The notes under the pieces: generated by a model | What the model was told of the DNA's origin: nothing | What the model saw: only the letters and a program-made list of their open reading frames with translations | Database searches by the model: none | Shown: positions 1-34,611 of the stretch, one piece after another | Numbering within the stretch: the stretch's first letter is position 1 | Layout: the number at the start of each line of letters is the position of its first letter | Position numbers and translations under genes: made by a program | NCBI GenBank assembly: GCA_030041455.1 | Contig: JASHNV010000086.1 | Coordinates: 1-34,611, forward strand | From: Spirochaetia bacterium | Lineage (GTDB): Bacteria > Spirochaetota > Spirochaetia > DAHUYW01 | Reading direction: 5' to 3' | Length of the DNA: 34,611 nucleotides

Positions 1-1310
1 GCGATGAAGCCGGCCCGCATGGCGCACGCGGCGACGAAGGCGTACCGCGAGAGAACGCGCCGCGACGCGCGCCCGTCGATCGCGCGGTAGGCGTCCCAAA
101 GCCCCGCCCAGGAGTCCTTCTCGACGAGCTCCGTGCAGAGGGCGTCGAGAATGTCGTCGAAGAAAGAGGGCGTGTGCCACGCTTCCGCGTAGCTCGCGAG
201 GACCCCGGCCGCGGCGCTCGGCGACTGGAGTACCTCGCTATCGAGCGCGTACCAGAGCATGCGATCTCGATCCCGGTCGCTCGCGGCGTAGCCGTATGCG
301 CGCTTGTACGCGTCGATCGCGTTCGCGAAGCTCTCGTCCGTCCGGTAGAGGTGACCGAGGTCCTCGTAGGCGGCGTACATGAGCCTGCCGCTCGCCGAGC
401 CCGCGCGGACGGCCGCGACGATGTCTTTGAACGTTCGAATGCCCGAGAGGAGGCTCCCGTCCTGGATATAGGCGCGGCAGAGGTCGTGAAGGTCCGCGCT
501 CGTGAAGAGGAGCGGATCGCGCGCCTCGATGAGGGGCTTCAGAAGCTGCAGGGCGTCGGCGTAGCGCTCGCGCGCGATGTCGCTCTTCGCCTCCATGAGC
601 GCGAGCTCCCGGGGGCTGAACGCCGCTTTGTCGTCCGGATTCAGGTTGAGAAAATCGAAGGCGCGCACGTGCGCGTCCCAGGCCTCCTGGGTGGTGAAAA
701 GCTTCATGAAGAGCGCTTTCCAGCCGTCGAGCCCGAGACGGGCGGAGGAGACCGCGCGGAACAGGTCGAGCTCGGGGTCCTTCGGCTCAGAACCGTCGTC
801 GTTCTTCATGGCGGCGATCCTGGCGAGCGCTTTCAGAACGTCGGCGTCCTTGTGCTGCCAGTACAGCGATTGGAGCAGGACGCGATACACACCCCGGCCG
901 GGATAGGCCAGGTAGACCTCCCGCGCGGTCTCCTCGGCGCGCTCGTATTGGGCGCTCTTCAGGAGCCGCTCGGCGAGGAGCCCGCCGGCTTCCTGCCGCC
1001 AGGCGCCGCTCCCGCGCAGCCACTCCACGCCGAGAAGCTTGTCGGAGGCGTCGTCCCGCCCGATGTCGCGGAACACGAACGACATGTAGAAAGCGGCGTG
1101 CGGTCCGAGCCGCGTCACCTCGTCGGGCCTCACCCGGTCGAAATCGATTCCCTTGAGAAACCCGACGTCGCCGCGCCGCACGCGATCAAGGAGGCTTTCC
1201 TGGCGAACGTTCCAGACCGTGCCCGGAAAGCAACTCGACAGCGTGAGGAGCGAGAGCGCGAGGAAGCCGAACTGCCTAACGGTCGGGAATGAAAATCTGT
1301 GTGCGCGCAA
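1..1310 (-). CDS. Envelope lipoprotein with helical-repeat body (partial, runs off left edge)
   Basis: The frame stays open from about 1310 to the left edge, so the C-terminus is missing (436 codons visible). Read from a TTG at 1310, the N-terminus is a lipoprotein signal: an Arg/His-rich start, hydrophobic FGFLALSLLTL, then lipobox LSSC with the lipidated Cys at residue 27. The rest is Leu/Ala-rich and helical, with TPR-like pairs such as YERAEETAREVYLAYPG and FANAIDAYKRAYGYA. No catalytic domain lies in the visible part. A helical lipoprotein beside a LysM gene could be the front half of a soluble lytic transglycosylase-like enzyme, but that is only inference because any catalytic domain would be outside the window. 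The start overlaps the LysM gene by 35 bases and lacks a clear ribosome-binding site, so translational coupling is likely. No ATG or GTG gives the signal peptide. Confidence 0.8.
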   Translation of the reverse strand, partial: MRAHRFSFPTVRQFGFLALSLLTLSSCFPGTVWNVRQESLLDRVRRGDVGFLKGIDFDRVRPDEVTRLGPHAAFYMSFVFRDIGRDDASDKLLGVEWLRGSGAWRQEAGGLLAERLLKSAQYERAEETAREVYLAYPGRGVYRVLLQSLYWQHKDADVLKALARIAAMKNDDGSEPKDPELDLFRAVSSARLGLDGWKALFMKLFTTQEAWDAHVRAFDFLNLNPDDKAAFSPRELALMEAKSDIARERYADALQLLKPLIEARDPLLFTSADLHDLCRAYIQDGSLLSGIRTFKDIVAAVRAGSASGRLMYAAYEDLGHLYRTDESFANAIDAYKRAYGYAASDRDRDRMLWYALDSEVLQSPSAAAGVLASYAEAWHTPSFFDDILDALCTELVEKDSWAGLWDAYRAIDGRASRRVLSRYAFVAACAMRAGFI

Positions 1311-2112
1311 ATATCAAATCCGGATTTCTGATGGAGTTCGCCTTCGCGATTTTCCCGTAGAGCCACGGGGTGCGGTAGAAGGAGATCGACAGGTCCCAGA
1401 GCGTGTCGCCCCATCGAACGTAGTAGGAGACGCCGCCCTCGCGAACCGCGGGCTTCACGGAGGCCGGGGGAGGCGCGACAGGCGGAGCCGGAAGAACGGG
1501 CGCCGCCGCGACGACAGGGGGCGTCTGCGCCTTCGGCGCATGGCCGGGGCGGAGGACGAGGAGCAGGACGATCGCGAGGAGCACGAGGGCCGCGAGAATG
1601 AGCCCCAGGATCCGCGGAAGCAGCGCGCGCGACGGCCTGCGCTCGGCGTCCGGCAGCGACGCTTCCGCCTGCGCGAGCACGCTTGCCTCCTCGGCGCTCA
1701 CGCCGTTTTCCGCCTCGAACGGCGGCGCCGTCGCGAACTGGGCGTCCCCGAAGACCTTCTCCTGCGCGAGATCGCGCATGCTCACCGAGAGGCTCTTGCG
1801 CGTGCCCGACCACCGGTCGTTCGCCTCGGCGTTGAGATTGCCCTGCGGGTCGATGCCGAGGACGAGCTCGATCTCGGCCTCGCCCTTCGGCGCTGGCTTG
1901 ATGTCCTCCACGACGAGGCTTCCGACGTACTGGGAATCGCTGAGTTTGGAATCGGAGCCCTTATAGAGGTCGATCTGCACGCTCGTTTGGCCATCCTTGA
2001 CCGTGGTGAGGATCGCCTTTTTCTTGGAGCGCGCGCCTTCGTCGAGGACCCGGTAATAGGTGCCGTTCGCTATCTTAATGCCTATCGAGGACGCGGCCAC
2101 AACTTCCCCCAA
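1276..2112 (-). CDS. Membrane protein: DnaK substrate-binding-like domain, one TM helix, C-terminal LysM
   Basis: Three parts are visible. Residues about 9-112 resemble the beta-sandwich substrate-binding domain of DnaK: ILTTVKDGQTSVQIDLYKG, VGSLVVEDIKPAPKGEAEIE and LGIDPQGNLNAEAND match DnaK's TAEDNQ-V-IHV-QGE, LG-F-L-GI-PAPRG-PQIEV and FDIDA-GIL-VSAKD. There is no ATPase domain. Residues 164-187 form one strong transmembrane helix, followed by a Pro/Ala-rich linker. Residues 228-277 are a LysM domain (YYVRWGDTLWDLSISFY) expected to bind peptidoglycan. With no signal peptide, the DnaK-like part should be cytoplasmic and LysM periplasmic. Start is uncertain: TTG at 2112, or GTG at 2100 just after GGGGGAAG (274 residues). 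The gene is divergent from the TPR gene and overlaps the lipoprotein gene. Confidence 0.88.
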   Translation of the reverse strand: MGEVVAASSIGIKIANGTYYRVLDEGARSKKKAILTTVKDGQTSVQIDLYKGSDSKLSDSQYVGSLVVEDIKPAPKGEAEIELVLGIDPQGNLNAEANDRWSGTRKSLSVSMRDLAQEKVFGDAQFATAPPFEAENGVSAEEASVLAQAEASLPDAERRPSRALLPRILGLILAALVLLAIVLLLVLRPGHAPKAQTPPVVAAAPVLPAPPVAPPPASVKPAVREGGVSYYVRWGDTLWDLSISFYRTPWLYGKIAKANSIRNPDLIFARTQIFIPDR

Positions 2113-2122
2113 AAGAACTTAC

Positions 2123-2151
2123 AGCGTACCCGGGCGGATATCATTTGTCAA
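2123..2151 (-). promoter_or_regulatory. Sigma-70-type promoter of the LysM gene
   Basis: On the minus strand TTGACA (2146-2151) is followed by a 17-base spacer and TACGCT (2123-2128). The -35 is perfect and the -10 is weak (3 of 6). The -35 abuts the -35 of the divergent TPR promoter. Confidence 0.5.
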
Positions 2152-2180
2152 TTGACACCTCCCGAAGGCGGCCACATAAT
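2152..2180 (+). promoter_or_regulatory. Sigma-70-type promoter of the TPR gene, predicted leaderless
   Basis: TTGACA (2152-2157), a 17-base spacer, then CATAAT (2175-2180). Only five bases (AAAGC) separate the -10 from the ATG at 2186, so transcription should begin at or next to the start codon. No Shine-Dalgarno sequence lies between. Confidence 0.72.
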
Positions 2181-2185
2181 AAAGC

Positions 2186-3625
2186 ATGTCCCTGTTTCTC
2201 CCCGTGCTCCCCGTGGTCGTTTTGATTCTCGCGGTCGCTGCCTACTATATCGTCACAATAGTCAGGAAACGGACCGATTCCCATCAAAAAACGGGAAAAA
2301 TCCGGGGCCGGGATCGCGACTCGACCTTTCGCGAGGCGACGAGGCGCCTCGAGCAAAATCCGCGGGACTCGGACGCGCTCCTCTCCATCGGCGAGATCTC
2401 CTTCAACGAAGGCGCTTTCGACGTCGCGTTGAAAACCTACCGGTCGCTCGTCGACCTGTGCGCCACGAATCCCCATATCGACGAGTACTTCGTGACGCTC
2501 CGCTACGGCCTCTCCGCGCTGAACAGCAACCGGCCCGAGGAGGCGTACAAGAGCCTCCTCATCGCGAAGACCATGAAAGACGGGGAGTTCGAGGTCAACT
2601 ACAACCTCGGCGCGATCGAGTACCAGCACAAGAACTACGAGCGCGCGGCGCAGCTGCTGACCCTCGCGACGTCGAGGGAGCCGGAGCACCTCCTCGCCCT
2701 TCGCTTTCTCGGCCACAGCCTGTTCAAGTGCAAGCGCTGGGAGGAAGCGGCGCCGATCCTCCGCCGGGTCCTCGACCGCTCGCCCGACGACAAGGAGACC
2801 CTGTTCGCCGTCGCGCGAAGCTACCATGAGCTCGGTCAGGCGGAACAGGCTATAAAGATTTTCGTCCACCTGAGAGCCGACCCGCAGGTGGGGGCGAGCG
2901 CGGCGCTGTACGCCGGCACGATTCACCTCCAGACGCGGCAATACGACCAAGCGGTCGCCGATTTCGAAATGGGGCTCAAGCACCCCGGCGTCTCGGGAGA
3001 GGTGGAGCTCGAGCTCAAGTATCGCCTCGCCGCGACGCACATCAAACGCGAGGAGATCGGCGAAGCCATCCAGCTCCTCCAGGAGATCGCCGCCGTCTCG
3101 CCGAGCTTTCGCGATGTCGGCGAGCAGCTGAAGCACTACGGCGAGCTCAACGCCAACCAGAATCTGAAGACCTATCTCCTGTCGCCGACGGCGGAGTTCG
3201 TGCCCCTGTGCCGCAAGCTCATTGTCGGCTTCTTTCCGCAGGCGAAGGTGAAGATCGTCGACATCTCCGTTCAGAAGAGCGAGTACACCGACATTCTCGC
3301 CTCCGTCGGGACGGCCAAGTGGGAGGACGTGATTCTCTTCCGCTTCGTGCGGACGGCGGGCGTGGTCGGGGAGCTCATCCTGCGCGATCTCAACTCGAGG
3401 ATCAAGGAGCTGAAAGCCGGCAGGGGCTACTGCTTCGCCGGGGGCAGCTTCACCGAGGGGGCAAAGCAGTTCGTCGAGGCGCGCCTCATCGACCTCGTCG
3501 AGAAGGACCAGCTCATGGACCGCCTGAGCTCGCTCGACATCCGCAGCCCGTCCGAGCGCCGGGCGGACGTCTCGCGGCAACCCGCGGGCGACACCGAGGG
3601 CGGGAGCGGAGAGGCGCGCGCCTAG
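2186..3625 (+). CDS. Membrane-anchored TPR protein with degenerate Mrr-like C-terminal domain
   Basis: The 479-residue product starts with an uncleaved transmembrane helix (residues 4-26), so the body should be cytoplasmic. Residues about 45-325 hold several TPR-like helical pairs (FDVALKTYRSLVDLCATNP, YERAAQLLTLATSREPEH, WEEAAPILRRVLDRSPDD, YDQAVADFEMGLKHPG), probably a scaffold for protein contacts. Residues about 335-450 resemble the restriction-endonuclease-like fold of Mrr proteins: an Asp in YTDILA, a core strand VILFRFVRT, and the typical ending SFTEGAKQFVEARLIDLVEKDQL. The catalytic Q-x-K of active Mrr enzymes is replaced by F-R-F, so nuclease activity is unlikely. I recall similar TPR proteins in treponemes. 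Function unknown. It meets rsmG tail to tail, the two stops sharing CTAG. Confidence 0.88.
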   Translation: MSLFLPVLPVVVLILAVAAYYIVTIVRKRTDSHQKTGKIRGRDRDSTFREATRRLEQNPRDSDALLSIGEISFNEGAFDVALKTYRSLVDLCATNPHIDEYFVTLRYGLSALNSNRPEEAYKSLLIAKTMKDGEFEVNYNLGAIEYQHKNYERAAQLLTLATSREPEHLLALRFLGHSLFKCKRWEEAAPILRRVLDRSPDDKETLFAVARSYHELGQAEQAIKIFVHLRADPQVGASAALYAGTIHLQTRQYDQAVADFEMGLKHPGVSGEVELELKYRLAATHIKREEIGEAIQLLQEIAAVSPSFRDVGEQLKHYGELNANQNLKTYLLSPTAEFVPLCRKLIVGFFPQAKVKIVDISVQKSEYTDILASVGTAKWEDVILFRFVRTAGVVGELILRDLNSRIKELKAGRGYCFAGGSFTEGAKQFVEARLIDLVEKDQLMDRLSSLDIRSPSERRADVSRQPAGDTEGGSGEARA

Positions 3626-4266
3626 GCCGAAAGCGCCTCCTTCACGACGACGAGGTGTCTCTCCTCCGCGAGGAAGGGCACCGAGAGCGGCACGATCTCG
3701 ATTCGCCATCGGCGCGCGGGGAGGCTCTCGATCTCCTCGGCGATCGTCTCGGAGCGTCCCTTGTAGGCGACCATCGCGCCTCCGGGACGGGTGATTCGCG
3801 AAAGCGGCTCGATCACCTTGCCGAGTCCGCCGAGCGCCCGAAAGGTGACGACGTCGTAGCGGCCCACCTCGCGAGCGAGATCGACCTCGCGGACCTCCAC
3901 CCGCTCCGAGAGGCCGCAGAGCGCGACGGCGTTTCGAAGAAAGGCGGCCCGCGTCGAGGAGCGCTCGATGAGCGTGAAGCGGGCGTCGGGGAGCGCCATC
4001 GCGAGGGGGATTCCCGGAAAACCCGCTCCCGAGCCGACGTCGGCGACGGAAGAACGGGGGAGCCCGCGGAGCGTCTCCGCCCCGGCCAGGCTGTCGAGCA
4101 CATGGCGGACGACGAGGTCGCCGCCCGACGCGCCGACGAGGTCGACTCGGCGGTTCCAGAGCTCGATCTCCCGGAGGTAGGCGCCGAGACGGGCAACGAG
4201 CTCCGCGTCGGACCGGAGTCCGAGGAGGGCGACGCCCTCCTCAAGCAGCCCCATAGCGTCGGTCAC
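3622..4266 (-). CDS. rsmG: 16S rRNA (guanine-527-N7)-methyltransferase RsmG (GidB)
   Basis: RsmG uses S-adenosylmethionine to methylate N7 of G527 in 16S rRNA; its loss in other bacteria gives low-level streptomycin resistance. The 214-residue product is of normal family length and shows the SAM-binding motif [20 protein letters not shown] (about residues 74-93), preceded by [24 protein letters not shown], the usual RsmG N-terminal pattern, and followed by [18 protein letters not shown]. The start is GTG at 4266, overlapping the end of mnmG by 26 bases; an ATG at 4254 is a second option. The mnmG-rsmG pairing is conserved in many bacteria and suggests one transcript. The stop overlaps the TPR gene's stop on the other strand. 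Confidence 0.96.
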
Positions 4267-6100
4267 GGTCGAGGAGAACGAGCAGGACGGCGACGTCGGC
4301 CGACCGTATCCCGGAGATCCGGGAGGCCTGTCCCACCGAGAGCGGCCGAACGAGCTTGAGCTTCTCCCTCGCCTCGTTCGACAGGCCCGTGACGGCGCCG
4401 AAGTCGAAGTCCTGCGGAATGCGGACGCTCTCCATCCGCTGGAAGCGCTGGACCTGCTTCGCCTGCCGGGCGATGTACCCCTCGTAGCGGACGTCGAGCT
4501 CGGCGAAGTGGCGGATTTCCGCCGGCCAGCGCGAGAGCTCAGGCTCGATCGCGAGGAGGTCGTCGAGCGCCACCTCCTGGGTCTTGAGGATCTGCTCGAG
4601 GCTCCGGCCGACGTACCGGGCGAGCCTCTCCTCGCGCGCCGCGTCGGCCTCGGTCAGCCTTCTCGCCCTGAGGAGCTCGGCGACCTCCTCGATGCCCCGC
4701 CGCTTGCGCTCGAGCTTCTCGATGTCCTCGCGGTGCTGCAGGCCGACGTCGAAGCCCTTCTCGAGGAGCCGGACGTCCGCGGTGTCGTGGCGAAGGCACA
4801 GCCGGTACTCCGCCCGCGAGGTGAACATCCGGTAGGGCTCCTCGGTGCCGAGGGTGACGAGGTCGTCGATGAGGACTCCGGCGTACGACTCGGCGCGCGA
4901 GAGGATGAGCGGCTCCTTTCCCTGCAGGTAGCGGGCGGCGTTGATGCCGGCGACGATGCCCTGGCAGCCCGCCTCCTCGTAGCCCGACGTCCCGTTGGTT
5001 TGCCCCGCGACGAAAAGCCCTTCGATGCGCTTCGACTGCAGGCTCGCGAAGAGCTGCTGCGGGTCCATGAAATCGTACTCGACCGCGTAGCCCGGCCGCA
5101 TCATCTCCGCCTTCTCGAGGCCCGGAATGGTCTTCAGAAAGTCGAGCTGAACGTCCTCCGGGAGCGACGAGGAGATGCCGTTCAGGTACATCTCCTCGGA
5201 CTCGAGCCCCTCCGGCTCGACGAAGATCTGGTGGCTCTTCCGCCCCGGAAAGCGGACCACCTTGTCCTCGATCGAGGGGCAGTAGCGCGGCCCCCGGCCG
5301 ACGATCTTCCCCGAGTAGAGCGGCGAGCGGTGAAGGTTGTCGCCGATCACGCGGTGAGTCTCCTCGGTGGTATGGGTGATGTAGCAGGATACGTTGGGCC
5401 GCTTCACCTCGTCGTTCTTGAACGAAAACGGTATCACGATCTCGTCGCCGGGCTGTTCCTCCATCCGGCCGAAATCGACCGTCGAGCGCGCCACCCGGGG
5501 AGGGGTGCCGGTCTTCAGCCGGCCGACCGTGAATCCGAGCTCGCGAAGGCGCAGGCCGAGGCCGATCGCGGCCGGCTCGCCGAGCCTCCCGCCCGGGGCC
5601 GTCCACTCGCCGATGAAGAGCTTGCCGTCCATGAAGGTGCCGGTGGTGAGGACGACCGCGCGCGCGCTGAAGCGGCGTCGCCTCTCGGTCACCACGCCCT
5701 CGATCCTCTTCCCGCTCGAGTCGAGGAGGAAGTCGACGACGGTGTCCTGGAAAAGATGCAGGTCCTTCTGATGCTCGAGGGCATTCTTCGCGAGACGCGA
5801 ATAGAGGAACTTGTCGGCTTGGGCGCGCGGCGCCTGAACCGCGGGGCCCCTGCTTCGGTTGAGCATGCGGTACTGGATCATGCTCGCGTCGATGAGCCTG
5901 CCCATCTCGCCGCCGAGCGCGTCGATCTCCCGAACGATGTTCCCCTTCGAGAGCCCGCCGACCGCGGGGTTGCACGAAAGGCGGCCGATCGCGTCGATGC
6001 TTTGCGTGATGAGGAGGCTCCTGAAGCCGAGGCGCGGCAGCGCGAGCGCCGCCTCGATGCCCGCGTGTCCCGCGCCGACGATGATCGCGTCGAAATCCAT
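4241..6100 (-). CDS. mnmG: tRNA uridine-34 carboxymethylaminomethyl-modification enzyme MnmG (GidA)
   Basis: MnmG is the FAD-binding partner of MnmE. Together they add the (carboxymethyl)aminomethyl group at C5 of wobble uridine in certain tRNAs. From the ATG at 6100 the product is 619 residues, the usual length, beginning [19 protein letters not shown] with the dinucleotide-binding glycine motif. Other family signatures are [68 protein letters not shown] and [16 protein letters not shown]. The frame stays open a further 68 codons upstream, but that part is Arg-rich and unlike the family. An extended -10 box ends six bases before the ATG, so the mRNA may be leaderless. Its partner mnmE is about 2 kb away. 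Confidence 0.97.
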
Positions 6101-6106
6101 GGCTCT

Positions 6107-6115
6107 ATCGTAGCA
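6107..6115 (-). promoter_or_regulatory. Extended -10 element of mnmG, predicted leaderless
   Basis: Reading the minus strand, TGC then TACGAT forms an extended -10 (TGn plus hexamer), with six bases (AGAGCC) to the mnmG ATG. The -35 is poor (TGGTGA at 17 bases). No Shine-Dalgarno sequence precedes the ATG. Confidence 0.45.
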
Positions 6116-6302
6116 AAGAAGTCGGAAATTCACCAGACCGCGCGATCGGAGGGGTGGCTCTTCGATCCGCGCCGCGAAGGAGGCATCCCCGCGTGCCCGT
6201 GGATTCTCAAGCCCGACGAACCATCGAAGCGCCCCGTTGCGCCGCATTCCATCACGACCTCCCCTTCGCCCTGGATCCCCGGAACAAAGCCGGCCCTGGC
6301 TC

Positions 6303-6327
6303 AAAAAACGCCGTTCCGACGGAACGG
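6303..6327 (-). terminator. Intrinsic-terminator-like hairpin with no gene upstream of it
   Basis: On the minus strand CCGTTCC, loop GTC, GGAACGG forms a perfect 7-base stem, then CG and six T (6303-6308). No recognised minus-strand gene ends here, so it may end a small RNA transcribed from the 6330-6700 region. Confidence 0.5.
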
Positions 6328-6465
6328 AGGGATCCGGGGACCGCGATTGCAGGTGCCCGCGGCTTCTTTCCGTAGATCGACGGACGGACGAGTCTCGTAT
6401 CGGGATCCGGCGGAGGGCCCGCGTGAGGAGGCCGGATCGGGAACCTGAGTCTCGGCTGGAGATCG

Positions 6466-6505
6466 ACGAGGGAGCGCCCGCCTGAGTCGTTCCGAGCTCC
6501 CTCGT
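6466..6505. repeat. 10-base inverted repeat with 20-base loop
   Basis: ACGAGGGAGC at 6466-6475 is perfectly complementary to GCTCCCTCGT at 6496-6505. No T-run follows on either strand. Function unknown. Confidence 0.6.
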
Positions 6506-6555
6506 AGGGACGCCGAACCGTGCGCGATCGATAGAGGAGTCGGATGTGCCAAATT

Positions 6556-6647
6556 TCTCCGCACTCCTCGAGCGGCGCCGGCCGATTCGGTTCCCGCGGG
6601 GATCCCGGGCCCGCGAAATCGGCCGTGCTCGAGGGAAGCTCTCCGCA
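6556..6647. repeat. Nested inverted repeat flanked by 8-base direct repeats (MITE-like)
   Basis: Direct repeats TCTCCGCA stand at 6556-6563 and 6640-6647. Between them CCTCGAGC (6566-6573) pairs with GCTCGAGG (6627-6634), and inside that CGGCCGATT (6579-6587) pairs with AATCGGCCG (6617-6625). Inverted arms inside short direct repeats are the plan of a miniature transposable element with target duplication, but a structured RNA would look similar. Confidence 0.4.
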
Positions 6648-6667
6648 AGAAGCCGCGTGACGGCTCC

Positions 6668-6697
6668 TTGCGCTCCGAAGGCGGTTTCTGCTATACA
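6668..6697 (+). promoter_or_regulatory. Possible promoter of yitT-rsmE
   Basis: TTGCGC (6668-6673), an 18-base spacer, then TATACA (6692-6697), 17 bases before the GTG of the YitT gene. Confidence 0.4.
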
Positions 6698-6714
6698 GCG
6701 GAGACGGAGGGCCC

Positions 6715-7560
6715 GTGAAAATCAAGCGACATGCCGTGCTCGGTCTCCTCGGGCGCTATCTCCTCATGCAGGCCGGCGCGGTCCTCGCCGCGATCGGCCT
6801 CGAGGAGTTCCTCGTCCCGAACCGCATCATCGACGGAGGCATAACCGGCATCTCGATCATCCTCAACTACGTGACCCATTGGCCCCTCGGGTTGTTCCTC
6901 GTGGTCCTGAACATCCCCTTTCTTTTCCTCGGCTTCCGGCGGATCGGCAAGGGATTCGTCGTCGCCTCGGTCTACGCCGTCGTATCGCTTTCCATATGGG
7001 TGTCGGTATTCATTCCGCTTCCCGAGGTTACGAGAGATCCCTTCCTCGCCTCGATCTTCGGCGGCATCGTTCTCGGGCTCGGCGTCGGCCTCATCATCCG
7101 CAACGGAGGCTCTCTCGACGGAACCGAGATGGTGGCGATCGTTCTCACCAAGCGGCTGAACTTCACGGTCGGCGAGATCGTGATGTTCTTCAACGTCTTC
7201 ATTCTCGGCACGGCGGGCCTCGTCCTCGGATGGGACAAAGCGATGTACTCGATGGTCGCGTACTTCGTCGCGTTCAAGGTGATCGACATCGTGAACGAGG
7301 GCCTCGACGAATCGAAGTCGGCCTTCATCGTCTCGGAAAGCTGGAAGGAGATCTCCAAGACGTTGATGGAGCGATTCCACCGCGGTCTCACGGTGCTCGA
7401 CGGCATGGGGGGCTTTTCGGAAAAAGAGACGAAGGTTCTCTTCATGGTCATCCGGCGGCTTGAGATCGCGAAGCTCCGCTCGGCGGTGCACGAGATCGAC
7501 AAGCACGCGTTCGTCTCGATCCACGACGTCCACGGAGTCTCGGGGAAAAACGTGAAATGA
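6715..7560 (+). CDS. YitT family membrane protein (DUF2179)
   Basis: The 281-residue product has about five to six hydrophobic segments in residues 10-180 with the YitT signature [19 protein letters not shown] and a second Gly-rich stretch [21 protein letters not shown] soluble C-terminal DUF2179 domain follows at about 215-281 ([20 protein letters not shown], ending [16 protein letters not shown]). It should sit in the inner membrane. The transport substrate of YitT proteins is not established, so no function is assigned. The start is GTG at 6715, with GGAGG four bases upstream. Its TGA overlaps the ATG of rsmE in ATGA, so the two genes are probably translated from one message. Confidence 0.92.
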
Positions 7561-8285
7561 ACCTGATCCTCTTCGAGCCCGGGGAGATCGACGGGACGTT
7601 GGCCGCCGGGGATCCGCGCGCCCGGCACCTCGTCGAGGTCCTGAAGCTCGCTCCCGGCGAGGAGTTCGACGCGGGCGTCGTCAACGGCCCGCGGGGGCGG
7701 GCCTGGATTCGCGAGACCGACGGAGCCGGGATGCGCTTCGGCCACCGCTTCTCCCTGGAGGCGCGGCCGGCGCCCCCGGTCGCGCTCGTCGTCGGCCTCT
7801 CCCGGCCGCAGACGATGCGCCGGGTCCTCCGCGACTGCACCTCACTCGGCGTCCGGGAAATGCTCTTCGCGCCGACGGAAACCGGCGAGGCATCCTACGC
7901 CTCGAGCGGCCTCTGGGAACGCGGCGAGTACCGGCGCCACCTCCTCGACGGCGCCCAGCAGGCCGCGACCACCTCCATCCCCGAGGTGCGCCTGTTCCCC
8001 TCCCTTCGCCTCTGTCTCGACGCGCTTCCCGCTTCGAGCGCGCGCCTCGCGCTCGACAACGTCGAGGCCTCGATCGCGCTCGCCTCGTTCGACCTTCTGG
8101 GCCCGTCGTCGGCTCTCGTCTTCCTCGCGGTCGGCTCCGAGCGGGGGTGGACCCCCTCGGAGCGCGAGCTCCTTCGATCGCGCGCTTTCACGCTCGCGCG
8201 CCTCGGATCGAGGATCCTCCGAACCGAGTCGGCCTGCCTCTCGGCGCTGACCCTCGTTCTCGCCCGGCTCGGCTGTCTCGAGTAG
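7557..8285 (+). CDS. rsmE: 16S rRNA (uracil-1498-N3)-methyltransferase RsmE
   Basis: RsmE methylates N3 of U1498 in 16S rRNA and belongs to the SPOUT (knotted) methyltransferases. The 242-residue product has the PUA-like N-terminal half (HLVEVLKLAPGEEFDAG) and the diagnostic C-terminal knot: VFLAVGSERGWTPSERELL followed by LGSRILRTESACLSALTLVLA, which forms the SAM-binding loop. Length is normal. It starts inside the last codons of yitT (ATGA) and ends 12 bases from the stop of the convergent mnmE. It is one of four RNA-modification genes within 6 kb (rsmG, mnmG, rsmE, mnmE). Confidence 0.95.
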   Translation: MNLILFEPGEIDGTLAAGDPRARHLVEVLKLAPGEEFDAGVVNGPRGRAWIRETDGAGMRFGHRFSLEARPAPPVALVVGLSRPQTMRRVLRDCTSLGVREMLFAPTETGEASYASSGLWERGEYRRHLLDGAQQAATTSIPEVRLFPSLRLCLDALPASSARLALDNVEASIALASFDLLGPSSALVFLAVGSERGWTPSERELLRSRAFTLARLGSRILRTESACLSALTLVLARLGCLE

Positions 8286-8286
8286 G

Positions 8287-8304
8287 AGGCCTTCGGCCTA
8301 CTTT
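8287..8304. terminator. Weak hairpin between convergent rsmE and mnmE stops
   Basis: AGGCC, loop TTC, GGCCT (8287-8299), then ACTTT on the plus strand. The stem is short and the T-run poor, so any terminator here is weak; it lies across the mnmE stop. Confidence 0.3.
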
Positions 8305-9662
8305 CCCACGCAGAAGCTTGAGAACATGGAGTTCAGAATGTCGGCGGTGGTGACCTCGCCGGTGATCTCTCCGAGGGCGTCGAGCGCCTCGCGCACGTCG
8401 AGCGCCACCGCGTCCAAGGGCATGCCGATCGCGATGCCGCTCTCGACGTTGCCGAGCGCCTCGACGCACCGCTCGATGAGGTCGTGCTGGCGGGCCGAGT
8501 CGATCACCGCGTCCGCCGACGGCGAGACCTCCCGGCCCGCGACGCGCCGCTTGATCTCCGAGGCAAGCTCAGGCGCCCCGCTCGCGTCGAGCGCGCTCAG
8601 CGGAAGGAAGCCCGAAGGCGCGGGAGCGCTTGAGGCGTCGACCTTGTTCCATACCCTCACGCAGCGCTCCTCGTCGCGGGAGGCGAGAAACTCGACGTCC
8701 TCGGCGGTCATCCCCAGGGTCGCGTCGACGAGGTAGACGACGAGGTCGCAGCTCTCGATGACGCGCTCGCTTCGGCGGATGCCCTCCGCCTCGACCGCGT
8801 CGCCGGGGCTCCTGAGACCCGCGGTGTCGTAGAGCCCGACCGGAATCCCCTCGATCGTGATCCACGCCTCGATGTAGTCCCGCGTGGTTCCGTGGATCTC
8901 GGAGACGATCGACCGCTCCTCGCGCGCGAGGAGATTGAAGAGCGAGGACTTGCCCGCGTTGGTCCGCCCGCACAGGGCGACCCGCACCCCCTCCTGGTAG
9001 ATCCGTCCGGTGCGGTAGGTCGCCTGGAGGCCGCGGAGATCGCTTCGGATCGCGGCGAGCTCCGGGAGCACCGCCTCGATCTCGCCTTCCACCTCGTCCT
9101 CCGGGTAGTCGAGCCGGACCTCGATCGCGGCCATGAGGCGCGCGATGCGCTCCTTCGCCGCGCCGATGCGCTTCTCGATCGCCCCCGAGAGGCGGTGGAG
9201 GGCCATGGCATGCGCCTCCTTCGACTTCGAGCGGACGATCTCTTGAACGGCCTCGGCGCGGGTGAGGTCCATCTTCCTGTTGAGAAAGGCGCGGAGCGTG
9301 AACTCCCCGGGGCCGGCGTCGCGAAAGCCGCGCCCTTTGAGAGCCGCGAGGATCGCCTGGATTCCCGGCGGGCTCCCGTGGCAGAAGATCTCCACGCACT
9401 CCTGCCCGGTGTAGCTCCGCGGGGCGCGGTAGACGGCGAGCACGACCTGGTCGAGCGGCGCGCCCTCCGCGCCGTCGAGGAGCTCGCCGAGAACCATCGC
9501 GTTCCCCGGGGAGCGCCGCACCGACTCGGGAGCCGAGAAGATGCCCGCGACGCGGTCGATCGACCCCTCGCCCGACGTGCGAATGACGGCGAGCGCGCTC
9601 TCGCCCCAGGGGGTCGCGAGGGCGACGATGGGCTCGTCGGGGTTGTACGCCAGATCCTTCAT
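8298..9662 (-). CDS. mnmE: tRNA modification GTPase MnmE (TrmE)
   Basis: MnmE is the K-loop GTPase that acts with MnmG on C5 of wobble uridine 34. The 454-residue product has the formyl-folate-binding N-terminal domain (about 1-120), a helical domain with an inserted G domain, and the C-terminal CVGK (451-454) whose Cys is part of the active site. The G domain shows GRTNAGKS (232-239), the HGTTRD switch region (257-262), DTAG (279-282) and NKVD (339-342). Start ATG at 9662 gives the family-typical length. The -10 box ends six bases before this ATG and no ribosome-binding site is present, so the message is predicted to be leaderless. The upstream promoter region is shared with the divergent coiled-coil gene. 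Confidence 0.97.
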   Translation of the reverse strand: MKDLAYNPDEPIVALATPWGESALAVIRTSGEGSIDRVAGIFSAPESVRRSPGNAMVLGELLDGAEGAPLDQVVLAVYRAPRSYTGQECVEIFCHGSPPGIQAILAALKGRGFRDAGPGEFTLRAFLNRKMDLTRAEAVQEIVRSKSKEAHAMALHRLSGAIEKRIGAAKERIARLMAAIEVRLDYPEDEVEGEIEAVLPELAAIRSDLRGLQATYRTGRIYQEGVRVALCGRTNAGKSSLFNLLAREERSIVSEIHGTTRDYIEAWITIEGIPVGLYDTAGLRSPGDAVEAEGIRRSERVIESCDLVVYLVDATLGMTAEDVEFLASRDEERCVRVWNKVDASSAPAPSGFLPLSALDASGAPELASEIKRRVAGREVSPSADAVIDSARQHDLIERCVEALGNVESGIAIGMPLDAVALDVREALDALGEITGEVTTADILNSMFSSFCVGK

Positions 9663-9668
9663 GGATCG

Positions 9669-9697
9669 AACATAGCGGGAAAGACCTCGCTTTTCAA
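9669..9697 (-). promoter_or_regulatory. Sigma-70-type promoter of mnmE, predicted leaderless
   Basis: On the minus strand TTGAAA (9692-9697), a 17-base spacer, TATGTT (9669-9674), then six bases to the ATG. With normal spacing the first transcribed base is the A of the start codon. Confidence 0.72.
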
Positions 9698-9719
9698 TAC
9701 GGCCCGTTCGGCATATACT
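9691..9719 (+). promoter_or_regulatory. Sigma-70-type promoter of the coiled-coil/GDPD pair
   Basis: TTTTCA (9691-9696), a 17-base spacer, TATACT (9714-9719). The -35 lies on the same bases as the -35 of mnmE on the other strand. The leader carries AAGGAGG and a better-placed AGAGG seven bases before the ATG. Confidence 0.6.
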
Positions 9720-9742
9720 CGAAGGAGGAAAGAGGCGTCCGG

Positions 9743-10186
9743 ATGTCCGACGACTACAATATCATGGGGCTCGATCCGGAGGGCGCGCGCGAGTACGTCG
9801 TCGCGGTCATGACCACCCTCAAGGCCGCCACGGCGAAGCGCCTCCAGCTGGAAAAGGATCTCGAGCTCTGGGAGAGCCGGGTGAAGCTCGCCGCCGAGAA
9901 GGGCCGAGCCGACCTCGCCGAGGCCGCCGAGGCCCGCGCGGGCGAGCTCCGAGGAAAGATCGCGCAGCTCGACACCGAGCGAAAGGGCTACCAAGAGGGA
10001 ATCGCCGAGATGATGGCGCAGCTGAAGCAGCTTCGGACTCGGCAGGCGGCAAGCGTCGACGCCGACCTCCTGTTGGCGCAGATGCAGATGCTCGTCGGGG
10101 AGACGGCTGAGACCGACCAGCGCTTCCGCGAGGCGCAGGCGCAGTGGGCGCTCGACGAGCTGAAAAAGAAGATGGGCGGCGAATGA
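9743..10186 (+). CDS. Small coiled-coil protein of unknown function
   Basis: The 147-residue product is mostly charged helix. Residues about 20-75 and 85-145 have a heptad-like spacing of Leu/Ala/Met with many Glu, Lys and Arg (LQLEKDLELWESRVKLAAEK, GELRGKIAQLDTERKGYQEG, AQWALDELKKKMGGE), so a long antiparallel or dimeric coiled coil is likely. It has no signal peptide and no membrane helix, so it should be cytoplasmic. The pattern recalls PspA-like or structural coiled-coil proteins, but I see no family signature and assign no function. It has its own promoter and ribosome-binding site. Its TGA overlaps the ATG of the phosphodiesterase gene (ATGA), so the two are probably cotranslated. Confidence 0.85.
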   Translation: MSDDYNIMGLDPEGAREYVVAVMTTLKAATAKRLQLEKDLELWESRVKLAAEKGRADLAEAAEARAGELRGKIAQLDTERKGYQEGIAEMMAQLKQLRTRQAASVDADLLLAQMQMLVGETAETDQRFREAQAQWALDELKKKMGGE

Positions 10187-10971
10187 GGAGCGCGCGCCTC
10201 GAAGCGTTTCTCGAGGCGCGCGCTCCGCTCCTGTTCGCCCACCGGGGCTACTCCCGCCGGGCGCCCGAAAATACCCTCGCGGCGTTCAGGGAGGCGCGCT
10301 CCGCCGGAGTCCCGGGCGTGGAGCTCGACGTTCAGCGGTGCCGCTCGGGGGAGCTTGTCGTCGTCCACGACTTCGATCTCGCGCGGGTTACCGGCGTGCG
10401 CCGCGCGGTCGCCGACGCGGACTACGCCGACATCCGGACGCTCGACGCGGGCTCTTGGTTCGCGCCGCGGTTTTCCCGGGAGCGGATTCCCCGCCTCGGC
10501 GCCGTCTTCGACGAGCTCGCCGACTCGGTCTACTACGACGTCGAGATCAAGGCTCGGGGCCGGGACTGCCGGGCGATCGCGCGCGGCGTCGTCGACGAGA
10601 TCGTCGGGCACGGGCTCACGCGGCGGGCGCTCGTCTCCTCGTTCAATCCCTTCGCGATCCTTGCGGCGAAGCGCATCGCCCCCGAGATCCCGACCGCGAT
10701 CATCTACTCAGGCGACCGGGACCTGCCCTACTTCGCGCGCCACGGCGAGGCGCGTTTCCTCGGCCGCTGGTCGGCGGTCAAACCGAGCCGGAGAAAGGTC
10801 ACGCGGATCGGCGTGTTCGTCAACCGGCGCATGCTCGGCTACCCGGTCATCGCGTGGACCGTCGACGACGTCGCGCTCGCCCGCGAGCTCCTCGATCGGG
10901 GCGCCTCGGGCCTCGTCTCGAACGATCCCGCCCCGATCCTCCGCCTTCCGCAGTTCGCTCGGGCGCGGTGA
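10183..10971 (+). CDS. Glycerophosphodiester phosphodiesterase (GDPD family)
   Basis: GDPD enzymes hydrolyse glycerophosphodiesters to glycerol-3-phosphate and an alcohol, using a divalent metal. The 262-residue product shows the expected residues: FAHRGYSRRAPENTLAAF with the HRG at 20-22 and the APENT motif, GVELDVQ with Glu47 and Asp49, VVHDFDL with His62, then YYDVEIKA, VSSFNPFAI and the C-terminal WTVDD and GLVSNDP. There is no signal peptide, so it should act in the cytoplasm on phospholipid breakdown products. The frame is open 13 codons further upstream, but the ATG at 10183, overlapping the previous stop as ATGA, matches the family N-terminus. Confidence 0.94.
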   Translation: MRSARLEAFLEARAPLLFAHRGYSRRAPENTLAAFREARSAGVPGVELDVQRCRSGELVVVHDFDLARVTGVRRAVADADYADIRTLDAGSWFAPRFSRERIPRLGAVFDELADSVYYDVEIKARGRDCRAIARGVVDEIVGHGLTRRALVSSFNPFAILAAKRIAPEIPTAIIYSGDRDLPYFARHGEARFLGRWSAVKPSRRKVTRIGVFVNRRMLGYPVIAWTVDDVALARELLDRGASGLVSNDPAPILRLPQFARAR

Positions 10972-10999
10972 GCTCACGAGCCTCGCGCCCGACGCGTGA

Positions 11000-12262
11000 T
11001 CACCAATCGAGCGTCAGGCCGAGCCCGCCTTCGAGGCCGCCGTAGCCCAAGCCTCCCCCGATCGGGAACCACTGCGTGTAGCCGAAGTCGAGCTGGACGC
11101 GCGCCGCGCGCGTGACGAGGTAGCCCACGGAGAGCTGCCAGAATCCGCCGTAGGTGGAAGCGGCGGGGGATTGTCCCGCGGAGACCGGGAGGAGCTCGTT
11201 CAGCCCTAGAGCGGCGAGGGGCACGATGTCGAAGCGCCAAAAGCGCCAGTTGAGCTCGCCTCCGAGGAAGACGTCGACCGGCGCCCCGCCGCCGGGGGCG
11301 TAGTTGAACGGATACTCGAAGCCGATCACGGGCCGGAAATCGTAGAGGCCGCGCGTCCACGTGAGGAGCGTGCCCGCCGTAACGATGACCGGCTCGCTCG
11401 AGCCGCCTGCAAGCTGCGTGTTGTTGAAGGTCGCGTGGACGTAGAACGTCGTCTCGAGGCCGAGGCGCGGAATCGGCTGGACCTGGTCGCCGATTCGCGG
11501 CGCGCCGTCCGAATAGATGATGTGCGCGTAGGAGTAGTCCTTTCGGACCTCATCGACCTCGACGAGGCCGCCTTCGGGAGCGGAGCCCGGCCTCGCCGCG
11601 GAGAGCGCGTAGAGGTCGCCGACGTGAACCCCCATGTTTCTTCCGAATTGAAGGAGCACCGTCGTCGCGTCGACGACGACGATGCCGGTCTTCACTTGGA
11701 AATCCGGAAGCTCCCGCAGCCTGAAGGCGAGCTGCCGCGGAATCTGGCGGGCCGCCGCGCCGATCGCCTCCACGTCCGTCGCGCCCCGGCCGAGGGTGCG
11801 GATCTTCAGCGCGACGAGGGGGCTTCCCTCCTCGATGACGGAGAACGTCGTCTCAAGCTGCGCCGTGTAGGCCGACGCCTCCGAGAAATCGAGGGAGTAG
11901 TCGGTGAGAACGGGGACGATGACCGCGCGCGAGGCGGCGAGAAGGCCGAGGTCCTCGTCGCTCAAAGGAACCGCGCTCGGCCGGACCGACGGGGCGACGG
12001 CTCCCTTCGAGCTCCTCATCTCGCCTAGGCGCCTCTGAAGGCCGGCCACGTCGCTTTCGTCGAGCGCGTGGCCTATCCCGACGACGCCGAGACGCGTCGA
12101 GCCCGCGATGACGTCCTGGATGCGCTCGTTCACGCCGGCGAGCGGATCTCCGGGGAGCCTCCATCCGTTGTCGCCGAGGCGAAGCACCGCGACGTTCAGG
12201 CCGCTCGCGAGGGGCGCGAGCGCGGGGAGGAGAAGGGCGCAGATCAGGAGCGCTCTGCGCAT
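11000..12262 (-). CDS. Exported protein with probable outer-membrane beta-barrel end
   Basis: The 420-residue product begins with a cleavable signal peptide (MRRALLICALLLPALAPLASG). Residues about 25-250 are soluble, with FSEASAYTAQLETTFSVIEEGSPLVALKIRTLGRG-type strands. From about residue 270 the chain alternates polar and aromatic residues (LETTFYVHATFNNTQ, LGGELNWRFWRFDIVPLAAL, FWQLSVGYLV, VQLDFGYTQWFPI) and ends LGLTLDW, as outer-membrane barrels do when they finish on an aromatic residue. I do not recognise the family. The gene lies 67 bases after the LamG-like lipoprotein gene on the same strand, and the two probably form an envelope operon. A GAGG stands close before the ATG. Confidence 0.85.
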   Translation of the reverse strand: MRRALLICALLLPALAPLASGLNVAVLRLGDNGWRLPGDPLAGVNERIQDVIAGSTRLGVVGIGHALDESDVAGLQRRLGEMRSSKGAVAPSVRPSAVPLSDEDLGLLAASRAVIVPVLTDYSLDFSEASAYTAQLETTFSVIEEGSPLVALKIRTLGRGATDVEAIGAAARQIPRQLAFRLRELPDFQVKTGIVVVDATTVLLQFGRNMGVHVGDLYALSAARPGSAPEGGLVEVDEVRKDYSYAHIIYSDGAPRIGDQVQPIPRLGLETTFYVHATFNNTQLAGGSSEPVIVTAGTLLTWTRGLYDFRPVIGFEYPFNYAPGGGAPVDVFLGGELNWRFWRFDIVPLAALGLNELLPVSAGQSPAASTYGGFWQLSVGYLVTRAARVQLDFGYTQWFPIGGGLGYGGLEGGLGLTLDW

Positions 12263-12329
12263 TCGCGCCTCGCCTGAAGACCGCGCTCGGCGCGGAGATC
12301 GCCGCTCATGTTCCTCAGACGCGCTTCGA

Positions 12330-14186
12330 TCAGGAGGCCGCGGACGCCGTGTCGACGCCGGCGCTCGTGATGCGGACCTTGTCCTTGAAGACGAGGAAGC
12401 TCCGAACGTCGAATTGGGCGGCGCCGGTGTTGACGACCCGTATGCCGATCGGAGAGAGATCCCCCTGGAAGGACTTCGAAGCGCTCCCCTGCGTGATCGT
12501 GAGCTCGCCGCCCGAGCTCGACAGCCGTATCGAGAACGGCTGGCTCGCGTCGAACGAGCCGCCGAAATCGATCGTGTCGATGTCGCTGCCGTTCGCCGAG
12601 AATACCACCGCGCCCGACGCTCCGGCGGGCACGAGAGAGAGCGACAGATCGAAGCACAGCTCGTCCTCGCCCACGACCTGCTCGGGGAGCGTCACCGACG
12701 CGCCGGCCGGGAGCGCGAGGCTTCCGCCCTGGAGATCCGAGGCGCTCACGCCGGCGCTGAACTGAAGGTCGGAAGGCAGCTCCATGCCGTCGAAGCCCTC
12801 GGCGTAGACGAACGCCGCGCCGTATTGCTCCGCCATGGCGCTCGCGAAGACGCTCGGATCGATCGCCGCCTGCCCGCTCGCGTCGCGGTAGAAGACGCCG
12901 AACTCCGCGATGAGCCCTGCGAAGCCGTTCGCCCCGGCGATCTCCGAGCCGCCCGAGGCGGACTGAACGCGCGGACTCGCCGAAAGCGAGTCCGCCTCGA
13001 CGAGCTGCCCGTTCGTGAACCAGAGAAGCTCGAGCGACGAGCCTTCGGGAATCACCGAGAGGACCACGGTTTCCATCTGGCCGATCGGAAGCGCGATCCC
13101 GCTCGCCTCGGGAGTTCCCCCGACGGAGGCGAGCAGGAGCCCCTTGTCGTTCGAGGCGATCTGGAATACGGGCGAGCCGGAATCCTGGGTCGCCGTGAAG
13201 AAAACGCGGTTGAACTGATAGGAGTCGAGGCGCAGGCGCATCTCCACGGAGAAGGGAGCGAGGGTTCCCCCGGAAGCGACCGGGAGGGGGAACGAGCTCG
13301 TGCGGAAGCCGGAGTTGCCGTCGAGCTGGTAGCCGAAGAGGCTTCCGTTGACCGCGAGCTGCGGATTGCCGACGGTCGTCACCGTGTCCGCGCCGCCGAG
13401 AGCACCGGAGTCTTGGAGCGTGCCGCCGAAATGGAGAAGGCAGTAGTAGTCGGCCGCGGGCCCGAGCTCGCCGTTCGCGGTCGAAGGCGCCGTATCGGAC
13501 ACGTAGATCTCCGTGTGCATCGAGATCGGCGACGTGAAGTCGAAGGAGCCGCCCGTGGAGGGACCGTAGGGGAAAAGCTCCACGGTAACCGAGTAGACCC
13601 CGGCGGCGCTCGGCGCAGTCCACTGAATCTTGTCGAGCCCGTCTTGGAGATAGCCCGCGTCGAGCGTCTTTCCGCCCATGGTCCAGCGGAGGTAGGGGTT
13701 GGAGCCGTCGGGCACGGCGAGCGTCGCGGAGACGACTCCCGTCCCGCCGGGGCTGATGGTCGGCGGGTAGGAGGCGATCCCCTGCAGCGAGTAGGGTCCG
13801 TTCGCGAAGAAGAACTCCACTGTGCTCTGCGTGATGATCTGGCTGTTTCCGTCGTACAGGGTGAGCTGCATCGTATAGGTGCCGGGGGTCAAGTTCGGCA
13901 GCTGCACCGGCGGCAGCGGGGCCGTGAAGTCGATGCCCTGGATGTCGCCGCTCTGGAGAACCGTGCCGGCGGAGTTCAGAATCTCGACCTTGAGATCCTT
14001 CGGCGTAACGACGCCGGCGTTGTATTTGAGGGTGAGCGGAAATTGGTCGCCCGCGACCGCGATCGTGCCGGGGCTCACGGTGGTGAGGCTCGCCTCGGAG
14101 GTGTGGGCGGACAGAGGCGAGAGCAACCCGCTGTCGCCGCACGAAGCGAGTGATATCGCGGCGATAGCTAACGCGACGAAGAACAT
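12330..14186 (-). CDS. Large lipoprotein with immunoglobulin-like and LamG/concanavalin-like domains
   Basis: From the ATG at 14186 the product is 618 residues, with a lipoprotein signal MFFVALAIAAISLASC (lipidated Cys16). A TTG nine bases upstream (14195) adds Met-Arg-His, giving a positive charge, and has GAGGA six bases before it; it may be the true start. Three regions follow. Residues about 20-215 look like repeated beta-sandwich segments with parallel wording (LTTVSPGTIAVAGDQFPLTLKY, YPPTISPGGTGVVSATLAVP). Residues about 240-450 resemble a LamG/concanavalin-like domain (FSVEMRLRLDSYQFNRVFFT). The tail (about 460-618) is another beta-rich domain. It should be anchored at the envelope and bind a sugar or protein; the ligand is unknown. 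The longer open frame upstream crosses the promoter and is not used. Confidence 0.88.
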   Translation of the reverse strand: MFFVALAIAAISLASCGDSGLLSPLSAHTSEASLTTVSPGTIAVAGDQFPLTLKYNAGVVTPKDLKVEILNSAGTVLQSGDIQGIDFTAPLPPVQLPNLTPGTYTMQLTLYDGNSQIITQSTVEFFFANGPYSLQGIASYPPTISPGGTGVVSATLAVPDGSNPYLRWTMGGKTLDAGYLQDGLDKIQWTAPSAAGVYSVTVELFPYGPSTGGSFDFTSPISMHTEIYVSDTAPSTANGELGPAADYYCLLHFGGTLQDSGALGGADTVTTVGNPQLAVNGSLFGYQLDGNSGFRTSSFPLPVASGGTLAPFSVEMRLRLDSYQFNRVFFTATQDSGSPVFQIASNDKGLLLASVGGTPEASGIALPIGQMETVVLSVIPEGSSLELLWFTNGQLVEADSLSASPRVQSASGGSEIAGANGFAGLIAEFGVFYRDASGQAAIDPSVFASAMAEQYGAAFVYAEGFDGMELPSDLQFSAGVSASDLQGGSLALPAGASVTLPEQVVGEDELCFDLSLSLVPAGASGAVVFSANGSDIDTIDFGGSFDASQPFSIRLSSSGGELTITQGSASKSFQGDLSPIGIRVVNTGAAQFDVRSFLVFKDKVRITSAGVDTASAAS

Positions 14187-14212
14187 GTGCCTCAAAGTCT
14201 GTCCTCGGCAAG

Positions 14213-14240
14213 ATAATACCACACTTTTCCCCCTTATCAA
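14213..14240 (-). promoter_or_regulatory. Strong sigma-70-type promoter of the lipoprotein/outer-membrane pair
   Basis: On the minus strand TTGATA (14235-14240), a 16-base spacer, TATTAT (14213-14218). Each hexamer matches the consensus at five of six bases. Confidence 0.72.
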
Positions 14241-14247
14241 GACGGCG

Positions 14248-14267
14248 AAAAAGGGCAAGAATGCCCT
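14248..14267 (-). terminator. Hairpin plus T-run upstream of the lipoprotein promoter
   Basis: On the minus strand AGGGCA, loop TTCT, TGCCCT forms a 6-base perfect stem followed by four further T. No minus-strand gene precedes it. It could block antisense transcripts from the alr side, or be a stem in the alr leader. Confidence 0.4.
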
Positions 14268-14320
14268 GAGCCTGGGTGCCCCTCCACCAGCGGTACCCCG
14301 GACTCGCGCGGGAATATTCA

Positions 14321-15484
14321 ATGCGGGCCACGAAAGCGATCATTCACCTAGAAAACCTGAGGCACAACATCCGCCTCGTGCGGAAGCACGTCGGGCCCGC
14401 CCCGAAGATCTGCATGGCGGTGAAGGCGGACGCCTACGGACACGGTGTACTTAAAGTTGTACAGACCGCGCTCTCGGAGGGGGTCGACACGCTCGCGGTC
14501 GCGACCGTGGAGGAGGGAGCCGAGCTCCGGGCCTCGGGCATCGGCGCGCCGATCCTCCTCCTGAGCCCGCCCGATCCGGGCGAGGTCGGCGATCTCGTCC
14601 GCGCCGGGCTCGCGCCGGTCGTCGGAGATCTCGAGCTCGCCGGCCTCATCGAGAGCGAGGCGCGAGGCCAGGGACGCCTCGTCTCCGTGCACCTCAAGGT
14701 GGATACCGGAATGGGCCGGATCGGATGCAAGCCAGCCGAGGCGCCCGGGCTCGCCGAGCGCATCGCCTCCTCGACCTCGCTCGCGCTCGGCGGCATCTGC
14801 ACCCATTTCCCGGTGGCCGACCGGCGGAACAGCCGCTTCACGGCCGACCAGACCCTGGCCTTCAGGCGCGTCGTCGAGGAGGTGAGGCGCCGCGGCATCC
14901 AACCCGGCACCGTTCACGCCGCGAACTCGGGCGCCATTCTCGAGTATCCGGAAGCCCGCTTCGACATGGTCCGGCCGGGTATCCTGCTCTACGGCTACTA
15001 CCCCTCGCGCGACCAGGAGCGGACGCTTGCGGTGAGGCCGGTGATGGAGCTCGAGACGCGCATTCTCTTCCTGAAGCGGGTGGACCCCGGAACGGCGATC
15101 TCCTACGGCATGACCTACGTGACGACGCGCTCCACCGTGATCGCCACGATACCGGTCGGCTACGGCGACGGATACCCCCGACTGCTCTCGAGCAAGGCGG
15201 AGGTGGCGATCGGCGGGAAGCGCTTCCCGGTCGCCGGAACCATCTGCATGGACCAGTGCATGGTCGACCTCGGGCCCGACGCCGCGGCGAGACTCTATGA
15301 CCGGGTCGTGCTCTTCGGGCCCGAGCCGCCCGCGCCCACCGCGGAGGATATCGCCGACGCGATCGGGACGATTCCCTACGAGATCACCTGCGGCATCAAC
15401 TGGCGCGTCCCGCGCCTCTACACCGATTCGGGCCCGACCGGAGCCGAGGCTATCCCCGCTCCGCCCATAGCGAGGCAAGATTGA
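14321..15484 (+). CDS. alr: Alanine racemase
   Basis: Alr converts L-alanine to D-alanine for peptidoglycan, using pyridoxal phosphate in the cytoplasm. From the ATG at 14321 the product is 387 residues and begins MRATKAIIHLENLRHNIRLV, the usual start. The PLP lysine is Lys35 in AVKADAYGHG. The second catalytic residue is Tyr262 in AISYGMTYVT. Other signatures are KVDTGMGRIGC, HAANSGAILEYPEARFDMVRPG, IPVGYGDGYPRLLSS and GTICMDQCMVDLG. I see no clear promoter or ribosome-binding site right before the ATG. It is divergent from the lipoprotein gene, and its 3' end overlaps that of pepT by 35 bases on the opposite strand. Confidence 0.97.
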   Translation: MRATKAIIHLENLRHNIRLVRKHVGPAPKICMAVKADAYGHGVLKVVQTALSEGVDTLAVATVEEGAELRASGIGAPILLLSPPDPGEVGDLVRAGLAPVVGDLELAGLIESEARGQGRLVSVHLKVDTGMGRIGCKPAEAPGLAERIASSTSLALGGICTHFPVADRRNSRFTADQTLAFRRVVEEVRRRGIQPGTVHAANSGAILEYPEARFDMVRPGILLYGYYPSRDQERTLAVRPVMELETRILFLKRVDPGTAISYGMTYVTTRSTVIATIPVGYGDGYPRLLSSKAEVAIGGKRFPVAGTICMDQCMVDLGPDAAARLYDRVVLFGPEPPAPTAEDIADAIGTIPYEITCGINWRVPRLYTDSGPTGAEAIPAPPIARQD

Positions 15485-16694
15485 GGATCGTTTCGACGGC
15501 GCGCACCATGGCCGGCACGGCGGCCCACTCCTGGCGGCTGTGATAGTTGTACCCGCCGGTGAAAAGATTCGGAGTCGGGATGCCCATCGCGCTCAGCTTC
15601 GATCCGTCGGTGCCGCCCCGGATCACGCGGAGCTCCGGCGCGATGCCGGTCCGCCGGACCGCCTCGATCATGAGATCGATCACCGGAGGGTCTTTTTGGA
15701 TGGCCTCGTACATATTCACGTACTGTTTCGTCTCGGTGAGGGAGACGCGACCGTCGGGGTAGATCGCCTCGACCGCCTTCGCCATGGTCCGGAGGGTCTC
15801 AAGACGCCCGTTCATCCGCTCCCGGTCGAAGTCCCGCAGAAAAATATCGAGCGTGGCGTTCTCGAGGTTGCCGCGGATCTCGAGGGGACAGTAGTAGCCG
15901 TACCGCCCGTCGGTCGCCTCCGGGCTCTCGGAGCGGGGCAGCATGCCGAGAAAGAGCCCGGCCATGGACACCGCGTTCACGAGCTTGCCGCGCGCGACGC
16001 CGAGGTGGATGACCCGTCCGGTGAATTGCGCCCGCACCTGGTAGGCGTTGAAGCACTCCGCCTCCACGACCCCCTCTTCCCCGCCGTCGACGGTGTAGAA
16101 GCAGCGCGCCTTCAGCCGGCTCACGTCGAGGCGGTCGAGGCCCTTCCCGGTCTCCTCGTCGGGGGTAAAGAGGACCTCGATGGGCGCGTGGCGGAAGCCG
16201 GGGTTGGCCTGGAGCCAGGCGACCGCCGTCATGATCTCCGCGACGCCCGCCTTGTCGTCGGCGCCGAGCAGGGTCCGGCCGTCGGTCGTGATGATCGTCG
16301 CGCCCTTGTAGCGAGCGAGCTCGGGAAACTCGGCGGGATCGAGGCGGAACCCCTCGCCGATGTCGACGACGCCCCCGTCGTAGTCGCGGTGGAGACGGGG
16401 ATTCACCCCCTCGGAGGGCGCGTCGGAAGCCGTGTCGACGTGCGCCATGAGCCCGATGACCGGACCGGAGCCCGGGCTCGACGGGATGCGCGCGATCACG
16501 TAGCCGTTCGCGGTGAGCTCGACGTCGGAAACGCCGAGATCCATGAGCTCTTTGACGAGGAGCTTGAGGAGATCCCACTGCGAAGGCGTCGAGGGGATTT
16601 CGGCGACGCTACGATCCGAGGCGGTCTCGATCCGCGCGTAGCGGAGGAACCGCTCGACGAGCTTTTCTTGCGATGCCTGGTCAAGGTTGGTCAT
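15450..16694 (-). CDS. pepT: Peptidase T (tripeptide aminopeptidase, M20 family)
   Basis: PepT is a cytoplasmic zinc aminopeptidase that removes the N-terminal residue of tripeptides. From the ATG at 16694 the product is 414 residues, the usual length. Metal-binding and catalytic motifs are LMAHVDTASDAPS, TLLGADDKAGVAEIM, FTPDEETGKG and TVDGGEEGVVEAECFNA, with the C-terminal GGTDGSKLSAMGIPTPNLF and NYHSRQEW, where the last metal His lies. The frame is open 20 codons further upstream, but a -10 box lies only five bases before this ATG, which excludes the longer form for that promoter and suggests a leaderless message. Confidence 0.96.
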   Translation of the reverse strand: MTNLDQASQEKLVERFLRYARIETASDRSVAEIPSTPSQWDLLKLLVKELMDLGVSDVELTANGYVIARIPSSPGSGPVIGLMAHVDTASDAPSEGVNPRLHRDYDGGVVDIGEGFRLDPAEFPELARYKGATIITTDGRTLLGADDKAGVAEIMTAVAWLQANPGFRHAPIEVLFTPDEETGKGLDRLDVSRLKARCFYTVDGGEEGVVEAECFNAYQVRAQFTGRVIHLGVARGKLVNAVSMAGLFLGMLPRSESPEATDGRYGYYCPLEIRGNLENATLDIFLRDFDRERMNGRLETLRTMAKAVEAIYPDGRVSLTETKQYVNMYEAIQKDPPVIDLMIEAVRRTGIAPELRVIRGGTDGSKLSAMGIPTPNLFTGGYNYHSRQEWAAVPAMVRAVETILNLASLWAERG

Positions 16695-16699
16695 TCCCC

Positions 16700-16729
16700 A
16701 TGATAGCGGAGGGAGCGCTCGAAGGTAAA
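16700..16729 (-). promoter_or_regulatory. Sigma-70-type promoter of pepT, predicted leaderless
   Basis: On the minus strand TTTACC (16724-16729), an 18-base spacer, TATCAT (16700-16705), then five bases (GGGGA) to the ATG. The GGGGA touches the start codon and is too close to act as a Shine-Dalgarno sequence. Confidence 0.55.
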
Positions 16730-16903
16730 GTCCGCCGGCGGCCTCCTCGGGCACGCGGCGCCGAGGCGAGCCACCTTTCCGTAGGAATTCGTGCGGAATA
16801 CTACCTGCGAGTTCTCGATTTGGAGGATCAATGCGGGAGGCCGAACGACCGACACGCCGCTAACTTTCTCCAGCAAAACGGTTTAGCCTCTTTCTCCTCT
16901 GAA

Positions 16904-16919
16904 TGGCACGAATTTTGCT
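16904..16919 (+). promoter_or_regulatory. Sigma-54 (RpoN) promoter of glnA
   Basis: TGGCACG, four bases (AATT), TTGCT: a near-perfect -24/-12 element, with GG at 16905-16906 and GC at 16917-16918. Transcription should begin near 16930. No clear NtrC-type enhancer is seen in the 200 bases upstream. Sigma-54 control of glnA is classical nitrogen regulation. Confidence 0.85.
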
Positions 16920-16929
16920 GAATCTTGTC

Positions 16930-17100
16930 ACGTTCCGAAGGGCGCATGCGGGGAGGTCGGAGCGGCACCGGCTCCGATTTTGTGATTGCCTCCCGGTCCC
17001 GAGTCGCGGATAATCGAAGCTGCGCCTGGACATGCGCCCGAAGTAGCAGGTCCGCCGCGCATGGCGGCAGCGCAAAATTTACGGAGAGGAGTGACGCGCG
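16930..17100 (+). promoter_or_regulatory. Long folded 5' leader of glnA, riboswitch- or attenuator-like
   Basis: About 170 bases separate the predicted start of transcription from the ATG. GGGCGCATG (16940-16948) is perfectly complementary to CATGCGCCC (17031-17039) and would close the fold. Inside, GGGAGG (16951-16956 region) can pair with CCTCCC (near 16989-16994) around the perfect hairpin TCGGAGC/GCTCCGA (16957-16963, 16971-16977), which is followed by four T. After the closing stem, CCGCC/GGCGG (17052-17056, 17063-17067) forms another hairpin. GCGCATG recurs at 17057-17063, so CATGCGC (17031-17037) can pair upstream or downstream but not both. A GGAGAGGAG stands before the ATG. I could not match the leader to a known riboswitch. 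Confidence 0.6.
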
Positions 17101-18525
17101 ATGAGTTCATTGAAGAGTGCGAAGGATGTCGTTGCCTTTATCGAGCGCGAGAAAGTTGAGATCGTCGATTTCCGGTTCGTAGATTTTCCTGGAACATGGC
17201 AGCATTTTTCGACGACGGTCGCCGAGGTGACCGAGGAGATCTTCACCGAAGGGCTCGGCTTCGACGGATCGAGCATCCGCGGCTGGCAGGCGATCAACGA
17301 GTCGGACATGCTCGTGAAGCCGGTGCCGGAGACCGCCTTCCTGGACCCCTTCACCCAGCACAAGACCCTCGTGATCAGCTGCAACATTGCCGACCCGATC
17401 ACCGGAGAGGACTACTCGCGCGACCCGCGCAACATCGCGCGGAAGGCGGAAGCCTACCTGAAGAGCAAGGGAGTCGCGGATACGGTCTATTTCGGACCCG
17501 AGGCCGAGTTCTTCATCTTCGACGACATCCGCTACGGACAGAATCAGCACAGCGGCTACTACTACATCGACTCGGTCGAGGGAAACTGGAACACCGGGCG
17601 CGACGAGGAGCCGAACCTCGGGTACAAGATCCGGAACAAGGAGGGCTACTTCCCGGTTCCGCCGGCCGATTCGCTGCAGGACATCCGAAGCGAGATGATC
17701 CTCCACATGGAAGCGGCCGGGCTCAGGGTCGAGAAGCAGCATCACGAGGTCGCTACCGCGGGTCAGGCGGAGATCGACATCCGCTTCGCGCCGCTCATCG
17801 AGACCGCCGACGCGATGCTGAAGTACAAGTACATCGTCAAGATGACGGCGAAGAAATACGGGAAGACGGCCACCTTCATGCCGAAGCCGATCTTCGGCGA
17901 CAACGGGACCGGCATGCATACCCACACGTCGCTCTGGAAGGGGGGAAAGAACCTGTTCGCGGGAGACCGCTACGCCGGGCTCTCGGAGGTCGGACTCTAC
18001 GCGGCCGGAGGGCTCCTGAAACACGCGCCGGCGCTCTGCGCGTTCACGAATCCGACGATGAACAGCTACAAGCGGCTCGTGCCCGGCTTCGAGGCGCCGG
18101 TCAACCTCGCCTATTCAAGCCGCAACCGGAGCGCGGCGATTCGAATTCCGATGTACAGCGAGTCGGAGAAGTCCAAGCGCTTGGAGTTCCGCTGCCCGGA
18201 TCCGTCGTGCAATCCCTACATCGCCTTCGCCGCGATGACGATGGCGATGGTCGACGGGGTCGCGAACAAGATCAATCCCGGCGACCCGCTCGACAAGGAC
18301 ATCTACGATCTGCCGCCCGAAGAGGCCGCGCGCGTCCCGCAGGCGCCCGGGAGCCTCAGGGAGGCTCTCCAGTCCCTGAAGAAGGACCATGAGTTCCTCC
18401 TGAAAGGCGACGTCTTCACGCCGGACGTCATCGAGACCTGGATCGAGTACAAAATGAAAAACGAGGTACAGGCGATCGAGCTGAGGCCGCATCCTTGGGA
18501 GTTCGCTCTATACTTCGACATTTAA
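17101..18525 (+). CDS. glnA: Glutamine synthetase, type I-beta with adenylylation site
   Basis: GlnA makes glutamine from glutamate, ammonia and ATP as a cytoplasmic dodecamer. The 474-residue product has the family motifs [32 protein letters not shown], the [15 protein letters not shown]-binding region, [17 protein letters not shown] and NRSAAIRIP. Tyr402 in IYDLPPEEA corresponds to the adenylylated Tyr397 of E. coli, so control by a GlnE-type adenylyltransferase is expected; GlnE is not in this window. Length and the extra insertion mark the I-beta class. It starts at ATG 17101 with GGAGAGGAG upstream and is controlled by the sigma-54 promoter and leader described separately. It ends before a strong terminator, so it is probably monocistronic. 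Confidence 0.98.
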
Positions 18526-18595
18526 AAAAGAGTCGACCGTGTCGAGCCGGAGGAAGCTCCGGTGAGACGCGGCGCCCATCGCTCACAACCCACCT

Positions 18596-18637
18596 GCCCT
18601 CGGTTCGGCAACTACATGACGACCGGGGGCTTTTTTT
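18596..18637 (+). terminator. Intrinsic terminator of glnA
   Basis: GCCCTCGG (18596-18603) pairs with CCGGGGGC (18623-18630), including one G-U pair, and seven T follow (18631-18637). Another perfect hairpin, CCGGAG/CTCCGG with loop GAAG, lies about 50 bases earlier. Confidence 0.75.
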
Positions 18638-18915
18638 CGGTGTGTGTCCTCCGCGCCTGAGTCTTCGGTGCCGGATCGCCTCTCGCGGCGCTCCATGGCG
18701 GCCGCGGCGAGAAAAAAGGGAGACGCGGGGCCCTTCGGCTCTATCGTATGAGGCGTTCGGCTGCTCTGCGGTCTCTCGCTCCGGGGATGTGGCGCTATAC
18801 CGGATCGTAGGCTGATCAGTCCTTCATTGTAGGCATTCGCAGAAGCCGTGCTCTGGGCTATGTCCCGTCGCCGGGACAGTCGCGCCTGCCCCCCTGTCTC
18901 CCAGGATCCACGTTC
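18638..18915. other. Intergenic stretch between glnA terminator and the DIP1984-like gene
   Basis: Short open frames here have no family resemblance and no ribosome-binding sites. A weak T-run on the minus strand (near 18712-18717) has only a 3-base stem before it. I see no RNA gene. Confidence 0.55.
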
Positions 18916-19449
18916 TTACTCGTCGCGAAAGTTCACCTCGACGGCGAACGAAGCCGCGCGTAGCGCGCGGTTCAGCTCGCGAAACTCGAGCCGCGCCCGG
19001 TCGAGGTCCGCGGCGGACCGGAGGTAGTCGAGGTGGCTTTCCTGAACGATGTCCCGTCCTTCCTTGTAGATGACCCGCTCCCACGCGGCGCTCGTGACCT
19101 GGGCGTGAAGATCTCCGATCTTCGTATTCAGAGCCTTGCGCGCATCGAGCGCCTCGGCGAGGGAGAGGGCGTGTCCCTGGATCTCCACGGTGTTGCGGAA
19201 GTTCGCCTCCTGGATCGCGGCGTTCAGCTTTCGCCGTTTCTGGTCCAGAGCGGCGCTCTCGTCCCGCACCTTCGCCATTTCGAAACCGGGCGCCGGTCTC
19301 GTCACGATGTCGTCCGTTCCGTAGAGGAAGCGACCCCGGTTCTCCCGTTTCTCGGGGAGACATTCGGAAAGCGTCTTGATGCGCGCGTCGTATTCCGCTC
19401 GGAGCTCCAATGCCTCGAAGATTCTCAGCTTCTTGTTGTCCATGGGCAT
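18916..19449 (-). CDS. DIP1984-like family protein
   Basis: The 177-residue product begins MPMDNKKLRIFEALELRAEYDARIKTLSE and is largely helical and charged. The order of segments fits the DIP1984 family (sometimes labelled septicolysin): an N-terminal ALELRAEYDARIKTL helix, then LDQKRRKLNAAIQEANFRNTVEI, then a second copy-like SLAEALDARKALNTKIGDLHAQV, and a tail ending LDRARLEFRELNRALRAASFAVEVNFRDE. It has no signal peptide. The function of the family is not established. I chose the ATG at 19449 because GGGAGG lies five bases upstream and a consensus promoter overlaps the longer open frame (which could begin at 19506). No neighbour on the same strand is close enough for an operon. Confidence 0.78.
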   Translation of the reverse strand: MPMDNKKLRIFEALELRAEYDARIKTLSECLPEKRENRGRFLYGTDDIVTRPAPGFEMAKVRDESAALDQKRRKLNAAIQEANFRNTVEIQGHALSLAEALDARKALNTKIGDLHAQVTSAAWERVIYKEGRDIVQESHLDYLRSAADLDRARLEFRELNRALRAASFAVEVNFRDE

Positions 19450-19477
19450 TTCGGCCTCCCGCCGATTGAACCGCGGC

Positions 19478-19506
19478 AGCATATCTCTCAAGGTCTCGAT
19501 CGTCAA
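19478..19506 (-). promoter_or_regulatory. Sigma-70-type promoter of the DIP1984-like gene
   Basis: On the minus strand TTGACG (19501-19506), a 17-base spacer, TATGCT (19478-19483), then a short leader containing GGGAGG before the ATG at 19449. Confidence 0.68.
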
Positions 19507-20459
19507 GACCGGGAGCTTCGTCGAGGGCTTTTTTTTGCAAGGAGCTACCCGTCGGTTGCGTGATTTTTCGAGGCACGCGGCTCTCGGGCTGCGCGCGGCA
19601 CGCGACAGAGCCGCCGTGAAGGGAGCCTGCGGAAAATCCTGACAAAATCGATCGGGAGATTGTGATCAGGCCCGGTCCCGACCGTGTGCGAAGCCGAACC
19701 GGGAGCTCGGGATGGAGGGGGGTGAACCCTCGAACGGCGGGGGCGGCGGAAGCGGAGCCTCCAATGGCCGAGCGCTGGTCCTCGGGCGTTTTCCGGGTTC
19801 AGCAGGCGGTCGCGCGAGAGGCCGCGTTCCCTTTTTTCGGATGAGCGGATTTTGCAGGGCGCCCCGGGGCGCGTGGAAAGACTGCGTGGCGCTCCGGCTG
19901 TCCGAGCGAGAGCGCGCTCGGCGAGGAGCGGTCGCGGAGAGCACGTCACGACGGGATGGGTCACGAGAGCACGTGCGGCATAAGAGATCCGTTGGGAGCT
20001 CCTCGCGAGCGGAACCGGAGCCCTCGGGGACATGGCGGACACCCTCATCGCGACATGGAGTGTCTCCCCGTCACGATGAGGGTATTTCGGAAAGCTTGGA
20101 CACGAGCAACCGACTACCCGGGGCCCTTCGGGCGCTCAAGGAGTCCGGATAGAGGGACTTCCTCACGTCTCGTCGGGAAGGAGCCCGGCCCCTCGTCGCA
20201 GCCGTGAAGGCGTTTCTGCCGTTCGGATGATGGAGCGGTTCGGCCGAGACTGCGGAGCCTATCCGTATGGACTCTCGATTCCGCGCTTGACGACATGCCC
20301 GACGACCGGATGCCGAATGACTCAAGGAGGGACTTCGCCTCCCGCGCGCGGGGCGATCGGATCGCCTTCGTCCTGGACGACTCGACACACGGCCGCCGCG
20401 CCGGCTTACCGCGGGCGGTAGAAAGCCCGTACGGCCCGCTCGCGCCGCGCGGGGGGAGG
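19507..20459. other. 0.95 kb stretch without a credible gene
   Basis: Open frames on both strands are dominated by Arg, Ser, Gly and Pro and show no domain, signal peptide or ribosome-binding site. Visible structure includes a T8 run (19529-19536), a 7-base hairpin CCGAGCG/CGCTCGG (19902-19908, 19915-19921) and the 10-base inverted repeat at 20041-20083. I found no tRNA, tmRNA, RNase P or SRP core. In a window otherwise this dense it may be a decayed gene region or hold a small RNA. Confidence 0.6.
20041..20083. repeat. 10-base inverted repeat with 23-base loop
   Basis: ACCCTCATCG (20041-20050) is perfectly complementary to CGATGAGGGT (20074-20083). The surroundings repeat GACATGG at 20029-20036 and inside the loop. 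No T-run follows. Similar in size to the repeat at 6466-6505, but the sequences differ. Confidence 0.6.
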
Positions 20460-20906
20460 CTACGCGGTCAGGATGTCGAGGACCTCGTCGGCGTCCTTCG
20501 CCTTCAGCAGCCGCTCGCGCTTCTGCGAATCGGTGAGCAGCTGGCTGATCTCGGCAAGGAACTGAACGTGCGGCCCCGACCGATTCACCGGCGAAAGCGT
20601 CATGATGAAAATGCGGCTCTTCTCCCCGTCAAGGGCGTCGAAGTCCCCGCCTCCGCGCTTTATCCCGACGCAGGCGACGAGCTCGTCGACGACCTCGGTC
20701 TTTCCGTGGGGAATGGCGACGCCGTTCTGAATGCCGGTCGACATCTTGCGTTCGCGCTCGAGGATCGAGCGCATCGCGGCGCTTCGATCCTTCACTTTAC
20801 CCGTCGTCATCGCGAGATCCATGAGAGACTCGAGGATCTCCTCCTTCGAATTTCCGGGCAAGTCGCAGGAGATCGCCGACGGCGTGAGCACCTTCTTCAA
20901 ATTCAT
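20460..20906 (-). CDS. PTS EIIA component, PtsN/fructose type
   Basis: The 148-residue product is a single PTS EIIA type-2 domain. The phosphorylated residue is His67 in GVAIPHGKT, preceded by MSTGIQN and followed by VDELVACVGIKRGGGDFDALDG, and the chain ends with HVQFLAEISQLLTDSQKRERLLKAKDADEVLDILTA. A stand-alone domain of this size usually serves regulation (EIIA-Ntr) rather than sugar uptake, and no EIIB or EIIC gene is nearby. PtsN often lies beside rpoN; here the sigma-54-controlled glnA is 2-3.5 kb away, with no rpoN in the window. The ATG at 20906 has no Shine-Dalgarno sequence, and a strong -10 box ends eight bases before it. Confidence 0.93.
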   Translation of the reverse strand: MNLKKVLTPSAISCDLPGNSKEEILESLMDLAMTTGKVKDRSAAMRSILERERKMSTGIQNGVAIPHGKTEVVDELVACVGIKRGGGDFDALDGEKSRIFIMTLSPVNRSGPHVQFLAEISQLLTDSQKRERLLKAKDADEVLDILTA

Positions 20907-20914
20907 GAAAAAAA

Positions 20915-20943
20915 AGCATACGGAGTGAGGAGGGAAAAGTCAA
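20915..20943 (-). promoter_or_regulatory. Strong sigma-70-type promoter of the ptsN-like gene, predicted (near-)leaderless
   Basis: On the minus strand TTGACT (20938-20943), a 17-base spacer, TATGCT (20915-20920), then TTTTTTTC and the ATG. The transcript should start within about two bases of the start codon. Confidence 0.72.
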
Positions 20944-21031
20944 TGCGTGACACGGGATCTGACGCGCGACTCGCGATCCGGAGCACGAAGGACAGGCGCG
21001 AGGGGAGATCGGAGGCCGGCGCGCGAGGCCT

Positions 21032-21491
21032 TCAGTCCAGGTCGACCACGCCGGGGAAGGAGTAGAGCGGATTGCCTCCCGTGAGGCCGAAGAAGTAATC
21101 GAAGCGCTCGACGATTCTTGAGGCGAAGGCGCAGGCATCCGGGTATCCCGGCGGAAAGGCGACGAAGAGGGACCAGTCCTCCCCGTGGGCGTAGAAGAGG
21201 ATCGGGCCCGACGCGGAGTCGATCGCCGGCACGGCGAGGAGCCTGGTCTCGCCGCATCCCGCCGGCTTCCACGTCGAGGCCTCCGCGATCGGGCTCAGCG
21301 TGAAAACCACGTCGATCCGCGCGCCGCCGAGGGTGTAGACGCCGCGGTAGCAGGGGATCGCGTTGGGGCCGAGGCAGTCGATTCCCCGCCCGGAGCGGGG
21401 ACTCTCGAGGAGGAAGGCCGCAGGGGCCTGAGCAAAGGCGACGCTTGAAACGAGGAGCAGCAACGCCCCCGCGCACGGCCAGACTCGAGCC

Positions 21492-21508
<17 letters not shown>
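21032..21508 (-). CDS. Small secreted protein of unknown function
   Basis: The 158-residue product begins with a signal peptide (hydrophobic core GALLLLVSSVAFA, probable cleavage after AFA-Q or nearby). The mature part has four Cys (DCLGPNAIPCYRG, AGCGET, PDACAFA), which could form two disulfides in the periplasm or outside the cell. It is beta-rich and ends GGNPLYSFPGVVDLD. I do not recognise the family. The only credible start is GTG at 21508, which overlaps the end of glmS by 17 bases, so it is probably translated by coupling to glmS. A link to amino-sugar metabolism is possible from position alone but not supported by sequence. Confidence 0.78.
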
Positions 21509-23315
<1,807 letters not shown>

Positions 23316-23358
23316 GTGAAGCTCCTCGCCTCGGGGGCGGTCCGCCGCGCCGCTACCT

Positions 23359-23375
23359 CGTGAAAGTATATCACG
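23359..23375. promoter_or_regulatory. Palindrome over the putative glmS -10 box
   Basis: CGTGA (23359-23363), seven bases, TCACG (23371-23375). On the minus strand its centre holds TATACT (23365-23370), a possible glmS -10, though no good -35 is seen. The arms resemble half-sites of Crp-family operators (TGTGA/TCACA), but the spacing is one base longer. Confidence 0.35.
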
Positions 23376-24000
23376 TTCCGCTCGCGGAAACCTCTCCGAG
23401 GGTGGCGAGCCAGTCGCGGTTCTTGAGGACCATCCGGTCCCCGGCGACCTCGATGATGGAGTTCTTCTTCAGCTCCTCGAAGAAGGCGGACACGGTCTCG
23501 TAGGGCGTCTCGAGGCTCAGCGACATCTCGCGCATCACCTTGACCGGGTCGAGGGAGCCCTTCTCGAAGCCGTTCTCGGCGAACGTGTAGTAGAGATTGA
23601 GCGCCATGAGCCCCTTGCCGCTCTTCTTCACGAGGTGCTGGATCTGGTTGTCGGCCTGCTGCAGCCTCCTGCAGAGCTTGTCGATGATGTTCAGCGCGAT
23701 GCGGGCGTTCTTCTCGATCATCCCGAGGAAGCCTTCGCGGTTGAAGGCGAGCACCTGGACGGTGCCGACGGCGGTCGCCGTCGCGGTCCGCTTGACCCGG
23801 TTGACGATCGCCATCTCGCCGAAGAAATCGCCCTTCCCGAGGACCGCGAGGATGTGCTCCTTGCCCTCGATGAGCTTGCTGATCCGGACGTTCCCCTCCT
23901 GGATGATGTACATTTGGTCGCCTTCCTCGTTCTCGCGGAAAATGACCTTTCCGGAGTCGACGACGGCTCCGTATTTGCCGAAGAGGCTCGTTTCTGCCAT
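23371..24000 (-). CDS. Crp/Fnr-family cyclic-nucleotide-binding protein
   Basis: The 209-residue product has an N-terminal cyclic-nucleotide-binding beta-barrel: GDQMYIIQEGNVRI, then the phosphate-binding cassette GDFFGEMAIVNRVKRTATATA (GEMA at 61-64, Arg71), which keeps the Gly, Glu and Arg that contact the cyclic phosphate in cAMP-binding members. A dimer helix follows (MIEKNARIALNIIDKLCRRLQQADNQ). The C-terminal part (about 155-203, MSLSLETPYETVSAFFEELKKNSIIEV) looks like a winged helix, so it is probably a transcription factor, though the recognition helix is unusual. It has AAGGAG before the ATG. Similar small proteins occur in spirochaetes. It lies between trxA and glmS. The targets are unknown. 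Confidence 0.9.
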   Translation of the reverse strand: MAETSLFGKYGAVVDSGKVIFRENEEGDQMYIIQEGNVRISKLIEGKEHILAVLGKGDFFGEMAIVNRVKRTATATAVGTVQVLAFNREGFLGMIEKNARIALNIIDKLCRRLQQADNQIQHLVKKSGKGLMALNLYYTFAENGFEKGSLDPVKVMREMSLSLETPYETVSAFFEELKKNSIIEVAGDRMVLKNRDWLATLGEVSASGT

Positions 24001-24122
24001 GGGTCGATCTGCTCCTTCGAAAAATGAGATCCTGCGCAGCCGAACGAAAAGCCGCGGCGCGTCGGCCGATCAATCTATTCATCGGCAGCTCCGAGCGCTT
24101 CGATGATCGGGACGCCTCGAGG

Positions 24123-24446
24123 CTAGACGAGCTCCTTGAACAGCGCCTCGATCGCCGGGCGGGCCACGGCGCCGACCTGTTGGCGGACGAGCTTTCCGTC
24201 CTTGAAAACGAGGAGGGTCGGGATGCTCAGGATGCCGTACTCGGCGGCGAGGTCGCCCTCTTCGTCCACGTTCACCTTGCCCACCTTGAGCTTACCGGAG
24301 TAGGCGGTGGCCATCTCTTCGACGACCGGCGCGATCATCTTGCAGGGTCCGCACCACTCGGCCCAGAAGTCAAGGAGAACCGGAATCGGCGACTTGAGCA
24401 CCTCGCTCTCGAAGTTCCGGGATGAAATCGTAATCTCTTCCGACAT
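24123..24446 (-). CDS. trxA: Thioredoxin
   Basis: A 107-residue thioredoxin with the redox site WCGPC in VLLDFWAEWCGPCKMIAPVV, the cis-Pro in ILSIPTLLVFKDG and the C-terminal helix PAIEALFKELV. It reduces protein disulfides in the cytoplasm with electrons from thioredoxin reductase, which is not in the window. No signal peptide. It starts three bases after the stop of the preceding unknown gene, so the two are almost certainly on one transcript, probably an extension of the trp message. AGGAGCC in the end of the previous gene can serve as its ribosome-binding site. Confidence 0.97.
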   Translation of the reverse strand: MSEEITISSRNFESEVLKSPIPVLLDFWAEWCGPCKMIAPVVEEMATAYSGKLKVGKVNVDEEGDLAAEYGILSIPTLLVFKDGKLVRQQVGAVARPAIEALFKELV

Positions 24447-24449
24447 TGC

Positions 24450-25238
24450 TTAGGCTCCTTGTTTCGACGGCTTCAGGTCTTTCAGCCGGAAGTCCGCCAG
24501 AAGAATATGCACATATTCCGCGGTTTTTTCCACTCCCGGCCGGTCCTCCTCCTCGATCGCCATGCCCTCGATCTGCGCGATGACGTCCGAGACCTGGTGG
24601 AGGAGAAAGGCCCCCTCGAGGACGAGGCGCTTTTCCTCCCATTCGATCTCCTTCTGGCTTTGCGGAAAGCGCATGAGGAGCGACTGGTAGCGACTGAGGC
24701 CCGGCGGCTGGTGGGCCGCGCCGCTGCAGAGCGAGTAGAGGCGCGGCTCGAGCGCAAGGCGAGGGTTGGCGTAGGAGGAGGGGAAGAGCTTCCGAAGGAC
24801 CCGGTCGAGGTGGGGCCAGTGCTCCTTGTCGAAGACGTCGAGCGCCCCGAAGAGCTTCCTCATCTCGAAGGAGGCCCGCTCGTCGATGAACATGTCGGGG
24901 TACTTCACGATCATCTGGCGGTTCTGCTCGAGAACCCGGTCGGCGAAGTCTCCGGCCGCGCCGCGAAGCGCCTTCTCCCGCCGCTTCTCCCTCCGCGCCC
25001 CCTCCTCCTCGCCGCGCTTCTCTTCGAGGAGCTTCAGGCGCTTGATGACGTCGAGCTCGGCGACCACGAAGCTGGTGAGGTCCACGCGCCGCTTTCGCGC
25101 CTCGAAGTAGCGGTCCTCGAAGGCGGTCTTCAGCGTGAAGGGCTTGAGAAAGGCGACGATGTAGTCGTCGTAGAGCTGCCTGATCTTCCCGATCGCCCGC
25201 TCGATCTCGTCGGGGGTCAGGGATTGCCGCTTCGCCGT
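24450..25238 (-). CDS. Conserved-looking protein of unknown function, start codon unusual
   Basis: The frame encodes a helical, charged protein (KRLKLLEEKRGEEEGARREK, then FADRVLEQNRQMIVKYPDMF and LFPSSYANPRLALEPRLYSL) with no domain, signal peptide or membrane helix that I recognise. The first ATG/GTG/TTG is a GTG at 25085 (211 residues), but protein-like sequence continues upstream without a stop (TPDEIERAIGKIRQLYDDYI, FLKPFTLKTAFEDRYFEARK). A perfect GGGAGG at 25247-25252 is followed, five and eight bases later, by two ACG codons, not ATG. I give the second ACG (25238) as the start; a CTG a few codons later is another option. It lies 70 bases after trpA and three bases before trxA. Confidence 0.7.
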   Translation of the reverse strand, partial: TAKRQSLTPDEIERAIGKIRQLYDDYIVAFLKPFTLKTAFEDRYFEARKRRVDLTSFVVAELDVIKRLKLLEEKRGEEEGARREKRREKALRGAAGDFADRVLEQNRQMIVKYPDMFIDERASFEMRKLFGALDVFDKEHWPHLDRVLRKLFPSSYANPRLALEPRLYSLCSGAAHQPPGLSRYQSLLMRFPQSQKEIEWEEKRLVLEGAFLLHQVSDVIAQIEGMAIEEEDRPGVEKTAEYVHILLADFRLKDLKPSKQGA

Positions 25239-25308
25239 CGTTCGTTCCTCCCGATCCTCTTCCAGGGAGCGTAGCGTCTCTCGGCGATTTGTTGAATAGG
25301 CGGAAGCT

Positions 25309-26080
25309 TCAGCCCGGGCCCGAGAGCGCGCGCACCCGCTCGCCCATCCGTCGCCTGAGACGCTCGGGATCGAGGCGCTCGGCGCCCCCTGGCGCCGCGG
25401 CGTCGAGGATGATCCGCACGAGCGCCGAGCCGACCACCGACGCGTGAACCTCGCTCCTGATCTCGGCGACCTGCTCCGGGCTCGAAACGCCGAACCCCGC
25501 GAGAATCCGGGCGCCGAGGGGCCTCAGGCGGTCGAGGAAGCGGTGGTTCTCGCTTCCGAGCGCCGTGTAGCGTCCGGTGATGCCCGCCCGGAGCGCGGCG
25601 TAGAGGTAGGCCGGCCGCATCGAGCGCACGAGCGCGAGCCTCTCCTCCGACACGTCCGGCGCCACGACGGGCACGATCTCGATCGCGCTCCGCGCGCCGA
25701 TCTCGTAGAGGCGCTCGTCGGAGCCCGGCATGAGGTCGGGCACGATGAGCCCGGCGGCGCCGGCCGCCTTCGCGCGCTCGACGAAGCTCTCGACGCCCCT
25801 CCGGACCACGAGGTTCGCATAGCTCATGATGAAGACCGGAACGCCCGCGAGCGCGCTGATCTCCCCGACGAGCTCGAAGCCCCGCGCCACGGTGAAGCCG
25901 GCCTCGAGCGCCGAGCTGCAGGCGGTCTGGATGAGGGGCCCGTCGGCCGAGGGGTCCGAGAACGGAAACTGGACCTCGAGGTAGCGGGCTCCCCCGTCGA
26001 TCATCCCGCGCGCGGCGGCGAGCGAGAGCTCGCGGCTCGGGAAAAACGCGACGAGGTGGGTCATGAGAGGCGAGCGCGCC

Positions 26081-26091
<11 letters not shown>
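25309..26091 (-). CDS. trpA: Tryptophan synthase alpha chain
   Basis: TrpA cleaves indole-3-glycerol phosphate to indole, which is channelled to TrpB. The 260-residue product has the catalytic acids Glu39 and Asp50 in YLEVQFPFSDPSADGPLIQ, matching Glu49 and Asp60 of Salmonella TrpA. Other motifs are VFIMSYANLVVRRG, GLIVPDLMPGSDE, IVPVVAPDVSEERL and ILAGFGVSSPEQVAEI. The ATG at 26091 overlaps the end of trpB by 11 bases, with GGAGG upstream inside trpB. A later in-frame ATG (26064) would remove the N-terminal residues. The long open frame above 26091 is Arg/Ser-rich and not part of the protein. Confidence 0.96.
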
Positions 26092-27303
<1,212 letters not shown>

Positions 27304-27307
<4 letters not shown>

Positions 27308-28764
27308 CCGCGCGCTCCGGCGCGCGAAGCCGCCTCGATCTCGCCGAAAAAGGCGCGGAGCTTCGCGGCGTCCTTCCGGCCGGGCGACGCTTCGAGGCCG
27401 CTTGAGGCGTCGACGAGCTCGGGGTTGAAGGCGAGGATGAGCTCCCGGACGTTCTCCGCGCCGATGCCGCCCGCGACCCAGAGCGGCCCGCGCGACCGCG
27501 CGGAGCGCAGGAGCTCCGGGCCGATCCGCTCGCCGGTTCCTCCGCGCATCCCCTCGCGGTACGCGTCGATGAGGACGCGCGGGCAGCGGTAGTCGGGGAT
27601 CCGCTCGACGTCCGCCGCGCCCTGAAGCCTGAGCGCCTTGTAGTAGGGAAAGGCGGTGCGCCAGCAGTCCTCGGGCCCCTCGTCGCCGTGGAGCTGGACC
27701 GCGTCGAGCGCTCCTCCGTCGAGGAGGCGCTCGACCTCCTCGGGAAGGCTCTCAGGCCCCCCCGAGGTGACGACCACGCCGACCTTTTGCGCGCGCGTCG
27801 CGCCGAGCGAGCGGACCGCCTCGGCGTCGGCGCGCCGCTTGCTCGGCGCGAAGATGAAGCCGAGAAGGTCGGCGCCGAGCTCGTCGGCGAGACGCGCGTC
27901 CTCGGCCCGCGTGAGGCCGCAGACCTTCACGAGGGGGCGCGCGGAGGAGAGGCGCCCGGCGTAGAGCCGATCCCAGAAGGGCCGCCGCTCGGCGCGGAGC
28001 CCCGAGAGAAGCGCCGGGATGAGCTCCGGGGAGCGCACGACGGATTCCCCCACGAGAATGCCGTCGAAGCCCGACGCGGCGGCGAAGGCGGCGTGCTCCT
28101 CCGAGGAGATCCCCGACTCGAAGACGGTCGCCGCCTTCCACGTGATCGCGCTCCGGGCGGCAAGCGGCGAGGCGAGGTCGACCACGAACGTGTCGAGATC
28201 GCGCGCGTTCAGCCCGACGAAGGCGGGCGCGAGCGGGGCGACCTTCGCCGCTTCGCCGGCCGCGTGGATCTCGACGAGGCTCGCAAGGCCGAGCCGCGAC
28301 GCGCGCTCGTGGAGCGCCGCGAGCTTCTCCTGGGAGAGCGCCGCCGCGATGAGGAGCACGGCGTCCGCCCCCGCCCGGTAGGAGGCGTCGATGTCCTCGG
28401 GCTCGAGGAGGAAGTCCTTCCGAAGGACGCAGAGCCCCGGATTGCGCCGTTTGACTTCGACGAGGTCGGAGAGCGACCCGGAGAAATGGTCCCGCTCGGT
28501 GAGGACGGAGACCGTCTTGACCCCGCGCGAGGCGTAGAGCGACGCCTGCGCGGGGGCGTCGAGCGCCGGGCTGATCGCCCCTTTCGAAGGAGAGCGGCGC
28601 TTGATCTCGCAGATGAGGAACCGCGCGCCCGAGCCCGCTCCGTCGCTCCGGCCGAAGGGGACGAGCGGAAGCTCCCGGGTCCTGGGGAGCGCGCAGCCCA
28701 TCGCGGGCCCCTCGGCGCGGAGGCGCTCGGCCCGCCTCGCGACGATCTCCTCGAGGACGCTCAT
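27304..28764 (-). CDS. trpCF: Fused indole-3-glycerol phosphate synthase / phosphoribosylanthranilate isomerase
   Basis: A 486-residue two-domain enzyme for steps three and four of tryptophan synthesis. Residues 1 to about 260 are TrpC: LICEIKRRSPSKG, SVLTERDHFSGSLSDL, VLRKDFLLEPEDI, LVEIHAAGEAAK, VGLNARDLDTF and FESGISSEEHAAF. Residues about 280-486 are TrpF: VKVCGLTRAEDARLADELGA, the core Cys region, FIFAPSKRRAD, VQLHGDEGPED and VAGGIGAENVRELI. Both halves keep their catalytic residues, so both should be active. The ATG at 28764 overlaps the stop of trpGD as ATGA. The frame runs on far upstream, but that part is an Arg-rich shadow of trpGD. Confidence 0.97.
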
Positions 28765-30359
28765 GCGAGCGCGGCCCCCGCCGCTCGGACCTCTTCGAGC
28801 TTCGCCAGGACCTTTCCCCCCTCGAGCGCCTCTTTCGCGAGGCGGAAGCCCTCTTTCAGGTCGGAAGCGATGCCGTAGACCGCGAGGCCCCCGGCCGCGT
28901 TGAGGAGCACGGCGGCGCGCACCGCCTCGGGCCCGCCTCCGGACAAAAGCTCCTTCGCGATCCTGGCGTTGTCCTGCGCGCTCCCGCCCTTGAGCTCGGC
29001 CGCCGGGTAGCGCTTGACGCCGATCTCGGCGGGGTCGAAGGAGCGCTCGTCGATCGCTCCGCTCTCGCCCAGCGTGACGATCCTCGTCGGCCCGCCGACC
29101 GAGATCTCGTCGAGGCCGTCGGCGCCGTGAACCACCATGACCCTCTTCAGACCGAGGAGGCGCGCCGCTTTCGCCACGGTGAGGCAGTGCTCGTCGGAGA
29201 ACACCCCGATGAGCTGGTACTCGGCGCCCGCCGGGTTCACGAGGGGGCCGAGCAGGTTCATGATCGTCTTGATGCCGAGCTCCCGGCGCACCGGCCCGGC
29301 GTGGCGCATCGCGCCGTGATAGAGCGGCGCGAAGAGGAAGGCGAAGCCGGTCTTCTCGATGAGCGCCTCGGAATCCTTCGGCTTGAGCTCGATCGGGACG
29401 CCGAGCTCCTTGTAGAAATCCGCGCTCCCGGAAAGCGAGCTCACCGCCCGGTTCCCGTGCTTCGCGACGCAGGCGCCGCAGGCCGCCGCGACGAGGGCCG
29501 CGAACGAGGAGATGTTGAAGGTGCCGAGCTCGTCGCCCCCGGTGCCGCACGTATCGAGGACGGGACGCGAGACGGCGAGGGGCGTGCGCTTCTGCTGCAG
29601 GACGCGCGCGCATCCGGCGACCTCCTCGGCGGCGATGCCCTTCGCGTTGAGCGCGACGAAGTAGCCCGCGATGCTCGAGGCGTTGAGGTTCCCCTCCGTG
29701 AGCTCGGCCATGAATCCCTCCGCCTCCTTCTGCGAGAGGCTCTCGCGGCGGATGATCTTCGCGAGGTTCTCCTTCACGGGGTACGGCTCGCGCTCGTAGC
29801 TCAGGAAATTCTTCAGGATCTGCTTGCCGAACTCCGAGGCGACCGACTCGGGATGGAACTGAATCCCCTCGACGAGAAGCTCCCGGTGCCTGACTCCCAT
29901 GATCTCGCCGTCGAGGGAGGTGGCGCTGACCTCGAGCTCGGGGGGAACCTTCGCCGGATCGATGACGAGCGAGTGGTAGCGGGTGAAGACACCGGTCGCG
30001 GGGAGGGTACGGAAAAGCCCCCGTCCGTCGAGCTTGATGCTCTCGGTCTTCCCATGGACGAGGCGGCGCGCCGGGACGATCGAGCCTCCGAAGGCGTAGC
30101 CGATCGCCTGGTGGCCGAGGCAGACGCCGAGGATCGGCACCTTGCCCGCGAAGCGCCGGATGGCGTCGACCGTCACGCCGGCTTCCTCCGGCCTCCCGGG
30201 GCCCGGGGAGATGATGATCCCCTCGGGACGGAGCGCCTCGATCCCGTCGCAGGTGATCCGATCGTTCCGCACCACCTTGATCTCCTTCTTCGTGAGCTCG
30301 GTCAGGTACTGGTAGATGTTGTAGGTGAACGAGTCGTAGTTGTCGATGAGCAGGTACAT
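28761..30359 (-). CDS. trpGD: Fused anthranilate synthase glutaminase / anthranilate phosphoribosyltransferase
   Basis: A 532-residue fusion. Residues 1 to about 195 are the glutamine amidotransferase TrpG, starting MYLLIDNYDSFTYNIYQYL, with IISPGPGRPEEAG, the nucleophile Cys80 in ILGVCLGHQAIGYAFGG and His169/Glu171 in GIQFHPES. Residues about 196-532 are TrpD: DTCGTGGDELGTFNISSFAA, AKHGNRAVSSLSGSADFYKELG and MRHAGPVRRELGIKTIMNLLGPLVNP. TrpG feeds ammonia to TrpE; TrpD adds the phosphoribosyl group to anthranilate. The same fusion makes up TrpD of E. coli. The ATG lies one base after the trpE stop (TGACATG). Confidence 0.98.
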   Translation of the reverse strand: MYLLIDNYDSFTYNIYQYLTELTKKEIKVVRNDRITCDGIEALRPEGIIISPGPGRPEEAGVTVDAIRRFAGKVPILGVCLGHQAIGYAFGGSIVPARRLVHGKTESIKLDGRGLFRTLPATGVFTRYHSLVIDPAKVPPELEVSATSLDGEIMGVRHRELLVEGIQFHPESVASEFGKQILKNFLSYEREPYPVKENLAKIIRRESLSQKEAEGFMAELTEGNLNASSIAGYFVALNAKGIAAEEVAGCARVLQQKRTPLAVSRPVLDTCGTGGDELGTFNISSFAALVAAACGACVAKHGNRAVSSLSGSADFYKELGVPIELKPKDSEALIEKTGFAFLFAPLYHGAMRHAGPVRRELGIKTIMNLLGPLVNPAGAEYQLIGVFSDEHCLTVAKAARLLGLKRVMVVHGADGLDEISVGGPTRIVTLGESGAIDERSFDPAEIGVKRYPAAELKGGSAQDNARIAKELLSGGGPEAVRAAVLLNAAGGLAVYGIASDLKEGFRLAKEALEGGKVLAKLEEVRAAGAALA

Positions 30360-30360
30360 G

Positions 30361-31803
30361 TCAAACCTCCAAACCGAGCACGGAGGCGAGCGCGCGAAGC
30401 TTTTCGTTGGTTTCCTCGTACTCGCGCTCGGGAACCGAGTCGGCGACGACCCCGGCGCCGGCTTGGAGGATCATGGTGTCGCCGGTCTTCAGGCCGCTTC
30501 GAATGGTGATGCAGGTATCGAGGCTGCCGTCGGCCTCGATGTAGCCGACGAGGCCCGCGTAGAAGCGGCGCGGCGCGCGCTCGATGCGGTCGAGGATCTC
30601 GATCGCGCTGATCTTCGGCGCTCCCGACACCGTTCCGGCGGGGAAGGTCGAGCGGATCGCGTCGATGCCGGTCCTGCCCGCGGCGAGCTGCCCTTCCACC
30701 TCGGAGACGATGTGCATGACGTGCGAGTAGCGCTCGATCTCCATGTACTTCGTGACCTTGACGCTTCCCGGCGCGCAGATCCGCCCGAGATCGTTCCGCG
30801 CAAGGTCGATGAGCATGAGGTGCTCGGCACGCTCCTTCTCGTCGGCGAGGAGCTCCGCCTCGAGCGCCTCGTCCTCCGCTTGGTCCCGGCCGCGCTTGCG
30901 CGTCCCGGCGAGGGGCCGGATGACGGCCCTGCCGTCCTTCACCTTCACGTGCACCTCGGGCGACGAGCCGAACAGCTGGTAGCCGCCGAAATCGAGGTAG
31001 AAGAGGTAGGGCGACGGGTTCTTCGACCTCAGGTTCTTGTAGGCCTGAAGAGCGCCGAGATCCGTCGCGATCGTGAGCCTGCGCGAGAGCACGCCCTGGA
31101 GGAGATTGCCCTTCACGATCTCCTCTTTGACCTCCCGGACGCCGTCGAGGAACTCCTCGCGCTCCCGGGCGTCCGGGCGGTGCTCGGCGTGATGGTTCCG
31201 CGTGTCCCTCGCGAGGTAGTTGAAGTCGAGGTCGTTCATCTTCTCCTCGGTCGCGCGGAGCGCGGCCTCGAGGTCGATCTCGTGCTCGTTGTAGTTGCAC
31301 CCGACGAGGTAGATGATGTCGGTGTAGTGGTCGAAGATCACGAAGACGTGCCCGAACAGGAAGCAGGCGTCCGGAAGATCGAGGGGATCCTCCTTGGGCC
31401 TGAAACGGATCGTGTCGCAACGCGCGGAGAACTCGTAGGACAGGTAGCCGATGCCGCCCGCCGGGATCGGGAGATCCTGGTGAAGCGGCGTGTGCTGCCT
31501 CGCGAAGGCCATCAGCACGTCGAGGATGTCGCGCCCGGTCGTCTCGACGGCGCGGCGCTCCCCGTCCGCCTCCATCGTGATCTCCCCGCCGCGCTGCGAG
31601 ACCTGAAAGGCCTCCACCGCCATGAGGAGCGAATAGCGCTCCTTGCCCTTCTTGAACGAGGAGCTCTCGAGGATCACTTTCGCCCCGAGCTTGCGCGCGA
31701 GGGTGTAGGGCGTGAAGCGCTCCCCGGGGACGATCTTGATCACCGTGTCCTGCCGGACCCCCGCGGCCGTGCGGAGCGCGTTCTTCTCTTCGGTCTGCGT
31801 CAT
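30361..31803 (-). CDS. trpE: Anthranilate synthase component I
   Basis: TrpE makes anthranilate from chorismate with ammonia from TrpG. The 480-residue product shows the tryptophan feedback-site motif in AKVILESSSFKKG, and the chorismate-binding core GNLLQGVLSRRLTI, LFGSSPEVHVKV, IRPLAGTRKRGRD, HLMLIDLARNDLGRIC, HVMHIVSEVEGQL, FPAGTVSGAPKISA and GYIEADGSLDTCITIRS. The ATG at 31803 has GGAGG nine bases upstream; a longer frame begins at 31830, inside the leader next to the attenuator T-run, and is less likely. It is the first structural gene of the operon. Confidence 0.97.
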   Translation of the reverse strand: MTQTEEKNALRTAAGVRQDTVIKIVPGERFTPYTLARKLGAKVILESSSFKKGKERYSLLMAVEAFQVSQRGGEITMEADGERRAVETTGRDILDVLMAFARQHTPLHQDLPIPAGGIGYLSYEFSARCDTIRFRPKEDPLDLPDACFLFGHVFVIFDHYTDIIYLVGCNYNEHEIDLEAALRATEEKMNDLDFNYLARDTRNHHAEHRPDAREREEFLDGVREVKEEIVKGNLLQGVLSRRLTIATDLGALQAYKNLRSKNPSPYLFYLDFGGYQLFGSSPEVHVKVKDGRAVIRPLAGTRKRGRDQAEDEALEAELLADEKERAEHLMLIDLARNDLGRICAPGSVKVTKYMEIERYSHVMHIVSEVEGQLAAGRTGIDAIRSTFPAGTVSGAPKISAIEILDRIERAPRRFYAGLVGYIEADGSLDTCITIRSGLKTGDTMILQAGAGVVADSVPEREYEETNEKLRALASVLGLEV

Positions 31804-31834
31804 GAAACCCAACCTCCGAAATCGTCTCAAGGAT

Positions 31835-31868
31835 AAAAAAACCGCGCGGGGCTGCCGACCCGGCGCGG
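31835..31868 (-). terminator. trp attenuator (intrinsic terminator in the leader)
   Basis: On the minus strand CCGCGCCGGG (31859-31868) pairs with CCCCGCGCGG (31842-31851) with one C-C mismatch, loop TCGGCAG, followed by seven T (31835-31841), about 32 bases before trpE. Upstream, GCGCGG at 31903-31908 is complementary both to the terminator's 5' arm (CCGCGC, 31863-31868) and to CCGCGCGA at 31873-31880, allowing alternative folds. Confidence 0.82.
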
Positions 31869-31929
31869 CTTGTCGCGCGGCGGATCCGGCTCGGGGACCC
31901 GACCGCGCGAAGACAGCAAGCGGCTCCGG

Positions 31930-32028
31930 CTATTCCCCGGGCCGCCACCAGCGCGAGCGCAGAGCTTTCCCCGATGCGTCGGTGCGGCCGGGACCGGGTC
32001 GGTTCTCGCGCGAGCTGTTTCTATTCAT
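31930..32028 (-). CDS. trpL: trp operon leader peptide with tandem Trp codons
   Basis: A 32-codon open frame starts at ATG 32028 and ends at TAG 31930. Codons 27 and 28 are TGG TGG (31945-31950), in SRWWRPGE at the C-terminus; Trp is otherwise absent. It lies between the trp promoter and the attenuator, as expected of a leader whose slow translation under tryptophan starvation prevents termination. The ribosome-binding site is weak (TAAG about 10 bases upstream), and the untranslated leader is only about 10 bases. Segments next to the Trp codons (GCGGC) and just past the stop (GCCGC) can pair, like the 1:2 stem of the E. coli leader. Confidence 0.85.
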   Translation of the reverse strand: MNRNSSRENRPGPGRTDASGKALRSRWWRPGE

Positions 32029-32045
32029 AGTAACACTTATCGGAC

Positions 32046-32074
32046 AATGTAGCCGACACCGGCCGTTTTGTCAA
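32046..32074 (-). promoter_or_regulatory. Sigma-70-type promoter of the trp operon
   Basis: On the minus strand TTGACA (32069-32074), a 17-base spacer, TACATT (32046-32051). Transcription should start near 32039, about 10 bases before the leader peptide ATG. I see no clear TrpR-like palindrome over it. Confidence 0.75.
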
Positions 32075-32102
32075 CAGCGTTTTTTCCGGGCGCCCGGCGT
32101 CC

Positions 32103-32126
32103 GAGGACCCTGCCGAGGTGGTCCTC
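32103..32126. repeat. 7-base inverted repeat between the ABC operon and the trp promoter
   Basis: GAGGACC (32103-32109) and GGTCCTC (32120-32126) are perfectly complementary with a 10-base loop. A second palindrome, CCGGGCGCCCGG, lies at 32086-32097. Neither has a T-run on the minus strand, so termination of the ABC transcript here is uncertain. Confidence 0.5.
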
Positions 32127-32154
32127 AGGACGTCGTCGCCGTGCTTGGAAGGGA

Positions 32155-32172
32155 GATGAGCCCGGGCTCATC
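32155..32172. repeat. Perfect 18-base palindrome over the ABC ATPase stop codon
   Basis: GATGAGCCC followed directly by GGGCTCATC. It includes the TGA of the ATPase gene (32168-32170). As RNA it folds into a short hairpin; as DNA it could bind a dimeric regulator. Confidence 0.6.
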
Positions 32173-32983
32173 GTGGCCTGCCGGGGTACCGGGGTCCGGG
32201 ATCCCGGAAATCGGGGAGGACGATGGGCCGCTCGGGCTGCCCGGGGAGGCCGACCACCCGGACGCTCCGCTCGTAGGCGTCAAGGAGCTCTTCGGAGCCA
32301 AGCACCTCCAGGGGGGGTCCCGCGCGGAGGATCCGTCCGCCTTGCAGGAGCGCGAGGCGATCCGCGAAGGCCGAGGCGAGATTGAGGTCGTGGAGCACGA
32401 CGAGGACGCCCGCGCCCCTCCGCGCGAGCTCGCGGATGCCGGCAAGGGCCGCGGCCTCGCGATGGATGTCCAGATGGACGGTCGGCTCGTCGAGGAGAAG
32501 GAGCTCAGGCTCCTGCGCGAGGGCGCGGGCGAGGACGGCGCGCTGCGCCTCCCCGCCTGAGAGCTCGCCGAGCCTACGGTCCGCGAGCGCGTCGAGACCG
32601 AAGGCGGCGAGCGCCTCCTCGGCGATCCTCGCGTCGCGCGCCCTCATATCCCCCCAGAAGCCGGCGAAGGGGGCGCGTCCCATCTCGACGATCTCCCTCA
32701 CGGTAAAGAGCGGCGGAACGATCCCGGACTGGAGGACGACAGCGACCCGCCGTGCCATCTCGCGCCGGCTCCAGCTCGAAAGCGGCCGGCCGAACAGGCG
32801 AACCTCTCCTGAGAACGGACGAAGGAGGCCGGCCGCCGCCCGGATGAGGGTCGATTTCCCCGCGCCGTTCGGGCCGACGAGGCAGACGAGCTCGCCGGAA
32901 CCGACGCCGAGCGCCGCGTCGATGAGCGCGGGCTTTCGGCCGTAGCCCGCAGTGAGCCGTTCGCACACGAGGGGATCCGCCAT
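32168..32983 (-). CDS. ABC importer ATPase, vitamin B12/iron-chelate type
   Basis: The 271-residue product is an ABC ATPase with Walker A GPNGAGKST (37-45), a Q-loop AVVLQSG (81-87), the signature LSGGEAQ (141-147), Walker B LLLLDEP (161-167) and the switch His in VLVVLHDLNLA. It belongs to the BtuD/FecE/FhuC group that powers uptake of B12, haem or ferric siderophores. It starts 12 bases after the permease gene and, with the permease and binding-protein genes, makes a complete importer. The substrate cannot be told from sequence alone. The tail (residues about 230-271, Pro/Arg-rich) is longer than usual. Its stop lies in an 18-base palindrome. Confidence 0.95.
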   Translation of the reverse strand: MADPLVCERLTAGYGRKPALIDAALGVGSGELVCLVGPNGAGKSTLIRAAAGLLRPFSGEVRLFGRPLSSWSRREMARRVAVVLQSGIVPPLFTVREIVEMGRAPFAGFWGDMRARDARIAEEALAAFGLDALADRRLGELSGGEAQRAVLARALAQEPELLLLDEPTVHLDIHREAAALAGIRELARRGAGVLVVLHDLNLASAFADRLALLQGGRILRAGPPLEVLGSEELLDAYERSVRVVGLPGQPERPIVLPDFRDPGPRYPGRPR

Positions 32984-32995
32984 CCTGAAGGCCCC

Positions 32996-34039
32996 TCAGA
33001 CCAGGTTCCGCTTCTGCCTGAGCAGAAGCGCGACGAAAAGCGGCACCCCCACGCACGCCGTCACGACGCCGAGCGGGATCTCGCGGGGAGCGAGGAGCGT
33101 CCGGGCGACGAGGTCGGCCAGGATGAGGAAGATCCCCCCGAGGAGCCCCGACATCGGGATGAGGAAGCGGTGGTCGGGCCCCCACACGAGCCTCACGGCG
33201 TGGGGAACGACGAGCCCCACGAAACCGACGATCCCGCTCACCGAGACTGCGGCCGCGGTGGCAAGCGACCCGCCGAGGATCAAGACGAGCCGCAGGCGCT
33301 CCACCCCGAGGCCGAGGGCCGCCGCCTGGTCGTCGCCGAGCTGGAGCACATTGAGCTTGTAGGAGCAGGCGAGAACGAGCGCGAGGCCGAAGGCGGCGAA
33401 CGGCGCGATCTCCTCCACCTGTCTCCACGTCGCGCGCGAGAGGCTTCCCATGATCCAGCTCAAGATCTCCACGGATCGGAAGGCGTCGCGCGCCGAGAGC
33501 ATGAGCAGGGTCGTCCCCGCGGAAAAGAGCGAGCCGAGCGCGACGCCCGCGAGGATCAGGAGGGTGATCGATGTCCGCCCGCCGATCCGGGAGACGCCGT
33601 AGGCGAGCACGGTGGCGAGGAGCGCGAAGCCGAAGGCGGCGGTCGGAACCGCGCCGACCTCGCTCCAGGGGAACCGCCACGTAAGCGCGATCGCAAGCGC
33701 CGCGCCGAGCGAAGCGCCCGAGGAGACTCCCACGAGATAGGGATCGGCAAGGGGATTGCGGAAGAGCCCCTGGTACGCGGCGCCTACGACGCCCAGGACG
33801 GCGCCGACGACGAGCGCGAGAACGACGCGCGGAAGGCGAATGGAGAGGACGATCGCGGCTTGCGCGGGGTCGACGGTGCCCCGGGTTCCGAGAAGCCCCG
33901 CCCAGAGGACGCGGCCGACCGCGCCGAACGGGATCCCGACCGAGCCGACGGAGGCCGCGGCGAGGAGCGCCGAGAGGAGCACGACGAGCGCGAGGGCAAG
34001 CGCGGGGCCCCTCCGCGCCGACGGACCGGCCAGGGGCAT
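32996..34039 (-). CDS. ABC importer permease, BtuC/FecCD family
   Basis: The 347-residue product has about ten hydrophobic segments and the FecCD/BtuC signatures: LSIRLPRVVLALVVGAVLGV, AYQGLFRNPLADPYLVGVSS, GASLGAALAIAL, ILAGVALGSLFSAGTTLLML, WIMGSLS, GFVGLVVPHAVRLVWGPDHR and LADLVARTLLAPREIPLGVVTA. Two copies probably form the membrane channel, with two ATPases on the inner side. The ATG at 34039 overlaps the binding-protein stop by one base (TGATG), so the genes are translationally coupled. The open frame upstream of it is a Gly/Arg-rich shadow. Confidence 0.96.
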   Translation of the reverse strand: MPLAGPSARRGPALALALVVLLSALLAAASVGSVGIPFGAVGRVLWAGLLGTRGTVDPAQAAIVLSIRLPRVVLALVVGAVLGVVGAAYQGLFRNPLADPYLVGVSSGASLGAALAIALTWRFPWSEVGAVPTAAFGFALLATVLAYGVSRIGGRTSITLLILAGVALGSLFSAGTTLLMLSARDAFRSVEILSWIMGSLSRATWRQVEEIAPFAAFGLALVLACSYKLNVLQLGDDQAAALGLGVERLRLVLILGGSLATAAAVSVSGIVGFVGLVVPHAVRLVWGPDHRFLIPMSGLLGGIFLILADLVARTLLAPREIPLGVVTACVGVPLFVALLLRQKRNLV

Positions 34040-34611
34040 CAAAAGGCCCCCGGATGAAGAGAGCGCGCGACGAACTCGAGCGCCTCGGCGATCCTGGGTC
34101 CCGGCCGGGACACGATGTCCACGTCCGGGACGACCAACACCCTGCCGTTCCGTACCGCGCTCACGGCCGCCCATCCCGGACGGGCCCGAACCGAGCGCGC
34201 CTCCTCCTCCGTCCCGTCGGCCAGGAAGATCACCTCGGGATCGCGCGCGATGACCTGTTCGGCCGAAAGCTGGACCCACGGCGAACGAGCGTCCTCGGCG
34301 ATGTTCTTCCCGCCCGCGAGGCGGATGAGGTCGTCGACGAAGGAGCCGGGTCCCGCGGTCCAGAGGTCTCCCGAGAGCTCCCAGAAGACCCGCGGCTCGG
34401 GCCTCCCCGCGACGCGGCGCGCGATCGCGTGGATCCGCTCGGAGAGCCGCTTCGTGAGGGCTTCCGCCTCCTCGGTCCGGCCGATCGCTGCGCCGACCGC
34501 CTCGATGTCGACGAGAACGCCACGGACGTCGGGAGCGTCCGGGACGAGCACGACCGTCAAGCCGAGAGCGCGCAGGGACCGGATCGTCCGGGGATCGTCG
34601 ATCGAGGCGGC
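34039..34611 (-). CDS. ABC importer substrate-binding protein, BtuF/FecB type (partial, runs off right edge)
   Basis: The frame is open to the right edge (190 codons visible); the N-terminus, with the signal peptide, is missing. The visible part is the second half of a class III periplasmic binding protein: TVVLVPDAPDVRGVLVDIEAVGAAIG, RVFWELSGDLWTAGPGSFVDDLIRLAGGKNIAED, SPWVQLSAEQVIARDPEVIFLADG, then WAAVSAVRNGRVLVVPDVDIVSRPGPRIAEALEFVA. The AGPGSFVDDLI and QLSAEQVIARDPEVI wording resembles B12-binding BtuF most, but haem and siderophore binders share it. Any cobalamin riboswitch would lie outside the window. It is the first visible gene of the importer operon. Confidence 0.93.
   Translation of the reverse strand, partial: AASIDDPRTIRSLRALGLTVVLVPDAPDVRGVLVDIEAVGAAIGRTEEAEALTKRLSERIHAIARRVAGRPEPRVFWELSGDLWTAGPGSFVDDLIRLAGGKNIAEDARSPWVQLSAEQVIARDPEVIFLADGTEEEARSVRARPGWAAVSAVRNGRVLVVPDVDIVSRPGPRIAEALEFVARSLHPGAF

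Follow-up and report, generated by a model that had tools for sequence, protein, structure and literature searches.

A membrane-tethered, ATPase-less Hsp70-type substrate-binding domain with LysM, encoded next to a lytic transglycosylase in spirochaetes

The locus and its predicted product

The window analysed here is the whole of a 34,611-nucleotide stretch from a Spirochaetia bacterium (contig JASHNV010000086.1), and near its beginning lies a gene whose product joins an Hsp70-type substrate-binding domain (SBD), one transmembrane (TM) helix and a LysM domain. The features that matter for our analysis are the following:

3-1310, minus strand: N-terminal portion of an Slt-type lytic transglycosylase, cut off by the contig end; it contains a lipobox-like LSSC
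1279-2100, minus strand: coding sequence of the SBD–TM–LysM protein, 274 residues from the GTG at 2100; stop at 1276-1278
1780-2100, minus strand: residues 1-107, a beta substrate-binding domain of the Hsp70 type, predicted to be cytoplasmic (Pfam, AlphaFold2, fold match to the DnaK SBD)
1627-1764, minus strand: disordered linker of low AlphaFold2 confidence, predicted cytoplasmic
1555-1620, minus strand: single transmembrane helix, residues 161-182, with RRPSR...R just before it
1435-1554, minus strand: Pro/Ala-rich linker, predicted periplasmic
1285-1425, minus strand: LysM domain (Pfam 3.2e-6, pLDDT 94-97), predicted periplasmic and predicted to bind peptidoglycan
2186-3625, plus strand: divergent TPR gene with an N-terminal TM, TPR repeats and a C-terminal Mrr_cat-like domain; candidate partner
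3622-4266, minus strand: rsmG, a syntenic neighbour in many relatives
4241-6304, minus strand: mnmG, likewise a syntenic neighbour in many relatives

The open reading frame listed for the gene occupies 1276-2112 of the minus strand and would give 278 residues counted from the TTG at 2112. Homologues begin with M-(0-6 residues)-IGIK, and a GGGGGA motif stands ahead of the GTG at 2100, in GGGGGAAGTTGTG; on these two grounds the GTG is the likelier start and the product of 274 residues the likelier one.

The HSP70 profile of Pfam matches residues 9-117 through its model positions 393-503 (E 7.9e-13, 47.9 bits at a cut-off of 20.6 bits), NCBIfam DnaK models match the same stretch, and in a phmmer search of PDB sequences isolated Hsp70 SBDs rank first (3dob, 6.8e-14). 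An AlphaFold2 model built with 41 relatives has pLDDT 89-97 in the SBD and 94-97 in LysM, one helix at 161-182 and low-confidence linkers. Foldseek matched the model to Hsp70 SBDs with probability 1.00, and VIA-align placed it on the DnaK SBD 4r5l with Z 17.2 and an rmsd of 1.4 Å over 107 residues; in all 50 VIA-align rows Z is at least 14.8 and the titles are nearly all Hsp70 SBDs, 6u42_5F being a ciliary chain. Both the structure prediction with a PDB-wide fold search and the HSP70 profile search, by which the initial annotation had proposed to check its N-terminal DnaK-like beta-sandwich, thus lead to the Hsp70 fold.

The other parts of that description, namely a single TM helix, a proline-rich linker and a LysM domain (residues 230-276, E 3.2e-6, above the Pfam cut-off), are borne out by Pfam and by the AlphaFold2 model. 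No TPR was found in the protein by Pfam. The claimed lack of a nucleotide-binding domain (NBD) also holds: no ATPase domain was found in the window protein, its Pfam match covers the beta-SBD only, and none is hidden upstream, since the divergent gene begins at 2186, less than 90 bp from the start of the SBD gene. The helical SBD-alpha lid was not found either, as the Pfam match stops at 117 and the AlphaFold2 model has a short helix at 108-117 followed by a low-confidence linker. With the DnaK SBD-beta (4r5l, 3dob) the protein shares the beta-sandwich fold and the groove positions at about 26-30% identity; it differs from Hsp70/DnaK in lacking the NBD, the interdomain linker and the lid, in a shorter 418-420 loop, and in the fused TM and LysM. 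It is a variant of known parts, its fold is not new, and for the window member the domain match can be read directly from Pfam. A genuine DnaK is encoded once, at another place in the host genome (G000:C167).

A family in spirochaetes and its gene neighbours

The alignment took in at least 118 relatives from spirochaetes, T. pallidum TP0042 included, and a phylum-wide search found the SBD–TM–LysM architecture in many families. A scan of GTDB genome contigs with an 11-sequence alignment gave 484 relatives, of which the best 80 all come from spirochaetes; Treponema vincentii and T. denticola are two of those in the 80 that bear a species name. The suggested survey across Spirochaetia therefore shows the same order of parts recurring through the class.

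Exactly one TM is present in 41/41 members, and the side N-terminal of it is usually richer in basic residues, from which an N-in/C-out topology is predicted; the placing of the peptide-binding fold on the cytoplasmic side, as initially supposed, agrees with this prediction. The family's cytoplasmic linker varies from 10 to 512 residues and has a median of 30% acidic (D/E) and 4% basic (K/R) residues, the linker of the window member being less acidic than this median. Some of the 41 members carry a short acidic motif, ExPDF[DE][LIF], just past the beta-sandwich (for example at residues ~120-128 of L002); it is not recognisable in the window protein. In a second AlphaFold run, made on L002 in view of a possible intramolecular pseudo-substrate, the motif region had low confidence and formed no strand. 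Mimicry of the FtsZ tail by this motif was considered and dropped, as the tail of the host FtsZ, ADLGIPAVLRDK, has only a loose 'IP' in common with it.

LysM is missing in Borrelia-type members and in an f2 paralogue, and apparently also, judging by matched ranges, in members of f7 and f11. In f2 the LysM-less paralogue adjoins Slt and the LysM-bearing one is located elsewhere. Because LysM has been dropped in several lineages, the constant unit is SBD–linker–TM, usually with Slt adjoining, and LysM is a C-terminus that many but not all members have. Of the SBD-TM-LysM unit initially described, the SBD–linker–TM portion persists, together with the transglycosylase linkage, and LysM proves not to be constant.

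The Slt gene lies downstream of the SBD gene. The window holds its 436 N-terminal residues (BLASTP 5e-16 to the Slt of locus L054), and relatives carry the SLT domain at their C-terminus (E 1e-24 to 1e-33). Another contig of the host begins with a 5'-open frame, G000:C104:1-1065, that contains an SLT domain and fits the family HMM at 3e-124; it is very probably, by sequence, the missing catalytic half. The transglycosylase gene is apparently split by an assembly contig break between window positions 3-1310 and G000:C104:1-1065.

Among the best 80 of the 484 loci, a set of nearest relatives whose members are not mutually independent, Slt is present at 72/80, and at all 34 of the 34 loci with 6 kb on both sides. 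These full-flank loci also carry the divergent TPR gene (27/34), FtsK (21/34) and UppP (12/34). Basic residues follow the N-terminal TM of the TPR protein, which probably places its repeats in the same compartment as the SBD. Its Mrr_cat-like (restriction-endonuclease) domain is above the Pfam cut-off in relatives, and its gene occurs in most flagellated spirochaetes tested, even where it is not adjacent, as at G056:C1:994131-995456. Other arrangements were also seen: in L066 and L076 (f2) a 1600-aa Ig-repeat protein and not Slt follows the LysM-bearing paralogue, and in L075 (f9) ftsK comes directly after the SBD–TM–LysM gene, Slt and TPR relatives not being found in the L075 genome. Of the roles initially suggested, recruiting or sensing may apply, and the surrounding genes point to a lytic transglycosylase as what would be recruited or regulated.

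Members in Treponema and Borrelia, and the flagellar connection

The member in the genome that we take as T. pallidum (G056; L034:8512-9441) corresponds to TP0042 by gene order. Its sequence, the order of its parts and its place ahead of an SLT gene and mnmG make it a family member; it differs in its diverged SBD. TPASS_0042 is catalogued as LysM only (PMC5951579), and Pfam likewise finds LysM and not HSP70 in TP0042, so the expectation that databases may label such a protein only by LysM comes true in this case. A published interactome link of TP0046-TP0048 to FliS (PMC2386257) was left unused, these genes being other than TP0042.

Two Borrelia-like genomes share the order TPR | SBD-like–acidic linker–TM > Slt > UppP > FtsK, and LysM-less members whose SBD is below Pfam detection lie directly upstream of Slt at L166:6823-7959, L167:6981-7985 and L169:5757-6350. 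A published BB0259 primer maps to the Borrelia-like Slt with two mismatches. By this match, and by the gene content on which the assignment to Borrelia is based, the Slt of the cluster is identified as BB0259 (LTaseBb/MltS). The knock-out primer KO-F for BB0259 had no match in L167, so the name bb0260 for the Borrelia member rests on position only. This putative bb0260 has an SBD-like N-terminus, an acidic linker and a TM, adjoins LTaseBb/MltS and lies opposite a TPR gene; it differs from the window protein in having no LysM and an SBD below Pfam detection. The Borrelia-like cluster also encodes an Hsp70 of 485-498 aa (L166:11385-12839, L167:11431-12924) that ends after the beta-SBD (about 364-477 of 485), with the NBD present and apparently no lid.

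LTaseBb (BB0259) is a flagellar-specific lytic transglycosylase that interacts with FlgJ, and without its activity hooks remain under the peptidoglycan (PMC8517470). The enzyme was later renamed MltS, a name that reflects its anchorage in the inner membrane and its part in peptidoglycan turnover (PMC12279116). It is the counterpart of the Slt beside the window gene, an enzyme and not the SBD protein, and the partner described for it to date is FlgJ (PMC8517470).

FliF was missing from 12/12 f12 genomes tested, whereas every other genome tested has it, and the SBD family is absent from the same 12/12 aflagellate f12 genomes (in G226 according to the phylum-wide search); since f12 is one family, this co-absence counts as one evolutionary event. 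TPR and Slt relatives are absent from the two f12 genomes searched. The SBD family was also not found in flagellated genomes of f10, f14 and f16 or in Leptospira-like ones.

A peptide groove kept, ATPase coupling lost, and the proposed role

SBDs of Hsp70 proteins are normally under ATPase control. Conservation was computed over 98 non-redundant members in DnaK numbering. The ten positions that form the groove in the DnaK-peptide structure have a mean entropy of 0.62 bits against 1.72 for the whole domain, a value not reached by any of 20,000 randomly drawn sets of columns. When only hydrophobic columns are compared, the seven hydrophobic groove positions still stand at 0.64 versus 1.11 bits (p ~0.02). 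Gln433 is invariant (98/98), and small or hydrophobic residues are retained at 401, 404, 426, 436 and 438; positions 402 and 405 are invariantly Lys/Arg and Asp/Asn, respectively, both unlike DnaK.

The elements that couple the domain to the NBD are, by contrast, missing or variable. In an alignment of 41 members to the host's own DnaK, the interdomain linker 389-396 (389-VLLLDVTP in DnaK) is missing in 41/41, and so are two residues of the 418-420 loop, a part of the NBD-docking loop. At position 414 most members have Glu where E. coli DnaK has Lys, and residue 481 varies; in DnaK, K414 and D481 contact the NBD and their mutation breaks allostery (PMC4595643). This pattern suggests that selection acts on the groove and not on ATPase coupling, and the low groove entropy may come partly from a folding constraint. 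Lidless DnaK still binds peptide, with a KD about 5.7-fold weaker than wild type (PMC7968864), which would make a lidless, NBD-less SBD chemically reasonable as a fast, ATP-free peptide receptor. The SBDs of Borrelia-type members and of T. pallidum have diverged, so that peptide binding should not be assumed for every member. For a chaperone role, as the initially proposed 'stabilise envelope proteins' would imply, only the fold speaks; the protein has lost the linker, the lid and a portion of the loop that docks the NBD.

Our preferred reading, which we hold tentatively and at somewhat less than an even chance, is an ATP-independent scaffold spanning the envelope, whose cytoplasmic clamp grips a partner and which places the transglycosylase. 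It starts from the domains, the predicted fold, the conservation, the gene linkage and the identity of the Borrelia enzyme, and to these we infer the topology, the binding of peptide and of peptidoglycan, the link to the enzyme and the identity of the partner. The protein would be a bitopic inner-membrane scaffold organised like FimV/HubP. Its N-terminal beta-SBD, freed from ATP control, would be cytoplasmic, carried by a tether that is flexible and as a rule acidic, and would reversibly bind a hydrophobic stretch, in extended form, of a partner in the cytoplasm, possibly the divergent TPR protein or else a flagellar or division protein, and the C-terminal LysM would grip peptidoglycan. Across the membrane the scaffold may position or license the neighbouring Slt-type transglycosylase of the LTaseBb/MltS family, which would open and turn over peptidoglycan at the sites of wall growth and of emerging periplasmic flagella.

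Several other readings have to be weighed against this scaffold. The beta-SBD could be a reused fold that serves as a rigid protein-protein module, docking for instance the TPR protein by a surface face, with the groove as a relic. The loss of lid, linker and NBD would fit such reuse, as would the un-DnaK-like residues 402 and 405 and the strong divergence of the Borrelia, T. pallidum and f2-paralogue members, in which the groove motif TTV..Q..V is eroded; against it, the groove positions are better kept than other hydrophobic columns, Gln433 is fixed, and almost every member has small or hydrophobic residues at the arch positions. We regard this reading as unlikely. A kindred idea is a polar landmark, a general wall-anchored hub for chemotaxis, flagellar and division clients in place of a partner dedicated to the transglycosylase. 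FimV/HubP has a periplasmic LysM, one TM, an acidic cytoplasmic spacer of variable length and a distal client-binding domain (PMC12918733), and the window family mirrors this list with LysM (predicted periplasmic) and one TM, an acidic spacer of 10-512 aa and a cytoplasmic client domain. The order and orientation are opposite (N-in, LysM C-terminal) and the SBD replaces the FimV TPR domain; the likeness lies in the list of parts. The adjoining TPR gene, an MCP gene that precedes the T. pallidum member and the failure to find the FimV_Cterm family (TIGR03504) in the host genome would agree with a landmark; the tight linkage, on the other hand, is to Slt and not to diverse clients, and some lineages do without LysM, which leaves such a hub rather improbable.

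A membrane-proximal holdase, catching unfolded or emerging segments and passing them to DnaK or Sec, could draw on the peptide binding of lidless DnaK (PMC7968864), but linkage to Sec, DnaJ or GrpE was not seen at the SBD locus, the NBD-docking loop is shortened and it is hard to see what a holdase would gain from being tethered by LysM; we consider it very improbable. The least credible of all, with a practically negligible chance and nothing seen in its favour, is a truncated, decaying dnaK or an assembly artefact: about 118 homologues show the same order of parts and consistent conservation, and relatives of the same architecture across the class, together with an intact DnaK elsewhere in the host, rule out a broken dnaK.

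In the open-licence papers searched we found no description of an NBD-less SBD–TM–LysM family or of its linkage to a flagellar transglycosylase. A free-standing conserved SBD in many spirochaetes would show the Hsp70 clamp as a plain receptor, with diverged members in the groups of the syphilis and Lyme agents, and the family offers a named, deletable candidate for placing or restraining the flagellar transglycosylase. We may even suggest, as a doubtful extension, that the clamp works as an ATP-free transmembrane receptor, by which a peptide signal inside, for example from a nascent flagellar motor or the divisome, would switch on or place the transglycosylase outside. If true, this would be a new inside-to-outside control of peptidoglycan cutting and would explain how the holes for periplasmic flagella are made.

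Follow-up and report, generated by a model that had tools for sequence, protein, structure and literature searches.

A putative ribosome-mediated trp attenuator and a predicted TrpR-type operator upstream of trpE in a spirochaete

The DNA upstream of a spirochaete trp operon most probably encodes a ribosome-mediated transcription attenuator combined with a TrpR-type operator (probability about 0.88). The case is carried by the anatomy of the leader and its conservation among spirochaetes, by a modelled fold that changes with the position of the ribosome, by compensatory changes found among related genomes, and by the co-occurrence of the operator with TrpR. From these we infer where transcription starts, that the leader is translated, that transcription terminates in vivo and that TrpR binds. 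The mechanism itself is classical and known; it is the phylum for which we found no prior report in open-access papers.

Results

The trp operon and its genomic setting

The window, by which we mean the whole 34,611-nucleotide stretch analysed here, lies on contig C128 of a 3.39 Mb assembly (G000) of Spirochaetales type. The closest matches of its TrpE are from Spirochaetales MAGs (best identity 80%), and a TrpE homologue is encoded in 41 of 60 related genomes. According to Pfam domains, a complete trp operon is laid out in the order trpE-trpGD-trpCF-trpB-trpA, all on the minus strand:
30361-31803, minus strand: trpE, anthranilate synthase component I, with its ATG at 31803 behind GGAGG
28761-30359, minus strand: trpGD fusion, GATase and anthranilate phosphoribosyltransferase (Pfam domains)
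27304-28800 (start provisional), minus strand: trpCF fusion, IGPS and PRAI domains in one frame (Pfam domains)
26081-27307, minus strand: trpB (Pfam domains)
25309-26157, minus strand: trpA (Pfam domains)
Two fused genes, trpGD and trpCF, thus occupy 27304-30359 on the minus strand. The gene upstream of the trp promoter region encodes an ABC-transporter ATPase and ends at 32168.

Promoter, leader frame and tandem Trp codons

The region ahead of trpE contains the following elements:
32069-32074, minus strand: -35 hexamer TTGACA of the trp promoter (promoter scan)
32046-32051, minus strand: -10 hexamer TACATT, after a 17-base spacer (promoter scan)
32017-32034, minus strand: 18-bp palindromic operator GTTACTATGAATAGAAAC, a predicted TrpR site overlapping the leader ATG (recurrence, TrpR co-occurrence)
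31930-32028, minus strand: predicted leader peptide gene of 32 codons, MNRNSSRENRPGPGRTDASGKALRSRWWRPGE, with ATG at 32028 and TAG at 31932-31930 (open frame; relatives)
31945-31950, minus strand: tandem Trp codons TGG TGG, codons 27-28 (frame translation)

The initial annotation had proposed a TTGACA-17-TACATT promoter followed by a short frame with TGG TGG at codons 27-28, and both are indeed present on the minus strand, the Trp codons at 31950-31945. The promoter scan gave one such site in the 1 kb scanned, versus 0.0 in 50 shuffles, and TTGACA also precedes the operator in a same-genus locus (L055) and in many other spirochaete trpE loci. When the 337-base intergenic region was shuffled 2,000 times with its dinucleotides preserved, 0.55% of the shuffles gave a short frame with adjacent Trp codons (WW frame), and none gave such a frame followed by six T. 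Genome-wide, the TGGTGG..T6 pattern was uninformative, with 3 matches versus 3 in the control; since the pattern alone is not rare, the case for an attenuator depends on its position and conservation. Two features of the window count against an attenuator: the leader frame has no evident Shine-Dalgarno sequence ahead of it, and a 5' UTR of only about 11 bases is predicted. NCBIfam held no model for the leader peptide.

Predicted alternative stems and their dependence on ribosome position

Folding defined the segments that could form the mutually exclusive structures of an attenuator:
31937-31945, minus strand: segment 1, GCGGCCCGG, which overlaps the last Trp codon and pairs with segment 2 (folding)
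31917-31929, minus strand: segment 2, CCGGAGCCGCTTG, directly 3' of the stop codon, an alternative partner of segments 1 and 3 (folding)
31873-31910, minus strand: internal hairpin inside the predicted antiterminator (folding)
31860-31872, minus strand: segment 3, CAAGCCGCGCCGG, the 5' arm of the terminator and the antiterminator partner of segment 2 (folding)
31840-31871, minus strand: GC-rich terminator hairpin (3:4), -20.9 kcal/mol (RNAfold; homologous hairpin in L055)
31835-31841, minus strand: terminator run of seven T (sequence)

The 1:2 stem consists of GCGGCCCGG paired with CCGGAGCCGC (-17.2 kcal/mol), and the predicted antiterminator joins CCGGAGCCGCTTG (31929-31917) to CAAGCCGCGCCGG (31872-31860), with a long internal hairpin between them. 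The initial annotation had assigned the dual pairing to GCGCGG; that pairing exists, but the relatives point to CCGGAGCCGCTTG as the key segment instead. It had also placed a hairpin with seven T just before trpE, which we recovered at -20.9 kcal/mol with the T-run at 31841-31835. A simple terminator scan omitted this hairpin, whose stem contains a 1x1 mismatch, and the call therefore rests on RNAfold and on the homologous hairpins in relatives.

We then folded only the RNA that a ribosome leaves exposed, in two states in which the A-site holds either the first Trp codon or the stop codon; in both, the RNA ended before the 3' arm of the terminator is made. Across 25 members, the terminator 5' arm was sequestered by upstream RNA to a mean of 0.67 with the ribosome at Trp, versus 0.29 at the stop codon. 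As the ribosome-at-Trp state always exposes more RNA, spacer shuffles were used as the control, and the drop in sequestration exceeded them with a combined p of about 6e-9, an optimistic value because the rows are related. In the window, sequestration rose from 0.53 with the ribosome just short of the Trp codons to 0.69 on them, then fell to 0.27 once it was at the stop codon; the switch test on the window by itself went in the right direction and was not significant (p = 0.11). In L009, L076, L089 and L082 the modelled switch was weak or slight. Across the members, the modelled antiterminator excludes the terminator, is favoured with the ribosome at Trp and is lost with the ribosome at the stop codon. 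In equilibrium folding the terminator wins in both ribosome states, so that a kinetic switch like that of E. coli is required.

Conservation and covariation among spirochaetes

Spirochaete genomes yielded 99 usable regions upstream of trpE, in which we counted frames of at most 60 codons with adjacent Trp codons. A WW or WWW frame occurred in 27 of the 99, compared with 3.2 expected from dinucleotide shuffles, and the tandem Trp codons were found in many spirochaete families and in a second class. Loss of these codons in close relatives, which the initial annotation had named as evidence against the attenuator, was not seen: the same-genus relative (L055) has TGG TGG TGG. No stop codon interrupts its frame back to an ATG that occupies the same position within the palindrome as the window's ATG, so that both leaders would start with MNRNS. 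Counted from the operator ATG to WWW, the L055 frame spans 83 codons, an unusual length for a trp leader, and later starts are possible.

The similarity extends beyond the codons. Directly after the stop codon, CCGG(A/G)(A/G)CC is found in the window and in members of several families and the second class. Each of the 25 members has a predicted hairpin adjoining a T-run after the Trp codons, in nearly all of them 50 to 130 bases downstream. Two tandem hairpins with T-runs lie between the WW leader and trpE in L085, L087, L090, L094, L100 and L007; the second of the two could serve as a backup terminator or exert a control of its own.

Compensatory changes were sought in seven alignable relatives (clade A1), which belong to a different clade from that of the window. 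The antiterminator was paired in 88% of the cells with 2 pairs changed on both sides, and the terminator in 97% with 4 such pairs; sliding by one column reduced each pairing to about half or less. The 1:2 stem was paired in 91%, with one-sided changes and no two-sided ones.

A few of the 27 WW frames are likely chance occurrences, for example L126 and L061, in which the start codon or the terminator is not in the right place. Conversely, many trpE-bearing spirochaetes have no WW frame. Because these loci include looser cases such as L086, the WW count misses some attenuators and probably underestimates those in which the Trp codons are not adjacent. L086 combines a leader frame ending in SNIWNWRPM (WNW) with a strong eight-T terminator about 130-300 bases ahead of trpE. 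On the trpE tree, the WW label is clustered but patchy (10 changes versus 17.5 in shuffles), a pattern that fits both of the histories the leader may have had, one origin with losses or several gains.

A predicted TrpR-type operator at the promoter

The palindrome at the start of the leader, which the initial annotation had missed, lies at +5 to +22, 11 bases after the -10 hexamer. The window sequence GTTACTATGAATAGAAAC recurs in relatives as GTTTCTATnnATAGAAAC. At least 14 of 16 operator positions were matched in 67 of 100 trpE upstream regions, whereas shuffles never exceeded 13, and with up to 2 mismatches allowed the window site is the only operator match in its own genome. TrpR (PF01371) is encoded in 44 of the 60 relatives and in the window's own genome. 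It is present in 26 of 27 operator-positive genomes versus 1 of 7 operator-negative ones (Fisher p = 3.5e-5, with kinship ignored). The genome's own TrpR homologue scores 53 bits against PF01371 (cut-off 27) and can be aligned to E. coli TrpR; its best model is TIGR01321, at 50.8 bits, below the cut-off of 67. Judged from these sequences, Trp-bound TrpR probably blocks initiation at the +5 to +22 palindrome.

The two elements are not always found together. G027, G047 and G010 have a WW leader and neither TrpR nor the operator, and many Treponema-type loci (a tentative label) have the operator and no WW frame, indicating that the two controls come and go separately. In L105, L118 and L127, which are also tentatively Treponema-type and have no WW leader, there are two operator copies, one of them across the -35 TTGACA (GTTTCTATTGACAGAAAC).

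Discussion

The proposed attenuator would work as follows. Transcription would start near 32039, and the leader frame would be translated as the RNA is made. Scarcity of charged tRNA-Trp would make the ribosome stall at the two Trp codons and cover segment 1, leaving segment 2 to pair with segment 3; no terminator would form, and RNA polymerase would enter trpE. When Trp is plentiful, the ribosome would reach the stop codon and cover segment 2, so that segment 3 would pair with segment 4 and transcription would end at the T-run. As an independent layer, Trp-bound TrpR would block initiation at the palindrome.

We considered whether the operator could be the sole control, with the leader untranslated, the WW frame a chance occurrence or a relic, and the hairpin terminating constitutively or setting a basal level. 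The wider distribution of the operator relative to the WW leader, the many loci of tentative Treponema type with an operator and no WW, and the missing Shine-Dalgarno sequence of the window leader all point that way. Against them stand WW frames eight times commoner than in shuffles, their occurrence in genomes that have neither TrpR nor the operator (G027, G047 and G010), and a modelled fold that varies with ribosome position, and we therefore consider exclusive control by TrpR unlikely. A role for the leader peptide that does not involve termination, in which its translation acts on trpE through reinitiation or translational coupling, has precedent in the leader-peptide reinitiation proposed for bacteria including Spirochaetales (PMC4833913). 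The leader stop lies about 127 bases from the trpE start, however, compared with a peak of 10-11 bases in that study, trpE has its own GGAGG, and a terminator stands between the two, all of which makes this explanation very improbable.

T-box and TRAP leaders, which sense tRNA and protein instead of using a leader peptide, control trp genes in Bacillota. In an Rfam search of the window and 28 related loci, however, only tRNAs scored above threshold and no T-box was found, in line with a 2008 survey in which the T-box was absent from 6 spirochaete genomes (PMC2494555). Inspection by eye revealed no series of (G/U)AG repeats, and a leader of either type is the least probable of the explanations considered, with hardly any weight left to it. 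Weak Rfam matches to mgtE and isrK (E 0.1-5) were set aside as chance.

Going beyond the window, we tentatively suggest, at somewhat less than even odds, that Spirochaetota have full E. coli-style dual trp control, that the 18-bp site is constrained both as an operator and as the leader initiation region, where it encodes MNRN, and that a very short 5' UTR lacking a Shine-Dalgarno sequence suffices for translation of the leader.

In a survey from 2010 (PMC2965389), Proteobacteria and Actinobacteria were the only groups from which leader-peptide systems were already known, and the survey itself contributed his leaders in Firmicutes. In the open-access literature we found no report of a trp attenuator or a TrpR operator in a spirochaete. 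The suggestion in the initial annotation that the leader would widen the range beyond proteobacteria and actinobacteria agrees with both. Ribosome-mediated attenuation in this lineage would take classical trp attenuation, and with it the coupling of transcription to translation at a leader peptide, into another phylum. It would also mean that TrpR and attenuation coexist outside Proteobacteria too, each gained and lost separately in a way that lends itself to comparison over dozens of genomes, and the predicted operator and leader set can be used to annotate spirochaete trp genes.

Compared with known systems, the window most resembles E. coli, which also has a short leader peptide with adjacent Trp codons close to its end, 1:2, 2:3 and 3:4 pairing with a U-run terminator before trpE, and a TrpR homologue with a palindromic operator at the promoter. 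The differences are that the window leader has 32 codons versus 14 in E. coli trpL, matches no Rfam family and comes from Spirochaetota instead of Proteobacteria, that its antiterminator encloses a long internal hairpin, and that the spirochaete operator differs in sequence (GTTTCTATnnATAGAAAC) and overlaps the leader start codon. The actinobacterial trp attenuators of Corynebacterium and Streptomyces share with the window the run of UGG codons in the leader, of which they have two or three, GC-rich poly-U terminators and a segment with two pairing partners (PMC1262725). They belong to another phylum, and the window differs from them in also having a TrpR-type operator.
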